This document shows positions 1 through 64,000 of a DNA stretch of 64,000 bases, piece after piece. How positions within the stretch are numbered: the stretch's first letter is position 1; each line of letters begins with the position of its first letter. The stretch is from Methylorubrum populi. GTDB lineage: Bacteria > Pseudomonadota > Alphaproteobacteria > Rhizobiales > Beijerinckiaceae. The stretch is taken from the NCBI RefSeq assembly GCF_002355515.1, contig NZ_AP014809.1, forward strand, positions 4,860,501 through 4,924,500, given 5' to 3'. The position numbers were made by a program, and so were the translations under genes. Under the pieces are notes generated by a model. It was not told where the DNA came from and did not search any database. It saw only the letters and a program-made list of their open reading frames with translations.

Positions 1-715
1 CTACAACAATGCCATTCGTTTCGTTGTAGTTGCAAATCTGCATCAGCTTATCAAATTCATTCTCAAAGCTATAGTAGTTCCTGTTGTCTTTGGCAAAAGA
101 CTTGTCTTTGACTGCCCAGCTTAGAGAATGTGTGTATATGTTGTAGAAGCATTTAGACACGTCGGCCGAGCGATGAAATCTGAACTTTGATTCAAGCCGG
201 ATGAACTCTCTTGAATCCATAAACTTTCCGAGCAGATTGTACTTTCCATATACAAAGAATGACGACAAATGTCCGACGTCGGGCTGTCCGTCTTCTCTAA
301 GCGCCTCTACAAGCCCTAATTTGAGCCCTTCGTCCGCTTCAGCAGTGACTACAGCGCCGTAGGGAGATGCAACGTCAGTTGGCCGACGAAGCGAAAATCG
401 GCTGTTCGCACAGTAGTTCAATAAGCTATTAGCATGAATTGTGTAGAATTCTGCGACTGCCATTTGAGCAAGAGGATGCACAATAGACAAAGTTGTGGTT
501 CGAGAGCTGTCTTTCGAAATCGTATAACTATAAGGTATTGTGAATGCCGTGCTTGGCTTGACAACTTTCAAGTATGCCTTCTCCACATCTGCGCTCATAG
601 GTGCGCAGAGGCCAAGATGAAATTTATCGTTCGAGAATATTACTGGAACTTCGTATGGCAATGTATCGGTTAATAGCGCGCGATACTTGACCGACGCGTG
701 CTTATCATTTCGCAT
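1..715 (-). CDS. drt3b: Drt3b-like antiviral reverse transcriptase (partial, runs off left edge)
   Basis: The first 238 residues are visible; the 3' part lies outside the window. The ATG at 715-713 overlaps the end of the upstream reverse transcriptase gene by 11 bp, which implies translational coupling. The N-terminus contains LLTDTLPYEVPVIFSN, then a region ending in SADVSKCFYNIYTHS, which fits RT motif A (Asp about residue 185). The last visible residues, ETNGIVV, fit the start of motif B. This layout, as the second gene after a separate shorter RT, fits the UG8/Drt3b partner of DRT type 3 defence systems. The catalytic motif C is not visible. The coding region is AT-rich compared with the backbone, consistent with horizontal transfer. 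The family call rests on remembered features of Drt3b proteins, not on an alignment. Confidence 0.8.
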   Translation of the reverse strand, partial: MRNDKHASVKYRALLTDTLPYEVPVIFSNDKFHLGLCAPMSADVEKAYLKVVKPSTAFTIPYSYTISKDSSRTTTLSIVHPLAQMAVAEFYTIHANSLLNYCANSRFSLRRPTDVASPYGAVVTAEADEGLKLGLVEALREDGQPDVGHLSSFFVYGKYNLLGKFMDSREFIRLESKFRFHRSADVSKCFYNIYTHSLSWAVKDKSFAKDNRNYYSFENEFDKLMQICNYNETNGIVV

Positions 716-1973
716 TTTGCCACACCGATTTTATTGATCTAAGCCTATCGTAACGTATTTTGATGGACATCCGGCTTGAAAATCCGTGAGGGAAACTCAC
801 TTTGCGCAACCGTTCCATCTGCTGATGATTCAGATTTTGTAAGAGATATCGCCGAAACCGATGCCTTTTGTTTCTGATCAAATTGTGATAAAATAAGTTT
901 ACTAAAGTCAATTCAGGCGGGGTTTGTTCTTCAGAACCGTCACAGGTGTGAATTCCGCAGTGTCTATAACTATAGTAGATTCCAGAAAGGAAGAAGTCAT
1001 TGCTTGCGACATAGCTGTTACCAACTCGCCTAAGCCGATAGTTTCCGCTTAAAAATTCCATTCTCTCGCAGAGTAAATTGCCATTCCCAGTTTTGACGAA
1101 TTCATTAAGGGCAAGTACTATACGTGTCTTCAGCTTAATAGTCTTTTTGTCCGACAAGGTAACTTCAACCTTGCGATGTTTGTTGCTGTCGCAGTAGTCC
1201 GATACAATGAACTTATATCCGAGGTACTCTATAGATTTTTTTGAAGTCGATTTCTTATCCTTATTAATAAGCGAGGTAGTTCCAAACTTTTCCGTATTGA
1301 AAGTCATCGGCTCGGGCAGAAGCTCACCAATTTTAATCTCTATCTGAGTTGGTTCAATAAAAGTAAAAATCAATATATCATCAGAATAGCGGAAGTACTT
1401 ATAGACGCCTTCAAGTCCGCGGACTTCCTTGTCAAAACGCTCCATCGCGAGCTCAACAATTGTTGAGCTGAGACCTACGCCGCGCGGAAGCCCGGCAGCT
1501 GCTCCATTGCAATGCGTTTCGAAAAAAGATCGAATATAGTGTCTTGTTGTCCTTGGGATCGCTGTGTCATATATAAGTCTTTTCCGAACTTCGTCGATAG
1601 GGATAGTTTCATAGAACGACTTTATGTCGCGCCGGATGATGTACATCGGCGTGGATTCTATCAGTGACTCGATCACCCCGTCGACGATAGACTCTCTACT
1701 CGGGTTTCTTATCCTAAAGCGGCTCGTTATATGCTTCGCAACTGCGCGAAGCAAGAGATTAGCATTGTAGTTATTATAACTTATGCACCTTCGCCCTTTA
1801 ATTTTTGACTTGACGAAAGATGTTAAATCAATCTCGCGGCAGGAAGCGCTTTCGGCTATTTCTGTGATAATAGCTTCTCGATCTTTTGCGAGATCAATTT
1901 TGAAGCGGGCTGAGTCACCTCTTCGTACTACGCGTTTAAGTGACTTGGCCGATAAGGCATTGCTTAGCGTCAT
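705..1973 (-). CDS. drt3a: Drt3a-like antiviral reverse transcriptase
   Basis: A 422-residue reverse transcriptase. RT motif A is RRDIKSFYE (Asp116), the motif B region is GLPRGVGLSS (161-170), and the catalytic motif C is YSDD (196-199), so both catalytic aspartates are present. The C-terminal ~200 residues are basic and carry no second enzyme domain that I recognise. There is no maturase or endonuclease domain, so a group II intron is unlikely. A second RT gene follows with an 11-bp overlap, as in DRT type 3 (UG3 + UG8), where the two RTs act with a noncoding RNA against phage. The gene is AT-rich and lies in a tRNA-linked island next to a serine recombinase. The ATG at 1973 has a weak GAGG-type ribosome site about 10 bases upstream. 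Confidence 0.85.
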   Translation of the reverse strand: MTLSNALSAKSLKRVVRRGDSARFKIDLAKDREAIITEIAESASCREIDLTSFVKSKIKGRRCISYNNYNANLLLRAVAKHITSRFRIRNPSRESIVDGVIESLIESTPMYIIRRDIKSFYETIPIDEVRKRLIYDTAIPRTTRHYIRSFFETHCNGAAAGLPRGVGLSSTIVELAMERFDKEVRGLEGVYKYFRYSDDILIFTFIEPTQIEIKIGELLPEPMTFNTEKFGTTSLINKDKKSTSKKSIEYLGYKFIVSDYCDSNKHRKVEVTLSDKKTIKLKTRIVLALNEFVKTGNGNLLCERMEFLSGNYRLRRVGNSYVASNDFFLSGIYYSYRHCGIHTCDGSEEQTPPELTLVNLFYHNLIRNKRHRFRRYLLQNLNHQQMERLRKVSFPHGFSSRMSIKIRYDRLRSIKSVWQNAK

Positions 1974-2219
1974 TAGTATCTCGCCTCACGGCTGCGCCGC
2001 GTATCGAGCGTTTCGTTCCCGCCGAGCGAATCGGCTTTGTTGCTTCGTTTGGCCACTTAGCCTCTTTCGGTGAACGGATTTAGTTTTTTTGGGGTAAACC
2101 CTTACGAGTCACCGCCCCAAGACACCCGCTCATCCGAGGCCGGTGTCTTTTTAGACTCGACATCCGCATTATGAGACGGCATGGTTTGAGGGTCTAGACC
2201 CATAAGAGACAATCACGCC
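1974..2219 (-). other. Leader region upstream of drt3a, possible ncRNA locus
   Basis: This 246-base gap separates drt3a (minus) from the recombinase (plus). Read on the minus strand it can form several short hairpins, for example GCCGA/TCGGC and CGGC/GCCG close to drt3a, and a longer AAGACACC/GGTGTCTT hairpin farther upstream. DRT type 3 systems use a structured noncoding RNA, and this is the only intergenic space next to the RT pair in the window. I see no alternating AC or GT template-like repeat here, so the assignment is only positional. Confidence 0.25.
2119..2152 (+). terminator. Terminator-like hairpin with T run
   Basis: An 8-bp inverted repeat (AAGACACC ... GGTGTCTT) with a 15-base loop is followed on the plus strand by a short T run. 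It looks like a rho-independent terminator for plus-strand transcription coming out of the region opposite drt3a. On the minus strand the same hairpin could belong to a transcript leading into drt3a. Confidence 0.4.
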
Positions 2220-2789
2220 ATGGCGACCTATGGATATGCAAGGGTCAGTTCGGCCTCACAGTCCCTGACGATCCAACAGGAAGCCCTTCGCGCGTATGGG
2301 TGTGAGATCATCAGGGCGGAAACCCATACGGGCACCAAGGTCGAAGGGCGGACGGAGCTTGAGACGTTGCTTCAGTTTGCCAGGGCCGGGGATCGGATCG
2401 TCGTGACCCGCATAGATCGCCTTGCACGCTCCATCGCTGACCTATCAGCTATCGTGAAGCGGATGGAATCGATTGGCGTAATCCTCGTCGCCATCGAGCA
2501 GCCCATTGAGACGTCCACACCTGCTGGCCGATGCTTCCTACAGATGCTCGGCGTGTTCGCGGAATTCGAGACAGCGATCAGGCGTGAGCGTCAGATGGAG
2601 GGTATCGCCAAGGCCAAAGCCGAAGGGGCGTTCAAGGGCCGTAAGCCTTCTATCGACGCAATCCGTGTGAGGGAACTGGCGGCATCGGGCATGGGCGGCA
2701 CCGCGATCGCCAAGGAACTGCGGGTCAGCCGCGCCTCCGTCTACCGCCTGCTAGGGTCGGATCGGACGAAAGGTGTGGCAACCATTTGA
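2220..2789 (+). CDS. Serine recombinase (resolvase/invertase family)
   Basis: A 189-residue small serine recombinase. The N-terminal catalytic domain has YARVSS with the nucleophile at Ser10, followed by the usual TRIDRLARS segment (about residues 62-70) and the long E helix around 110-135. The C-terminus (about 145-180) has a Hin-like helix-turn-helix ending in VSRASVYRLL. Length and domain order match Tn3-type resolvases and invertases. It lies divergently from the reverse transcriptase pair inside the island and probably belonged to a transposon or resolves island multimers. No res site or invertible segment is evident nearby. The start ATG at 2220 follows AGAGACAATCACGCC. Confidence 0.9.
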   Translation: MATYGYARVSSASQSLTIQQEALRAYGCEIIRAETHTGTKVEGRTELETLLQFARAGDRIVVTRIDRLARSIADLSAIVKRMESIGVILVAIEQPIETSTPAGRCFLQMLGVFAEFETAIRRERQMEGIAKAKAEGAFKGRKPSIDAIRVRELAASGMGGTAIAKELRVSRASVYRLLGSDRTKGVATI

Positions 2790-2925
2790 CTTGTTGATCG
2801 ACGCTCGACGGACCCTGCGGCCACGATGTGCAGATCGTGTCATTGGGCAGCGATGACACCGCTGATCCATGTGAAAAGAACACATGGGTCGAAACAGTCT
2901 GCTTGATCGCCTCGCCTTGGCCTAA

Positions 2926-3108
2926 CAGCATGTTGCTGAAGGCGACCGTCACCTAAGCCGGCAGCACGAAATTGTTGCCAAGATGGAAGCGGCCGGCCTC
3001 GACAGTGCGCTCGCGCGGGAGTTGCTGCGCACCTTCGAAGCTACGCAAGCTACGCATGTTGCCGACCGTGACCGACTCCTAAGAGAACTTGGGCAAGCGT
3101 CAAGCTGA
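2926..3108 (+). pseudogene. Degraded small hypothetical gene (start missing)
   Basis: An open frame of 60 codons, preceded by an in-frame TAA at 2923-2925 and lacking a plausible start, encodes ADRH-type and VADRDRLLRELG segments with a strongly helical, charged composition. It resembles the C-terminus of a small coiled-coil hypothetical protein that I recall as common in Methylobacterium and related Rhizobiales. I infer that the 5' part was lost, which fits the disturbed state of this part of the island. An internal ATG at 2983 could in principle give a shorter product. The stretch 2790-2925 before it holds nothing I recognise. Confidence 0.4.
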
Positions 3109-3190
3109 CACCGGAGCTGCGGCGGCGCTTCATTATGGCGGCGCTTGAGGCAAACTTCGACGCGGTGTTGAAGCAGGTCGTAAGGAAGAA

Positions 3191-3209
3191 GCCCTCAAAA
3201 GTCGAGGGC
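3191..3209 (-). terminator. Weak hairpin downstream of the receiver gene
   Basis: GCCCTC and GAGGGC form a 6-bp inverted repeat with a 7-base loop just after the stop of the minus-strand response-regulator gene. There is no clear T run, so this is a possible terminator only. Confidence 0.3.
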
Positions 3210-3219
3210 CAATTCTGTT

Positions 3220-3606
3220 TCATCCGGCATGCGATGTCCTTGTGCGGGTGTCAGCCAAGGCGTTCACAAGCTCATCTGCATCGAACGGCTTTTGAATCCT
3301 TGGCACCGAGGCAAACTTATCCGGGATACTTTCAAAATCATAGCCTGTTGCAAATATAAACGGGACGCCACGCTCACGTAGAACGTCAGCAAGCGGATAG
3401 ATCATCTTTCCACGAACGTTGATGTCTAGCATGGCGATGTCTGTGCGTAGCGCGGAACGCTCGAAGACATCATCATCAAGGTTGCCGTGCGCACCCACTA
3501 CGATGCCGCCAGCGGCTTCGACAATGCGCTTGACTTCATCCATGATCAGATACTCGTCTTCGACGATGAGAACTTTTGTATCTAACAATTGTTGGCGTTC
3601 GGCCAT
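3220..3606 (-). CDS. Stand-alone response-regulator receiver protein
   Basis: A 128-residue single CheY-like domain with no output domain. The acidic pair is in LIVEDEYLI (about residues 13-21), the phospho-acceptor aspartate is in MLDINV (about 59-64), the switch threonine is in FATGYD (about 84-89), and the conserved lysine is in QKPFD (about 104-108). It resembles single-domain receivers of the Rhizobiales that accept phosphate from HWE/HisKA2-type kinases. No kinase gene is next to it; its neighbours are a transposase remnant and a decayed gene, so it is island cargo. The partner is unknown. Confidence 0.85.
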   Translation of the reverse strand: MAERQQLLDTKVLIVEDEYLIMDEVKRIVEAAGGIVVGAHGNLDDDVFERSALRTDIAMLDINVRGKMIYPLADVLRERGVPFIFATGYDFESIPDKFASVPRIQKPFDADELVNALADTRTRTSHAG

Positions 3607-3681
3607 GGCTAAGCTCCCTCAGTATAACGCGTTGCTTTGGTATCAATCGATCAAAGCGTGCAAATTAACTTGTATCACTTA

Positions 3682-4490
3682 GAGCGGCATCCGATCAGGT
3701 TGCATCGTAGCCAGCTGCGGCGAAGTAGGCTCGGCACTCGGCTGGCGCGAAGCGGGACAGGCTGCGTCGGATGGCGTCCCAGAGGTCCGGGATGGTCCGC
3801 GCCGCTGCGCTGCGCAGCAGCGCCTTCAGCTTGGCGAAGGCCATCTCGATCGGGTTGAAGTCGGGGCTGTAGGCGGGGAGGTAGAGCAGCCGGGCTCCCA
3901 CGGCCTCGATACGCTCGCGGACGCCGCTGACCTTGTGGGCCGGCAGGTTGTCGAGCACGACGGTGTCGCCGGCCTTGAGGGTTGGGGCAAGCACGTCGGC
4001 CACATAGGTGCGGAAGGCCTGCCCGTTCATCGCACCGTCGAGCAGCCACGGTGCGGTGATGCCGTTGCTGCGCAAGGCCGCCGTGACGGTGGTGGTCTTC
4101 CAGTGGCCCTGAGGCACGCTCATCCGACAGCGCTCGCCGCGGGGCGCACGTCCGTAGCGGCGGGCCATGGCGGTGTTGGCGGCCGTCTCGTCGATGAACA
4201 CGAGGCCATCCGGATCGAGGTCGAGCTGGCCCTCGAACCACGCCTCGCGCGCAGCCCTCACGTCCGGCCGGTCTTGCTCGGCCGCGTGGCCCGTGCTTTT
4301 TTTCGCGAGATCCCATGGCGCTTGAAGAAGCGCGAAAGGCTGCTCTGAGCCACGCTGACGCCGCGCTCGGCCAGGGCCGCACGGAGTTCATGCAGGTAGA
4401 TGCCGGGCTGCGCCTCGTAGAGCGACAGGATCAGGTCGGCCTGCGTCTCGATCCGGTGCGAGCGTTGATCTCCGCCCATCGGCTTGGGTG
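3682..4490 (-). mobile_element. IS630-family insertion sequence remnant
   Basis: The element keeps its right end (probable inverted repeat starting GAGCGGCATCCG at 3682, next to a TA dinucleotide, the usual IS630 target) and most of its transposase gene. The other end is missing: the transposase reading frame stops matching the family upstream of PKPMGGDQRSHRIE, where the DNA continues as an integrase gene. A deletion that fused the truncated element to the integrase would explain this. Confidence 0.75.
3695..4490 (-). pseudogene. IS630-family transposase, N-terminally truncated, with -1 frameshift
   Basis: Two overlapping frames make one DDE transposase. The first frame carries PMGGDQRSHRIETQAD and a helix-turn-helix ending in FKRHGISRKK. 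At an A7 run (minus strand; 4297-4303 on plus) a -1 shift continues into KKSTGHAAEQDRPDV and the catalytic domain, with VFIDET, VVLDNLPAHK and YSPDFNPIEMAFAKLK giving the D, D and E residues. Slippery A runs of this kind are known in IS630 elements, so the shift itself is probably programmed. The first 40-60 residues of the usual N-terminus are absent, so the copy is probably inactive. The catalytic part ends at 3695. Confidence 0.8.
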
Positions 4491-5098
4491 TCGTTTTTGT
4501 TGATGGCACGCGGTGAAACGCCTTCGACATCGCGCCGGTGTTCTGCCCACCCATACAGGTCATCGGCCGTAAGCGTTCGAACGTCACGCTTCTTGGCGAA
4601 GGCCCCAAGCGAACGGAAACTGTTGCGGTACCGCTTGATGGTGTTGAGGGCCTTCTTATCCGCGCTGTATGCGGCCCACCGCTCAAACAGATCGCACACG
4701 GTGATGGGAGGCGTCTTCGATTCACTCGATGCAGTGGCCGCCCTTGAGCGTGGCTTTTCAGCGTCCAGATTCGCAACCGGAATAGGATCAGCGTGTCCGG
4801 CACCCTTCAAGGGCTGATCGGATTCAGCGCATCCCTTGGAGCCATCCCTGCAGGCCTGCCAGATGAGCTTCAAAGCCCCATCGGCGACCGAATGCCAGAT
4901 GCGCGCTTGATTCGGCTCTTTCGTCCGCAACGACACTTGGACGATGACACCGACCATGACCGACACCCGCAAGCTACCCACCGGCAGTGTTACGGACTGT
5001 CCCTTCAAGCTCGGGAGAATGTCACGGGGAGTTCGTTGCCGTAGATGGTAGACCCCTGTCTTAGGGTCCTTCCACGGTCGGGCTACTCTGAGAGGCAC
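4487..5098 (-). pseudogene. Tyrosine-type phage integrase, N-terminal fragment
   Basis: The frame starts MPLRVARPWKDPKTGVYHLR, the typical beginning of DUF6538-type integrases, and continues into a SAM-like core-binding region (VCDLFERWAAYSADKKAL to SPRAINKND). It then runs straight into IS630 sequence near 4487-4490. The whole catalytic domain with the R..H-x-x-R..Y residues is gone, so the gene is dead. Its start lies 83 bp from the 3' end of the tRNA-Leu gene and reads away from it, the usual place for an integrase of an island inserted at a tRNA. The original island can therefore no longer excise with this enzyme. Confidence 0.8.
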
Positions 5099-5181
5099 TG
5101 TGTGTGAGACCGCTGTGTGAGAGTGCGGTCATCCTCATCTCTATCATCCACCTAACCTCTTCCCATCGTTAGGAAAAAGGT

Positions 5182-5266
5182 TGGTGCGGCCAAGAGGACT
5201 CGAACCTCCACCCCTCGCGGGACTAGCACCTCAAGCTAGCGCGTCTACCAATTCCGCCATGGCCGC
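5182..5266 (-). tRNA. tRNA-Leu (anticodon GAG)
   Basis: An 85-base class II tRNA with acceptor stem GCGGCCA/TGGCCGC, D-arm sequence AATTGGTAGACGCGC, anticodon stem CTAGC/GCTAG around the loop TTGAGGT (anticodon GAG), a long variable arm, T-loop GGTTCGAGTC and an encoded CCA end. The gene reads toward the integrase fragment, so its 3' end is the likely attachment site of the island that occupies lower coordinates. A second copy of the 3' end would be expected at the far side of the island, outside this window. Confidence 0.95.
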
Positions 5267-5392
5267 CCTTGCCGCCGTGCCGCTTCGTCAGCGGCCGGTG
5301 TCTTGTGTGGGCGGCGCAGCGGATAACAGAAGCCCGGGGCGGGCACAAGCGCCGGATTCGCTTCTTCGCATTTTGCCGCCTCGGAAAACGCG

Positions 5393-5698
5393 TCAGAGCC
5401 CCGCATCCGTGTCGTCGAGGATCGGCACGGCGCCCTCGCCGATCGTCACGCCGGGGGTGCGCACCACCTCGGCCTTGCGGATCAGCTCGGTCACCTCCAC
5501 GGAGATGCGGTTGCCGGTCACCACGATCTGCCCGCGGGCGATCGGATGGTCGTTGGCGAGGATCTCGACCATGTCGGTCTCGGTGGCCTCCAGTTCGATC
5601 ACCGCGCCGCGGCCCATGCGCAGCAGCATGTGCAGCGGCATGTGGCTGCGCCCCAGCACGACCTTGAGATCGACCTGCAATTCGTCCAGGACCGCCAC
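5393..5698 (-). CDS. fliN: Flagellar motor switch protein FliN-like
   Basis: A 101-residue protein made almost entirely of a SpoA domain: [20 protein letters not shown], then a [17 protein letters not shown] segment and [12 protein letters not shown]. This is the C-ring component FliN, which with FliM and FliG forms the flagellar switch at the inner membrane. Length is at the short end of the family, as expected when the variable N-terminus is minimal. It stands alone here, with no other flagellar gene in the window, and is divergent from lipB with only about 57 bp between the starts. It could also be a paralogue of the main fliN. Confidence 0.85.
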
Positions 5699-5755
5699 GC
5701 GCGGATGCTCCGTTTGTCAACCCTCGGACAACCTTCCGCATGCAAGGGTGAAGTC

Positions 5756-6499
5756 TTGGTAAACAATTCCTTCACGGCGCCCGCTTCCCGGCTTTCGATC
5801 GCACCCGCGACATTCCTGCCGCGCACGGGCGCGCCGCCGGTGGCCTGGCGCGTGACCGACGCCCTCGTCGACTACGCGGCGGCGGAGGCCGAGATGGAGG
5901 CGCGCGCCGCGGCGATCGCCCGGGGTGAGGCGGACGAGCTGGTCTGGCTCCTCGAGCATCCGCCGCTCTACACCGCGGGCACCTCGGCCAAGGCCGCCGA
6001 CCTCGTCGAGCCGGACCGCTTCCCCGTTCACCGCACGGGGCGGGGCGGCCAGTACACCTATCACGGGCCGGGCCAGCGCATCGCCTACGTGATGCTCGAC
6101 CTCAACCGGCGGAAGCCCGATCTGCGGGCCTACGTGGCGAGCCTGGAGGCGTGGCTGATCGCGACGCTCGACGCCTACAACGTCCGGGCCGAGCGCCGCG
6201 AGGACCGGGTCGGCGTCTGGGTGCGCCGCCCGGAGAAGGGCGAGGTGAACGGTGTCTGCGTCGAGGACAAGATCGTGGCGATCGGCATCCGGGTGCGGCG
6301 CTGGGTCAGCCTGCACGGCATCAGCCTCAACGTCGAGCCGGACCTGTCGCACTTCTCCGGCATCGTGCCCTGCGGCGTGCGCGAGCACGGCGTCACGAGC
6401 CTGGCCGATCTCGGCCGCATCGTCAGCCTGCCCGAGGTGGACATGGCGCTGCGCGCGGCCTTCGAGCCGATCTTCGGCCCGACCCGCGACGAGGCCTGA
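5756..6499 (+). CDS. lipB: Octanoyltransferase LipB
   Basis: Transfers octanoate from acyl carrier protein to lipoyl domains, the first step of lipoate synthesis. Family motifs are [11 protein letters not shown], then [15 protein letters not shown] (the substrate loop) and [17 protein letters not shown] with the catalytic lysine/cysteine region; the cysteine lies in [16 protein letters not shown] choose the TTG at 5756 (about 247 residues) because AGGGTGAAG precedes it and earlier in-frame starts overlap the divergent fliN gene. It ends before palindromic intergenic repeats that separate it from a convergent glycosyltransferase gene. Confidence 0.9.
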
Positions 6500-6564
6500 G
6501 ATCAGGGGTTTCGAGAGGGATCATCCCTTTCGCGGGTCCAGGGCGGACCCCTGGTGGTGGGTTA

Positions 6565-6613
6565 AGCCGGGGCGCTGCCCCGGCGCCCCGCCAAAGGGGT
6601 GACCCCTTTGGGA
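6565..6613. repeat. Two adjacent palindromes between convergent genes
   Basis: CCGGGGCGCTGCCCCGG is followed by CCAAAGGGGTGACCCCTTTGG. Both are near-perfect inverted repeats in the gap between lipB and the convergent glycosyltransferase gene. They look like REP-type intergenic repeats that may also act as a bidirectional terminator. Confidence 0.55.
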
Positions 6614-6622
6614 TCCCAGACT

Positions 6623-7765
6623 TTACGCGTCGGCGGTGGCCGCCGGGATGACGGGGAGTGCGGATGGCGCCGGCCGGCGCAGGGCCGCGCGCAGCAGCGG
6701 CAGGACGAGGCGGGCGAGCCGGATCTGCCCCGGCAACTGCTTCGGCATCAGCGGGCGGTAGGCGAGGCGCGGGCTGGCCCGGTCCACCGCCGCGACGATC
6801 TCGCCGACCCGCGGCAGGGCGGCGATGCGGCGGGCTTCGCCGTCAGGGATGCCGAGCCGACGCGCCCAGCCGAGATCGCGGGTGAGACGGCCCTCGTTGT
6901 AGAGGCGGCGCAGCCGCGCCCGCCAGACGTAGCGGTGGAGCGCGCGCGGCACCGCCTCCATCCGGGCGTCGCACAGGGCGTCGGGCTCCTCGCAGCGGGA
7001 GCGGATCGTGTCGGCGACGCCGCCGGCCGCGCGGCCGGTGAGGCGGGCCGAGATCAGCACCAGAACCGCCCGGTCGTGACGCACGCGAAAGCCCCGCTGC
7101 AGCAGGGCGCCGACGAAGGCGCCGTCCTCGCCGAGCGGGATCTCCGGCATGCCGCCGACCTCACGATAGGCCGGCAGCCGCACGGCGAGCGAGGCGCCGA
7201 TGGTGGTGCGGTGGCAGGGCCAGGGATCGTGCGGATCGGGATCGATGCGCGCCTCCATCTCGGTGATGAGCGCGTCGTAGGTGTCCTCCAGGCGGCCGCG
7301 GGCGGGCAGCGAGGGCGGCAGCAGGGCCGCCTCCTCCGGGATCAGCTCGACCCGGCCGGCGACCGCATCGGCACCCGCCTCCAGGGCGGCGAGGTTGGCC
7401 GCGACCCAATCCGGCGGCACGATGCTGTCGGCATCCGTCGTCAGGAGCGTGGCCGCCTCGGCCGTCCCCTCCTCCTCGAGCCACGCCACCGCCGCGTCCA
7501 TCGCCGCGCGGCGCGCCCATCCGGCATGCGCCCCGGCATGGACGCGCTCGATCACCCGGACCGGGATCGCTAGCCGCGGCACCAGATCGGCCACGATCCG
7601 CTCGGTGCCATCGGTGCAGTTGTTGAGGAACAGCACGAGCCCGAGGCGCCCCGGCGGGAGGCCGGCCTGCCCGTCGATCGCCGTCAGGCAGCGGGCGATC
7701 CGCTCGGCCTCGTTGCGCACGGGAATGGCGATGATGGTGTCGAGGGTCGGGGAAACGGGCGGCAC
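6623..7765 (-). CDS. Family 2 glycosyltransferase
   Basis: About 380 residues from the GTG at 7765, which has GGAG seven bases upstream; longer frames run into low-complexity sequence. The N-terminus has IIAIPVRNEAERIARCL, the classic GT-A start, LFLNNCTDGTE, and the metal-binding acidic motif in LLTTDADSIVPPDW. A later IPLGEDGAFVGALL gives the ED-type catalytic region. The rest of the C-terminus is helical and basic. It probably transfers a sugar to a surface or lipid acceptor at the cytoplasmic membrane. Donor and acceptor cannot be read from the sequence. Confidence 0.8.
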   Translation of the reverse strand: MPPVSPTLDTIIAIPVRNEAERIARCLTAIDGQAGLPPGRLGLVLFLNNCTDGTERIVADLVPRLAIPVRVIERVHAGAHAGWARRAAMDAAVAWLEEEGTAEAATLLTTDADSIVPPDWVAANLAALEAGADAVAGRVELIPEEAALLPPSLPARGRLEDTYDALITEMEARIDPDPHDPWPCHRTTIGASLAVRLPAYREVGGMPEIPLGEDGAFVGALLQRGFRVRHDRAVLVLISARLTGRAAGGVADTIRSRCEEPDALCDARMEAVPRALHRYVWRARLRRLYNEGRLTRDLGWARRLGIPDGEARRIAALPRVGEIVAAVDRASPRLAYRPLMPKQLPGQIRLARLVLPLLRAALRRPAPSALPVIPAATADA

Positions 7766-8055
7766 GGACGGGCTCCGGGAAGGCCGAAGAGAGGCGCCGG
7801 ACGGACCGGATGCGGTTCCGGCCAGCGCCTCGCGCCCCTCTACGCCACGCTTGATGAACCGCGGCTGATGGTCCCGTGCGGCGGAACAGGGCCCGTCGCC
7901 CCCGGTTTCCCGGGCAATCTGCAGCCGTCCGGTCTCGTCCTTCCCTCGTCCTTCCCTGGCCTTCCCGAGCCCGCCGACTTTCGCCGCGAAGCGGGCCACC
8001 GGCACGGGCCCGTCGCCCGTGGCTATCCTGTCCGAGCATCAAGGAGATTTCCCGC

Positions 8056-9213
8056 ATGAGCGTCCTGTCCGCCCTCGGTCTGACCTCGGGCAAGAAGGTC
8101 CGCTACGCCGTGGTGGCGCTCGGCGACATCTCTCAGGAGGCGATGCTTCCGGGCGTGGCGCATACCGGCAATTCGGAGGTCACGGCCTTCGTCACCGGTG
8201 ATCCCGAGAAGGCGCGCCGGGTCGGCGAGCGGTACGGTGTGAGCGACACCTACGGCTACGGGCAGTTCGGAGATCTTCTCGCCTCGGGGACCATCGACGC
8301 GATCTACCTCGCCACCCCGAACTGGCGCCACGCCGAGTTCGCGATCCCCGCCCTCAAGGCCGGCATCCACGTGCTGGTGGAGAAGCCGCTGGAGATCTCG
8401 ACGCAGAAATGCCGGGAGATTATGGCGGCCCAGGCCGGATCCTCGGCCAAACTGATGGTCGCCTACCGGCTGCATTTCGAGCCGGCGACGCTGGCCACCA
8501 TCGACCTGATCCGCTCAGGCGAGCTCGGCGAGATCCTGACCTTCAGCTCGACCTTCACCCAGATGGTCTCGCCGGAGAACCACCGGGCGAAGAGCGGCGT
8601 CGAGGCGGGCCCGATCTTCGACATGGGCCCCTACCCGATCAATGCCGTGCGCTACCTGTTCGGTGACGAGCCGACCGAAGTGGTCTCGGCCGTCGGCGTG
8701 CGCCACGGGGAGGCCGGGTTCGGCGACTTCGATGACACGGTCGCGGTGACGCTGCGCTTCCCGAACAACCGCCTCGCACAGTTCGTGCTGTCCTATTACG
8801 GCAACGTCCTCGATACCTACGCCGTGGTTGGCACCAAGGGCAGCGTCGAGGTCAATCCGGCCTACATGTACGGCAAGCCGCTGGAGCGCACGGTGACGCT
8901 CGGCGAGAAGAAGAGCCACGAGAGCTTCAAGAACACCGACCATTTCGGCGGCGAGCTGAAGTATTTCTCGGATTGCATCCTCAACGGCACCGACCCCGAA
9001 TCCGACGCCGAGGAGGGCTATGCCGACCTGCGGGTGATCGAGGGTATCCTGAAGGCTCTGGAAACCGGCGGGCCGGTGAAGCTGGAGCCGTTCACGCGCG
9101 GGCGCCGCATCGACACCGAGGCGCAGAAGCAGACGCTTTCGGCGCAATCCGCTCCGGACCTCGTGAACACCTCCAACCCCGGCAGGGGCAAGGAGAAGGT
9201 GCCGAAGAATTGA
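8056..9213 (+). CDS. Gfo/Idh/MocA family NAD(P)-dependent oxidoreductase
   Basis: About 385 residues from the ATG at 8056, preceded by AAGGAG. The Rossmann N-terminus has VVALGDISQEAMLPG (a G-x-G/A variant), followed by ATPNWRHAEFAIPALKAG and the hallmark VLVEKPLE with the conserved lysine. The C-terminal alpha/beta domain contains GPIFDMGPYPINAVRYLFG. Such enzymes oxidise or reduce sugar-like substrates; GFOR-type periplasmic members exist, but no signal peptide is seen here. The C-terminal ~35 residues are polar and probably disordered. The substrate is not predictable. Codons before 8056 overlap the divergent glycosyltransferase region and look noncoding. Confidence 0.85.
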   Translation: MSVLSALGLTSGKKVRYAVVALGDISQEAMLPGVAHTGNSEVTAFVTGDPEKARRVGERYGVSDTYGYGQFGDLLASGTIDAIYLATPNWRHAEFAIPALKAGIHVLVEKPLEISTQKCREIMAAQAGSSAKLMVAYRLHFEPATLATIDLIRSGELGEILTFSSTFTQMVSPENHRAKSGVEAGPIFDMGPYPINAVRYLFGDEPTEVVSAVGVRHGEAGFGDFDDTVAVTLRFPNNRLAQFVLSYYGNVLDTYAVVGTKGSVEVNPAYMYGKPLERTVTLGEKKSHESFKNTDHFGGELKYFSDCILNGTDPESDAEEGYADLRVIEGILKALETGGPVKLEPFTRGRRIDTEAQKQTLSAQSAPDLVNTSNPGRGKEKVPKN

Positions 9214-9456
9214 GATCGTTCCCGGCCAATTGACTCGGGTTCGATTCTCACAACCGGCCTTCCGGGGCGGCTGACGAGCGAAGCCGGAATCCACGACGGG
9301 CTTCGACGGAGCCGTGTTTCCCGCATCACGGGTGGATACCGGGTTCCGCTGCGCGGCCCTCCAGATGACGGAAGCCGGCGGCCCCGAAGCGATCAAGCAG
9401 AAATCGTCTACGCGTCCTCGAAACGCTCCCATCGCGCCGCAGGGATCTGGAAAACG

Positions 9457-9903
9457 ATGATCTTCCTCTACGGCATCGCCCTGCTCGCGGGCATCGCCAC
9501 GGCGGTCCAGCCCGGCCAGAGCACGCAACTCGCGCGGTCCTTCGGCGGCGAGCCCTTCGCGGCCGGGCTGGTCTCGATGCTCGTCGGCACCGTCACCATG
9601 CTCGCCGTCGGCCTCGCCACGGGGCGGCTGCATCTGCCGGGGCTTCAGCAGGTGGCCGGCACGCCCTGGTGGGCCTGGGGCGGCGGCGTGCTCGGGGCCG
9701 GCGTGATCCTGGCCCAGCTCTTCGTCGCGCAGCGGATCGGGGCGGCGACCTTCCTCGGCCTCCTCGTCACCGCGGGCGTCGTTACCTCGATCACCCTCGA
9801 CCATTTCGGACTCGAGGGCTTCGCGACCCATCCCGCGAGCCTCGCGCGCCTCGTCGGCGGCGGTCTGATGATCGCGGGCGTCGCCCTGGTGGCGCTGTTC
9901 TGA
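9457..9903 (+). CDS. YdcZ/DUF606-type DMT family transporter
   Basis: A 148-residue membrane protein with about five hydrophobic segments. It begins MIFLYGIALLAGIATAVQPG, with the Q-P-G-x-N/S-type signature of DUF606 proteins (QPGQSTQLARSFG), and ends with a helix ALVALF. These are half-size relatives of EamA transporters. The substrate is unknown. No operon partner is evident: the next gene is convergent. Confidence 0.8.
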   Translation: MIFLYGIALLAGIATAVQPGQSTQLARSFGGEPFAAGLVSMLVGTVTMLAVGLATGRLHLPGLQQVAGTPWWAWGGGVLGAGVILAQLFVAQRIGAATFLGLLVTAGVVTSITLDHFGLEGFATHPASLARLVGGGLMIAGVALVALF

Positions 9904-10029
9904 CACGGACTGCGCCCGATCGAAGCCGAGGGCCGCCTCGGCCAGCCCGCGCGATGGCCGAGCGAGGCCCGCATCCGCTGCTCCGAGAGGAATCGTGCGG
10001 ATCGGGCCGCGGAGGAGCCGTGACCGGCC

Positions 10030-11979
10030 CTATTCCGCAGCCAGCCGGGGCGCGGCCGAAGCCGCGGGCGCCGTCCGGGCCCGCTCCAGCGCCGCGTCGA
10101 GGGCATCGCTCAGCGAGGTCACGAGCAGGTCGGCCGAGACGGCCCGCCGCAGACGCGCGAGCGAGGCCGGGTCGCGCTCGCGCCAGAAGCCGACGAGGAT
10201 CGTCGCCCCCGGGGCGGCCTTGCGGGCGCGGCGAATGGTCAGGCGGATCTGCGAGAGGCTGATCGGGTCGAGATAGGAGAAGCAGATCATCGCCGGGCGC
10301 TCGCTCTCCGGCACGCCCTCGCGCAGAGCATCGCCCGCCGCCGTCCGTGCACCCAGGCCGTGGCGGGACAGGGTCTGGGCGAGCATCAGGGTGGCCGCCT
10401 CGTCGAAGGCGCCCCCGCTCGCCACGCACAGGACCGGTGCCGGGCCGCGCCAGGCCGGGGCCAGATCCTCGGGGGCGAGCACGATGCCGGCCGCGCGCCG
10501 ATCCGGCCCCACCGCGGCGAAGGCGGCCTCGGCCTCGGCGCCCCTGGGCTTGCGCGAGCGCCGCGGCATGACGCGGCGGCGCGCCTGACCCAGCGCCTCG
10601 ACCACGGCGCGGAATCCCGCACCCACCTCGCTCTGCCGCTCGCGGTCGAGCATGCCGCGGGCCGCGTCCTCCTGGGCCATGCGCAGGCCGGCCAGGACGA
10701 CCTCGTCGTAGTAGGTGACGAGCGCCCGCTCCTTGAGGAACAGCCGCCCCTGCTCGATCGCCTCGGCCGGGTCGCCCGCGAGCATGCGCTGATAGAAGAT
10801 CTCCTGCGGTCCGAGCGCCGGGCGGTCGCCGAGGATCACGTCGAGGAACCACAGCCGCTCGACATGGCGGCCGAGCACCACGAGGCAGACGGTGAGCGGG
10901 GTGGCGAGCAGCAGGCCGATCGGCCCCCACAGGAAGGTCCAGATCGTCGCCGCCAGGATCACCGCCACCGGCGAGATGCCGGTCGAGTGCCCGTAGAGCA
11001 GCGGCTCGACCACGTGGCCGGCGATCGGCTCGACGATCACGAACAGGATCGCGACCTGGATCGCCATCGACCAGCCGGGATCGACCGCGACCGCGATGGC
11101 GAGCGGCAGCACCGCCGAGATCACCGCGCCGATATAGGGCACGAACCGGGCGATGCCGGCAATGACGCCGAACAGGATCGGGCTCGGCACGCCGATGAAC
11201 CAGAGGCCGACGCCGATCACGAGGCCGAAGGCGAGGTTGAGGATGAGCTGCGCGATGAAGAACCGGCTGAGCCGGGCGGTGGCGTCGTCGATCGCCGCGG
11301 TCGTCCGGCGCAGGTCGCTCGATCCCGCGAGCCGGATCGCGCGGTTCCGCAGGTCCTCGCGCTGGAGCAGGATGAAGATCGTGAACAGCAGGATCAGGCC
11401 GAGCGTCGCCAGCGGGTGCAGCACGCCGCCCGCCACGCTGCCCAGCGTCGTCAGCAGGCCGGTGCGGGGGGCGTGGATCTCGACCTGCATCGGCCGCTCC
11501 GCCGTGCCCAAAGCCGCGCCCGTCTCGGACTCGGTCTTGGTGGGCGGCTGCAACTCCTTGCCGATCTCTTCCGCCATGTCGAAGAAGCCGGAGAAGGTGT
11601 CGGACAGGCCGCCGCGCTCGGCGGTGGCGGCGCGCAGGGCCGTGATCTTGTCGCGCAGGGTGAGCGAGTAGCGCGGCAGGTCGGCGGCGAGCTGCGCCGC
11701 CTCGCGAGCGATCAGGCTGCCCACCGCCCCCAGCGTTCCGAAGGCGAGCAGCACCACGAGCAGCACCGCCGCCGCCCGCGGCACCCGCAGGCGCCGCAGC
11801 CAGCGCACGGCGGGAACGAGGACGAAGCTGAGCAGGATCGCCAGCGCCACCGGCACGAGGATGTCGCGGCCGAGATAGAGCGCGCCGGCGAGGGTCACGA
11901 CGAGGAGCAGCGAGGCGAGCGTCGTCACCACCGGCAGCGCTTGGCGCAGCAGCCGCGTGGTGACCGGGTCGTTGGTCAT
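10030..11979 (-). CDS. AI-2E family transporter with large C-terminal cytosolic domain
   Basis: A 649-residue protein. Residues 1 to about 375 form the AI-2E transporter core: paired N-terminal helices, a periplasmic linker rich in polar residues, RFVPYIGAVIS, and the final helices containing PIGLLLATPLTVCLVVLGRHV. The remaining ~270 residues are cytosolic. They hold a helical part (DPAEAIEQGRLFLKER) and then a Rossmann-like region (VLCVASGGAFDEAATLML ... ATILVGFW) resembling B12-binding-like folds but without the DxHxxG cobalamin motif. Family members are usually about 350 residues, so this is a fused or extended form. Transport direction and substrate are unknown. Confidence 0.85.
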   Translation of the reverse strand: MTNDPVTTRLLRQALPVVTTLASLLLVVTLAGALYLGRDILVPVALAILLSFVLVPAVRWLRRLRVPRAAAVLLVVLLAFGTLGAVGSLIAREAAQLAADLPRYSLTLRDKITALRAATAERGGLSDTFSGFFDMAEEIGKELQPPTKTESETGAALGTAERPMQVEIHAPRTGLLTTLGSVAGGVLHPLATLGLILLFTIFILLQREDLRNRAIRLAGSSDLRRTTAAIDDATARLSRFFIAQLILNLAFGLVIGVGLWFIGVPSPILFGVIAGIARFVPYIGAVISAVLPLAIAVAVDPGWSMAIQVAILFVIVEPIAGHVVEPLLYGHSTGISPVAVILAATIWTFLWGPIGLLLATPLTVCLVVLGRHVERLWFLDVILGDRPALGPQEIFYQRMLAGDPAEAIEQGRLFLKERALVTYYDEVVLAGLRMAQEDAARGMLDRERQSEVGAGFRAVVEALGQARRRVMPRRSRKPRGAEAEAAFAAVGPDRRAAGIVLAPEDLAPAWRGPAPVLCVASGGAFDEAATLMLAQTLSRHGLGARTAAGDALREGVPESERPAMICFSYLDPISLSQIRLTIRRARKAAPGATILVGFWRERDPASLARLRRAVSADLLVTSLSDALDAALERARTAPAASAAPRLAAE

Positions 11980-12214
11980 GGCGTCCTCATGAAGGCGGAC
12001 TCACGGGCATCGGGGAGGTGCGGAAGGCCGCACTTCCGGGACCGGACCGGGGGATCGCACGGAGAGCTGCTCCCATCGCGCCCCGCATCCTGAGGGGATA
12101 CAGCGAGGCCTCGGAGGACTCCGCCCGCCGCGCGATTCTCGGACCGCACTTCGAGGCCGCATCGCGGCCGCGTTGGACGAGGCCGAGGATGAGACGGGAG
12201 CCGGGCCGCCGCCC

Positions 12215-12589
<375 letters not shown>

Positions 12590-12861
12590 GCCCGAAACCC
12601 CTTCCCGCGCCGCACGCGGCTGTCCGCAGCCTGGAGCCCGTTCCGGATATCGGATCGGGAGCAGGCTCCAGGCCTTCGTTTCTGCACCGTCTTTTCCGAA
12701 AGCCGGAGGCCACCTTTCGGGACGATGCTCTAACGCGCAAAAACCCGTTGCGGTGTCATGGGGCTGCGCGCAATCCGTAACCCTTGTCATCTTCGTCGCC
12801 TTGTCTCGCTCGGCCCGACGCGGTTAAGGGGCTCACGGGCGGATCATGCGGGGCTGGCGCG

Positions 12862-14223
12862 GTGCGGGATGGCGGGGCGGAGGACGATGATCCGCGCGTC
12901 GCGGCGCTGCTCGCGCATCTCGCGGTGCGCGAGGCGCCTTTCGCGATCAGCGGGCGCGACGACCTCGCCGGGCTCGACCTCGGGCACGCCGCCCTGACGG
13001 CGCGCCTCGACCCGCAGGCGCCGCCGCGCTGGTGGGCGCGGGACCCGGGCGGGCTCGATCTGGCGCAGGCCGATCTCGCCGATGCCCGGCTGGAGGAGAC
13101 GGACCTGTCGGGAGCCAACCTGCGCCGCGCCTCGCTCGCGGGTGCGCTCGCGCGCTCCGCCGGCTTCGCGGGCGCCTGCCTGGAAGAGGCCGATTTTGCC
13201 GGCGCCGACCTCAGCGGCGCGCGCTTTATCGGAATCGCCGGCGGACAGGCCTCCTTCCGCGAGGCGATGATCGAGGATGCCGACTTCTCCGGCGCGACCA
13301 TGCGCTTCGCCCGGCTCGACAAGGCGCTGCTCGACGGCGCCCGCTTCGAGGGCGCCGACCTGTGGGGCACCGACTTCTCGGGAGCGGATGCGGACGATTC
13401 CGTGTTCCGGAAGGCCCGGCTCGACGAGGCCAACCTCTCCGACTGCAACCTGACCGGCGCCGACTTTTCCGGCGCGAGCCTCAAGAAGGCGCGGCTCGTC
13501 GGCTCGCGGCTGCGCGGCGCCAACTTCTCCGACGCGCGGCTCGACGGGGCCGACCTGTCGGGGGCCGACTTTTCCCGCACCAGCCTCGTACGGCTCGATC
13601 TCACCGGGTGCCGGCTGCGCCACGCGCGCTTCGCCGGGGCGTGGCTGGAGGGCGTGCGCCTCACCGTCGATCAGCTCGGCGGAGCGGTCGGCGAGGAGAT
13701 CGCGGGCGAGTACGAGGCGGCGCAGGCGAGCTATCTCGCGCTCGAACGCAACCTCCAGAGCATCGGCAGCCCCGAAGGCGCGAGCTGGGCCTACAAGCGC
13801 GGGCGCCGCATGGGCCGCCGCCATGCGGGCTTACGCGCCCGCGAGGCCCTTTCCACCCGCGATTTTCGGGGCACGGTGAGCTATGGCTACCGCTGGATCG
13901 CCGACCGCTTTGTCGAGTGGCTGTGCGATTACGGCGAGAGCCTGTCGCGGATCGCCCGCGCCTTCCTCGTCGGCATCCTGCTCTTCGCCGCGGCCTACGG
14001 GGCGACGGGCGGGCTGTTCCACGAGGGTGCGAACACCCCGACCTACAACCCCCTCGACCTCGTCAGCTACAGCGCGCTCAACATGATGACCGCCAATCCC
14101 CCGGAGATCGGCGTGAAGCCGCTGGGGCGCGTCACCAACCTGCTGGTCGGGCTGCAGGGCGCCGCGGGGATCGTGCTGATGGGCCTGTTCGGCTTCGTCC
14201 TCGGCAACCGGCTGCGGCGCTGA
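12862..14223 (+). CDS. Pentapeptide-repeat protein with C-terminal membrane/pore-like region
   Basis: About 453 residues from the GTG at 12862; a TTG at 12784 is an alternative. Roughly residues 40-270 are A(D/N)LxG-type pentapeptide repeats (for example LDLAQADLADARLEETDLSG), which form a right-handed beta helix. A helical linker follows (YEAAQASYLALERNLQ), then a transmembrane helix (AFLVGILLFAAAYGATGG), a loop containing NPLDLVSYSALNMMTANPPEIG, and a last transmembrane helix. The two-helix plus re-entrant loop pattern recalls small ion-channel domains, though no TVGYG filter is present. Function is unknown. Confidence 0.8.
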   Translation: MRDGGAEDDDPRVAALLAHLAVREAPFAISGRDDLAGLDLGHAALTARLDPQAPPRWWARDPGGLDLAQADLADARLEETDLSGANLRRASLAGALARSAGFAGACLEEADFAGADLSGARFIGIAGGQASFREAMIEDADFSGATMRFARLDKALLDGARFEGADLWGTDFSGADADDSVFRKARLDEANLSDCNLTGADFSGASLKKARLVGSRLRGANFSDARLDGADLSGADFSRTSLVRLDLTGCRLRHARFAGAWLEGVRLTVDQLGGAVGEEIAGEYEAAQASYLALERNLQSIGSPEGASWAYKRGRRMGRRHAGLRAREALSTRDFRGTVSYGYRWIADRFVEWLCDYGESLSRIARAFLVGILLFAAAYGATGGLFHEGANTPTYNPLDLVSYSALNMMTANPPEIGVKPLGRVTNLLVGLQGAAGIVLMGLFGFVLGNRLRR

Positions 14224-14283
14224 GCGGCGGCTCCGACTTTTGATTTCGCATCGCCGCGAAAGCCGGCCACAGCTTTCAACGCG

Positions 14284-16710
14284 ATGCCGGACGGCAGCGT
14301 CATGACGGGAGACATCACCGTGACCGTACAGGACGGGAAGGTGCCGGCCACCGGGCCGACCATGGCGGATTTCCGCAACCTCGCCGACGCGCTGCCGCAA
14401 CTCGCCTGGATCGCCGAGGCCGACGGCAACCTCGTCTGGTACAATCGCCGCTGGTACGACTACACCGGCACCACGCCCGCCGAGATGGCCGATCACGGCT
14501 GGCGCAAGCTGCACCACCCGGACCATCTCGAGCGCGCGGCGGCCCGCTTCGCCGCCTGCATCGCGGCCGGGGAATCGTGGCAGGACACCTTCCCCTTGCG
14601 CGGCAGGGACGGGCGGTATCGCTGGTTCCTGTCGCTGGCCGAGCCGGTGCGCAACGCCGACGGCGTCATCGTGCGCTGGTACGGCACCAACACCGACGTC
14701 ACCGAGACGCGCCTCGCGCAGGACGCGCTGGGCCATTCCGAGCAGCGTTTCCGGGCGCTGGTCGATGCCTCCGCCGCCGTGATCTGGAACACCACGGCCG
14801 CGGGCGAGCTGATGCCGCCCCAGCCGCGCTGGGCCGCCTATACCGGCCAGGGCGACGAGGCCTACCAGGGCTGGGGCTGGGTCGACGCGGTCCATCCCGA
14901 CGACCGGGCGCGGGCCGCCGAGGTCTGGGCGGAATGCGTCGAGGCGGTGAAGACCTACGAGGTCGAGTACCGCCTGCGCCGCCACGACGGGGTGTGGCGC
15001 GACATGGAGGTGCGCGGCGTGCCGGTGCTCGGCGAGGACGGCACCATCCGCGAATGGGTCGGGCTCAACATTGACATCACCGCCCGCAAGGAAGCCGAGG
15101 CCGCGATCGAGCACGCCCGCGCGGCGGCGGAAGCCGCCAATCTCGCGAAAAGCCAGTTCCTGGCCAATATGAGCCACGAGCTGCGCACGCCGCTCTCGGC
15201 GGTGATCGGCTATTCCGAGATGCTCGGCGAGGAGCTGGAGGATCTGGGGCAGGCGGAATTGCTGCCGGACCTGCGCAAGATCGAGGCCTCCGCCCGCCAC
15301 CTGCTCGGCCTCATCAACGACGTGCTCGACATTTCCAAGATCGAGGCCGGGCGGCTGACGCTGGCGGCGGAGAGCTTCGACGTGGCGACGCTGATCGAGG
15401 ACGTCACCGCCGCGACGCAGAGCCTGATCACGAAGAAGCGCAACCACTTCCGCCTCGACCTCGAAGGCGATCCGACGACCGGCCTGGGTGCGATGCATCA
15501 GGACCAGCTGAAGCTGCGCCAGTCGCTGATCAACCTGATCGGCAACGCCGCCAAGTTCTCGGAGGACGGGGAGATCGTCCTCTCCGTGCGGCGCTTCCGG
15601 GAGGACGGGGCCGACTGGATGAGCTTTGCCGTCTCCGACACCGGCATCGGCCTGACCGAGGAGCAGATCGGCCGGCTGTTCGAGCGCTTCTCCCAGGCCG
15701 ACGAATCGACCACGCGCCAGTTCGGCGGCACCGGCCTCGGCCTTGCCATCACCCGCGCCTTCGTCGAGCGCATGGGCGGCACGATCGGCGTCGAGAGCAC
15801 CTTCGGCGCGGGCGCGACCTTCACGATCCGCCTGCCGGCCGAGATCGACGCCCACGAGGAGGAGGTTGAGGCTGAGAGCGTCGCCGCCCGTGTCCACGAG
15901 ATCACCGACGGCGAGGCGCATCTGCACGACGTGGTGCTGCTCGTCGACGACGACCCCGCCGCCCGCGACCTGCTCCAGCGCTTCCTCGAACGCGAGGGAT
16001 TTCGCGTGCGCACCGCCAATGACGGGCGGGCCGGGCTGACCCTGGCCCGGGCGTTGAAGCCCAGGGCGATCCTGCTCGACATCGAGATGCCGCGCATGGA
16101 CGGCTGGGCGGTGCTGCACGCGATCCGCACCGATCCCGAGATCGCCGAGACCCCGGTGATCATCACCAGCGTGGTCAACGAGTTCAGCCTCGCCCACGTG
16201 CTCGGCGCCACCGACTACATGGTCAAGCCCATCGACTGGAGCGCGCTCAAGGAGGCGATGGAGCGCTACCGACCCGTGGACCGCGAGGGCAGCGTGCTCG
16301 TGGTCGACGACGATGCGGATGCCCGCGAGCGGGTACGCCGCACGCTCGCGCGCGACGGCTGGCAGGTGCGCGAGGCCGAGAACGGCGCCGCCGCCCTCGA
16401 GAGCCTCGACACGGAGCGCCCGAGCCTGATCCTGCTCGACCTGATGATGCCGGTGATGGACGGCTTCGCCTTCCTGCGGGCGCTGCGCGGGCGCCCGGAC
16501 GGCGACACCATCCCCGTGGTGGTGCTCACCGCCAAGGAGATCACCCCCTCGGAGAGGGAGAGCCTGGGCGCCCAGGCCGACCGGCTGATCATGAAGGGCT
16601 CGATGAGCCTGTCCGAGATCGGCCGGCAACTGCGCGACCTCTACGCCCGACAGGACGGCACCCCGCTGCCGGGCAAGATCCAGCGGTTGATCGACAAGCT
16701 GCCGCCGTAG
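14284..16710 (+). CDS. Hybrid sensor histidine kinase, two PAS and two receiver domains
   Basis: An 808-residue cytosolic protein without transmembrane segments. Two PAS domains (about 30-140 and 150-270, each with a WxG/HPDD-type ending) precede the dimerisation helix with SHELRTPLS (His298). The ATPase domain follows, with N box [18 protein letters not shown] and GGTGLGLAI. Two receiver domains come next: one starting VVLLVDDD (Asp about 599 in LLDIEMP) and one starting VLVVDDD (Asp about 720 in LLDLMMP). No HPt domain is present, so an external phosphotransferase or self-contained control is likely. An alternative start is the ATG at 14302. The pentapeptide-repeat gene lies about 60 bp upstream. 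Confidence 0.9.
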
Positions 16711-16740
16711 CATCGGCCGGCCTTTTTCCGGCCGCCTGCC

Positions 16741-18162
16741 TCAGGGTGTGGACGGGCGATCGGCGCCAATTCGCGCGCATGCCATCGCCCGCGCCAGCCT
16801 CTCGTAGACCCCCGGGTCGGTCATCTGCGCGGCGTTGAAGCGCATGAAGCCGCCGGCCGTCTGCGAGTGGCTGAAGACGTTGCCGGGCGCCAGCACCAAG
16901 CCTTCCTGCAGGCCGGCGCGGGCCAGGGCCGCCGCGTCGAGCCCCTCGGGCAGGCGGCACCAGAGAGTGAACCCGCCGCGCGGCACGATCCAGGGCGCGA
17001 TGCCGAGTGACCCGAGCCGGGCGGTGGCCTCCAAGCGCGCCCGCGACAAGCGGCGGCGCAAACTCTCCAGATGCTTGCGGTAGCTGCCGTCGGCGAGCGT
17101 GCCGGCGATCAGCTCGGCGGCAACGGGGCTCGGGCCGCCGAAGCTCGTCGCGACCTGGAGATCGACCAGCGCCTCGATCCAGTCCGGCCGGGCCGCGACG
17201 TAGCCGCAGCGGATCGAGGCCGAGAGCGTCTTGGAGAAACTGCCGATGCGGATGACGCGGGCGAGGCCGTCGAGGGCGGCGAGCCGGGGCGAGGGCTCGG
17301 GCTCCAGATCGGCGAAGATGTCGTCCTCGACGATCGTGAGGTCGTGGCCCGCCGCGAGCGTCAGGAGCCGGTGAGCGGTCTGCGGCGCGAGCGTCGCGCC
17401 GGTCGGATTGTGGAGCGCGGAATTGGTGACGTAGAGGCGCGGGCGATGCTCGGCGAGCGCCGCGGCGAAGGCCGTCAGGTCGGGGCCCGTCGGCGTGTAG
17501 GGCACGCCGACGATCCGGACCGCGTGCACGCGCAGCAGGGCCTGGAAGTTGAAGTAGCAGGGATCGTCCACGACCACCGTGTCGCCGGGCCGCAGGAGGA
17601 AGCGGCCGATCAGGTCGATGGCCTGCGTGCCCGAGGCGGTGAGCAGCAACTGGTCCGCCCCAGCCTCAATCCCCTCCCCCGCGAGCCGGCGCACGAGGTG
17701 GCGGCGTAGGGACAGGGGGCCGCGGGCGGCGCCGTAATCGGTCAGAACCGTGTCCCCGGCCTGCGCGAGGCCGCGCACGGCCCGGCGGAGCGCCGCGTTC
17801 GGCATCCACTCGGCCGGAAGCCAGCCGCAGCCCGGCTTCAGCATCTCCGGCCCGGCATCGAGCGATTGACGCGACACCCAGAGCGGATCAATCGCCCGTT
17901 CCCGGCGCGGCTCCGCCTCGGCGAGCGCCAGCGGCGAGACCGCACCCGCGACGTAGAAACCGGAGCCCGGCCGGGCCCGGATCAGCCCCTCCGCCGCCAG
18001 CCGGTCGTAGGCCTCGACCACGGTCGAGGGCGAGACGCCCATCGTTGCGGCGAAGCCGCGGATCGAGGGCAGCTTCTCCCCCGGCATCAAGGCGCCGCCG
18101 GCGAGCTTTCGCCGGATCGCCGTCACCACCGCTCCGATGCGTCCGCCTGCTTCATCCGTCAT
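16741..18162 (-). CDS. MocR-type regulator (GntR DNA-binding plus aminotransferase domain)
   Basis: About 473 residues from the ATG at 18162. An N-terminal winged helix-turn-helix of the GntR type (GEKLPSIRGFAATMGVSPSTVVEAYDRLAAEGLI) is joined to a fold-type I aminotransferase domain with LHNPTGATL, the EDDIFADLE segment and the PLP lysine in IRIGSFSKTLS. MocR proteins use a PLP-dependent ligand to control a nearby gene. The divergent EamA transporter gene 120 bp away is the likely target. Very long extensions upstream of 18162 in the same frame are antisense to that transporter and are not coding. Confidence 0.9.
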   Translation of the reverse strand: MTDEAGGRIGAVVTAIRRKLAGGALMPGEKLPSIRGFAATMGVSPSTVVEAYDRLAAEGLIRARPGSGFYVAGAVSPLALAEAEPRRERAIDPLWVSRQSLDAGPEMLKPGCGWLPAEWMPNAALRRAVRGLAQAGDTVLTDYGAARGPLSLRRHLVRRLAGEGIEAGADQLLLTASGTQAIDLIGRFLLRPGDTVVVDDPCYFNFQALLRVHAVRIVGVPYTPTGPDLTAFAAALAEHRPRLYVTNSALHNPTGATLAPQTAHRLLTLAAGHDLTIVEDDIFADLEPEPSPRLAALDGLARVIRIGSFSKTLSASIRCGYVAARPDWIEALVDLQVATSFGGPSPVAAELIAGTLADGSYRKHLESLRRRLSRARLEATARLGSLGIAPWIVPRGGFTLWCRLPEGLDAAALARAGLQEGLVLAPGNVFSHSQTAGGFMRFNAAQMTDPGVYERLARAMACARIGADRPSTP

Positions 18163-18194
18163 GTCACGATCATCCGGGCGTACCGATGCAGCGG

Positions 18195-18232
18195 ACCATA
18201 CAGTTTGGGCAAAACCGTACGTTACTGTTTCT
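18195..18232. promoter_or_regulatory. Possible MocR operator, direct repeats in divergent promoter region
   Basis: TACAGTTT (18199-18206) and TACTGTTT (18223-18230) are direct repeats spaced 24 bp apart, about two helical turns, between the MocR gene and the transporter gene. MocR regulators commonly bind direct repeats in such divergent regions. The match is by eye only. Confidence 0.35.
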
Positions 18233-18282
18233 GTCGCGGCCAGGGCCCGCCGGTTAGCCTCTGACGGCTCAAGAGGCGAACG

Positions 18283-19173
18283 ATGCAGGATCATGACAAG
18301 AACGAACCGCGCGGGACGAACTGGGACGGCTGGGGCCACGGCTTCCTCGGCGTGATCATCTTCAGCGGGTCGCTGCCGGCCACGCGGCTGGCAGTGGGCG
18401 GCTTCACGCCGCTGTTCCTCACCGCCTCGCGCGCCGTGATCGCCGCCGGGCTCGGAGCCGTCCTTCTGGCCCTGCTGCGGCAGAGGCGGCCGGCGCGGGC
18501 CGATCTCGGTCCGCTCGCCGTGGTGGCCCTCGGCGTGGTGGTCGGCTTTCCCCTGCTCACGGCGCTGGCCCTGCGGCAGATCACATCGGCCCGCTCCATC
18601 GTCTTCATCGGCCTGCTGCCGCTCGCCACGGCCGGGTTCGGTGTGTGGCTGCACGCGTCCGACCGGCCCAAACCCGCCTTCTGGCTGTTCTCGGGCATGG
18701 GCAGCCTTCTGGTCGCGAGCTTCGCTCTGGCCCGGGGAGGCGGCGGCGACCTCGCGGGCGACGGGCTGATGCTCGGCGCGATCCTGCTCTGCGGCCTGGG
18801 CTATGCCGAGGGCGCGCACCTGTCGCGCCGGCTCGGCGGCTGGCAGGTCATCTCCTGGGCACTCCTGCTGGCCGCTCCTGCCATGGCGGTCCTGGCGCTC
18901 GCGACCCTGCCCGAGACCTGGCGCGGCATCGGCCTGCCGGCCTGGGCCGGGCTCGGCTACGTCTCCGTCTTCAGCATGCTGGTCGGCTTCGTGTTCTGGT
19001 ATCGCGGGCTGGCGCTCGGCGGCATCGCCGGGGTCGGGCAGCTGCAACTGCTCCAGCCCTTCCTCGCCCTCGCGCTGGCCGGCCTCCTGCTGCACGAGCC
19101 GGTCGAGGGCGGGATGATCGCGGTCGCCGCCGGGGTGGTGCTGTGCGTCGTCGCGGCCAAGCGCTTCGCCTGA
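18283..19173 (+). CDS. EamA-type DMT transporter
   Basis: A 296-residue membrane protein with about ten hydrophobic helices in two EamA repeats. An N-terminal polar segment (MQDHDKNEPRGTNWDG) precedes the first helix, GFLGVIIFSGSLPATRLAVG. The second repeat contains GLGYVSVFSMLVGFVFWYRG and ends in LLLHEPVEGGMIAVAAGVVL. EamA carriers export amino acids and other metabolites across the inner membrane. The divergent MocR regulator suggests an inducible amino-acid or amine-related substrate. Confidence 0.88.
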   Translation: MQDHDKNEPRGTNWDGWGHGFLGVIIFSGSLPATRLAVGGFTPLFLTASRAVIAAGLGAVLLALLRQRRPARADLGPLAVVALGVVVGFPLLTALALRQITSARSIVFIGLLPLATAGFGVWLHASDRPKPAFWLFSGMGSLLVASFALARGGGGDLAGDGLMLGAILLCGLGYAEGAHLSRRLGGWQVISWALLLAAPAMAVLALATLPETWRGIGLPAWAGLGYVSVFSMLVGFVFWYRGLALGGIAGVGQLQLLQPFLALALAGLLLHEPVEGGMIAVAAGVVLCVVAAKRFA

Positions 19174-19183
19174 GGCGATCGGT

Positions 19184-19924
19184 TCAGAAGCCCGACGTCT
19201 GATCGAAGTCGAGAAAGGCCGTTTCGATCACGATCTGCGTGCGGCTGATGACTTCGAGCTTGCGCAGGATCTCGGAGACGTGCGCCTTCACGGTCGAGTC
19301 GCCGACCTGCAACTCGTAGGCGATCTGCTTGTTGAGCTTGCCCTGGCGGATCATGCCGAGCACCCGCATCTGCTGCGGGGTCAGGCGGGCGACCCGCTCG
19401 GCGATCGGCGCCTTGTCGCCGCCCCGCACCGGGGCCGGCGTCGCGGAGAGGTCGGGCGGCATGAACAGGGCGCCGCCGAGCACCTCGGAAATCGCCCGGG
19501 TCAGGGTCGCCTTGTCGACGGCCTTCGGCACGAAGCCCGCCGCGCCGTGGCGCAAGGCCTCCTGCATGACGCGCGGTTCGGTGACGCCGGAGACGATCAG
19601 GATCGGGACGCGGGGAAAGCGCGCGCGGATCGTGGTGAGCCCCTCGAACCCAGTCACGCCCTGCATCGAGAGGTCGAGCAGGGTCAGGTCGATGGCGGGG
19701 TTCCGGTCCAGAACCTCGCAGGCCGCGCGGATGCCGTCGGCCTCGTGCAGCTCCGCCTTCGGAAAGGCCAGGGCGATGGCGCTCGCCAGCGCCTCGCGGA
19801 AGAGCGGATGATCGTCGACGAGGAGGAGGCGCAGGGCGTTCTCGCCCGCAAGCGCGGGCAAACCCGTGCTCTCCCTCGTGTCCGGTACGAAGTCCGATGC
19901 TGCGGTGGCCGTCATCGCGATCAT
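19184..19924 (-). CDS. NarL/FixJ-type response regulator with LuxR DNA-binding domain
   Basis: A 246-residue two-domain regulator. The receiver domain starts with LRLLLVDDHPLFREAL, has its phospho-acceptor aspartate in LTLLDLSMQG, and the conserved lysine in FVPKAVDKATL. The C-terminal helix-turn-helix is LTPQQMRVLGMIRQGKLNKQ followed by STVKAHVSEILRKL, typical of LuxR-class activators. The first ~30 residues are an unstructured extension and the true start may be an internal ATG. No sensor gene is adjacent. It converges with the EamA gene. Confidence 0.88.
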   Translation of the reverse strand: MIAMTATAASDFVPDTRESTGLPALAGENALRLLLVDDHPLFREALASAIALAFPKAELHEADGIRAACEVLDRNPAIDLTLLDLSMQGVTGFEGLTTIRARFPRVPILIVSGVTEPRVMQEALRHGAAGFVPKAVDKATLTRAISEVLGGALFMPPDLSATPAPVRGGDKAPIAERVARLTPQQMRVLGMIRQGKLNKQIAYELQVGDSTVKAHVSEILRKLEVISRTQIVIETAFLDFDQTSGF

Positions 19925-20130
19925 GCCTTCCGGCGGGGCCGGCCCACGGTCCCTTCCTGGATCTCATAAGGCATTTCGGGCGCGGCCGCCTCTCGACCTT
20001 TCGTCCAATGCGAGCCGTCCGGAAAGCCGGAAAGATCCTCGCGGCTGCGATGCGGGAGCGGATGGCGACGCATCCTCGACCCGTGGATGGAGAGCTCCCG
20101 ACGAAATCCGGGAGGGCGCGGCGTCCGGCG

Positions 20131-20661
20131 TCACGCCCCTTCGAGGACGAGTTGGCGGCGGCCGGGACGGTGCCCCTCCGAGCCGGTCTCGCGAAAGCCG
20201 AGCTTGTGCAGCAGGCCCCAGGAGGCGACGTTGCCCGGCCGGCACTCGGCCACGATCGCCCGGCGCGGAAAGCGGCGGCGCAGCAGGCCGACGATGGCGG
20301 AGACCGCCTCCGTCCCGAAGCCGCGCCCGCGGGCGGCACCGCCGATCCAGTAGCCGATCTCGACGGCCCCCTCCCCCCGCAGATGCGTGCCGACGACGCC
20401 GACGAGCGGGGTGGTTTCCTCGCGGCTCCAAGCCCCGAGGAACCGGTCGCGTCCGTGCCGGCCGGAGGCGATCAGCGCCTCGGCATCCGCCAGAGTGAAG
20501 GGAACCGCAAGGAAATCGACCGCTCCGATGATCGCCGGATCGTCGGTGAGCCTGCGCAGGGCCTGCGCGTCACCCGCGCCGAGCGGCGCGATCGTCAGGC
20601 GCGCGGTCTCGAGACCGGGCAGGTCGTTCAGGCTGTCGCGGCGGACGCGGCGGAAGAACAT
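20131..20661 (-). CDS. GNAT family N-acetyltransferase (RimJ/RimL-like)
   Basis: About 176 residues from the ATG at 20661. It begins MFFRRVRRDSLNDLPGLETA and has LETARLTIAPLG at the N-terminus, EIGYWIGGAARGRGFGTEAV with the acetyl-CoA pyrophosphate loop (R-G-R-G-F-G), and a closing NVASWGLLHKLGFRE with the usual N-x-x-S-x-x-x-x-x-K/E-x-G-F motif. RimJ-like members acetylate N-termini or small molecules. The substrate is not predictable. It lies divergent from the DUF983 gene. Confidence 0.85.
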   Translation of the reverse strand: MFFRRVRRDSLNDLPGLETARLTIAPLGAGDAQALRRLTDDPAIIGAVDFLAVPFTLADAEALIASGRHGRDRFLGAWSREETTPLVGVVGTHLRGEGAVEIGYWIGGAARGRGFGTEAVSAIVGLLRRRFPRRAIVAECRPGNVASWGLLHKLGFRETGSEGHRPGRRQLVLEGA

Positions 20662-20835
20662 TGTCGGGAAACGATGTGGCACGCGTGACTGAATGAACGC
20701 GCCGATGGCGCCGGTTAATCCCGCTCGCCCGAAAAAATATTGGCTCGAAAAAGGCGGTTCGGTCCCGCATGGATAGAGTGCGGGGCGTCGGCGAACCATC
20801 GCAGCGGGTGCCGGTTGCCCCGCCAGGAGACCGCG

Positions 20836-21273
20836 ATGAACGATACCCGTGACGACACCCGGTACGAGCCCCAGTCGCCGCTCTCCGTGGCGGCGCGCAG
20901 CGCCTGCCCGCGCTGCGGCCGAGGCCACCTGTTCAAGGGGTTTCTGAATCTCGCTCCGCGCTGCGACGTGTGCGGGCTCGACTTCTCCTTCGCCGATCCC
21001 GCCGACGGTCCGGCCTTCTTCGTGATGATGACGACGGCGATTCCGGCGGTCGCCTTCGGCCTGTGGCTGGAACTGACCTACGACCCGCCGCTCTGGCTGC
21101 ACTTCGTCCTGACGCTCCCGGTGGTGCTGATCACCTGCACCCTCCCCTTGCGCTTCTTCAAGGGCTGGCTGGTGGCGAGCCAGTACGTCCACCGGGCCGA
21201 GGAGGGACGGCTCGCGCGCCCGGTCCCGCCCTCCGCGCCGACGGCGAAGCCGGACGTGCCCGGCCCGCGCTGA
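20836..21273 (+). CDS. DUF983 family membrane protein
   Basis: About 145 residues from the ATG at 20836, with CAGGAGA just upstream. The N-terminus has a zinc-ribbon-like pair, CPRCGRGHLFKGFL and CDVCGLDFSFADPADGPAFF, followed by two transmembrane helices (FFVMMTTAIPAVAFGLWLEL and LHFVLTLPVVLITCTLPL). This is the normal DUF983 layout. In many alphaproteobacteria the family occurs near cytochrome oxidase genes, but none is present here, so the role stays open. Confidence 0.88.
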   Translation: MNDTRDDTRYEPQSPLSVAARSACPRCGRGHLFKGFLNLAPRCDVCGLDFSFADPADGPAFFVMMTTAIPAVAFGLWLELTYDPPLWLHFVLTLPVVLITCTLPLRFFKGWLVASQYVHRAEEGRLARPVPPSAPTAKPDVPGPR

Positions 21274-21402
21274 GCCGCGTCGATACGCATTCCCATCGGC
21301 GTGTTCCGCGAGGCGCGCTCCGCCCCTCACCGAGGGCGGGGCCGGGTGGCTTCCGCCTCAATCCGGCGGACGCTGCATGATCCCCCTGGGATCGCCGGAA
21401 AT

Positions 21403-21440
21403 CGAAAAGCCCGCCCCGAGTGATCGGGGCGGGCTTTTCG
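21403..21440. terminator. Bidirectional rho-independent terminator
   Basis: A perfect 17-bp inverted repeat, CGAAAAGCCCGCCCCGA and its complement, with a 4-base loop. It has A/T-rich outer ends in both directions and lies between the convergent DUF983 and lactate permease genes. Confidence 0.85.
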
Positions 21441-21464
21441 TCGTGCGGTCGTCGATCCGGTCGG

Positions 21465-23204
<1,740 letters not shown>

Positions 23205-23506
23205 GGGTGTCGGCCTCCTCCCACGCCCCGATCTTCCGCCGGAGCCTTCTGGCACAGGGTGCTAGCAGAGCCGCCAAGCTCGCTCAACGCACGACATCAT
23301 GTATTCAATCCGTATCCCGGCCGATGTTGGCCGGGTGACGCTTTTTCGCACCGGCGGCGGCCGAAGCAATGCGGCGTCAGGGAAGAGGCCTTTTCACGCC
23401 GGCGTGAGCCGATTGCTCGACACAACCAGGAACTGGGTCGGAAAACGCCGGTTCCCGCCTTGTGCCTCCGGGCGACCTCCGAACGCAGCGAGAGGAAACT
23501 CCTCCC
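23205..23506. other. Intergenic region between lactate permease and manganese catalase genes
   Basis: This divergent 302-base gap must contain both promoters. I see no convincing additional gene, repeat or operator in it. Confidence 0.5.
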
Positions 23507-24430
23507 ATGTTCATGCGCGTCGACAAGCTACAAGCCGAGCTTCCCGCCCCGAAACGCAAGGATCCGAACGCGGCCGCCGCGCTGCAGGAGCTGCTCGGCG
23601 GCAAGTACGGGGAGATGTCCACGCTCGGGAACTACATGTTCCAGAGCTTCAATTTTCGCAGCAAGGACAAGCTCAAACCGTTCTACAGCCTGGTCGCCAG
23701 CATCACCGCGGAGGAACTCGGCCATGTCGAGCTCGTGAGCAACGGCGTGGCCATGCTCAACAACGGCCCCGACAACGACGGCGATGCGACGGATGGCGGC
23801 GACATCTCGGGCGCGCCCTTCGAGGACATGAAGGACATCCGCCTCGCTGCGGCCTTTCTCTCGAACGGCGGCGGCTCGGCGCCGATCAACAGCAACGGCG
23901 CACCCTGGAACAACGACTTCATCACCTCGACGGGCAATGTCGTCGTCGACCTGCTGCACAATTTCCACCTCGAATGCGGGGCCCGTCTGCACAAGCTACG
24001 GGTGTACGAGACCCTGTCCGATCCGACCGGGCGCGAGGTCTGCGGCTACCTGCTGGTCCGCGGCTCGGTTCATGCCCACGCCTATGCCCTGGCGCTGAAG
24101 CAGATCACCGGCGTCGATCTCGACAAGTTCCTGCCGACGCCGAACATCAATCTCGACAAGATCCCCGAGTGTCAGAAGTACCTCCAGGAGGGTTCGCACC
24201 GCCGGCTCTACACCTGGAGTCCGAACGACTACCGGGACATTGCCGGGATCTGGAACAGCAGCGAGCACGCGCTGCCGGGCGATCCGCCGGGCGAGCTGGA
24301 AGTCGTCGAGGGCATGCCCGACGGCGGCAAGATCCACCAGCTCACCGGCATTCCCTCGGCCTTCGCACCGGACTACGCGCCGGAGGAGATGTTCGAGATC
24401 GCGCAGAAGCTGACGAAGAAGGCACGCTGA
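23507..24430 (+). CDS. Manganese catalase
   Basis: A 307-residue dimanganese catalase that splits hydrogen peroxide. The four-helix-bundle ligands are visible: the first Glu in KYGEMSTLGNYMFQS, the E-L-G-H of ITAEELGHVELV, the Glu/His pair in NFHLECGARLHKLR, and the final H in RGSVHAHAYALAL. These match the family E..E..H / E..H pattern. GDISGAPFEDMKDI and later SPNDYRDIAGIWN are typical of the family. The ATG at 23507 follows GAGAGGAAACTC. It stands alone, as oxidative-stress genes often do. Confidence 0.92.
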   Translation: MFMRVDKLQAELPAPKRKDPNAAAALQELLGGKYGEMSTLGNYMFQSFNFRSKDKLKPFYSLVASITAEELGHVELVSNGVAMLNNGPDNDGDATDGGDISGAPFEDMKDIRLAAAFLSNGGGSAPINSNGAPWNNDFITSTGNVVVDLLHNFHLECGARLHKLRVYETLSDPTGREVCGYLLVRGSVHAHAYALALKQITGVDLDKFLPTPNINLDKIPECQKYLQEGSHRRLYTWSPNDYRDIAGIWNSSEHALPGDPPGELEVVEGMPDGGKIHQLTGIPSAFAPDYAPEEMFEIAQKLTKKAR

Positions 24431-24440
24431 GGCGACCATC

Positions 24441-24466
24441 GGCGGCCGGCCGGAACGCCGGCCGCC
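24441..24466. terminator. GC-rich hairpin after manganese catalase gene
   Basis: GGCGGCCGGC and GCCGGCCGCC form a strong inverted repeat between the catalase gene and the convergent antitoxin gene. No T run follows, so termination is only suggested. Confidence 0.45.
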
Positions 24467-24480
24467 AATCCGGCGGGGCG

Positions 24481-24855
24481 TCAGCCCACGAGATCATCCA
24501 GGGAAACCCCGAGAGCCGCGGCGAGCTTGCCGTAGGTTTCGACGGTACCCTCCCGTGCTCCCGTCTCGATCTGTGACAGGTACGCCTGTGCCAGACCGGC
24601 CTGTTTGGCGAGTGCGGCCCCGCTCAGGCCGCGGTGCTCGCGCCAGATGCGGACACGGTTCTCACCGGAAATGAGACGCTCGACGAGAGCAGCCGGAAGC
24701 AGCTCTTCATCGCCGGCAGCGAGCTTGCGCCGAAACTCCGCGACGGCGGTCCGGTCCGCATTGTCTTCAGCGGCTGCGACCAGCGCCTCGAAATCCGCCT
24801 CGGGCATCAGCACAAGTCGTTCGCCGCCGGGCGTCGTGATGATCTGCCTGGTCAT
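24481..24855 (-). CDS. HigA-like antitoxin (XRE helix-turn-helix)
   Basis: A 124-residue antitoxin. The N-terminal half (RQIITTPGGERLVLMPEADF) is the toxin-binding part seen in prevent-host-death-like and HigA-type proteins. The C-terminal half is an XRE helix-turn-helix: VRIWREHRGLSGAALAKQAG then AQAYLSQIETG and AAALGVSLDDLVG. It follows the toxin gene with about 20 bp between them, the toxin-first order of higBA. It should neutralise the toxin and repress the pair through the upstream palindromes. Confidence 0.88.
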   Translation of the reverse strand: MTRQIITTPGGERLVLMPEADFEALVAAAEDNADRTAVAEFRRKLAAGDEELLPAALVERLISGENRVRIWREHRGLSGAALAKQAGLAQAYLSQIETGAREGTVETYGKLAAALGVSLDDLVG

Positions 24856-24875
24856 GATCGTCGTATCTTCACCCG

Positions 24876-25130
24876 TCAGTCATAAGCGTCACCCCGTGGT
24901 GCGATCCTGATGACCGCAACCACGATACCGTCCTCTGTGAAGAGCACGCGCCAATCCCCGACGCGCAGACGCAGGACACCTTGCTCGCCTCGAAGCGCTT
25001 TCACGTTGTTGGCGAGTGACTCGGGTGCGGCCGCATACTGCTCGAATTTAAGGCGAATCTTTCGAGTGACGTCGGGCGGGAGCCGAAGCAGGGCCTTCAA
25101 GGCAGCTTTGCTGTAGAGGACCGCGGCCAT
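24876..25130 (-). CDS. RelE/HigB-type toxin
   Basis: About 84 residues from the ATG at 25130. It has the compact RelE/ParE fold sequence: AVLYSKAALKALLRLP, then KIRLKFEQYAAAPESLANN, LKALRGEQGVLRLRVGDWRVLF and a final VAVIRIAPRGDAYD. The RxGDWRVLF core is diagnostic of RelE-family toxins, which usually cut ribosome-bound mRNA. A start at 25187 would add 19 residues but would overlap the operator palindromes, so the shorter form is preferred. Confidence 0.88.
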   Translation of the reverse strand: MAAVLYSKAALKALLRLPPDVTRKIRLKFEQYAAAPESLANNVKALRGEQGVLRLRVGDWRVLFTEDGIVVAVIRIAPRGDAYD

Positions 25131-25140
25131 GCGACATGCA

Positions 25141-25171
25141 TAGCAAAATGCTATAGAATAGCAATTTGCTA
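25141..25171. promoter_or_regulatory. Toxin-antitoxin operator, two palindromes
   Basis: TAGCAAAATGCTA (25141-25153) and TAGCAATTTGCTA (25159-25171) are two nearly identical palindromes 18 bp apart, just upstream of the toxin start. They are the obvious binding site for the HTH antitoxin and imply autorepression. They are AT-rich against the GC-rich background. Confidence 0.75.
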
Positions 25172-25218
25172 TCGAATGCAGGCGCAATTCGGATGATCGC
25201 CGGCTCTCTCCCGCACTC

Positions 25219-26115
25219 TCACCGCCCAGTGCGCGCCGCCCGCCACAGCCGCCAGAGGCGGCGCCAGCGGGGGATCTCGATCACGCTGTTGAGCGGGTCG
25301 TAGCCGGGGCGCTCCATCGCCGCGAGATAGGGCTCGACCAGCGCCGTCGGCAGGTAGGCGGGCCGGGCGGCCGGCGCGATGGTGGCGCGGGCGGCCTCGC
25401 AGGCGGCGAGATGGCGGCGCGCCAAGGCCCGCAGCTCGGCGCAGGTGCGCACGAGGCCGGGTCCGCCGCGGCCCGAGACGATGTCCTCGCGGGTGACCCC
25501 GTTCTGCCGCAGCAGGTCGCCCGGCAGGTAGACCTGTCCCTGGCGCGCGTGCCAGGGCAGAGCCCGCAGGAGGCCGGTGATGCCGTAGGCGACACCGGCA
25601 TGGCCGGCCGCCGCCGCGCCGCCGGGCTCGGCCCCGTCGGCGAGCACGAGGCCGGAGAGGCGGATCAGCGCCGAGGCGGTCTCGCCGCAATAGCCCTCCA
25701 GATCGTTCACCCGGGGCATCGGGTCGTCGTAGAGGTCGAAGACCCGGGCATCGATCAGGTCGACGAAGGGCTGGCGCCCGAGGCGGCGGGTGACGATGGC
25801 GTCCTCCAACGCCGCGGCGACGGGATTGGCCCGCACGTCGCCCCGCGCCTCGCCCTGGAGCGCGTCGCGCCACCATTGCAGCCGGATCTCGCCGGCCATC
25901 GGGTTCGAGGCCGCCTCTCGCACGCGGGCGATGGTCAGGCTGAAGGCGGCCAGCGCGAACAGGTGCGGCCGGAAGGCGGCCGGCGCGAACAACGTCGCGA
26001 AGTAGCGGTCGGGGTCGCCCGCGCGCACCAGCTCCTCGCAGTGCCGGAAGGCGAAGGCGAGCCCGCCATTGCCGGCCTCCGGGCTCGTCTCGGTTCGGGT
26101 CTCGGGGCGCGTCAT
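25219..26115 (-). CDS. Squalene/phytoene synthase-like protein (NDUFAF6 type)
   Basis: About 298 residues from the ATG at 26115; a TTG at 26148 that overlaps the upstream stop codon is an alternative. The all-helical isoprenyl-synthase fold is recognisable in AFRHCEELVRAGDPDRYFATLF, EIRLQWWRDAL, the VNDLEGYCGETASALIRLSG segment, and AYGITGLLRALPWHARQGQVYL. The canonical DxxxD prenyl-diphosphate motifs are incomplete. That fits the NDUFAF6-type branch linked to respiratory complex I assembly rather than carotenoid or hopanoid synthesis. A Mth938/NDUFAF3-like gene is directly upstream. Confidence 0.8.
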   Translation of the reverse strand: MTRPETRTETSPEAGNGGLAFAFRHCEELVRAGDPDRYFATLFAPAAFRPHLFALAAFSLTIARVREAASNPMAGEIRLQWWRDALQGEARGDVRANPVAAALEDAIVTRRLGRQPFVDLIDARVFDLYDDPMPRVNDLEGYCGETASALIRLSGLVLADGAEPGGAAAAGHAGVAYGITGLLRALPWHARQGQVYLPGDLLRQNGVTREDIVSGRGGPGLVRTCAELRALARRHLAACEAARATIAPAARPAYLPTALVEPYLAAMERPGYDPLNSVIEIPRWRRLWRLWRAARTGR

Positions 26116-26144
26116 GGAGCGGGGCTCATGCGGCGTTCTAAGGC

Positions 26145-26543
26145 TCAAGCAACGGCGATCAGCGCGGCCGCGACCTTGCGGTTCTCGGCCATCAGGATGT
26201 TGTAGGTGCGCGCCGCCGCCCCCGTCTGCATGGTGTCGAGGCCGATACCCGCGGCCTTGAGGCGCTGGCGCAGGGCCTCGGGCAAGAAGACGATATCGGC
26301 GCCGGTGCCGATGAGGAGCAGTTCGATGGCCTCGGCCTCGGCGAGGACGGGCGACAGGCTCGGCCCGTCGATGGCGGAGGGCGCGCTCACATCCCAGGCG
26401 CGCACGCCCGAGGGCAGCAGCAGGATCGAGCCGCGATGGGACATCTGCCCGAAGCGGAAGCCGCCATTGCCGTAGGCGTCGATGCCGTGGCGGCCGGGCA
26501 GGAAGCCGTCGTGGATCTGCCCCGGTACCCGTCCCTCGCTCAC
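26145..26543 (-). CDS. Mth938-like domain protein (NDUFAF3 homologue)
   Basis: A 132-residue soluble protein of the DUF498/Mth938 family. The N-terminus has IDAYGNGGFRFG, then GSILLLPSGVRAWDV and LLLIGTGADIVFLP, with a C-terminal TMQTGAAARTYNILMAENR in the conserved G-A-A-x-T-Y-N-x-L pattern. The human relative NDUFAF3 is a complex I assembly factor. Its stop codon is followed immediately by the phytoene-synthase-like gene, so the two are probably co-transcribed. SecF lies upstream on the same strand. Confidence 0.88.
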   Translation of the reverse strand: MSEGRVPGQIHDGFLPGRHGIDAYGNGGFRFGQMSHRGSILLLPSGVRAWDVSAPSAIDGPSLSPVLAEAEAIELLLIGTGADIVFLPEALRQRLKAAGIGLDTMQTGAAARTYNILMAENRKVAAALIAVA

Positions 26544-26661
26544 GCCGCGTCTCCCCTCATCGCGTCCCGGACGAAATCGGACGCGCCGGCGCCGCCCTCG
26601 ACCGCCGCGGCTGCGGGGACCGTGTCGAACCGGTATCCCGCGGCGCGCCGCACGCCCCGCC

Positions 26662-27606
26662 CTACTCCGCCGCCTGCGGCAGGCCGGATTCGCGCTGCGA
26701 CGCCTTCGCCCCCGAGAGACGCAGGCCGATATAGATCAGTGCCGGCGTGGAGACGAAAATCGCCGAGTAGGTGCAGATCACCACGCCGCAGAGCATCACC
26801 ACGGCAAACCCCTTGATCGCCTCGCCGCCGAACAGCACCAGCGCCACCAGCGACAGCGTGGTCGAGAGCGAAGTCATCACCGTGCGCGACATGGTGGAGT
26901 TGATCGAGAGATTCAGCAGCTCGACCACCGGAATGGTCTTGTAGCGGCGCATCAGCTCGCGGGTACGGTCGAACACCACCACCGTCTCGTTGAGCGAGTA
27001 GCCGACGATGGTCAGGATCGCGGCGATCGAGGTCATGTTGAACTCGATGCGGGTGATGATGAAGATGCCCACCGTGAGCACGATGTCGTGCAGGGTGCCG
27101 ACGATGGCGCCGAGCGCCAGCTCCCGCTCGAAGCGGAACCACAGGTAGAGCAGCACCGCCAGCACCGAGAGGACCACGCCGATCGTGCCGGACTGCACCA
27201 GCTCGCCGGAGACGCGCGGGCCCACCGTCTCGGTGCGGCGGAAATCGTACTGCGCGTCGAAGGCGGCATGCGCCTTCTGCATCACCGCGGTCTGGCCCTG
27301 CTCGCCCGGCTGGAGCGGAAAGCGCACCAGCACCTGCCCCTGGCCGCCGAGTTCCTGCACCTCGGTCTCGCCGAAGCCGAAGCCGTTGGCGGTGTGGCGG
27401 ATCTCGGCGACGTCCGCCGTCTGCCCGGGTTTGGCCTGCAGCTCGACCAGGGTGCCGCCCTTGAAATCGATGCCGAAATTGAGCCCGACCGTGACGAACA
27501 GCAGCACGGTCACCACCGACATCACCGCCGAGAGCGGGAAGGTGACGCGCCGGAACCGCATGAAGTCGAAATGCGATTCGTCGGGCCAGAGGCGGAGCAG
27601 GCGCAT
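26662..27606 (-). CDS. secF: Protein translocase subunit SecF
   Basis: About 314 residues from the ATG at 27606. Six transmembrane helices surround a periplasmic domain. Family motifs include GIDFKGGTLVELQAKPG in the first loop, the VVLSVLAVLLYLWFRFERE helix, YSLNETVVVFDRTRELMRRY, and LALVLFGGEAIKGFAVVMLCG. With SecD and YajC it uses the proton motive force to pull exported proteins out of the SecYEG channel. The gene follows secD at about 100 bp on the same strand. Confidence 0.95.
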   Translation of the reverse strand: MRLLRLWPDESHFDFMRFRRVTFPLSAVMSVVTVLLFVTVGLNFGIDFKGGTLVELQAKPGQTADVAEIRHTANGFGFGETEVQELGGQGQVLVRFPLQPGEQGQTAVMQKAHAAFDAQYDFRRTETVGPRVSGELVQSGTIGVVLSVLAVLLYLWFRFERELALGAIVGTLHDIVLTVGIFIITRIEFNMTSIAAILTIVGYSLNETVVVFDRTRELMRRYKTIPVVELLNLSINSTMSRTVMTSLSTTLSLVALVLFGGEAIKGFAVVMLCGVVICTYSAIFVSTPALIYIGLRLSGAKASQRESGLPQAAE

Positions 27607-27711
27607 GGTCGGTCTCGGATCATGAAGGCCGGCGCGCCGCGCCTGAGCCTTCGAAGCGGTGTCCGCGGCCCGCTTCATGCGGACCGCCTCAAATCCCCGG
27701 GCGGGGGTCGA

Positions 27712-29310
27712 TCAGAACGGCAGGGCCTTGGGCCGGAACCAGTTGTACCACACCGCGATCATCATGCGGGTCAGGGTCACGGCGGTGATGACGGTGGTGA
27801 GGATGCCGAGGATGAACACCACGGCGAAGCCCTTCACCGGGCCGGAACCCATGAAGAACAGGAGCAGGGCGGCGATCGCCATGGTCGAGTTCGAATCGAT
27901 GATGGTGGCAAACGCCCGGTCGAAGCCCGCCTGGAGCGCCGAGACCAGGGACCGTCCGGCGCGGGATTCCTCGCGCATGCGCTCGTAGATCAGCACGTTG
28001 GAATCGACCGCGGTGCCGATGGTGAGCACGATGCCGGCGATGCCGGGCAGCGTCATCGTCGCCTCCAGCACCGACATCAGGCCGAGGATCAGGCCCACAT
28101 GGACGATGAGCGCGATGTTGGCGATGAAGCCGAAGGTGCCGTAGGTCGCGAACATGAAGGCGATGACGAGCCCGGCGGCGACCAGCGTCGCCATCTTGCC
28201 GGCCTCGATCGAGTCGCGGCCGAGGCCGGGGCCGACGACGCGGCGCTCGACCACGGTGAGCTTGGCCGGCAGCGCGCCCGCCCGCAGCAGCACCGAGAGG
28301 TCGTTGGCGTCCTTGACGGTGAAGTTGCCGGTGATCTGGCCCGAGCCGCCGGTGATCGCCGAGCGGATCACGGGGGCCGACTGGATCACCCCGTCGAGCA
28401 CGATCGCCATCCGGCGGCCGACATTCTCCGAGGTCGCCTGACCGAAGCGCTGGGCGCCGCGCAGGTTGAACTTGAAGCTCACCATCGGCTCGTGGGTCTG
28501 CGGGTCGAAGGCGGGCTGGGCGTCGGTGAGATCGCTGCCATCGGCCATGACGCGGCGCTCGACCGGCACCTTGGCGCCGCCCTCGTCCTTCGAGGGCAGC
28601 AGATCGACGTCGCCGGAGGGCGAATCGGCCAGCATGCGGAATTCGAGCTTGGCGGTCTTGCCGAGCTGGTCCTCCAGCTCCTGCGGGTTCTGCAGGCCGG
28701 GCACTTGGACGAGGATGCGGTCGGCGCCCTGCTGCTGGATCGACGGCTCCTTGGTGCCGCCGAAATCGATGCGCTTGCGCACCACTTCGATCGCCTGGGT
28801 GACGGCGCGGCGGGTGCGGTCGTTGACGCCGGCATCCGTCAGGACGAGCTGGATCGTGCCGTTCTCGGCCTCGTTGACCGTCAGCGTCTGGCCGCCGGCG
28901 GCGAGCGGATTGTTGATCGGCTGGGCGAGCTCGCGCAGCTTCGGCATCACCTTGGCGCGGGCCGCCGCATCGGGGATGCGCAGCTCCACCCCGCGGTTGA
29001 TCACGCGGATGCCGCCCTCGGGCGAGACGGAGGCCTCGCGCAGGATGCGGCGCACGTCGTCGCGCAGGCCCGTGACCATCGAGCGGACGAGGTCGGGCTG
29101 GTCGATTTCCAGGAGGATCTGCGAACCGCCCTGGAGGTCAAGGCCGAGCACGATCGCCCGGGTCGGCACCATCCACTGGATCGGCTTCGGCAGTGCGTTG
29201 ACGAAGGCCTCGCGCTGCTCCTTCGAGAAAAAGCTCGGCACCGCGAGGCTCAGACCGATCAGGATGATGGCCAGGGTCGCGAAAATCTTGGTTCTCGAGA
29301 AGCGCAGCAT
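27712..29310 (-). CDS. secD: Protein translocase subunit SecD
   Basis: A 532-residue subunit beginning with a transmembrane helix (FATLAIILIGLSLAVPSFF), followed by the large periplasmic P1 domain with VLGLDLQGGSQILLEID. Residues from about 350 on form five more helices with GPGLGRDSIEAGKMATLVAA and the conserved VDSNVLIYERMREE, where the aspartate takes part in proton coupling. Length is normal for the shorter alphaproteobacterial SecD. It is between yajC and secF. Confidence 0.95.
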   Translation of the reverse strand: MLRFSRTKIFATLAIILIGLSLAVPSFFSKEQREAFVNALPKPIQWMVPTRAIVLGLDLQGGSQILLEIDQPDLVRSMVTGLRDDVRRILREASVSPEGGIRVINRGVELRIPDAAARAKVMPKLRELAQPINNPLAAGGQTLTVNEAENGTIQLVLTDAGVNDRTRRAVTQAIEVVRKRIDFGGTKEPSIQQQGADRILVQVPGLQNPQELEDQLGKTAKLEFRMLADSPSGDVDLLPSKDEGGAKVPVERRVMADGSDLTDAQPAFDPQTHEPMVSFKFNLRGAQRFGQATSENVGRRMAIVLDGVIQSAPVIRSAITGGSGQITGNFTVKDANDLSVLLRAGALPAKLTVVERRVVGPGLGRDSIEAGKMATLVAAGLVIAFMFATYGTFGFIANIALIVHVGLILGLMSVLEATMTLPGIAGIVLTIGTAVDSNVLIYERMREESRAGRSLVSALQAGFDRAFATIIDSNSTMAIAALLLFFMGSGPVKGFAVVFILGILTTVITAVTLTRMMIAVWYNWFRPKALPF

Positions 29311-29377
29311 CCGCCCGGTTCCGACTTTTCTGTCATGGGTGCCGGGCGTTTGAGGACCGGCACGCGCGTGTGGCGCC

Positions 29378-29710
29378 TCAGGAGGCCTTGACCGGGGCGC
29401 CCTTGACGCGGACCTCGGAGATCATCGTGCGCACCACCTTCACGCGCACGTTCGGGGCGATCTCGACCTCGATCTCCGAGGCGTCGTCCGCGACCTTGGT
29501 GACCCGGCCGACAAGGCCGCCCGTGGTCACGATGGTGTCCTCGCGGCGGACGTTCTTCACCATGTTCTGGTGATCCTTGAGCCGGCGCTGCTGCGGGCGC
29601 AGGATCAGGAAGTACATGATCACGAAGATCAGGACGAAAGGTACGAATTGCAACGCGACATCCGCGCCGCTTCCGGCACCGGCTCCTTGCGCGAAGGCGG
29701 GGGTGATCAA
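29378..29710 (-). CDS. yajC: Preprotein translocase subunit YajC
   Basis: A 110-residue protein with one N-terminal transmembrane helix (LQFVPFVLIFVIMYFLILRP) directly followed by QQRRLKDHQNMVKNVRREDT and a small soluble domain (VTTGGLVGRVTKV ... VRVKVVRTMI). It associates with SecDF. The order yajC-secD-secF on one strand is the standard operon. Start ATG at 29710. Confidence 0.95.
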   Translation of the reverse strand: MITPAFAQGAGAGSGADVALQFVPFVLIFVIMYFLILRPQQRRLKDHQNMVKNVRREDTIVTTGGLVGRVTKVADDASEIEVEIAPNVRVKVVRTMISEVRVKGAPVKAS

Positions 29711-29946
29711 CGCCGAACACTCCTGATCGAGGGCATGCGGCCCGTGAGGCCCGGCGACGCCGGAGCCTTGCGACGACGAGCCTGCCGAAAAGCGCGCGGA
29801 CTATAGCGACGGGCGATTCGAAAGCAACGGCAGGGTGGTGCATCCGCCGCCGCGGTCCGGTGGTTCCCCTTTCGTCCGCCCTCGGCCTAAAAGGCGCCAC
29901 CGCAGCGAGGGCCGCCGCCCTCCCCCCGCAACCGGACCCGCCCATC

Positions 29947-30825
29947 ATGGCCGCAGAGCCGACGCCCGCCGACCTTCTCCCGCTCCTGGAACGGATCGCC
30001 GCAGCCCTGGAGCGCGCCGCCCCGCCCATCGTCCCGAAGGTGGATACGAGTGCCGCCGACGCCTTTCTCTGGGGGCCCGAGCGCCGGCTGATCGCGGTGC
30101 CGCGGGTCAACCGGGTCGAGATCGGCATCCTCACCGGCATCGACCGGGCCCGCGACATATTGGTCGAGAACACCGAGCGCTTCGCCCGCGGACTGCCTGC
30201 CAACAACGCCCTGCTGTGGGGCGCGCGCGGCATGGGCAAGTCCTCGCTGGTCAAGGCGGCCCATGCCGAGATCAACGCCCGGCGGCCCGAGGGCGCGCTA
30301 CCGATGAAGCTCGTGGAGATCCACCGCGAGGACATCGAGGCCCTGCCGGAACTGATGAGCCTGCTGCGCAACGACCCGCACCGCTGGCTGGTTTTCTGCG
30401 ACGACCTCTCGTTCGACGCCGACGACACCTCGTACAAGTCGCTCAAGACGGCGCTGGACGGCGGGATCGAGGGCCGGCCCGGCAACGTGCTGTTCTACGC
30501 CACCTCGAACCGGCGCCACCTGCTCGCCCGCGAGATGGTCGAGAACGAGCGCTCCACCGCGATCAATCCCGGCGAGGCGGTGGAGGAGAAGGTCTCGCTC
30601 TCCGACCGCTTCGGCCTCTGGCTCGGCTTCCACAAATGCAGCCAGGACGAATATCTGGCGATGATCCGCGCCTACGTGGAGCGCCACGGTCTCAAGGCGG
30701 AGCCGGACCGGGTGCGGGCCGAGGCGCTCGAATGGGCCACCACCCGCGGCTCGCGCTCGGGGCGCACGGCGTTCCAGTTCATCCAGGATCTGGCGGGGCG
30801 GCTCGGGCAGCGGCTCGACGGCTAA
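29947..30825 (+). CDS. DUF815 family ATP-binding protein
   Basis: About 292 residues from the ATG at 29947. A P-loop lies in LLWGARGMGKSSLVKA and a Walker B-like aspartate pair in WLVFCDDLSFD. FYATSNRRHLLAREM and VEEKVSLSDRFGLWLGFH are strongly conserved in DUF815 AAA-like proteins. The short N-terminal helix (DLLPLLERIAAALE) is typical. The family is widespread in alphaproteobacteria and has no firmly known role. It is divergent from yajC and often sits near it, so a link to envelope function is possible but unproven. Confidence 0.88.
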   Translation: MAAEPTPADLLPLLERIAAALERAAPPIVPKVDTSAADAFLWGPERRLIAVPRVNRVEIGILTGIDRARDILVENTERFARGLPANNALLWGARGMGKSSLVKAAHAEINARRPEGALPMKLVEIHREDIEALPELMSLLRNDPHRWLVFCDDLSFDADDTSYKSLKTALDGGIEGRPGNVLFYATSNRRHLLAREMVENERSTAINPGEAVEEKVSLSDRFGLWLGFHKCSQDEYLAMIRAYVERHGLKAEPDRVRAEALEWATTRGSRSGRTAFQFIQDLAGRLGQRLDG

Positions 30826-30853
30826 GTTTTTCAGACGCTCCAGTTCGCTGCGC

Positions 30854-30879
30854 CCCCCTCCCCGCAGGCGGGGAGAGGG
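30854..30879. repeat. Intergenic palindrome of the CCCTCTCCCCGC type, copy 1
   Basis: CCCCTCCCCGC and its near-complement CGGGGAGAGGG flank a few bases. A second, perfect copy is at 59743-59769. The recurrence between unrelated genes suggests a dispersed intergenic repeat. Confidence 0.55.
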
Positions 30880-30888
30880 CCAAAAACA

Positions 30889-30918
30889 AAACGGCGGCTC
30901 CTCGCGGAGCCGCCGTTT
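30889..30918. terminator. Bidirectional terminator
   Basis: AAACGGCGGCTCC and its exact complement form a 13-bp hairpin with a TCGC loop, and A/T runs on both outer sides. It lies between the convergent DUF815 and M23 genes. Confidence 0.8.
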
Positions 30919-30940
30919 CCGTTTGACGTCAGGAGAAAAC

Positions 30941-32263
30941 TCAGCCGCCGAGATGGGGCATCGGATCGACCGGGGTCGCGCCCTTGCGCAGCTCGAAATG
31001 GAGCTGGGGCGAGGTGACGTTGCCGGTCGCGCCCGACTTGGCGATGGTCTGGCCGCGCTTCACCTTCTCGCCGGGGCGCACGTCCAGCTCGCCGTTATGG
31101 GCGTAGGCCGAGACGTAGCCGTTGTTGTGCCGCACCAGAACCAGCTTGCCGTAGCCCTTCACGTCGGAGCCGGCATAGGCGACCGTGCCGTCCTCGGCGG
31201 CCTTGACCGGGGTGCCCTCGGGCACGGCGATGTTGATGCCCTCGTTGCCGCTCGAGCCGTAGCCGTTGATGATCCGGCCCTTGGCCGGCCAGCGGAACGA
31301 CTCGGCCGGCGCCTGCGGGGCCGCCGCGGCAGGGATCGGGGCCGAAGCATCGGCGCTGGCGACCTTCACCGGGGCGGCTTCCTTCGCGGGCGCCTTGGCG
31401 GCTTCCTTGCTCTCCTTGGCGGCGGCCTTGGCGGCCGCTTCCGCGGCGCGGGCCTCGGCGAGCTTCTTGGCGGCGTCCGCCTTGGCCTGCTTGGCCTCGG
31501 CCTCCGCCTTGCGAGCGGCCTCCGCCTTTGCTGCCTCCTTGGCGACGTCCTTCGGATCGGGCTTCGTCTCGGCCTTGACCGTCTTCTCAGCGCCCTTCTG
31601 GCCCGGACGCGGATGCGCCTTGGCGTCGGCCACCTTCTTCGCTTCCGCGAGCTTCTTCGACTGCGCCGCCTTCTCCGCGGCCTTGGCCTCGGCCGCCTTC
31701 GCCTCGGCGATCTTGGCTGCGGCGGCTTGGCGCTCGGCCTCGCGGCGGGCGTCGGCCGCCTTCGCGGCGGCAGCCTCGGCGGCGCGCTTCTCCGCGGCCT
31801 TTTCGGCGGCCTTGTCGACAGGCTTGCCGAACTGGAGCTTGGGCTGCGGCGCCGGGGCGCGCGGCGTCATCGCGCGGCCCGAATCCGGGTTCAGGCCCGA
31901 CACGCTGCTCGCCATGCCGCCCGAGATCGGTTCGGCAGTCGCCACGCGGGTCGCGGCCCGGGGCGCGGCGGCGCTCATCGCGCCGGGGCGCGGCGACAGG
32001 GCCGGGCCGGGGGCGGGCAGCGCCTGCGACTGGATCCGCGGTGTGCGGATCGCCGGGGCCGCCGCCATCTCACCCTCGCTCCCCTCCGCCGGCAGGCTGC
32101 CGGTGGCCGAGGGCTCGCCCGAAAGCGAGGCGAACGGGTTGGTGAAGGGATCGCCGAGGCGCGAGGCGTCGGACGAGCAGGCGGCGGTGCCGCCGCCGAT
32201 CATTCCGATGAGGGCGAAGCGCGACAGCGTCCTCAAGCCCAGAACTTTCCCCCGAACCGGCAT
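30941..32263 (-). CDS. M23-family protein with degenerate active site (NlpD/EnvC-like)
   Basis: About 440 residues from the ATG at 32263; a TTG at 32308 is an alternative. A lipoprotein-like signal (ALIGMIGGGTAACSSD) is followed by a proline-rich part, then about 170 residues rich in Ala, Lys and Glu that should form a long coiled coil, and a C-terminal M23 domain. In the M23 domain the first ligand region reads NEGINIAVPEG, so the usual His and Asp are Asn, while SAYAHN and LHFELR remain. Loss of zinc ligands is the state of NlpD and EnvC, which activate amidases instead of cutting peptidoglycan. I see no clear LysM domain. Confidence 0.8.
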   Translation of the reverse strand: MPVRGKVLGLRTLSRFALIGMIGGGTAACSSDASRLGDPFTNPFASLSGEPSATGSLPAEGSEGEMAAAPAIRTPRIQSQALPAPGPALSPRPGAMSAAAPRAATRVATAEPISGGMASSVSGLNPDSGRAMTPRAPAPQPKLQFGKPVDKAAEKAAEKRAAEAAAAKAADARREAERQAAAAKIAEAKAAEAKAAEKAAQSKKLAEAKKVADAKAHPRPGQKGAEKTVKAETKPDPKDVAKEAAKAEAARKAEAEAKQAKADAAKKLAEARAAEAAAKAAAKESKEAAKAPAKEAAPVKVASADASAPIPAAAAPQAPAESFRWPAKGRIINGYGSSGNEGINIAVPEGTPVKAAEDGTVAYAGSDVKGYGKLVLVRHNNGYVSAYAHNGELDVRPGEKVKRGQTIAKSGATGNVTSPQLHFELRKGATPVDPMPHLGG

Positions 32264-32470
32264 CGACGCACCCGTTTGAACACTGACGCAACGTGATGCG
32301 CTATTCAAACGGGATTCAGGTTAAGCAACCGTTCCCGAGATCGATGCAGGGGTCAGTTTCGCGCCTGTTCCGTAAAGGTTGAGGAATCCTGGTGACGGCG
32401 CCGGTTGCATCTTCGCTGTGCGCAGCCGTTTCCGCCCCCTCCCCGCCGCCGCGTGATCGGGCACGAGCCG

Positions 32471-33175
32471 CTACGGTGCGAGCGCCCGCCCCGGGGTGAG
32501 CGGGCCGAGGCGCAGGGTCGGCCCTTCCGACCGCGCAAAAGCCGCCGCGCCGTCGCGGGTCAGGGTCACCAGCCGGCTTCCCCGCCCGGTCCAGAACCCG
32601 GCGACCAGCCGCCCGCCGGATTTGAGCGCGGCGGGAAGGTGCGGGGGCAGCGCGGCGAGGCTGCCGTTCAGGAGGATGCGGTCGTAGCTGCCGCCTCGGA
32701 CGACCTCCGGCGCCAGCCCGTCGGCGGTCTCGACGGCGGCGGCGTCGAAATCGTGCCCGAGATGCGCCCGCGCGGCGCGGGCAAGCCCCTCGTAGCGCTC
32801 CAGGCTGCGCACATGGGCCGCGCCCAGCCGCACCAGCAGGGCGGTGACGTAGCCCGTGCCCGTGCCGACCTCCAGCACCCGAACGCCGGGGGTGATGTCG
32901 AGGGCGCCGAGCATGGCGGCGACGATGCTCGGTGCCGTCATGGTCTGACCGCAGGCGAGCGGCAGGGCGATGTCCCGCCGGGCGTGTGTGCGCAGGGCCG
33001 GCGGGGCGAAGCGCTCCCGCGGCACTCGCTCCATCGCCCGCAGCACGGCGGTGTCGCGCACGCCCCGCTCGCGCAGCGCCAGCACGAAGGCGGCGTTGCC
33101 GGTCGCCGCTTCCAGCTCTTGCGCCGGATCCTGCGTCAGCCCGGTCGCGTCCGGCTCCTCACCCTCAGGAGGCAT
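32471..33175 (-). CDS. Protein-L-isoaspartate O-methyltransferase-like protein
   Basis: A 234-residue SAM-dependent methyltransferase. RVLEVGTGTGYVTALL is the SAM-binding motif I, and RVPRERFAPP plus CGQTMTAPSIVAAML match the PCMT signature region, though the usual GQTISQP is altered to GQTMTAP. YDRILLNGSLAALPPHL corresponds to the late motif. It lies after surE, as pcm does in many bacteria, and probably repairs isoaspartate damage. A second, more canonical copy occurs at 62666-63319, so this one may have diverged. Confidence 0.82.
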   Translation of the reverse strand: MPPEGEEPDATGLTQDPAQELEAATGNAAFVLALRERGVRDTAVLRAMERVPRERFAPPALRTHARRDIALPLACGQTMTAPSIVAAMLGALDITPGVRVLEVGTGTGYVTALLVRLGAAHVRSLERYEGLARAARAHLGHDFDAAAVETADGLAPEVVRGGSYDRILLNGSLAALPPHLPAALKSGGRLVAGFWTGRGSRLVTLTRDGAAAFARSEGPTLRLGPLTPGRALAP

Positions 33176-33211
33176 GGGGCCCCAGGCGGCCGCCGGATCG
33201 ACCGCCTCCGC

Positions 33212-33976
33212 TCACGGCCGGAACGCCGCGGCGAAGCGGGTCAGTTCCGGCTCGTCGGTGAGGTCGAGCCGCAGCGGCGTCACCGAGATGCGGTTCTCGG
33301 CGATCGCCTTGAGATCCGTGCCGTTGCCGGGCTCGAACCGCGCCTTGGCGAAGGCGAGCCAGAAATAGGGATTGCCGCGCCCGTCGTGGCGGGCGTCGAT
33401 CTGCAGGAGCGCCTGGTTGCGCTGGCCCTGCGCCGAGACCGCCACGCCCTGCACCTGATCCGGATCGCAATCCGGGAAGTTGACGTTGACGAGGATGCCG
33501 GGCTCGATCCCGATCTCCAGGATCTTGCGGATCACCTGCGGCCCGTGCGCGGCGGCGCAGGACCATTTCAGGTTGGCCCGCCCGCCCGCGCCGTAGGCTT
33601 GGCTCAGCGCGATCGCGCGGATGCCGAGGATGGTGCCCTCCATGGCGCCGGCGATGGTGCCGGAATAGGTCACGTCCTCGGCGACGTTCTGGCCGCGGTT
33701 GACTCCCGACAGCACCAGATCCGGCCGGTGGTCCTTGAGGATGTGCGACACCCCCATGATCACGCAGTCGGAGGGCGTGCCCTTCACCGCGAACCGCTTC
33801 TCGGAGACCTGCCGCAGGCGCAGCGGATCGTTGAGCGAGAGCGAGTGCGAGACGCCGGACTGATCGTATTCGGGCGCGACCACCCAGACGTCGTCGCTGA
33901 GCTCGCGGGCGATTCCCTCCAGCGTCTCCAGGCCCGGCGCGTGGATGCCGTCGTCGTTGGTGACCAGGATGCGCAT
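33212..33976 (-). CDS. surE: 5'/3'-nucleotidase SurE
   Basis: A 254-residue stationary-phase survival phosphatase. The metal site is the N-terminal LVTNDDGIHAPGLETL (Asp8, Asp9), with S-x-x in QSGVSHSLSL and the Asn in LSGVNRGQNVAEDVTYSGT, the SurE fingerprint. It dephosphorylates nucleoside monophosphates. Its ATG shares one base with the serS stop codon (TGATG), implying translational coupling. The gene order serS-surE-pcm is common in alphaproteobacteria. Confidence 0.95.
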   Translation of the reverse strand: MRILVTNDDGIHAPGLETLEGIARELSDDVWVVAPEYDQSGVSHSLSLNDPLRLRQVSEKRFAVKGTPSDCVIMGVSHILKDHRPDLVLSGVNRGQNVAEDVTYSGTIAGAMEGTILGIRAIALSQAYGAGGRANLKWSCAAAHGPQVIRKILEIGIEPGILVNVNFPDCDPDQVQGVAVSAQGQRNQALLQIDARHDGRGNPYFWLAFAKARFEPGNGTDLKAIAENRISVTPLRLDLTDEPELTRFAAAFRP

Positions 33977-35262
33977 CAGGTGTTCGGTCCCTCGATCCGG
34001 TTCAGGCCGCCCATGTAGGGCTGGAGCACCGACGGAATCGTGACGCTGCCGTCGGGGTTCTGGTAGTTTTCCATCACGGCGATCAGGGCGCGGCCGACGG
34101 CGACGCCGGAGCCGTTGAGCGTGTGGACGAAGCCGACCCCCCTACCCTCCTTGGCCCGGTAGCGCGCATTCATTCGCCGCGCCTGGAACTCGCCGCAGAC
34201 CGAGCAGGACGAAATCTCGCGAAACGTCTGCTGGCCCGGCACCCAGACCTCGATGTCGTAGGTCTTCTGGCTGGCAAAGCCCATATCGCCGGTGCAGAGC
34301 GTCATCACCCGGTAGGTCAGGTCGAGTTTCTGCAGCACGGCCTCGGCGCAGGCGAGCATCCGCTCGTGCTCCTCGGCGGATTTCTCCGGCGCGGTGATCG
34401 AGACCAGCTCGACTTTGTTGAACTGGTGCTGGCGCAGCATGCCGCGGGTATCGCGCCCCGCCGCCCCGGCCTCGGCGCGGAAGCAGGGAGTGAGCGCGGT
34501 GAAGCGCAGGGGCAGCTCGTCCTCGGCCAGGATGCTTTCGCGCACGAGGTTGGTGAGCGGGACTTCCGCCGTGGGGATCAGCCAAAAGCCGTCGCCCGCC
34601 GCAAACTGGTCGTCGCGGAACTTCGGCAACTGCGCCGTTCCGAACATCGCCTCGTCGCGCACGAGAACAGGCGGCACCACTTCCGTGTAACCATGCTCGC
34701 CGGTGTGCAGGTCGAGCATGAATTGGCCGAGCGCCCGCTCCAGCCGGGCGAGCTGGCCCTTGAGCACCACGAAGCGCGAGCCGGAGAGTTTCGCGGCGGC
34801 CTCGAAATCCATCAGCCCGGTGGCCTCACCCAACTCGAAATGCTGGCGGCCCTGCACCAAGCGCTCGCGGGAGGCGTCGAAGCGGCGGTACTCGACATTG
34901 CCGTGCTCGTCGGCGCCGGGGGGAACGTCCTCCTTCGGCCGATTCGGGATCGCGGCGAGGCGCTCGTCGAGGACCTTGGCGGCTTGCGCCTGCGCCGCGT
35001 CCAGCGCCGGCGCCTCTTCCTTCAGGCGGGCGACCTCGGCCATCAATTCGGCGGCGCGGGCCTCGTCCTTGGCCTTCTTGGCGGCGCCGATCTCCTTGGA
35101 CAGCGCGTTGCGCCGCTCCTGGGCCGCTTGCGCCGCCGAGACGGCGCCCTTGCGCGCATCGTCGAGGGCGATCAACTCGGCGCTCAGGGGCAAGAGGCCG
35201 CGGCGCTCCAGATCGCGGTCGAAGGCCTCCGGGTTCTCGCGGATGGCGCGGATGTCGTGCAT
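33976..35262 (-). CDS. serS: Seryl-tRNA synthetase
   Basis: A 428-residue class II synthetase. The N-terminal ~105 residues form the tRNA-binding antiparallel coiled coil ([20 protein letters not shown]). The catalytic core has motif 2 in [21 protein letters not shown] and motif 3 in [20 protein letters not shown], plus the TEVVPPVLV loop. It charges tRNA-Ser and selenocysteine tRNA if present. Length is normal. It is the first gene of the serS-surE-pcm group. Upstream lies the divergent pqqA region. Confidence 0.95.
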
Positions 35263-35741
35263 TTCGGGGCTCTTGAGGTCTTGTGCGCGCGAGGGCCCCG
35301 CTTTGCCGCATCGCCCCCCGCATCACAAGAGCGGCCGCGCCGGCCCGCCGCGTGCCGGCGCGGCCCCCCGGTGCGCCGGTCGGGGCCCGAAGCGCCGGAT
35401 TTCCGGCAAAAGTGAATGGGACGATTCGGCAAGAGTCTTTGCGAATGATCCCGCCACTCTCGCTTGTGGATCGCTGAGGTCGCCACCATTTCGTTGGAAA
35501 GTCAGCACTTTTTCGCGCTTCCGGCAGGAAGCGGCCGCCTTCGAGCCCCAGCGTGGCCGTTTCTGAGAGCAATCTATGAGAAATATAAGTGTAGGGTCCG
35601 CTTGAATTGCGCCCAACGGATTGTCTATATCAAGGGCGTCGAACACGAGGGGCCCGGCAATCGAACGGCCACCACCTCAGTTCGAGGTGAAGCGGTGATA
35701 AAGCCGACCTTCGTATTCAAATTGCTACCAGGAGACACGCC
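35263..35741. other. Long leader between serS and the pqqA genes
   Basis: This 479-base divergent gap contains no convincing extra gene. It grows AT-richer toward pqqA and contains the promoter candidate at 35602-35631. Over 100 bases separate that promoter from the first pqqA start, leaving room for an untranslated leader. Confidence 0.5.
35602..35631 (+). promoter_or_regulatory. Candidate promoter for the tandem pqqA genes
   Basis: TTGAAT (35602-35607) and TATATC (35626-35631) are separated by 18 bp, fitting a housekeeping-type promoter. It is 110 bp upstream of the first pqqA start. This is a sequence match by eye. Confidence 0.4.
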
Positions 35742-35831
35742 ATGAAGTGGTCTGCCCCCGTCGTTGCCGAGATCTGCGTCGGCATGGAAGTCACCTCTTA
35801 CGAGTCCGCCGAGATCGACACCTTCAACTGA
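35742..35831 (+). CDS. pqqA: PQQ precursor peptide PqqA, copy 1
   Basis: A 29-residue peptide, the ribosomally made substrate for pyrroloquinoline quinone. Glu16 and Tyr20 are the residues joined by PqqE; they lie in GMEVTSYESAEID. The leader half contains WSAPVVAEICV. The ATG has GGAG about eight bases upstream. A second copy with identical protein sequence follows after 62 bp; the two genes differ by synonymous bases and by stop codon (TGA here). No pqqB, C, D or E gene lies anywhere in this window. Confidence 0.95.
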   Translation: MKWSAPVVAEICVGMEVTSYESAEIDTFN

Positions 35832-35893
35832 GAAGGCGTCGCCGGTCCTAGACCGGTCCGGTTTTGATCCATTCGTCCAGCAGGAGAAACGTC

Positions 35894-35983
35894 ATGAAGT
35901 GGTCCGCTCCCGTCGTTGCCGAGATCTGCGTCGGCATGGAAGTCACCTCCTACGAGTCCGCCGAGATCGACACCTTCAACTAA
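35894..35983 (+). CDS. pqqA: PQQ precursor peptide PqqA, copy 2
   Basis: Encodes exactly the same 29 residues as copy 1, with the Glu16 and Tyr20 crosslink pair, but with synonymous differences (for example TCC for TCT at Ser4 and Ser19) and a TAA stop. CAGGAG lies about nine bases before the ATG, as for copy 1, so each has its own ribosome site. A terminator follows at 36018-36050, so the two copies probably form a short transcript devoted to making precursor in bulk. Confidence 0.95.
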   Translation: MKWSAPVVAEICVGMEVTSYESAEIDTFN

Positions 35984-36017
35984 GAAGGCTGTCGCCGGGC
36001 TCATCCGGTGAAATCGA

Positions 36018-36050
36018 GGGCGCTGCCTGAAAGGACGGCGCCCTTTTTTC
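36018..36050 (+). terminator. Rho-independent terminator of the pqqA pair
   Basis: GGGCGC and GGCGCCC form a GC-rich stem around GCCTGAAAGGAC and are followed by a run of six T residues. It lies about 35 bp after the second pqqA stop. Confidence 0.85.
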
Positions 36051-36071
36051 GTTCGCGGCGTCGCAACGGCA

Positions 36072-36119
36072 AGCGGAAAGACCCGAGGGTTCTGTCATGA
36101 ACCCTCGGGTCTTTCCGCT
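36072..36119. terminator. Perfect 21-bp hairpin
   Basis: AGCGGAAAGACCCGAGGGTTC and its exact complement are separated by six bases. It lies downstream of the pqqA terminator and of the convergent MarR-family gene. Length and perfection suggest a bidirectional terminator or an intergenic repeat; no T run is seen. Confidence 0.6.
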
Positions 36120-36290
36120 GTTCGAGGGGCTCGCTTCGGCTTGTCCTGCACGCCACCGTCGCGAGCGTCAGCAAGGCGATCGTCGGAAAACCCGATCAGG
36201 GACGAGAGCGGATCGGGTCGAGCCGGAAGCGCGTGCAAGTCCGGTGTTCCGGACTTGCGCATTTTAGGGCGAATTCGCGCGCTTCCGCTC

Positions 36291-36809
36291 TCAGAGGCGG
36301 TAGCGGATCTGGTCGGTCCAGAAGCGCTCCAGCCGGGTGAGCGCCTGGTTCAGGCGTCCGAAATCGTCTTCCGAGATGCCGCCGATCGGCTGGATCGTGC
36401 GGGCGTGCTTGTCGTAGAGGCCCTGGATCAGGTCGTGGATCTCGCGGCCCTTGGGCGTCAGGCTGATGCGCACCGAGCGGCGGTCGGTCTTGGAGCGGGC
36501 GTGGTGCAGGAAACCGGCCTCGACCAGCTTCTTGACGTTGTAGGACACGTTCGAGCCGAGATAGTAGCCCTTGGAGCGCAGCTCGCTCGCCGTCAGCTCC
36601 TTGTCGCCGATGTTGTAGAGCAGGAGCGCCTGGACGCTGTTGACGTCCTCCCGGCCGCGCCGGTCGAACTCGTCCTTGATGACGTCGAGGAGACGGCGGT
36701 GCAGCCGCTCCACGAGGTGCAGCGCTTCGAGATAGGAGCCGGCGGCGCCCTGGGTCTCGGGGGTCGTCTCGGTGGTCTTGAGGGCGGTGTTGGCGGCCTT
36801 CGTGCTCAT
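36291..36809 (-). CDS. ldtR: MarR family regulator, LdtR type
   Basis: A 172-residue winged helix-turn-helix regulator. The recognition region is LTASELRSKGYYLGSNVSYN followed by VKKLVEAGFLHHARSKTDRR, and the dimerisation helices include LEALHLVERLHRRLLDVIKD. The YYLGSNVSYNVKKL sequence is typical of LdtR of the Rhizobiales, which controls L,D-transpeptidase and stress genes in relatives. It lies about 160 bp from a DUF6163 gene on the same strand. Regulated genes here are unknown, and no L,D-transpeptidase gene is in the window. Confidence 0.85.
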   Translation of the reverse strand: MSTKAANTALKTTETTPETQGAAGSYLEALHLVERLHRRLLDVIKDEFDRRGREDVNSVQALLLYNIGDKELTASELRSKGYYLGSNVSYNVKKLVEAGFLHHARSKTDRRSVRISLTPKGREIHDLIQGLYDKHARTIQPIGGISEDDFGRLNQALTRLERFWTDQIRYRL

Positions 36810-36970
36810 CGTGGTGCCTTCCTGTCGGTTCGTGCCGGCTCTTGCTGGCCGGCCTCGCTTATGAGGTGAACCTAGGCCGCACCGATGAAAGCCGATTTAA
36901 GCGACAGGATGAACTCGCGATTTACTTCTGTCGGTAAATGCAAAATGAAACGATGATGTTGACCTCCTGT

Positions 36971-37438
36971 TCAGCCTACATCGCGCGCCGCCAGCCAGGA
37001 TAACACGAAGTAAACGGCGACAATGCTTGCCTGCACTGCGATCAGCGGCACCGACATCGGCAGGAGCTGCGGCGTCAGCAGCGCCAGGGTGAGCGCCGAG
37101 GTCGCGGCGAGCAGCCAGACCACCCCGCCCCAGGCGCTCGTCAGCCACAGGCCGACCGCCGCCACGAAGTCGATCACCGCGAAGTAGACGATCGCCGATT
37201 GCCGCCCCATCGGCAGGTCGGCGAACGGCGTCCGGCCGGGAATCAGGTCCAGGATCTCGCCCCAGGTGGCGAGGCCCTTGGCGAGCCAGACCAGGGCGGT
37301 GATGCGCATGAACCAGACCAGCACCACGTCCCAGCGGGTCTGCGCCCGCGGCGCGGTGCCCTCGATCCGGTCGCCATTTCCGGCACTCGGGCGCCCGCGC
37401 CCGTCGAGGGTGCTGCCCACCTTGCTCAACGCCCTCAC
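36971..37438 (-). CDS. DUF6163 family membrane protein
   Basis: A 155-residue protein with four hydrophobic helices: VVLVWFMRITALVWLAKGLA, a helix near SAIVYFAVIDFVAAVGLW, VVWLLAATSALTLALL, and VPLIAVQASIVAVYFVLSWL. The N-terminal ~35 residues are polar. In many Rhizobiales this small membrane family sits next to ldtR, as here. Its ATG overlaps the stop of the upstream hydrolase gene (ATGA-type overlap), so the two are translationally coupled. Function is unknown. Confidence 0.8.
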   Translation of the reverse strand: MRALSKVGSTLDGRGRPSAGNGDRIEGTAPRAQTRWDVVLVWFMRITALVWLAKGLATWGEILDLIPGRTPFADLPMGRQSAIVYFAVIDFVAAVGLWLTSAWGGVVWLLAATSALTLALLTPQLLPMSVPLIAVQASIVAVYFVLSWLAARDVG

Positions 37439-38592
37439 GTCCGGTCTCCCGGGTCTGCTCCCGCGGCCGGCATTGGGCCGCAGGGGCCCTGGCTGCCGTC
37501 GAAGCGCGGGTCGGCCTCTTCGGGCGGGCCGAAGGCGGCTTCGATCTCCGCGCCGTCGACCTCTTCGAGGGAGGCGGGGCGCCAGTCCGGCCGGTTGTCC
37601 TTGTCGATGATCACCGCCCGCACGCCCTCGTAGAAATCGTGCCCGCGCATCACGCGCTCGGCCAACCGGTACTCGGCGAGGATGGCCTCGGCAAAGTCGA
37701 GGTCGCCGCCCCGGCGCATCAGCGCCTGGGCAATGATCAGGCTGGTGGGCGAACGGGTGCGGATCGTCGCCGCGCTCGCCTCCGCGAAGGTCGAGCCCTC
37801 CCGGGCCGCGGCGTCGAGGCGGGCGAGCACCTCCTCGACGGTGTCGGCGGAAAAGCAGGCATCGATCAGCGCCCGTTCCGCGACGAGAGGACCGGTCTCC
37901 ATCCCCGGCGCGTCGAGGCCGTCGAGGGCGTCGGCGATCGCTCCGCCCGCCGCCAGCCGGTCGATGATCGTCTCGAAATCGGCCGCCCGCGCCGCGTGGG
38001 TCGCCAATCCCACGGCGAGCGCGTCGCCCGCGCCGATCCGGGCACCCGTCAGCGCGAGGTAGCGCCCGGTGCAGCCGGGCAGTCGCGGCAGGGCGTAGGT
38101 CGCGCCGACATCGGGAAAGAAGCCGATGCCGGTCTCGGGCATGGCGAAGCTGTAGCTCTCGGCCGCCACCCGCACGTCGCCGTGCAGGGAGATGCCGACG
38201 CCCCCGCCCATGACGATGCCCTCGATCAGGGCGATGTAGGGCTTGGGATAGGTCTTCACGGTGGCGTCGAGCCAGTATTCGCTGCGCCAGAACGCCATCA
38301 CGTCGGCGTGCCGCCCGGCCCGGCCCAGGGCGTGGATCCGGCGGATGTCGCCGCCCGCGCAGAAGGCCCGCCCGCCCGAGCCGCGCACGACGACCCGGCT
38401 GATCCGCGCATCCGCGGCCCAGGCCCGGAGCTGGCGGTGCATCGCCTCCACCATCGGCAGGGTCAGGGCATTGAGCGCCCGCGGCCGCATCAGGGTGATC
38501 AGCCCGGCCTCGCCGCGTGTCTCGAAAACGATCTCGGGCTCGGCCGCATCCGCTCGCACGTCCTCTCGCACGCTACCTGGCCCACCCGACAT
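37435..38592 (-). CDS. 3-hydroxyisobutyryl-CoA hydrolase (enoyl-CoA hydratase/isomerase family)
   Basis: About 385 residues from the ATG at 38592, with GGAG nine bases upstream. It belongs to the crotonase superfamily and is longer than simple enoyl-CoA hydratases. Motifs are GLITLMRPRALNAL, FCAGGDIRRIH (oxyanion hole), GIVMGGGVGISLHGDVRVA, and MPETGIGFFPDVGATY, which is diagnostic of 3-hydroxyisobutyryl-CoA hydrolase in valine breakdown. The gene overlaps the downstream DUF6163 gene by 4 bp. An alternative GTG start is at 38625. Confidence 0.9.
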   Translation of the reverse strand: MSGGPGSVREDVRADAAEPEIVFETRGEAGLITLMRPRALNALTLPMVEAMHRQLRAWAADARISRVVVRGSGGRAFCAGGDIRRIHALGRAGRHADVMAFWRSEYWLDATVKTYPKPYIALIEGIVMGGGVGISLHGDVRVAAESYSFAMPETGIGFFPDVGATYALPRLPGCTGRYLALTGARIGAGDALAVGLATHAARAADFETIIDRLAAGGAIADALDGLDAPGMETGPLVAERALIDACFSADTVEEVLARLDAAAREGSTFAEASAATIRTRSPTSLIIAQALMRRGGDLDFAEAILAEYRLAERVMRGHDFYEGVRAVIIDKDNRPDWRPASLEEVDGAEIEAAFGPPEEADPRFDGSQGPCGPMPAAGADPGDRT

Positions 38593-40192
<1,600 letters not shown>

Positions 40193-40229
40193 GGGCCGGG
40201 CCGGCCGAGACGGCGGGAGCGGGACGAAC

Positions 40230-40634
40230 GTGCTTCGGGGCCGCCGGGGCGCCGCGCTGGCGACCGCCCTCCTTTTCTGGCTCGCGGCCGGATCCGGCTG
40301 CGATACCGCGCTCGACGCGCGCCGGGCGACGCTCTGCCGCCGGGCGGTGCCGGCCTTGGCTCCCCCCGGAGCCGAGATCGACCTGCTCAGGGTCGGGCCG
40401 GGGGCGAGCCGCGGCAGCGTGCGCGTCGATTACCGCCTCGTCGGCGGGAGCGGCGCGTTGCCGAAGGCCGAGGCGACCCGGCCCCGCCATCTCGTCTGCC
40501 ATTTCGGCGCGGGCGACGACCTCACCGCGCTCACGACCGAGCAGGGACCGGTGACCGGCGCCTCGCTCTACCTGCTCAGGCGCTATTATCTCGCGACGCC
40601 CGAGGCCGAGGCCGCCGATCCGGGAGCCCGATGA
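40230..40634 (+). CDS. Hypothetical secreted protein
   Basis: A 134-residue protein with a cleavable signal-like N-terminus: basic MLRGRRGAALATALLFWLAA followed by GSGCDTALDARR, which resembles but does not perfectly match a lipobox. The mature part contains two cysteines (LCRRAVPAL and HLVCHFGAG). I do not recognise the family. It starts with GTG, lies 37 bp after hemB on the same strand, and precedes the RDD gene, so it may be co-transcribed with them. Confidence 0.6.
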   Translation: MLRGRRGAALATALLFWLAAGSGCDTALDARRATLCRRAVPALAPPGAEIDLLRVGPGASRGSVRVDYRLVGGSGALPKAEATRPRHLVCHFGAGDDLTALTTEQGPVTGASLYLLRRYYLATPEAEAADPGAR

Positions 40635-40757
40635 GGGCGGGCGGCTCGCTCCCGCCTCCTCTCGCCAGTGCCGCTCTCGCCAGGGCCGCTCTTGGCATCG
40701 CCGCGCCGTCTCCCCACTTGATCGAACGTGCACGCAACGGTCGAGGAAGCGGCGGCC

Positions 40758-41252
40758 ATGACGGATTTCCAGCCCGGTTATCACCCCGGCTACACCAACC
40801 CGGCGGGGATGCAGGGCTCCGGCGGATTCCCGGTGCCCTACGTTCGCGCCAGTCTCGGCGGGCGCACGGTCGCCTACCTGCTCGACCTCGCCTTCATCTT
40901 CGTATTCACGGCCGTGCTCGCCACCGCGATCGCGATCCTCGGCGTGCTCACCTTCGGCTTCGCCTGGATGCTGTTCCCGATCCTCGGCATCAGCGGCATT
41001 CTCTACAGCGCGATCACCGTCGGCGGCCCCAAGCAGAGCACGCTGGGCATGCGCATGCTCGGCCTGCGGGTGGTGGCGCCCGAGAGCGGCCGGCCGGTGG
41101 ATTTCCTGACGGCGGCGGTTCATGCGCTGCTGTTCTACGTGGCGATCTCGACCTTCCTGCTTTGGTGCCTCGACGTTCTGTTCGGCCTCGTCCGCTCCGA
41201 CCGGCGCCTCGGCCACGACCTGCTGCTCGGCCTCGCGGTCGTGCGTGACTGA
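40758..41252 (+). CDS. RDD family membrane protein
   Basis: About 164 residues from the ATG at 40758. The RDD domain has the three helices AYLLDLAFIFVFTAVLATAI, LFPILGISGILYSAITVGG and AVHALLFYVAISTFLLWCLD, with G-x-T-x-G-M in KQSTLGMRMLGL and D-R-R-L in SDRRLGHDLL. The N-terminal ~30 residues are Pro/Gly-rich. The family is linked to transport or stress tolerance but is poorly defined. Confidence 0.88.
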   Translation: MTDFQPGYHPGYTNPAGMQGSGGFPVPYVRASLGGRTVAYLLDLAFIFVFTAVLATAIAILGVLTFGFAWMLFPILGISGILYSAITVGGPKQSTLGMRMLGLRVVAPESGRPVDFLTAAVHALLFYVAISTFLLWCLDVLFGLVRSDRRLGHDLLLGLAVVRD

Positions 41253-41403
41253 TCCCTCCTTCGGCTGAGGGGATGGCGGCGGAAAGACGCCGCAAAGACG
41301 CCGCCACGGCTCATCAATCCGGTTGAGCGCCGCCGTGATCCCGCTACATTGACGGTGGCCTCGGCGTCCGATGCCGCCGGCCCCGAGGGCGAGCCTTCCG
41401 AGC

Positions 41404-42150
41404 GTGACGAGTCATCCGCGCGACACCCCGCAATTCTACCTCACGGCCCCCTCCCCGTGCCCCTATCTGCCGGGCCAGGAGGAGCGGAAGGTGTTCACCC
41501 ACCTCGTCGGGCGCCGTGCGCGCGACCTCAATGAGATCCTGACCCAGGGCGGCTTCCGCCGCTCGCAGACCATCGCCTACCGCCCGGCCTGCGAAACCTG
41601 CCGTGCCTGCGTCTCGGTGCGGGTCGTGGTCGAGGATTTCGCCATTACCGGAAGCCAGCGGCGCATCCTCCAGCGCAATGCCGGGCTGATCGGCACGCCG
41701 GAGCCGAACCGCCCGGCCTCGGAGCAGTACGCCCTGTTCCGCCGCTATCTCGACGCCCGCCACGGCGACGGCGGCATGGTCGACATGACCGTGCTCGACT
41801 ACGCGATGATGATCGAGGACAGCCACGTCGACACGCATCTCGTGGTCTACCGCGAGCGCGGCCCCGACAGCGCGATCCACGGCCGCGGTGTCGGCGCCCC
41901 GGTCGCCGTCTGCCTCACCGACGTGCTCGCCGACGGCCTGTCGATGGTCTACTCGTTCTACGATCCCGCGCAGGCCAGCCGCTCGCTGGGCACCTACATG
42001 ATCCTCGACCACATCCAGCGCGCCCGCGCGCTCGGCCTCCCGTATCTCTATCTCGGCTACTGGGTCGATGGCTCCCGCAAGATGGACTACAAGGCCAAGT
42101 TCCTGCCGCAGGAGCGGCTGATGCCGCAGGGCTGGGTGCGGGTGGAGTAG
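41404..42150 (+). CDS. bpt: Aspartate/glutamate leucyltransferase (arginyltransferase family)
   Basis: About 248 residues from the GTG at 41404. It adds leucine from Leu-tRNA to proteins with N-terminal Asp or Glu, marking them for ClpAP via the N-end rule. Family hallmarks are [19 protein letters not shown] at the start, the cysteine cluster in [15 protein letters not shown], and the GNAT-like half with [18 protein letters not shown] and [15 protein letters not shown]. Length is normal. Confidence 0.92.
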
Positions 42151-42185
42151 CGGGCGAGCGTTGCTGCCTCAGCCGTCTGCCGCGA

Positions 42186-42749
42186 TCACTCCTGAGTCCA
42201 CTTCACCACCCGCGCCGGATTGCCGGCCACGACCGCGCAGGGCGGAACATCACGGGTCACCACCGCGCCTGCGCCGATCACCACCCCGTCGCCCACCTTG
42301 ATGCCGGGCAGGAGGATCGCGCCGCCGCCGATCCACACGTCGTCGCCGATGGTGACCGGCCGGGCCGATTCCCAGAAGGCGGCCCGCGCGGCGCGGTCCA
42401 GGGGATGCTCGGCGGTGTAGATCTGCACAGCCGGGGCGATCTGCGCCCGGTGGCCGATCGTGATCGGGGCGCAGTCGAGGAAGACGCAGTTGAAGTTGCA
42501 GAAGAAGTCGTCGCCGACCGTGATGTTGCTGCCGTAGTCGCAGGCGAAGCCGGGACAGATCGTCGGGTTGCGGCCGGCCGATCCCAGGAGCTCCCGGACC
42601 ACCGCCTCGCGGCCCGCCGCATGCTCGGGCTCCATGGTGTTCAGCCGCAGCAGCCGCCGCTTGGCGGCGTTGCGCAGCTCGACCAATTCCGGATCGTCGC
42701 CGCGATAGGGCTTTCCGGCGAGCATCAGCTCGCGGGCGGTCTCGGCCAT
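42186..42749 (-). CDS. Maltose/sugar O-acetyltransferase (LacA/NodL family)
   Basis: A 187-residue left-handed beta-helix acetyltransferase. The N-terminal Mac domain starts ETARELMLAGKPYRGDDPEL. The hexapeptide repeats include YGSNITVGDDFFCNFNCVFL and IGDDVWIGGGAILLPGI, with the catalytic histidine in YTAEHPLD and the substrate loop before it. It acetylates sugars with acetyl-CoA. It lies between two unrelated genes and its natural sugar is unknown. Confidence 0.92.
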   Translation of the reverse strand: MAETARELMLAGKPYRGDDPELVELRNAAKRRLLRLNTMEPEHAAGREAVVRELLGSAGRNPTICPGFACDYGSNITVGDDFFCNFNCVFLDCAPITIGHRAQIAPAVQIYTAEHPLDRAARAAFWESARPVTIGDDVWIGGGAILLPGIKVGDGVVIGAGAVVTRDVPPCAVVAGNPARVVKWTQE

Positions 42750-42773
42750 GTCAGCCTCCCCAATCCGAAGGTA

Positions 42774-43676
42774 TCAGCCGCGGCTGGCGCGGAAGGTGTC
42801 GCAGGACTTGGTCTGCCCGCTCTTATAGCCGGTCATGAACCAGCGCATCCGCTGCTCGGACGAGCCGTGGGTGAAGGAATCCGGCACGGCGTAGCCCTGC
42901 GACTTCTCTTGGAGCTTGTCGTCGCCGATGGCGCTGGCGGCGTTCAACGCCTCCTGGATGTCGCTCTGGTCGAGGGAATTCCAGCGGTCGTTGGAGTTCT
43001 TGGCCCAGACGCCGGCGAGGCAGTCGGCCATCAGTTCCACGCGCACGGAGAGCTGGTTCGCCTCCGTCTTGCTGCTCGCGTTCTGCTGGCGGTTCTGCAC
43101 CTTGCCGAGGATGCCGAGCACGTCCTGCACGTGGTGGCCGACCTCGTGGGCGATGACGTAGGCGTAGGCGAAGTCGCCCTTCACGCCGAACTTCGTCTGC
43201 ATCTCCTTGAAGAAGCCCAGGTCGATATAGACCTTCTTATCGAGCGGACAGTAGAACGGACCCATCGCGGCCTGGGCCATGCCGCAGCCCGATCGGGTGC
43301 CGCCCTGGTAGAGCACCATCGTGGTCGGTGTGTATTGCCGCCCGGTCTGGTTCGGCAGGATCTCCTTCCAGACGTCTTCGGTGTTGCCGAGGATTTTCGA
43401 CGCGAACTGGCCGGCGCGGTCGGTCGGCGCCTCGCGGCGGCGCGCCTGCGTCTCGGGATCGACCCGCTGCTCGCGCTGCTGCCCGCCGCCGGCCATTTGC
43501 TGGGCGCCGCCGAGCAGGATCGCCGGATTGATGCCGGTGACCCAGGAGATCAGCAGCACCACGACGATGGTGCCGATGCCCAGGCCCCCCATGCCGCCGC
43601 CGGGAAAGCCGCCGCCGCCACCCTCGCCGCGCCGGTCCTCGACGTTCTCAGAGGCGCGAAAATCGTCCCAGCGCAT
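42774..43676 (-). CDS. Neutral zinc metallopeptidase (YpfJ family)
   Basis: About 300 residues from the ATG at 43676. The N-terminus (MRWDDFRASENVEDRRG) is followed by a glycine-rich linker and one transmembrane helix (GIGTIVVVLLISWVTGI). The rest is extracytoplasmic, with zinc motif YVIAHEVGHHVQ, the upstream FYCPLDKKVYIDL, and a late GSSEQRMRWFMTGYKSG, all characteristic of the YpfJ family. Its substrate is unknown. It is 24 bp from the acetyltransferase gene on the same strand. Confidence 0.9.
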   Translation of the reverse strand: MRWDDFRASENVEDRRGEGGGGGFPGGGMGGLGIGTIVVVLLISWVTGINPAILLGGAQQMAGGGQQREQRVDPETQARRREAPTDRAGQFASKILGNTEDVWKEILPNQTGRQYTPTTMVLYQGGTRSGCGMAQAAMGPFYCPLDKKVYIDLGFFKEMQTKFGVKGDFAYAYVIAHEVGHHVQDVLGILGKVQNRQQNASSKTEANQLSVRVELMADCLAGVWAKNSNDRWNSLDQSDIQEALNAASAIGDDKLQEKSQGYAVPDSFTHGSSEQRMRWFMTGYKSGQTKSCDTFRASRG

Positions 43677-43782
43677 AGAGTCTCCCGCCGCCCGCATCAT
43701 GCCCGGCCTGATCCGGATGCCGGGCTTGGTTTCTAGAATGGCTGCGCGGAGGCTACGGTTCCGCTTCCGCCCGTCCCCGGGC

Positions 43783-44712
43783 CTACTTGCCCGGAGCGCT
43801 CCCGTCGAGGGCGCTCTTCAGCATGCGGAAGTCGCGCCAGGCCAGCCGCTTCTGCACCGGCTGGCGCAGCAGGTAGGCCGGGTGCAGGGTGGCGAGCGCA
43901 CGGATCTCGCGGCCATCCCCGAAGCGGTAGGGGTAGAAGCGCCCGCGCGCTTTCAGGATGCCGTCCTTGGTGCCGGTCAGCGTCTGCGTCGCGGGCGCGC
44001 CGAGGCAGACGAGGATGTCGGGATTGGCGAGTTCGATCTGGCGCTCGACGAAGGGGCGGCAGATCGAGATCTCCTGCGGGGTCGGGTTGCGGTTGCCCGG
44101 CGGGCGCCAGGGCACGACGTTGGAGATGTAGGCGCTCGACCGATCGAGGCCGATCGCCGCCATCATCCGGTCGAGGAGCTGGCCGGAGCGGCCCATGAAC
44201 GGCTTGCCGATCCGGTCCTCGTCGGCACCCGGCGCCTCGCCGACGAACATCACCCGCGCCTGCGGATTGCCGTCGGCGAAGACGAGGTTCTTGGCGGTGA
44301 AGCGCAGGCCGCAGCCCTCGAAGCCGCGCAGCAGCGCCTCCAGCTCCTCGAGCGTCGTCATCTGCGCGGCGCGCGCCCGGGCGTCGTCCGCGGCCTCGCC
44401 GGGCTTGGCGCCGGCGGCATTGCCGTAGGTGCGGGCGGGTTCCCGCGGCGGCGGATCGCGGCTCGGCAGCTCGCGCCGGAACTCTATGGGCGCGTCCTCG
44501 CCGGAGGGAGATTCCCGGCGCGGCGGCGGATCGCGGCGCGGGGCCGGCTCGGCCCGCGGGGCGGCGGCCTGGGCCGCCTCGGCCTCGGCGAAACGGTCGT
44601 GGGGCCGCTCGTCGAGGGCCGCGTCGACGCCCGCCTCGACGTGGAAGTCGAGGTAGGAGATCAGGTCGGCCCTGGCGTCGCTATCCGCGTGGTTCGCAGT
44701 CATCTTTTCCAT
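43783..44712 (-). CDS. Uracil-DNA glycosylase, family 4-like
   Basis: About 309 residues from the ATG at 44712; the ATG at 44703 is equally possible. The first ~100 residues are low-complexity and Pro/Arg-rich. The catalytic domain has motif A in VMFVGEAPGADEDRIGKPF and motif B in ATLHPAYLLRQP, as in family 4 enzymes. It removes uracil from DNA. The usual N-terminal Cys-x-x-Cys of the iron-sulfur cluster is reduced to one Cys in GFEGCGLRF, a common alphaproteobacterial variation. It lies divergent from the ETF-QO gene. Confidence 0.88.
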   Translation of the reverse strand: MEKMTANHADSDARADLISYLDFHVEAGVDAALDERPHDRFAEAEAAQAAAPRAEPAPRRDPPPRRESPSGEDAPIEFRRELPSRDPPPREPARTYGNAAGAKPGEAADDARARAAQMTTLEELEALLRGFEGCGLRFTAKNLVFADGNPQARVMFVGEAPGADEDRIGKPFMGRSGQLLDRMMAAIGLDRSSAYISNVVPWRPPGNRNPTPQEISICRPFVERQIELANPDILVCLGAPATQTLTGTKDGILKARGRFYPYRFGDGREIRALATLHPAYLLRQPVQKRLAWRDFRMLKSALDGSAPGK

Positions 44713-44929
44713 GTGGCGTGGAAGCGCCCTGTGGACAACGTCGGATGGCGCCCGGGCGCGCCCCGCGGATCGTCGCACGGGCGCAGCCTCCGCATCCCCT
44801 GCGCCCGCCTGACGCTACCCGAACAGACTTGCCTTCCTACCTTGGAATCGCTTGAGAGACATCTTGACAATGGATAGGGCCGCAGCGGCGTAAGACGGCG
44901 TCCAACGAGCGGTTGCAGGAGGAATGAGG

Positions 44930-46603
44930 ATGGCGTTGCCCGAACGCGAAGGCATGGATTTCGACGTGGTGATCGTCGGCGCGGGACCCGCCGGCCTCGC
45001 CGCCGCGATCCGTCTCAAGCAGCTCTCCGCGGAGAAGGGCGAGGAGATCTCGGTGGTCGTCGTGGAGAAGGGCGGCGAGGTCGGCGCGCACATCCTCTCC
45101 GGCGCCGTGGTCGATCCGATCGGCCTCGATACCCTGCTGCCCGAATGGCGCGACGATCCCGAGCGCCCGCTCAAGACGGCGGTGGAGCGCGACGAGTTCC
45201 TGTTCCTCACCAAGAACAGCGGCGTCAGCATGCCGAACCTGTTCTTTCCCAAGTTGCTGTCGAACCATGGTAATTTCGTCGGCTCGCTCTCGAACACCGT
45301 CAAGTGGCTCGGCGCCAGGGCGGAAGGGCTCGGCGTCGAGATCTATCCCGGCTTCCCGGCCTCCGAAGTGCTCTATGACGAGCGCGGTACGGTGACCGGC
45401 ATCGCCACGGGTGATCTCGGCATCTCCCGCACCGGCGATCCGCGCGACGACTTCACCCGCGGCATGGAGCTTCGGGCCAAGTACACGGTGTTCGGCGAGG
45501 GGGCGCGCGGCTCGCTCACCAAGACGCTCATCGAAAAGTTCGGGCTCAACCGCAACAGCGACCACCAGAAGTACGGCCTCGGCGTGAAGGAGCTGTGGCA
45601 GCTCAGCTCCGACAAGTTCGAGCCGGGGCTGGTGCAGCACACGATGGGCTGGCCGCTGCCGAACAAGGCCGGCGGCGGCTCGTGGCTCTACCACTTCGAC
45701 GACAACCTGCTCTCGGTCGGCTTCGTCACGCATCTGAACTACGAGAACCCGACCCTGTCGCCGTTCGAGGAGTTCCAGCGCTTCAAGACCCATCCGATGA
45801 TCCGCGAGACGTTCGAGGGCGCCAAGCGGATCGGCTACGGCGCCCGCGCGATCATGGAGGGTGGCTGGCAGTCGGTGCCCAAGCTCGTCTTCCCCGGCGG
45901 CTGCCTCGTCGGCGATTCCGCCGGCTTCGTGAACGTGCCGCGCATCAAGGGCTCGCACAACGCGATCCTGTCCGGCATCCAGGCGGCGGACGCGATCTTC
46001 GACGCGCTGGTCGCCGGCCGCCAGGGCGACGAGCTGACCGCCTACGAGGAGGGCTGGCGCGACAGCCCGATTGGGCGCGATCTCAAGCCGGTGCGCAACG
46101 TCAAGCCGCTCTGGTCGAAGTACGGCACCCTCGTCGGCGTCGGCCTTGGCGGCCTCGACATGTGGATGAATTCGATCGCCAACGCCTCGCTGTTCGGGAC
46201 GCTGGGCCACGGCAAGCCGGACTATGCCTGCCTGAAACCGCTCTCGCAGGTGACGCCGATCGTCTACCCGAAGCCCGACGGCAAGCTCACCTTCGACCGG
46301 CTCTCCTCGGTGTATCTCTCGAACACCAACCACGAGGAGGACCAGCCGCCCCACCTCAAGGTGAAGGATATGGAGCTGCAGAAGGCGTCCGAGCACGACG
46401 TCTATGGCGGTCCGTCCAGCCGCTACTGCCCGGCCGGCGTCTACGAGTGGGTCGAGGATGCCTCGGCCAGCGACGGCGTGCGCTTCCAGATCAACGCGCA
46501 GAACTGCGTCCACTGCAAGACGTGCGACATCAAGGACCCGAACCAGAACATCAACTGGGTCACCCCGGAGGGGCCGGGCGGGCCGAACTACACCAACCTG
46601 TAG
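44930..46603 (+). CDS. Electron transfer flavoprotein-ubiquinone oxidoreductase
   Basis: About 557 residues. It passes electrons from ETF to ubiquinone at the inner membrane, serving fatty-acid, amino-acid and methylated-amine oxidation. The FAD site is VVIVGAGPAGLAAAIRL at the N-terminus. The quinone/membrane region follows GGWQSVPKLVFPGG, and the C-terminal 4Fe-4S cluster ligands lie in YCPAGVYEW and NCVHCKTCDIKDPNQ. I choose the ATG at 44930 because GGAGG is at an ideal distance; an ATG six bases upstream overlaps it. Confidence 0.95.
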   Translation: MALPEREGMDFDVVIVGAGPAGLAAAIRLKQLSAEKGEEISVVVVEKGGEVGAHILSGAVVDPIGLDTLLPEWRDDPERPLKTAVERDEFLFLTKNSGVSMPNLFFPKLLSNHGNFVGSLSNTVKWLGARAEGLGVEIYPGFPASEVLYDERGTVTGIATGDLGISRTGDPRDDFTRGMELRAKYTVFGEGARGSLTKTLIEKFGLNRNSDHQKYGLGVKELWQLSSDKFEPGLVQHTMGWPLPNKAGGGSWLYHFDDNLLSVGFVTHLNYENPTLSPFEEFQRFKTHPMIRETFEGAKRIGYGARAIMEGGWQSVPKLVFPGGCLVGDSAGFVNVPRIKGSHNAILSGIQAADAIFDALVAGRQGDELTAYEEGWRDSPIGRDLKPVRNVKPLWSKYGTLVGVGLGGLDMWMNSIANASLFGTLGHGKPDYACLKPLSQVTPIVYPKPDGKLTFDRLSSVYLSNTNHEEDQPPHLKVKDMELQKASEHDVYGGPSSRYCPAGVYEWVEDASASDGVRFQINAQNCVHCKTCDIKDPNQNINWVTPEGPGGPNYTNL

Positions 46604-46707
46604 GACGCAGGGCCGCCCGCGCGAGCGGAGCGATCCGGCGGCGCGGTCCGATCCGGCAGGGTCGCGCCCTGGATCGCTTCGGCTCCGCGTCGCGACGACG
46701 GGCGGCG

Positions 46708-47712
46708 CTATCGTGTCCCGTAAAGCTCGCGCCATGCCGGCAGGTCGAGGCACGGCAGCCGGGTCGCGGTGTGGACGCCGATGGCCACCGCCCGCGCCAG
46801 CGTCTCCGCCGCCGCCGCACCGAGGCGGGCGAGGTCGGCCACCTCATCCCCGAGCGGCACTGCACCGGTGGCGACGGCGAACACGACGTCCCCGTCGAGC
46901 GGTGTGTGCGCCGGGTGGATCGCCCGCGCGAGGCCGTCCTGGGCGGCGATGGCGAGGCGCTTGGCCTGGGCTTTGGTGAGCGCCGCGTCGGTGGCGACGA
47001 CGGCGAGCGTCGTGTTGGCGCCGGGCAGCGGCGCGCGCGGCCACGACAGGGCGTCGTCGGGCAACGGCGCCGGCAGGCCGAGGCCGCCGAACTCGCCGTC
47101 GCGCTCGAACGGGGCGGCCCAGAAATGCGGCCCCTGCCCCATCGTCACCCGGCCGAAGGCGTTGACCGCCACCAGCGCGCCGACCTGCGCCGAGAGCCCC
47201 GGCACCGTGCTCGAGGCCGAGCCGAGACCGCCCTTGAGGTTGGCGGTGCGGGCACCGAACCCGGCCCCGACCGAGCCAAGCGGAAAGGCTCCGCCGCGCG
47301 CAACTTCAGCCGCCGCGTAGCCGAGATCGCGGTAGGGCGGGTAGCGGCCCCACGCCTTGTCGCCGCCGTTGAGCAGATCGAACAGGATGGCGCCGGGCAC
47401 GATCGGCACCCGCACGTCGCCGACCGCGAAGCCGCGCCCGGCCTCCCTGAGGTAGGCAACCACGCCCGCCGCCGCGTCGAGCCCGAAAGCCGAGCCGCCC
47501 GACAGGACGAGGGCGTCGACCGCCTGCACGGTGGCGGCCGGATCGAGCAGGTCGGTCTCGCGGGTGCCGGGGCCGCCGCCGCGCACGTCCACCGCGCAGG
47601 TGCAGGGCGTGTCGAAGACGAGGGCGGTGACGCCGCTCGCGACCCGCTCGTCCTCCGCGTGGCCGACGCGGATCCCGGAAATGTCGGTGATGCGGCTGAG
47701 GGATGCGGGCAA
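46708..47712 (-). CDS. P1 family peptidase (DmpA-like aminopeptidase)
   Basis: A 334-residue N-terminal-nucleophile type hydrolase. It begins SLSRITDISGIRVGHAED, typical of the family, has LSGGSAFGLDAAAGVVAYL and the self-cleavage region NLKGGLGSASSTVPG, where the serine after Gly becomes the nucleophile. AVVATDAALTKAQAKRLA is another conserved segment. DmpA enzymes cleave N-terminal D- or L-residues or beta-peptides. Its physiological substrate is unknown. It converges with the ETF-QO gene. Confidence 0.9.
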   Translation of the reverse strand: MPASLSRITDISGIRVGHAEDERVASGVTALVFDTPCTCAVDVRGGGPGTRETDLLDPAATVQAVDALVLSGGSAFGLDAAAGVVAYLREAGRGFAVGDVRVPIVPGAILFDLLNGGDKAWGRYPPYRDLGYAAAEVARGGAFPLGSVGAGFGARTANLKGGLGSASSTVPGLSAQVGALVAVNAFGRVTMGQGPHFWAAPFERDGEFGGLGLPAPLPDDALSWPRAPLPGANTTLAVVATDAALTKAQAKRLAIAAQDGLARAIHPAHTPLDGDVVFAVATGAVPLGDEVADLARLGAAAAETLARAVAIGVHTATRLPCLDLPAWRELYGTR

Positions 47713-47838
47713 GGATCGTCCTGGGTTCGGGCACCGCCGGAACCGTGCCCGGTCCCGTCGGATCGGTCATGCCCGGACTGTCTGTGCGATGCCCTCCGTC
47801 ACGCCGAGACGGCACCGTCTCCGGAGAGTGAGTCGACG

Positions 47839-48600
47839 TCAGGTGAAGTCAAGGAAGCCCTTCAGGTTTTTGTTCATGACGCTTCTTCTGTTGAGTTCGA
47901 ACACGCCGATGCCGTTGTTGCTGCCGTCGTTGTTCGTGTTGCCCTCGATCGTCGTGAGGGAGCCGCCGTTGGCGTTCTTGACGAAGCCCGTATGTCCCAT
48001 GCCGCGGCCGTAATCGAGGATGAAGACCTGCCCGGACTTGACCAGACTCGGGTTGGCGATGGCGGCACTGCGGGTGATGATGTGCTGGGGCGACCGGCTT
48101 TTGACCCTGTTCCAGGCGGTCATGACGCTGCCTGTCTTCGGACAGGGATTGCTGATTCCGGCGTCACGGGCCGCCCGATCGAAGCACCAGTAGACGAACG
48201 CCATGCACCAGAACAGTCGCGGAGGAAGGCCGACGGAGGCGAGATACGCCCTGACCTCCGGACCGTCGTTCGATCCGACCGGGTGCTCGCGAACGCCGAC
48301 CTGCGAGAGGGCTTTGCCGAGGGCCGCGCCCGCCAGACCGGCCGGTGCGGGATTGGTTGATTCGCCTCCGAAGATCGTGCGCCATGTCAGCGGCCCGATC
48401 TCTCCGTCGACGACCAGGGGCTGCCCGCCCCTGCTCACGTTCTGAGCCTGAAACAACTTCACGAGCGCCGCGAACTTGCCGTCGTACCGCGTCGGCGGCG
48501 GTGCGATCACGTATCCCTTCGCTGACAAGCCAGCATAGATCGTCGCAACGAGAGTTGTATCCGCCTCGCCGATCTTGATAATTCGTCCGGGATACTTCAT
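47839..48600 (-). CDS. Lysin-like protein: peptidoglycan-binding plus CHAP domain
   Basis: A 253-residue protein. Residues about 45-85 form a peptidoglycan-binding helical repeat (LVKLFQAQNV ... VVDGEIGPLTWRTIFGG). The C-terminal CHAP/NlpC-like domain (TIGR02594 type) has FWCMAFVYWCFDRA with the catalytic Cys and GRGMGHTGFVKN with the His. No signal peptide is seen. The layout resembles phage lysins or toxin-like cell-wall amidases. It has no phage neighbours, and its surroundings are AT-richer than the backbone, so horizontal origin is plausible. The ATG at 48600 has GGAGG upstream within a hairpin. Confidence 0.8.
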   Translation of the reverse strand: MKYPGRIIKIGEADTTLVATIYAGLSAKGYVIAPPPTRYDGKFAALVKLFQAQNVSRGGQPLVVDGEIGPLTWRTIFGGESTNPAPAGLAGAALGKALSQVGVREHPVGSNDGPEVRAYLASVGLPPRLFWCMAFVYWCFDRAARDAGISNPCPKTGSVMTAWNRVKSRSPQHIITRSAAIANPSLVKSGQVFILDYGRGMGHTGFVKNANGGSLTTIEGNTNNDGSNNGIGVFELNRRSVMNKNLKGFLDFT

Positions 48601-48606
48601 CGAATC

Positions 48607-48623
48607 CTCCTCTTCGGGAGGAG
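48607..48623 (-). promoter_or_regulatory. Hairpin covering the ribosome-binding site of the CHAP gene
   Basis: CTCCTC and GAGGAG form a perfect 6-bp stem with a 5-base loop, so the GAGGAGG ribosome site of the minus-strand gene starting at 48600 lies in the stem. This could limit translation or make it temperature- or factor-dependent. Confidence 0.45.
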
Positions 48624-48665
48624 AAAATCCAATTCCATGACTATTTGGGTCAACGAATATATGAT

Positions 48666-49520
48666 CTAAATCGTTGATATTTTGCGGTGCCTCGAAATCG
48701 CGTCGTAGGCGTACAGGCCCAACGCCAGCCAGATCAGCCCGAACAGCACGATGCGGTCGGGCGTCAGGGTCTCGCCGTAGACGAGCGTGCTGAGCCCCAT
48801 CAGGCAGGAGGGCGCGATGTACTGCATCAGCCCGAGGGTCGCGAGCGTCAGCCGGGTCGCGGCGGCGGCGAACCAGATCAGCGGCAGCGCCGTGGTCACG
48901 CCGGTGAGCGCCAGCAGCCCCCAGGTGCGGGCGTCGTCGGGCACGGGCGGGGCAGCGAAGGCGAGATAGGCCAAAGCCGCGGGGAGCAGCAGGAAGGTCT
49001 CGGCGCAGAAGCCGACGATGCCGTCGACGGCGACGAGTTTGCGCACGAGTCCGTAGAGCGCGAAGGTGACCGCGAGCCCGAGCGACAGCAGCGGCAGGCG
49101 CCCCGCCATCGCCACCGCGATCACCACGCCGAGCACGACGATGGCGACCGCCGCCACCTGGATCGGGCGCAGGCGCTCGCCGAGGACGAGGGCGCCGAGC
49201 GCCACCGAGACCAGCGGGTTGATGAAGTAGCCGAGACTCGCATCGAGCATGTGCCCGCTCGTCACCGCCAGGAGGTAGAGCATCCAGTTGATCGCGATCA
49301 GGGCCGCCGAGACGAGAAGTCCGGCATGGCGCGGCCGCAGGGGGAACGGGTTGGCGAGCCGCCTGCGCAGCAGCGCGATCAGGCCGGTGACGAGCAGCGC
49401 CGACCAGAGGATGCGCTGCGCCAGGATCGTTCCCGGCGGGATGCCGTCGAGCAGCCGGAAATGCACCGGGACGACGAGGCCCCAGCTCAGATAGGCGGCG
49501 AGCGCGTAGATCAGGCCCAC
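48666..49520 (-). CDS. rarD: RarD-type EamA transporter
   Basis: A 284-residue protein with ten transmembrane helices in two EamA repeats. RarD hallmarks are YALAAYLSWGLVVPVHFRLL, the EWL/QRILWSALLV-type segment, INWMLYLLAVTSGHMLDASL, and GYFINPLVSVALGALVLGERL. Family members are linked to chloramphenicol sensitivity in some bacteria, but the natural substrate is unknown. The ATG at 49520 begins MGLIYAL. It is downstream of a small hypothetical gene on the same strand. Confidence 0.9.
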   Translation of the reverse strand: MGLIYALAAYLSWGLVVPVHFRLLDGIPPGTILAQRILWSALLVTGLIALLRRRLANPFPLRPRHAGLLVSAALIAINWMLYLLAVTSGHMLDASLGYFINPLVSVALGALVLGERLRPIQVAAVAIVVLGVVIAVAMAGRLPLLSLGLAVTFALYGLVRKLVAVDGIVGFCAETFLLLPAALAYLAFAAPPVPDDARTWGLLALTGVTTALPLIWFAAAATRLTLATLGLMQYIAPSCLMGLSTLVYGETLTPDRIVLFGLIWLALGLYAYDAISRHRKISTI

Positions 49521-49577
49521 GATGTCTCGGTCGGCGGCGTGGCGGGGCGCCGCTTGTAGCCCGGACCGGGGCCGCGG

Positions 49578-49865
49578 TCAGCGCTTGCGGGCGGGCGCCG
49601 GGGCGATCTCGCCGCGCATCAGGGCGTTGAGGCGCTCGGTGTCGAAGCCGGTGAGCATGCGGTCCTTCTTCGACTCCGCCGCCGGCCCCTGGGTCACCGT
49701 GCCGGTCGTGACGGGATCGGGCAGGATCGGGGCGGCCCGCGCGATCGTCGGGGCCGGCGCGGCGGCGACCGCCTGATGCATGAGGCGGTCCGCACTCACA
49801 AGGACGACCGACAGCGTGCCGAAGACGATGACCGTTCCGAAGGCGATGACGCGCAGGATGCTCAC
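49578..49865 (-). CDS. Hypothetical small membrane-anchored protein
   Basis: A 95-residue protein with one N-terminal hydrophobic segment (RVIAFGTVIVFGTLSVVLVS) and a proline/alanine-rich C-terminus (DPVTTGTVTQGPAAESKKDR ... GFDTERLNALMRGEI). I do not recognise a named domain. The first helix could be a signal anchor. It lies divergent from the Rmf-like gene and in line with rarD. Confidence 0.55.
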   Translation of the reverse strand: MSILRVIAFGTVIVFGTLSVVLVSADRLMHQAVAAAPAPTIARAAPILPDPVTTGTVTQGPAAESKKDRMLTGFDTERLNALMRGEIAPAPARKR

Positions 49866-50009
49866 GATGGGGAACTCGGATACGCGGGCGACGCGGGAGC
49901 GTGAACGGCGGCCCCCGGAAACAGGATGCGCCCGCTGTCGTTAACGAACCGGACGGCCGGGCCCGCCGCGGACCGGCCCTATTCAGGACAACCGGCAAAG
50001 GATCGCGCC

Positions 50010-50174
50010 ATGAACGAGCAGGCGACGGCGAGCGACAGCCCCTTCATCCAGGGCCGCAACGCTCGCCTCTACGGCAAGGGCATCGAGGCGTGCCCCTATC
50101 CGGAGGGCTCCCAGGACCGCGCGGCCTGGCTCCAGGCCTACGAGGAGGCGGCCGCCGACGACCCGGCGGAGTGA
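50010..50174 (+). CDS. Rmf/CrpP-like small protein
   Basis: A 54-residue protein from the ATG at 50010. After a short flexible start (MNEQATASDSPF) it has RNARLYGKGIEACPYP followed by RAAWLQAYEEA, which fits the G-x-E/A-C-P-Y ... R-x-x-W-L-x-G/A-Y pattern of ribosome modulation factor and the related CrpP family. If it is a true Rmf, it would bind ribosomes and help form inactive 100S particles. It precedes metC by about 70 bp. Confidence 0.7.
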   Translation: MNEQATASDSPFIQGRNARLYGKGIEACPYPEGSQDRAAWLQAYEEAAADDPAE

Positions 50175-50245
50175 CGCCCGTCTTGACGCTTCCGGCCCCG
50201 GAGGGCTGAAAGGGCCGCAACGCCTGCTCACTTCCTCCGAGGCCG

Positions 50246-51439
50246 ATGTCCAAGACCCCTCCCCGCGACCGCGGCCGCTTCGGCGCCGACACCCGCCTCG
50301 TGCTCGCCGGGCGCGACCCTGGCGCCCAGCACGGCTTCGTCAACACGCCGATCTATCGCGGCTCGACGGTCCTCTACCCGACCTACGACGACATCAAGCA
50401 TCGGCGCGGGCGCTACAATTACGGCACCTCCGGCACGCCGACGATGGACGCGCTGTGCGAGGCGTGGAGCGAGATCGCGGGTGCCGCCGGCACGGTGCTG
50501 GCGCCGTCCGGCCTCTCCGCCCTGACGCTGGCGCTGATGACCTGCGTCAGCGCGGGCGACCACCTCCTCGTCACCGATTCCGCCTACCGCCCGACCCGGA
50601 TCTTCTGCGACGGCGTGCTGAAGCGCTACGGCGTCGAGGTCGAATATTTCGACCCGGTGATCGGCGCGGGCATCGCGGGCCTGATGCGCGAAAACACCCG
50701 CGCCGTGCTCGTGGAGGCGCCGGGCTCGCAGACCTTCGAGATGCAGGACGTGCCGGCCATCGCCGAGGCCATGCACGCCCGCGGCGGCACGGTGGTGATG
50801 GACAATACCTGGGCGACGCCGCTGCTGTTCCCGCCGCACGAGCGCGGCGTCGATCTCGCGGTGGAAGCCGGCACCAAGTATCTCAGCGGCGGCTCCGACC
50901 TGCTGCTCGGCCTCGTCTCGGCCAACGCCAAGCACTACCCGGCGCTCAAGCGGACCTACGAGCACTTCGCCAACTGCCCCGGCCCCGAGGACATTTTTCT
51001 GGGGCTTCGCGGCCTGCGCACCATGGGCCTGCGCCTGCGCGAGCACGGCGCCCGCGGGCTCGCCATGGCCGAGTGGTTCCAGGCCCGTCCCGAGGTGCTG
51101 CGGGTGCTGCATCCGGCACTGCCCGACGATCCCGGCCACGCGATCTGGAAGCGCGACTTCTCCGGCGCCTCGGGCCTGTTCGGGGTGATCCTCAAACCCG
51201 TCTCCGAGGAGGCTTTGGCCACTTTCCTCGACGGGCTCGAACTGTTCGGGATGGGCTTTTCCTGGGGCGGCTTCGAGAGCCTCGTCATCCCCTTCGACCC
51301 GACCGTGTACCGCACCGCCACCCGCTGGCAGCCGGGCGGCCCGGCGCTCCGCTTCCATATCGGGCTGGAGGATCCGGAGGATCTGAAGGCGGATCTGGAA
51401 GCCGGTTTCGCGCGGATGGCCGGCTTGGCCCGCGGTTGA
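50246..51439 (+). CDS. metC: Cystathionine beta-lyase
   Basis: A 397-residue PLP enzyme of the Cys/Met metabolism family. GAQHGFVNTPIYRGSTVLYP is the family start, the PLP-contacting YNYGTSGTPTMDAL follows, and the Schiff-base lysine is in AGTKYLSGGSDLLLG. The downstream FSWGGFESLVIP fits cystathionine beta-lyase (MetC) rather than gamma-synthase. It makes homocysteine, pyruvate and ammonia from cystathionine. No riboswitch is seen upstream. Confidence 0.9.
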   Translation: MSKTPPRDRGRFGADTRLVLAGRDPGAQHGFVNTPIYRGSTVLYPTYDDIKHRRGRYNYGTSGTPTMDALCEAWSEIAGAAGTVLAPSGLSALTLALMTCVSAGDHLLVTDSAYRPTRIFCDGVLKRYGVEVEYFDPVIGAGIAGLMRENTRAVLVEAPGSQTFEMQDVPAIAEAMHARGGTVVMDNTWATPLLFPPHERGVDLAVEAGTKYLSGGSDLLLGLVSANAKHYPALKRTYEHFANCPGPEDIFLGLRGLRTMGLRLREHGARGLAMAEWFQARPEVLRVLHPALPDDPGHAIWKRDFSGASGLFGVILKPVSEEALATFLDGLELFGMGFSWGGFESLVIPFDPTVYRTATRWQPGGPALRFHIGLEDPEDLKADLEAGFARMAGLARG

Positions 51440-51667
51440 ACCGCGGCCAATTCGAGAGAGCCGGGACGGGAGAGGGGGCCAGCCGTTGACTCGGCTTTGC
51501 GCCCGTTGCCGCCGCCCGGCTCGCACCTCACGCTTGGGCGGATCCGGGCCTCAGGCCGCTGAGCCGGCCCGTGGCCCCATTCCTCGTCAGGGATGCGAGT
51601 CCACGGAGGCTGCGACCGAAGCGCGATGCCATCGTCAGCCGAATACGTCGGATGCCGGGCGAGGCGT

Positions 51668-53701
51668 TCAAGCGCTGCACTGCATCTCGACGGTGTTCTT
51701 CTCGAGAGGATCCTTCTCGAGGGTGTTTTTCGGCGATGAAGACTCGGACAGCATCTGTTTGAGTTCACTGCGGGGCATCGGCCTGCCGAGATGGTAGCCT
51801 TGAAAGAGATCCGCGCCGAAGGACGATACGAGGTCGATCTGCCACGCCTCTTCGACGCCTTCCACGATCGGTCTCTGGGCGCAGTTGTTGACCAAATCGA
51901 TGATGTTCTTGAGCAGCTTCGCCCCGCGCGGCGTGTCGCAGCTCTGCACGAAGAAACGGTCGATCTTCACCATATCGAAGCGCAGTTCGCTCAGGCATGT
52001 GAGGCCGGCAAACCCTGTCCCGAAATCATCCAGCCAGACGCGGATCCCTGTCGCGTTGAGCCGGTCCATCAGCCGGGCGACTTCTGGGTTGCCACTGATC
52101 TGTCCGCTCTCGGTGATCTCCAGGGCAAGACGTGACGGAGCGATACCGGCCGCACGGACGATGGCTTCGACCGAACTGATGAAGTTCGGGTCGGCAATCT
52201 GCCGTGCGGAGATGTTCACGCTGACGATGGACAGTTCGGGTTCGCTCGCGAGCAGGTCGCAAGCCTGACGCAGGATCCATGCGCCCATTTCGAGGATGGC
52301 GCCTGTGCGCTCGGCGATCGGGATGAACGTGTCGGGGGAAACCGCTCGGCCTTGCGTGTCCTTGAGCCGCATGAGCGTCTCCGCGGCCCAGACGCGTCCG
52401 CTCGAGACATCGATGATGGGCTGGAAGACCGCGGAAATGCGCCCGTCCGTGACGGCCGCTCGAAGCATCTCCGCATTGAGATCGTCGCTCTCAGCGCTGT
52501 GGAGCATCCTCGCATTGAAGATGCGCGCGCGATTGCGGCCTTCTTCCTTGGCGACATAGAGAGCGTTGTCAGCGGCGGAAATCGCACGCTCCGGCTTGTC
52601 GGCCGCGACATCCGCCGAGAACGCCGCTCCGATGCTCACCGTAACGTTGGAGAGAAGATCCCGCCGTGCGGCATGGGGGATCTGCAACGACTCGACGGCC
52701 TGACGCACCTCCTCGGCGAATTCGAGAACCGTTTCGGCCGAATCGGCCTGAAAGAGCGCCGCGAACTCCTCGCCTCCGAAGCGCCCGAGGGCATATTGCC
52801 TCTTCTCGGCCGCGCCGCGCATCGCCTCCCCCAGGGTGGCAAGGCAGCTATCCCCCCGCTGATGCCCGTAGCGGTCATTGTAGAGCTTGAAGAAATCGAC
52901 GTCGATCAGGATCACGCCGAACGCCTGCCCCGAATTGACGTTGGCGAGCCAGAGTTCCTGGAGGACGCTGTCGATCGCGCGGCGGTTGGCCAAGCCCGTC
53001 AGAACGTCGGTCGTGGACAGCCGGAACAGTTCCTCGCCGCGTTGGACGACCTCACGCTGCCGCAGCTCGGCCCGGCACGCGTTCAGATGCACGCGATACC
53101 GCTCGCGATTGTACTTGAGATTCAGGAACGCGGTGAGCACAAAACTCAGTATATAGAGGGACCCAAAGCAGATGATGTAGGCGGCATTCCCCGTCGATCG
53201 GAGGGCCCAAAACAGGAATGTCGCCGTGATCAGACCGGACGAGAGCAGGGCAAACCCGAAGCTGAGGTCGAAAAACAAATTTGCGACCAGCATGAAGATC
53301 AGGCCGTAGCCGGCATAGTAGAGAAGCGCTGTTTCGTCGGAACTCTGGGTCGCGAGATAGAGCCAGGCCGCGAAGCCGATGTAGATGCCGAGCGCGCATT
53401 GAAGTTCAAGGATGCGCGTATCGACGCCGCGACGGACCTGCACCACGATCGCCGTGACGTAGCCCACGCCGAGCACGAGACGCAGCGCGATGAGCTGGGG
53501 GAGCATGTCGTGGATGAGGAGCGCATCCATCACGCCGAACGCGATGTAGAGCAGGCCCACCAACTGACAGGCGCGACCGATCTCTTCGCGCATCGCCTGT
53601 GCGTATTGCGCCCGGAACGCGGCATGGAGAATCGGCGAACGGCGTTGAAACCAACGCTTGCCGAGCTCCCGATCGAGTAGATCAAGCGTATCGCTGTTCA
53701 T
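51668..53701 (-). CDS. Membrane GGDEF-EAL protein (diguanylate cyclase/phosphodiesterase)
   Basis: About 677 residues from the ATG at 53701; ATGs at 53725 and 53734 are alternatives. The first ~200 residues hold about six transmembrane helices (for example VGLLYIAFGVMDALLIHDML). The GGDEF domain has LTGLANRRAID and the active-site GRFGGEEFAALF. The EAL domain follows with AAETLMRLKD (ETL in place of EAL), SLALEITE-type SRLALEITESGQ and VWLDDFGTGFAGLTCL, which keeps the metal aspartates. Both c-di-GMP synthesis and breakdown appear possible. No partner gene is adjacent. Confidence 0.92.
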   Translation of the reverse strand: MNSDTLDLLDRELGKRWFQRRSPILHAAFRAQYAQAMREEIGRACQLVGLLYIAFGVMDALLIHDMLPQLIALRLVLGVGYVTAIVVQVRRGVDTRILELQCALGIYIGFAAWLYLATQSSDETALLYYAGYGLIFMLVANLFFDLSFGFALLSSGLITATFLFWALRSTGNAAYIICFGSLYILSFVLTAFLNLKYNRERYRVHLNACRAELRQREVVQRGEELFRLSTTDVLTGLANRRAIDSVLQELWLANVNSGQAFGVILIDVDFFKLYNDRYGHQRGDSCLATLGEAMRGAAEKRQYALGRFGGEEFAALFQADSAETVLEFAEEVRQAVESLQIPHAARRDLLSNVTVSIGAAFSADVAADKPERAISAADNALYVAKEEGRNRARIFNARMLHSAESDDLNAEMLRAAVTDGRISAVFQPIIDVSSGRVWAAETLMRLKDTQGRAVSPDTFIPIAERTGAILEMGAWILRQACDLLASEPELSIVSVNISARQIADPNFISSVEAIVRAAGIAPSRLALEITESGQISGNPEVARLMDRLNATGIRVWLDDFGTGFAGLTCLSELRFDMVKIDRFFVQSCDTPRGAKLLKNIIDLVNNCAQRPIVEGVEEAWQIDLVSSFGADLFQGYHLGRPMPRSELKQMLSESSSPKNTLEKDPLEKNTVEMQCSA

Positions 53702-54097
53702 CGTGGACCGAGCCTCATCCAGCATCGATACCAACGCGGTGTCCCAAAACTCTTAATGCTGGCTTCGTCGCTGTGGATCGTACGGCCCGGGCATCAAACC
53801 CTTGATGCATCATCATTCGGGATCTTTGGCAGTGCCAAGCCCGATCGGCAGGTGCGGCGCGTTATGCACAGACCCCGGCAACAGCGACTCGGCCGCGCAT
53901 CGCCGGATGAGGACGAAAAAAAGCGTTCATACAAGTGCGAAAAAGCCACGTCGAGATGCGGGCGCGCTGCCTACAGGCAGCGATGAACGAAGCCATTGAA
54001 CAAGCGGAACAAGCCCCTGGACAAAGCTTAACCATTCATTAACCTTAACCATAAGACCCGGATGCGCTCCGGCGTCTGAGGCTAAGGGCGGTCGAGC
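53702..54097. other. Intergenic region between GGDEF-EAL and methyltransferase genes
   Basis: This divergent ~396-base gap is AT-richer than its surroundings toward the methyltransferase gene, where the CtrA-like box lies (54028-54042). I see no gene in it. Confidence 0.5.
54028..54042 (+). promoter_or_regulatory. CtrA-like box TTAA-N7-TTAA
   Basis: TTAACCATTCATTAA matches the TTAA-N7-TTAA consensus of the alphaproteobacterial cell-cycle regulator CtrA, followed by another TTAACC. It is 56 bp upstream of the methyltransferase start, a sensible promoter position. In this GC-rich genome the match is unlikely to be random. Confidence 0.55.
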
Positions 54098-55165
54098 ATG
54101 TCGGGTGGGCAACTTTCTTTATCTCGTGACCCTGATCGCTTGCGCGATTTCGCTTCGCTCAGAGAGTTCGAACGATCACGACTCGACGGCGGTCGGATCC
54201 CGACGGAGCTGCCGGCGGCGCTCTATCCGGTGGTGGCGGATGACGTCAGCCGCGCCTTGACCGGCCTTCTCGACCTTGCGCTTCCGGGAAACTACACGGG
54301 CCTGACGGACGCGGTCATCGATCTGCTGAAGTTGCTGAAGGAGACCTTCAGTGACCGGACATGGCGGGAAGCCGTGCTGCCGGCCGCCCGCGCTCATGCC
54401 CTGGCCGGCCTCGTTCACGAGTGCCCCTTCACGCGCCACTCTTTCACGAAGCCCCGTGGATACCCCGGAGATGCCGGGCTTCTCGACTTCGTCTATCGCC
54501 ACCCGGCCGCGCGGCCCGCACAGGAGGCCGCGACGGAGGCCGGGCGCACGGTCATGACCTTCACCGTGGGGGTGACGGCGTGTGAAGCGGTGCGCCACCG
54601 CCGGTCCATCTTGGCCGGGAAGATCGACGAGGCCGCGGCACGCCGGGATCGTCCCTCGATCTTGTCGGTTGCCAGCGGCCATCTGCGCGAGGCGGAGCTC
54701 AGCATCGCCCTGACGGACGGCCGGGTCGGGCGTCTGCTCGCAACCGATCAGGACGCTTCCAGCCTCGCGGTTGTCGATGGATACCGCACCTCGATCTCGG
54801 ACGCGATCGAGACCAGGCAGGTCACCGTCCGAACCATTCTCTCGGAAAAGGCGGATCTGGGCCGCTTCGACCTCATCTACGCCGCGGGGCTCTACGACTA
54901 TCTCGATGCGAGAGTCGCGGCACGCCTGACGCGGATTCTCTTCGAGCACCTCAACGAAGGCGGGCGGCTCCTCATTCCGAACTTTCTCTGGGGCGTCCCG
55001 GAGGAAGCCTATATGGAAGTCTTCATGGACTGGTACCTCCTGTACCGCACCCGTGAGGAGGTCGAGGCCTTCGCGCAGGAGCTTGAGACGTCCCAGGTCC
55101 GACGGACGACCTACACGGAGGACGTGATGGGCGTGATCGGCTATCTCGAGATCGAGCGCGTCTAG
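54098..55165 (+). CDS. SAM-dependent methyltransferase, PhcB-like
   Basis: A 355-residue protein. The N-terminal ~130 residues are helical and end in FTKPRGYPGDAGLLDFVYRH, a KPRGYxGD motif shared with a family annotated as 3-hydroxypalmitate methyl-ester (EF) biosynthesis methyltransferases. The C-terminal Rossmann domain has ILSVASGHLREAELS as motif I and FDLIYAAGLYDYLDARVA later. The substrate is inferred, not shown. The start ATG at 54098 lies after the CtrA-like box. It is divergent from the GGDEF-EAL gene, so a link to surface or signalling behaviour is possible. Confidence 0.7.
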   Translation: MSGGQLSLSRDPDRLRDFASLREFERSRLDGGRIPTELPAALYPVVADDVSRALTGLLDLALPGNYTGLTDAVIDLLKLLKETFSDRTWREAVLPAARAHALAGLVHECPFTRHSFTKPRGYPGDAGLLDFVYRHPAARPAQEAATEAGRTVMTFTVGVTACEAVRHRRSILAGKIDEAAARRDRPSILSVASGHLREAELSIALTDGRVGRLLATDQDASSLAVVDGYRTSISDAIETRQVTVRTILSEKADLGRFDLIYAAGLYDYLDARVAARLTRILFEHLNEGGRLLIPNFLWGVPEEAYMEVFMDWYLLYRTREEVEAFAQELETSQVRRTTYTEDVMGVIGYLEIERV

Positions 55166-55406
55166 AGGTGAGGCCGGCCTGATCTCATCGGGCCGGCGCC
55201 TCGGGATCCTGGTTTCGACGTCCGGTCGTGCCGACGAATGATCTGGCGCTTGAGCCGTGTTCGACCCGATCGCATCAGGCCGGATACGGCCCGGGATCAT
55301 GGTTCGAGGCCGGATTCCTGTCGAGGCATCTGCCGGTTCGCCGCCGCAAGGCGCGTGAGCCGACCCAGTGATCGGAAGGGTGCGGGCTCTGTCTCGCGGT
55401 GGGGCC

Positions 55407-56003
55407 TCAAGGGGCCACCCACGTCCTCTGCCAGCCCCCGCCCTCCCCGGAAAAGACGGCCCGCCGGTGCCCGCGCCGGTCGAGGTAGAGCAGGTCGATC
55501 CGCTCGACGGTCAGCACCACCGCGCAGAAATTCTCGCGGCCGAGGCGCGCCTCCGGGTCCTCGTCGGGCAGGGCGTAGGCGTCCCCGGTGGGGAGCGCGG
55601 TGCCGGGGGCGGGTTCGACCCCGTAGCAGACCCGGCTCATCGCCAGCGCGGCGGCCCAGGCGGCGTCGGCGACCGCGTCGTCGTGATGCGGGCGCGCCCG
55701 CCCCTCGAGGCGGAGCTGGAGTTTGGCGCGCGGATCGTAGACGTGGAGAGCGGCGAGCCCGCTCCCCGCGATCTCCCGCGCCTTGTCCGAGCGCCGGTCG
55801 CAGTGGAAGCGCACGGCGCCCGTCGCGGCATCCGCCGCGCGCAGCACCACGGTGCGCAGCCGCGGACGGCCGCCCGCATCGACGGTCGCCAGCGCGGGCG
55901 TGTGAAAGGGGCTGCGCCGGTTCTCGACCCCCTCCGTGAGGCAGCGCCAGCCCTCCGCGCGGAAGCCGTCGAGGTCGTCGTAGAAGGAAGGCAGCGCGTC
56001 CAC
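55407..56003 (-). CDS. Pyridoxamine 5'-phosphate oxidase family protein
   Basis: About 198 residues from the GTG at 56003, preceded by AAGGA at nine bases. The FMN-binding split barrel is shown by SPFHTPALATVDAGGRPRLR, TVVLRAADAATGAVRFHCDRRSDKA with the R-x-x-K contacts, and ALHVYDPRAKLQLRLEGRA. The C-terminus (ENFCAVVLTVERIDLLYLDR) is that of the Alr4036-like FMN-binding branch rather than PdxH. The substrate is unknown. Much longer frames upstream of 56003 are antisense to the histidine kinase gene and are not coding. Confidence 0.82.
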   Translation of the reverse strand: MDALPSFYDDLDGFRAEGWRCLTEGVENRRSPFHTPALATVDAGGRPRLRTVVLRAADAATGAVRFHCDRRSDKAREIAGSGLAALHVYDPRAKLQLRLEGRARPHHDDAVADAAWAAALAMSRVCYGVEPAPGTALPTGDAYALPDEDPEARLGRENFCAVVLTVERIDLLYLDRRGHRRAVFSGEGGGWQRTWVAP

Positions 56004-56438
56004 GAAGAGGGGTTCCTTCAGGTATCGGGCCGCTCGATTGCGCCGGCGGGTGGAGTGGCGGCTGGTCCGATGCTGGCGCGGCCGGTGCGTCGACACAAGG
56101 CGGCGACAAGGCACCGACAAAGCACTGACCGGCCTCGAGCCCTTCTGGGCGCCCGGATCCGCGGCGATCGAACGTCTTGGTACGGCCACCGGTTGAGGCC
56201 ATGGCAGGCGTTCGGAACGCGCCCGGCTCAGCTTCCTGTGCCCGGCGATGGCACGGCTGGCGAACCAGCGCGTTGAACGCTCTCGAACATACGGTCTCGC
56301 TTCCCCCTTGCCCGCTTCCCTCCTGTCCCCTTCCCCCTTGTCTGCGCACCGGCTCTCTTGTCCGAACCCGACCCCCTCGCCCGGTCTCCGATCGATCCCG
56401 CATCCCGGGGGGCTGCCGCCGTGGCGGGAGCGCGCGGC
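56004..56438. other. Intergenic region between PNPOx-family and hybrid kinase genes
   Basis: This divergent ~435-base gap contains pyrimidine-rich CCCTT/CCCCTT tracts near 56300-56350. I see no gene or clear operator in it. Confidence 0.5.
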
Positions 56439-59400
56439 GTGAGCGCCACGCCCACCTTCCTCGCCGGCGGCGGCGAGACCGGCGCGCTGATGCGCGCGCT
56501 CGATTGGGCATCGACGCCGCTCGGGCCGCCCGAGGCGTGGCCGGCCGCGCTCAAGACCCTGGTCGGGGTGATGCTGGGCTCGCAGCAGCCGATGCTGATC
56601 GTCTGGGGCGAGGCGCATGTCACGCTCTACAACGACGGCTACGCGCCGATGTGCGGCGCCCGCCACCCGCACGCGCTCAGCCGGCCCTTCGACGAGGTCT
56701 GGCACGACATCTGGGATCAGGTGGAGCCGATCCTGTCGCGGGCCTATGCCGGCGAGGCCACGCATATGGAGGACATCACCTTCACGATGCACCGCAACGG
56801 CTATCCGGAGGAGACCCACTTCGCCTTCGGCTACACGCCGGTGCGCGTCGAGGACGGTACCGTGGCGGGCATGTTCTGCGCCTGCTCGGAGACCACCGCC
56901 GCGGTGCGCGCCGGCCGGCAGATGCATGCCGAGCGCGAGCGCTTCGCCCGGCTGTTCGAGCAATCGCCGAGCTTCGTCGCGGTGCTCGACGGGCCCGACC
57001 ACGTCTTCGCCTTCGCCAACGCCGCCTATCGCGGGCTCGTCGCCCACCGCGACATTCTCGGCAAGCCGGTGCGCGCGGCCCTGCCGGAGATCGAGGGGCA
57101 GGGCTTCTTCGAATTGCTCGACGAGGTCTTCGTCACCGGCCGCACCCACACCGCGCACGGGGCGCCCGTGACGCTCCTGCGGGTGCCCGGCGGCGTACCC
57201 GAGCGGCGCTTCCTCGATTTCGTCTACCAGCCGATGCGCGACGCGAGCGGCACGATCACCGGCGTGTTCGTCGACGGCTCGGACGTGACCGAGCGGATCA
57301 CCGGCAACGCGGCGCTCGCCGAGAGCGAGGCGCGCTTCCGCACCATGGCGGACGATGCGCCGGTGATGATGTGGGTCACCGATCCGGACGGCGCCTGCCA
57401 GTACCTCAACCGGCGCTGGTACGAGTTCACCGGCCAGATCGAGGCGCAGGCGCTCGGCCTCGGTTGGCTCGACGCCGTGCATCCGGACGACCGCGGCTGG
57501 TCGGGCGAGACCTTCCTGAGGGCGAATGCCCGGCACGAGGGCTTCAGCCTCGAATACCGTCTGCGCCGCCGCGACGGCGCCTATCGCTGGGCGATCGATA
57601 CCGCGAGCCCGCGCTTTGCCGCCGACGGGAGTTTTATGGGCTATATCGGCTCGGTGGTCGATATCGAGGAGCGCCGCGCCGCCGAGCTGGCGCTCGCCGA
57701 GAGCGAGGAGCGCCTGCGGCTCGCCGTCGAGAGCGGCGAGATCGGCCTGTGGGACTTCGATCCGCGGGCCGGCACCCTGTTCTGGCCGCCGCGGATCAAG
57801 GCGATGTTCGGACTGCCGCCCGAGGCGGACGTGACCCTCGACGATTTCTCCGAAGGCCTCCATCCGGACGACCGGGCGCGGGTCAGCGCCGCCTTCGCCG
57901 CCGCCCTCGATCCCGTCTCCCGCGCCTTCTACGACGAGGAATTCCGCACGATCGGGCGCGCGGACGGCACCGTCCGCTGGATCGCCGCCAAGGGGCGCGG
58001 GGTGTTCGACGCGGAGGGGCGCTGCCTGCGCGCCGTCGGCAGCGCCATCGACATCACCGCGCGCAAGACGACCGAGGAGCGCCTCCTCGAGGCCACCCGC
58101 CGCCTCGACGCGGTGCTCGACAACGCGACGCAGGCCATCTTCATGATGGATGAGCGCCAGCACTGCGCCTACATGAATCGCGCCGCCGAGCGGCTGACCG
58201 GCTACACCCTGGAGGAGACGCGGGGCCAGGCGCTCCACGACGTCGTCCACCACACCCGGCCGGACGGCAGCCCCTACCCGCTCCACGAATGCCCGATCGA
58301 TCAGGCCTTCCCGGAGAACAACCAGGAGCAGGGCCAGGAGATCTTCGTCCACCGCGACGGCTCGTTCTACCCCGTCGCCTTCACCGCGAGCCCGATCCGC
58401 GACGAGGGCGGCGCGCCGATCGGCACCGTCATCGAGGCGCGCAACATCGAGGACGAGTTGCGCGCCAAGGCGCAATTGGAGGCGTTCAACGCGAGCCTGG
58501 AGCAGCAGGTCGCGGCCCGCACCGCCGAACTGATGCGGACCGAGGAGGCGCTGCGCCAGTCGCAGAAGATGGAGGCGGTGGGCCAGCTCACCGGCGGCCT
58601 CGCCCACGACTTCAACAACCTGCTCACCGGCATCACCGGCTCGCTCGAACTGCTCCAGACCCGCCTCGCCCAGGGGCGGCTCACCGAGATCGACCGCTAC
58701 GTCAACGCGGCGCAGGGGGCAGCCAAGCGGGCGGCGGCGCTGACGCATCGCCTGCTCGCCTTCTCACGGCGTCAGACGCTCGATCCGAAGCCCACCGACG
58801 TGAACCGGCTGGTGATGGGGATGGAGGAGTTGCTGCGCCGGACCATCGGCCCCTCCATCACCCTGGAGGTCGTGGCCGCGGGCGGGCTGTGGTCGGTGCT
58901 GGTCGATCCGAGCCAGCTCGAGAACGCGCTGCTGAACCTCTGCATCAACGCCCGCGACGCCATGCCGGATGGCGGCCGCATCACCATCGAGACCGCCAAC
59001 AAGTGGCTCGACGACCGCGGTGCCCGGGAGCGCGATCTCGATCCCGGCCAGTACTTGTCTCTTTGCGTGACCGATACCGGCACCGGCATGAGCCCGGAGG
59101 TGATCGCCAAGGCGTTCGATCCGTTCTTCACCACGAAGCCGATCGGCCAGGGCACGGGGCTGGGCCTGTCGATGATCTACGGCTTCGTGCGCCAGTCGGG
59201 CGGGCAGGTACGGATCTACTCGGAGGTCGGGCAGGGCACGACGATGTGTCTCTACCTGCCGCGGCATTACGGAGCCGCCGAGGAGCCCGATCTCGCCCCG
59301 GATCTGGCCGCCGCGCCGCGGGCCGAGCAGGGCGAGACGGTGCTGATCGTCGATGACGAGCCGACCGTTCGGATGCTGGTGACGGAGGTTCTGGAGGATC

Positions 59401-59699
59401 TCGGCTATACCGCGATCGAGGCGGCCGACGGCCCCTCCGGCCTCAAGGTGCTGCAATCGGACGTGCGCATCGACCTGCTGGTGACCGATGTGGGTCTGCC
59501 GGGCGGCATGAACGGGCGGCAGGTGGCCGATGCGGGCCGCGTCCTGCGGCCTGACCTGAAGGTGCTGTTCATCACCGGCTATGCCGAGAACGCCGCGGTG
59601 GGCAACGGTCACCTGGAGCCCGGCATGCAGGTCATCACCAAGCCCTTCGTGATGGAGGTGCTCGCCGCGCGCATCAAGGAGATGATCAACACGCGGTGA
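56439..59699 (+). CDS. Hybrid sensor histidine kinase with five PAS-type domains
   Basis: About 1086 residues from the GTG at 56439, with GGGAG eight bases upstream; a TTG at 56358 is an alternative. There are no membrane helices. Five PAS-type domains occupy roughly residues 40-670 (the third and fourth have clear LDAVHPDDR and LHPDDRARV endings). The kinase core has LTGGLAHDFNNLL (His about 723), LLNLCINARDAM, DTGTGMSP and GTGLGLSMIYGFV. A C-terminal receiver follows, with VLIVDDEP and the phospho-acceptor aspartate in LVTDVGLPGG. This layout is common in methylobacterial light- or redox-sensing kinases, but no chromophore cysteine motif (NCRFLQ) is present. Confidence 0.9.
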   Translation: MSATPTFLAGGGETGALMRALDWASTPLGPPEAWPAALKTLVGVMLGSQQPMLIVWGEAHVTLYNDGYAPMCGARHPHALSRPFDEVWHDIWDQVEPILSRAYAGEATHMEDITFTMHRNGYPEETHFAFGYTPVRVEDGTVAGMFCACSETTAAVRAGRQMHAERERFARLFEQSPSFVAVLDGPDHVFAFANAAYRGLVAHRDILGKPVRAALPEIEGQGFFELLDEVFVTGRTHTAHGAPVTLLRVPGGVPERRFLDFVYQPMRDASGTITGVFVDGSDVTERITGNAALAESEARFRTMADDAPVMMWVTDPDGACQYLNRRWYEFTGQIEAQALGLGWLDAVHPDDRGWSGETFLRANARHEGFSLEYRLRRRDGAYRWAIDTASPRFAADGSFMGYIGSVVDIEERRAAELALAESEERLRLAVESGEIGLWDFDPRAGTLFWPPRIKAMFGLPPEADVTLDDFSEGLHPDDRARVSAAFAAALDPVSRAFYDEEFRTIGRADGTVRWIAAKGRGVFDAEGRCLRAVGSAIDITARKTTEERLLEATRRLDAVLDNATQAIFMMDERQHCAYMNRAAERLTGYTLEETRGQALHDVVHHTRPDGSPYPLHECPIDQAFPENNQEQGQEIFVHRDGSFYPVAFTASPIRDEGGAPIGTVIEARNIEDELRAKAQLEAFNASLEQQVAARTAELMRTEEALRQSQKMEAVGQLTGGLAHDFNNLLTGITGSLELLQTRLAQGRLTEIDRYVNAAQGAAKRAAALTHRLLAFSRRQTLDPKPTDVNRLVMGMEELLRRTIGPSITLEVVAAGGLWSVLVDPSQLENALLNLCINARDAMPDGGRITIETANKWLDDRGARERDLDPGQYLSLCVTDTGTGMSPEVIAKAFDPFFTTKPIGQGTGLGLSMIYGFVRQSGGQVRIYSEVGQGTTMCLYLPRHYGAAEEPDLAPDLAAAPRAEQGETVLIVDDEPTVRMLVTEVLEDLGYTAIEAADGPSGLKVLQSDVRIDLLVTDVGLPGGMNGRQVADAGRVLRPDLKVLFITGYAENAAVGNGHLEPGMQVITKPFVMEVLAARIKEMINTR

Positions 59700-59742
59700 G
59701 GGGGCAAGCCCTCGTCTCGTCGCGCGGATCAAGGCTCGGATT

Positions 59743-59769
59743 CCCTCTCCCCGCGTGGCGGGGAGAGGG
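59743..59769. repeat. Intergenic palindrome of the CCCTCTCCCCGC type, copy 2
   Basis: CCCTCTCCCCGC and its exact complement flank GTG. It lies between the convergent kinase and glycosyltransferase genes, like copy 1 at 30854-30879, and may act as a terminator. Confidence 0.6.
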
Positions 59770-59792
59770 GAAAGCCCAGCCGGCACGTGCGA

Positions 59793-62021
59793 TTAAAACC
59801 GCGCCGGATCGAGTTCGAAGGTCGGCGGCAGGGCCTCGAACCATTCGCTGTAATAGGGGTCGCGCGGGATCGCCTCCGCCCAGCGGGCGCGGAAGCGGGC
59901 CTGCTCGTCCGCCGCGACGGTGCGCGCCCGGTTGCGGCTCTCGTAATGGTAGAGCGCGGCCTCGGCGCAGTAGACGCTGCGCAGGCCCCGCTCCCGCAGG
60001 CGCAGGCAGAGATCGACATCGTTGTAATTGACGGCGAAGCCCTCGTCGAAGCCGTCGATCGCCTCGAAATCCGCGCGGCGCACCATCACGCAGGCGCCCG
60101 TCACCGCGAGGTAGTTGCGGTTGCCCGCGGTCGAGAAGAAGTGGCCGGGATCCTCCCGCGGATAGGAGCGGCGGGGATGGTCGGGGGTCGCGTCGATCAC
60201 CGTGACGCCGACATGCTGCAACTCGCCGGTCTCGAACAGCAGTTTCGGGCCGACCGCCCCGACGCCGGGGATCTGCAGGAGCGCCAGCATCGCCTCGATC
60301 CAGTCGGGGCTGATGGTCTCGATGTCGTCGTTGAGGAAGATCAGCACTTCGCCCTTCGCCGCCCGCGCGCCGAGATTCATCTTGGCGGCGACGTTGAAGT
60401 CCGGCCGGTCCCAGGTGACCGAGCGGGCGCCGAAGCGCGCCAGCGCTTCCTTCGTCGCGGGCCGGAGATCGCCGTTGTCGACGGCGACGATCTCGATGTG
60501 TTCGTAGCTGCTCCGCTCGCGGATGCTGGCAAGGCAGGCGGCGAGCAGATCGACGCTGCGGCCCCGCACCTCGCTGTCGCGGCCGGCGGTGGGGATCACG
60601 ATCGAGACCAGGGGCCGCTCCTTGAGCGGACGGCGCAGGTGGAAGCTGCCGGCGAAGGCGGTGGGGCGCACGAAATCGAGCCCGCCGGTGCGCCGCGCCC
60701 GGTCCTCCAGAGCGCGGACGGCGGCAGCGACGACGTAGCCCTTGTTGTCCATTGCCTGGGCGGTCGAACCGGGGATCGCCCGCCAGTGGTAGAGCACCTG
60801 GGGCACGTGGCGCACGCGCGTCACGTGCTCGGTGTAGCGCAGCACGAAGTCGTAATCCTGCGCGCCCTCGCACTCCGCCCGGAACGCGCCGATGCGGTCG
60901 ACGATGTCCCGCCGGTAGAGCGCGAGATGGGCCGTGTACATGCAGGCCTCCAGCGTCTCGGGCGACCAGTCCGGCTTGAAGAACGGCTCGTAGCGCTCGC
61001 CCGCCACCGTGATCTTGTCCTCGTCCGAGTAGAGGAAATCGATCCGCGGATCCGCGTTCAGGGCTTCGACGAAGGCGAACAGCGCGTGCGGGGGAATCAC
61101 GTCGTCGTGGTCGATCAGGGTGATCCAGTCGCCGGTCGCGAGTGCCAGGGCGTCGTTGCTCGCCCCGACGATGCGGCCGTTCTCACGTCTCCGGTGCAGC
61201 CGCACCCGCGGCTCCTGCGCCGCCAGCGCGTCGAGCATCGGCGCGATGTGGGGGGCGGTCGAGGCGTCGTCACAGAGACACAGCTCCCAGTCGGGATAGG
61301 CTTGCGCCCGGATGCTGGCGAGCGCCGCCTCGAGATAGGGTTTGGGCGTGTTGTAGACCGGCATGACGATGGAGATGCGCGGCCGCAGGCGGAACCCCGC
61401 GATCGCCGTCCGCATCGCCTCCGGGCTCGGCAGGGCCGGGCGCTCGACCTGCTCGATCCAGGCGGCGTAGGAGGCCGCGGCCGGCCGCGGCCGGGCGCTG
61501 TCCCAGAACGCCCGCCACAGGGCGGCGGGCGGCCGGCTCGCGGCGAGGCGGGCGAGGCGCCCGAGCAGGGAAGCGGCCCCCCGCTCCTCCTCCGGCAGCC
61601 GTGCCACGAGCCGGCGGGCGACGGCGAGCGCGGCGGCCGGGCCGCGCAGCGGCTCCAGCGTCGCCCGAGCGAGGCGGAAGCGCCCGCTCGCGGCCAGCGG
61701 ATCGAGGCGCAGGCCCCGCACCCGGCGCGGCAGGCGCACGAGGTCGTCGATCCCTCCGTCCTCCCGTACTTCGAGCCGGACCGCCTCGTCCTCGCGAAAA
61801 CCCGAGCCGTCATCGACGTAGAGGAGCGGCACCGGTTTCGTGGAGCCCAGCCCTTCGAGGTCGGCGCGGATGCGGACCCAGCCCCCCGCGAGCCGGAACG
61901 GGAACAGCCGCCCGCCGCGGGGATGGGTCAGCCGGAATTGCGGGTCGGAGCCGGTGGAGCGCCACACGCCCTCCCCCTCCGGCTCGACCTGTCCCTTCGG
62001 TTCGATGCGGCACGCGATCAT
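59793..62021 (-). CDS. Glycosyltransferase with two family 2 domains
   Basis: About 742 residues from the ATG at 62021. The first ~210 residues are not a known domain. Then two GT-A domains follow. The first begins ISIVMPVYNTPKPYLEAAL, with LCDDAST and the LIDHDDVIPPHAL metal motif. The second begins VSIVIPTAGRDSEVRG, with NDDIETISPDW and the later GFDEGFAVNYNDVDLCLRL carrying an acidic catalytic motif. Proteins of this type build O-antigen or capsule-like glycans. It is divergent from nothing; the cupin gene lies upstream on the same strand with about 12 bp between. Confidence 0.88.
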   Translation of the reverse strand: MIACRIEPKGQVEPEGEGVWRSTGSDPQFRLTHPRGGRLFPFRLAGGWVRIRADLEGLGSTKPVPLLYVDDGSGFREDEAVRLEVREDGGIDDLVRLPRRVRGLRLDPLAASGRFRLARATLEPLRGPAAALAVARRLVARLPEEERGAASLLGRLARLAASRPPAALWRAFWDSARPRPAAASYAAWIEQVERPALPSPEAMRTAIAGFRLRPRISIVMPVYNTPKPYLEAALASIRAQAYPDWELCLCDDASTAPHIAPMLDALAAQEPRVRLHRRRENGRIVGASNDALALATGDWITLIDHDDVIPPHALFAFVEALNADPRIDFLYSDEDKITVAGERYEPFFKPDWSPETLEACMYTAHLALYRRDIVDRIGAFRAECEGAQDYDFVLRYTEHVTRVRHVPQVLYHWRAIPGSTAQAMDNKGYVVAAAVRALEDRARRTGGLDFVRPTAFAGSFHLRRPLKERPLVSIVIPTAGRDSEVRGRSVDLLAACLASIRERSSYEHIEIVAVDNGDLRPATKEALARFGARSVTWDRPDFNVAAKMNLGARAAKGEVLIFLNDDIETISPDWIEAMLALLQIPGVGAVGPKLLFETGELQHVGVTVIDATPDHPRRSYPREDPGHFFSTAGNRNYLAVTGACVMVRRADFEAIDGFDEGFAVNYNDVDLCLRLRERGLRSVYCAEAALYHYESRNRARTVAADEQARFRARWAEAIPRDPYYSEWFEALPPTFELDPARF

Positions 62022-62032
62022 GGCGACAGGCG

Positions 62033-62371
62033 TTAGCGCGGCGCGAAGTGAACCGCGAGCCAGATCGTCGGATTCTGCGTGCTCTCGACGCGGTGCCGGC
62101 GGTGCGCCGGGATCAGCAGGTGGTCGCCCGCCGCCAGCAGGCGCGGCGCGGGCTCGTCGGCGAACCGCAGTTCGGCGCCGCCCCGGAGCACCGCGACCCA
62201 CTCGTCCTCATCCTGGTCGTACCAGAAGCCCGGCGGGCTCGCCTGCCCCGTCGAGACGATACGCTCCACCCGCATGCCGGGGCGGGCGAGCAGGGTCTCG
62301 AAGAGTTCCTCATCCGCCTGCGCCGGCAATCCGGCGAACAGATTCGGACAGACGGTGTTGCGGGCGGTCAT
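62033..62371 (-). CDS. Cupin domain protein
   Basis: About 112 residues from the ATG at 62371, with GGAGA seven bases upstream. A single cupin barrel has PPGFWYDQDEDEWVAVLRG (the G-x(5)-H-x-H region is degenerate, with Tyr/Asp/Glu) and RLLAAGDHLLIPAHRRHRV as motif 2. The conserved DQDEDEWV is typical of a family of unknown-function cupins. It precedes the glycosyltransferase gene closely and may be co-transcribed. Confidence 0.8.
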   Translation of the reverse strand: MTARNTVCPNLFAGLPAQADEELFETLLARPGMRVERIVSTGQASPPGFWYDQDEDEWVAVLRGGAELRFADEPAPRLLAAGDHLLIPAHRRHRVESTQNPTIWLAVHFAPR

Positions 62372-62496
62372 GCGGATGTCTCCCCTGGCCGGGAGCACGC
62401 GCCGAAACCCGAGCCGGTGTGCGACCGAGCCGATCTCTCGGCGTTGAATCAGGGAAGGCGGCGCGCCCCCGCGCCGCCGCAGCTTGCGACGGATCG

Positions 62497-62661
62497 ATGC
62501 CCGAAACCAACCCCGTGCCGCCCCCGCCGGTCAGCGAGGATGCCGGCCTGCCGACGCCGCCGAGCCCCGGTCGGCTGCCGCCGCCGAATCTGCCGCCGGC
62601 TCCGTCCCCCTCCGACGAATCGTCCCCCGGTGACAGGACGGACGGCGGCGGCACGGAGTGA
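62497..62661 (+). CDS. Proline-rich microprotein coupled to pcm
   Basis: A 54-residue open frame starting MPETNPVPPPPVSEDAGLP and made almost wholly of Pro, Ser, Asp and Gly. The stop TGA (62659-62661) is four bases before the GTG of the next gene, and the next gene's ribosome site GGAG lies inside the end of this frame, so translational coupling is likely. I do not recognise a family, and a low-complexity frame of this size could also be chance. Confidence 0.4.
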   Translation: MPETNPVPPPPVSEDAGLPTPPSPGRLPPPNLPPAPSPSDESSPGDRTDGGGTE

Positions 62662-62665
62662 GGCG

Positions 62666-63319
62666 GTGCCGGATCGTGCCGAGGACCGAGCCCGGATGGT
62701 CGCGGCGCAGCTGATCGCCCGCGGCATCGGCGACGCCGCCGTCCTCGACGCGATGGGGCGCGTCCCGCGGGAGGCCTTCGTCCCGGCCGATCTCGCGGTG
62801 GAGGCCTACGGCGACGGGCCGCTGCCGATCGGGGCCGGACAGACGATCTCGCAGCCCTACGTCCTCGCCCTGATGGTCGAGGCGCTCGCCCTGCGGCCCG
62901 GCGACCGGGTGCTGGAGGTCGGCTCCGGCTGCGGCTACGCGGCGGCGGTGATGGCGCGGATGGGGGCGCAGGTCTTCGCGATCGAGCGCCACGCCGCTCT
63001 CGCCGAGCCGGCCCGGACGCGTCTCGCCGCGCTCGGCTTCGCCTCGGTGCATCTGCGCGTCGGCGACGGACAGGTGGGCTGGCCGGAGGCCGCACCCTTC
63101 GACGCGATCCTCGTCTCCGCGGCGGGGTCGGAGGTGCCACGGGCGCTGAAGGATCAGCTTCGCGACGGCGGCCGCCTCGTCATCCCGGCCGGCCCGCCCG
63201 GCGGGCAGACGCTGCTGCGGCTGATCCGGCGCGGGCCGGACCGGTTCGAGACCCGCGATCTCGGCCCGGTCTCCTTCGTGCCGCTGTTGCGGGGCGTGGG
63301 GACGGCGGACGTCCCATGA
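62666..63319 (+). CDS. pcm: Protein-L-isoaspartate O-methyltransferase
   Basis: About 217 residues from the GTG at 62666, with GGAG seven bases upstream. This is the canonical enzyme: RVPREAFVPADLAVEAYGDG, then the PCMT signature GAGQTISQPYVLALMVEAL, SAM motif I RVLEVGSGCGYAAAVMARM, and the late FDAILVSAAGSEVPRALKDQ. It methylates L-isoaspartyl residues in damaged proteins. The second copy at 32471-33175 has an altered signature, so this one is the better candidate for the housekeeping activity. Confidence 0.92.
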   Translation: MPDRAEDRARMVAAQLIARGIGDAAVLDAMGRVPREAFVPADLAVEAYGDGPLPIGAGQTISQPYVLALMVEALALRPGDRVLEVGSGCGYAAAVMARMGAQVFAIERHAALAEPARTRLAALGFASVHLRVGDGQVGWPEAAPFDAILVSAAGSEVPRALKDQLRDGGRLVIPAGPPGGQTLLRLIRRGPDRFETRDLGPVSFVPLLRGVGTADVP

Positions 63320-63444
63320 CCCGCGTGCGCCTCCCGTCATGTCGGCACCGCGTCGGGGCGAACTTGCCTCCCTTCGGGAACAGCAGAACGCCCTCCTCTG
63401 GAAAATTGCAAAAAATCTCGAAGATGCGGGAACCCGGCGCGGTC

Positions 63445-63549
63445 ATCCGCGTTACGCGCGTGTGAGGCCCCGCAGGGCTCACAGGTTGGGCGCCGGACGC
63501 AGGTGTCCGGCGGCCCTCGTCATCACGTTGCTCCAAGGAGGATGTGGTC
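63445..63549 (+). promoter_or_regulatory. ROSE-type RNA thermometer upstream of hsp20
   Basis: The hsp20 leader contains three successive hairpins: TGTGAG/CTCACA with a GCCC/GGGC extension, a perfect CGCCGGAC/GTCCGGCG stem, and a last hairpin in which CATCACGTTGCTCC pairs with AAGGAGGATG, hiding the ribosome site. The TTGCT/AAGGAGGAT arrangement is that of ROSE elements known to control alphaproteobacterial small heat-shock genes; melting at high temperature frees translation. Confidence 0.75.
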
Positions 63550-64000
63550 ATGAGGACCTTCGACTTCGCTCCCCTCTACCGTTCCACCGTTGGCTTCGAC
63601 CGACTGTTCTCCCTGCTCGACCAGGCCGAGACCTCGGCCGCTTGGCCGCCCTACGACATCGAGAAGATGTCCGACGACGCCTACCGCATCACCATGGCGG
63701 TCGCCGGGTTCGCGCAGGACGAGATCGAGCTCACCCAGCACGACACCACGCTTCTCGTCACGGGCCAGAAAAAGGCCCAGGAGGGCGAGCGGCAGTACCT
63801 GCACCGGGGCATCGCCGGCCGCACCTTCCGCCAGACCTTCAACCTGGCCCAGCACGTGCGGGTCACGGGCGCGAGCCTGGAAAACGGCCTGCTCACGGTG
63901 GAGTTGAAGCGCGAGGTGCCGGAAGCGCTCAAGCCCCGCCGCATCGCCATCGGCGGCACACAGGCCGCCGTCGGGCAGGACAACGGGCCGGCCCGAAACG
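63550..64000 (+). CDS. Hsp20 family small heat-shock protein (runs off right edge)
   Basis: The first 150 codons are visible, and the frame continues past the edge. The start MRTFDFAPLYRSTVGFDRLF is that of IbpA/HspA-type proteins. The alpha-crystallin domain follows with PPYDIEKMSDDAYRITMAVA, GFAQDEIELTQHDTTLLVTG and the ASLENGLLTVELKREVPEAL (A-x-x-x-N-G-x-L) motif. The product is an ATP-independent chaperone that holds unfolding proteins. AAGGAGG lies upstream within the thermometer hairpin. Confidence 0.95.
   Translation, partial: MRTFDFAPLYRSTVGFDRLFSLLDQAETSAAWPPYDIEKMSDDAYRITMAVAGFAQDEIELTQHDTTLLVTGQKKAQEGERQYLHRGIAGRTFRQTFNLAQHVRVTGASLENGLLTVELKREVPEALKPRRIAIGGTQAAVGQDNGPARN

Follow-up and report, generated by a model that had tools for sequence, protein, structure and literature searches.

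A divergent DRT3 reverse transcriptase pair with a likely template RNA in a Methylobacterium tRNA-Leu islet

Two different reverse transcriptases (RTs) are encoded at the left edge of the window, a 64,000-nucleotide stretch of a Methylobacterium genome (G000:C1:4860501-4924500), and the second of them runs off that edge. A first-pass annotation, made from the letters alone, took their layout for that of the DRT3 (Drt3a/Drt3b) defence systems, which raises the question of whether the pair indeed belongs to this family and, if so, whether the system is complete. To the left, the locus was followed in a stretch of the same genome reaching 14.5 kb further (L003; window position = L003 position minus 14501). 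The two genes are:

705-1973, minus strand: drt3a, 422 aa, UG3-type RT with motif C YSDD
1-715, minus strand, continuing outside the window to L003:13288: drt3b, with the first 238 of its 642 codons in the window

The open reading frames agree with what had been described inside the window, namely, two distinct minus-strand RTs that overlap by 11 bp (705-715), the first of 422 residues with YSDD, the second beginning inside the first, carrying DVSKCFYNIYTHS and TNGIVV, and cut by the edge after 238 residues. Motif C of the second RT, which the annotation proposed to seek by extending the sequence leftward, is present as YVDD at residues 278-281 of a protein that, read in its own genome, is 642 aa long to the stop codon. 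Pfam RVT_1 was found in both proteins, and these two RTs are its only matches genome-wide at E<=0.001.

Both proteins score as DRT3 by profile comparison rather than by tree placement. The profile search suggested for UG3/Drt3a and UG8/Drt3b gave 332.6 bits for Drt3a (NCBIfam NF041747, cut-off 200) and 571.9 bits for Drt3b (NF041748, cut-off 350), and the margins over other RT families among the PADLOC profiles are wide: 321.7 bits for Drt3a against 81.5 for the next-best family, RT_UG17, and 576 bits for Drt3b against 152.7 for Drt6. Solved Drt3b chains match by sequence at E 2.3e-98 (26cz_A) and E 5.1e-76 (9z6y_H), and the solved Drt3a chain 9z6y_A matches Drt3a of this locus at E 1.3e-32. 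That the pair consists of other RTs, such as those of retrons, Abi systems or group II introns, and only resembles DRT3 is exceedingly improbable: there are weak matches to the group II RT model TIGR04416 (45.1 and 29.6 bits for the two RTs) and to the retron St85 model (32.9 and 27.8 bits), but these fall far below the respective cut-offs of 300 and 235, whereas the Drt3a and Drt3b models score well above theirs, and the gene order drt3a-drt3b-RNA is that of DRT3. Retrons, Abi, group II introns and the other UG families were ruled out by the profile scores. The annotation had named a missing motif C, or a grouping with retrons, Abi-type RTs or group II introns, as outcomes that would speak against its proposal; what was found instead is YVDD and profile scores for DRT3.

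The E. coli DRT3 system (26cz_A, 9z6y/9z6z), as set out in the part of PMC13174585 used here, has the same order as this locus, that is, drt3a and drt3b, overlapping or adjacent, and then the AC-template RNA. In E. coli Drt3b, according to the same source, E22 and R241 select dA and dC, Y666 primes synthesis, and R71 stacks on the incoming dA. Alignment to 26cz_A places E22, R241, YVDD and Y666 of the E. coli protein opposite E22, R244, YVDD and Y639 here (the offset of 108 between the chain and the protein numbering is our own count and agrees with E22), so the Glu and Arg gates, the catalytic motif and the C-terminal Tyr are common to both systems. The sequence likeness is nevertheless distant, as the E value for Drt3a indicates, and there are differences of detail: motif C of Drt3a is YSDD here and YVDD in 9z6y_A, and Y639, the fourth residue from the C-terminal end, is followed by three residues, against one in 26cz_A by our own count.

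A search for Drt3b homologs among 7998 scored candidates returned 2578 at E<=1e-20, and residues were counted in the best 120 of these 2578, the protein itself included. E22 is present in 119 of the 120 (one fragment is gapped there), R244 and the last Asp of YVDD in 120/120, and Y639 in 118/120. The stacking residue is the exception: Thr74 stands opposite R71 of E. coli Drt3b, and an Arg, Arg72, occurs two residues earlier. Among the best 120 of the 2578 homologs together with 20 from the loci described below, Arg is found at position 72 in 92/140 and at position 74 in 17/140. As a guess, Arg72 could take the place of R71 of E. coli Drt3b.

The third component lies outside the window, and the earlier reader missed it. 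The DRT3 ncRNA with its 5'-ACACAC-3' template is placed downstream of drt3b in the part of PMC13174585 used here, and the corresponding region of this locus contains:

about L003:13145-13287, minus strand, outside the window: likely template RNA, directly after the drt3b stop
L003:13173-13182, minus strand, 106-115 nt past the drt3b stop: CACACACACA tract, predicted template of Drt3a

In the unconstrained predicted fold, the CACACACACA tract is unpaired, and the fold of the whole RNA exceeds chance only to a moderate degree (z -2.23; 4/200 shuffles equally good). When the tract is constrained to stay open, the predicted fold has a long closing helix that begins a few nt past the stop and encloses three hairpins; the tract comes immediately before the 3' strand of this helix, which was matched by 0/1000 shuffles. 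Most of the remaining long-RNA loci that were folded are predicted to have a similar layout, and four loci (L023, L024, L025, L027) have a short form in which the tract lies 41-43 nt past the stop with one or two hairpins inside, and the closing helix beats chance at 0.05 in L024 and L025 only. Over all loci tested, the closing helix reached p<=0.05 in 16/22 and p<=0.01 in 10/22, values that cannot be combined into a quotable probability because the test is post hoc, with stretches picked after viewing the folds, and the loci are not independent. Those that missed p<=0.05 are L023, L027, L031, L033, L035 and L036; for L036, the test used the first of two tracts, and the second sits in a context shared with L026. 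An Rfam search found no family for the downstream RNA at E<=1; the Rfam matches at the locus are the tRNA and, inside drt3a, a snoRNA model that scores 18.4 bits against a gathering threshold of 90. Judging from the predicted fold, the downstream RNA with its unpaired CACACACACA is likely the expected Drt3a template.

The nearest relative with known context, Methylobacterium sp. J-026 (L004, P0003), encodes a Drt3b that is 55-56% identical, with an adjoining drt3a and a divergent resolvase, as here, and with a ACACACACA tract 101 nt past drt3b. Unlike the locus described here, which sits at a tRNA-Leu gene, it shows no tRNA gene across the 13.9 kb retrieved. DRT10 and DRT9, which make repeat DNA on an RNA template, are alike in having the template tract in an ncRNA loop, and are set apart by their description in the part of PMC13174585 used here, which includes no second, protein-templated RT for them.

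We then compared 27 loci in which drt3b is intact. Each of the 27 has an AC tract of 6 nt or more in the 260 nt that follow drt3b; upstream of drt3a, there is one in 0/27 (9 of the 27 upstream stretches are shorter than 260 nt), and on the antisense strand in 1/27. For the first 19 loci, the mean chance of a tract in shuffles of the 250 nt past drt3b was 0.10, and of 710 windows of 250 nt cut from these loci, 33 contain a tract, a count that includes the tract-holding windows themselves. Gate 1 of Drt3b is Glu in 24/27 and Asp in 3/27, gate 2 is Arg in 27/27, and the C-terminal Tyr is present in 26/27; in L008, this Tyr is the last residue and is out of register. A different tract where Glu22 is replaced by Asp was considered and rejected, the three Asp loci (L031, L038, L082) having the AC tract.

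The 27-locus count leaves aside repeats of other loci (L007, L013 and L014, of L006, L003 and L004), parts of L003 (L001, L002), two loci with a shortened drt3b (L011, L012), one with drt3b split into two ORFs (L032), and loci retrieved with different aims (L015-L022, L039-L077), and it includes the close pairs L009/L010, L026/L036, L029/L030, L078/L079 and L080/L081. In the shortened-drt3b loci L011 and L012, no tract was found within 600 nt of the end of the shortened ORF. Four loci were taken from 22 matching E. coli genomes and eight from 205 matching plasmid records. The named records among the 27 loci come from Alpha-, Beta- and Gammaproteobacteria and Bacteroidota.

The comparison suggests a single repeat across Pseudomonadota and Bacteroidota, with concrete loci on which to examine it. 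For reference, the RNA model of PMC13174585 was built on EcoDRT3 and its close relatives (41 homologous systems according to the legend, 32 unique hits according to the methods, in the part of the paper used here). The range of DRT3, and whether it has a shared architecture or subtypes with different repeats, is given as an open question in the corresponding part of PMC13314766; judging from sequence, the 27-locus sample shows no sign of such different repeats. A DRT3-wide lock of the RNA and protein templates to one dinucleotide is conceivable: whatever the drift of the RNA, the tract would remain (CA)n, with Glu/Asp and Arg at the gates, so DRT3 would generally make TG/CA duplex DNA, and the stacking Arg of the present clade, apparently shifted by two residues, would obey the same rule. 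We consider the chances of this reading to be about even. The present locus is of use chiefly as a member of a set of loci that keep the AC template in company with its protein counterpart.

The annotation had further considered the pair a transferred defence cargo, citing its AT-rich composition and its position near a tRNA gene. Both observations hold: G+C is 41-46% across drt3a and drt3b against 63-74% in the left flank, and the two genes belong to an AT-rich islet of 6.8 kb bounded by 34-nt direct repeats at tRNA-Leu(gag), which are 94% identical and start at L003:12869 and 19672, a spacing of 6803 bp. Besides the DRT3 components, the islet and its boundaries comprise:

L003:12869-12902, outside the window: left 34-nt direct repeat, 94% identity to the right copy
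2220-2789, plus strand: serine recombinase of the resolvase/invertase type, divergent from drt3a (PF00239, 130.6 bits)
3220-3606: response-regulator-like ORF, 128 aa (Pfam, 27.3 bits, just below the cut-off of 30.2)
3695-4803, minus strand: IS630-family transposase remnant in two frames, 3695-4261 and 4258-4803
4388-5098, minus strand: tyrosine-integrase-like N-terminal remnant (DUF6538, 28.2 bits, cut-off 27)
5171-5204: att-like right copy of the 34-nt direct repeat; overlaps tRNA-Leu(gag) at the 3' end of the tRNA gene
5182-5266: tRNA-Leu(gag), found with ARAGORN

The first frame of the IS630 remnant (3695-4261) matches NF033545 at 142.4 bits over model positions 126-297 of 299, and the second (4258-4803) is taken from the ORF list. 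The integrase remnant reaches 19.3 bits with Phage_int_SAM_1, below the cut-off of 22.3, and the catalytic domain PF00589 has no match at E<=0.001 in the islet segment. The statement that no integrase accompanies the RTs therefore does not stand, in view of the N-terminal remnant at 4388-5098. The serine recombinase is probably part of the islet backbone and not of DRT3. Relatives of it are found in L004, beside drt3a (L004:3935-4564, 285 bits), and in L073 (212 bits); a recombinase of this kind lies next to drt3a in divergent orientation in each of the two Methylobacterium DRT3 loci, and the L073 relative occupies the same tRNA-Leu site of G014, a genome without a Drt3b over the cut-off.

In two other genomes, G107 and G014, the tRNA gene and the aldehyde-dehydrogenase-like gene that flank the site here enclose different contents, the stretch between them being 7.0 kb here versus about 2.1 kb in G107 and 5.7 kb in G014. 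The comparison of these sites yielded no strictly empty one; the differing contents indicate that the tRNA site is variable, and the view of a transferred cargo therefore holds, the direct repeats at the tRNA gene being further in its favor.

We conclude that a complete DRT3 defence system very probably sits in this tRNA-Leu islet. If it works as its E. coli counterpart does, Drt3a would repeatedly copy CACACACACA of the downstream RNA into poly(TG), and Drt3b would start DNA on its C-terminal Tyr639 without a nucleic-acid template, Glu22 and Arg244 directing the alternating incorporation of C and A into poly(CA). The two strands would pair into a repeat duplex DNA, and phage growth would be halted; how arrest is finally reached is left open for the E. 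coli system in the part of PMC13174585 used here.

Two other explanations start from DRT3 as well. The system could be a relic, intact in sequence, that has lost its expression or effect in this host. The islet holds an integrase remnant without the catalytic domain, along with the IS630 remnant, and as its integrase is broken, the cargo may simply be stranded; in addition, the G+C content of the islet is far under that of the host, and Drt3b is over the curated cut-off in just 2 of the 111 genomes of the genus, this one included. Nevertheless, both reading frames are whole, the catalytic, gate and priming residues are retained, and so are the tract and the closing helix, a state that decay is unlikely to leave, which makes a relic improbable. 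A DRT3 with a product of another length or sequence appears a shade less probable still. The tract is longer, 10 nt compared to the 6 nt given for E. coli DRT3 in the part of PMC13174585 used here, and the stacking Arg seems displaced, with Thr74 opposite R71 and the distribution of Arg over positions 72 and 74 reported above, but neither of the main gates has changed, nor has the dinucleotide of the tract. The complete DRT3 system thus remains our preferred reading: a rare, divergent member of a recently explained family, for which a departure from the known mechanism is not proven.

The rarity extends beyond the genus. Drt3b is over the cut-off in 4/397 genomes of the order sample, 5/385 of the class sample and 2/398 of the phylum sample, samples that overlap with one another and with that of the genus and each count this genome, and in 2/18 and 2/29 genomes of two small samples centred on further positive genomes. 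A pattern matched 12 stretches of viral contigs, none of which encoded a relative; among phage records, 9 had a match and none covered 80% of the query. No paper in the literature searched combines DRT3 and Methylobacterium. The locus adds a divergent, complete-looking DRT3 that is not enterobacterial and for which the likely template RNA could be placed.

Several loci of the comparison depart from the common pattern in single residues. In L078 (E. coli CFSAN064035; drt3b at 3960-5999), Drt3b has a divergent C-terminus without the priming Tyr, which is present in the related L079. Motif C of Drt3b is YVDN instead of YVDD in 3 of the 27 intact loci (L026, L036 and L082), all of which retain the gate Arg, the C-terminal Tyr and the downstream CA tract. 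The part of PMC13174585 used here states that in E. coli Drt3b the first Asp of motif C (D278) alone binds metal; YVDN proteins may therefore be active, as far as can be judged from sequence. In Drt3a, motif C is YSDD or YADD in 5 of the 21 aligned proteins (L003, L004, L005, L006 and L028) and YVDD or FVDD in the other 16.
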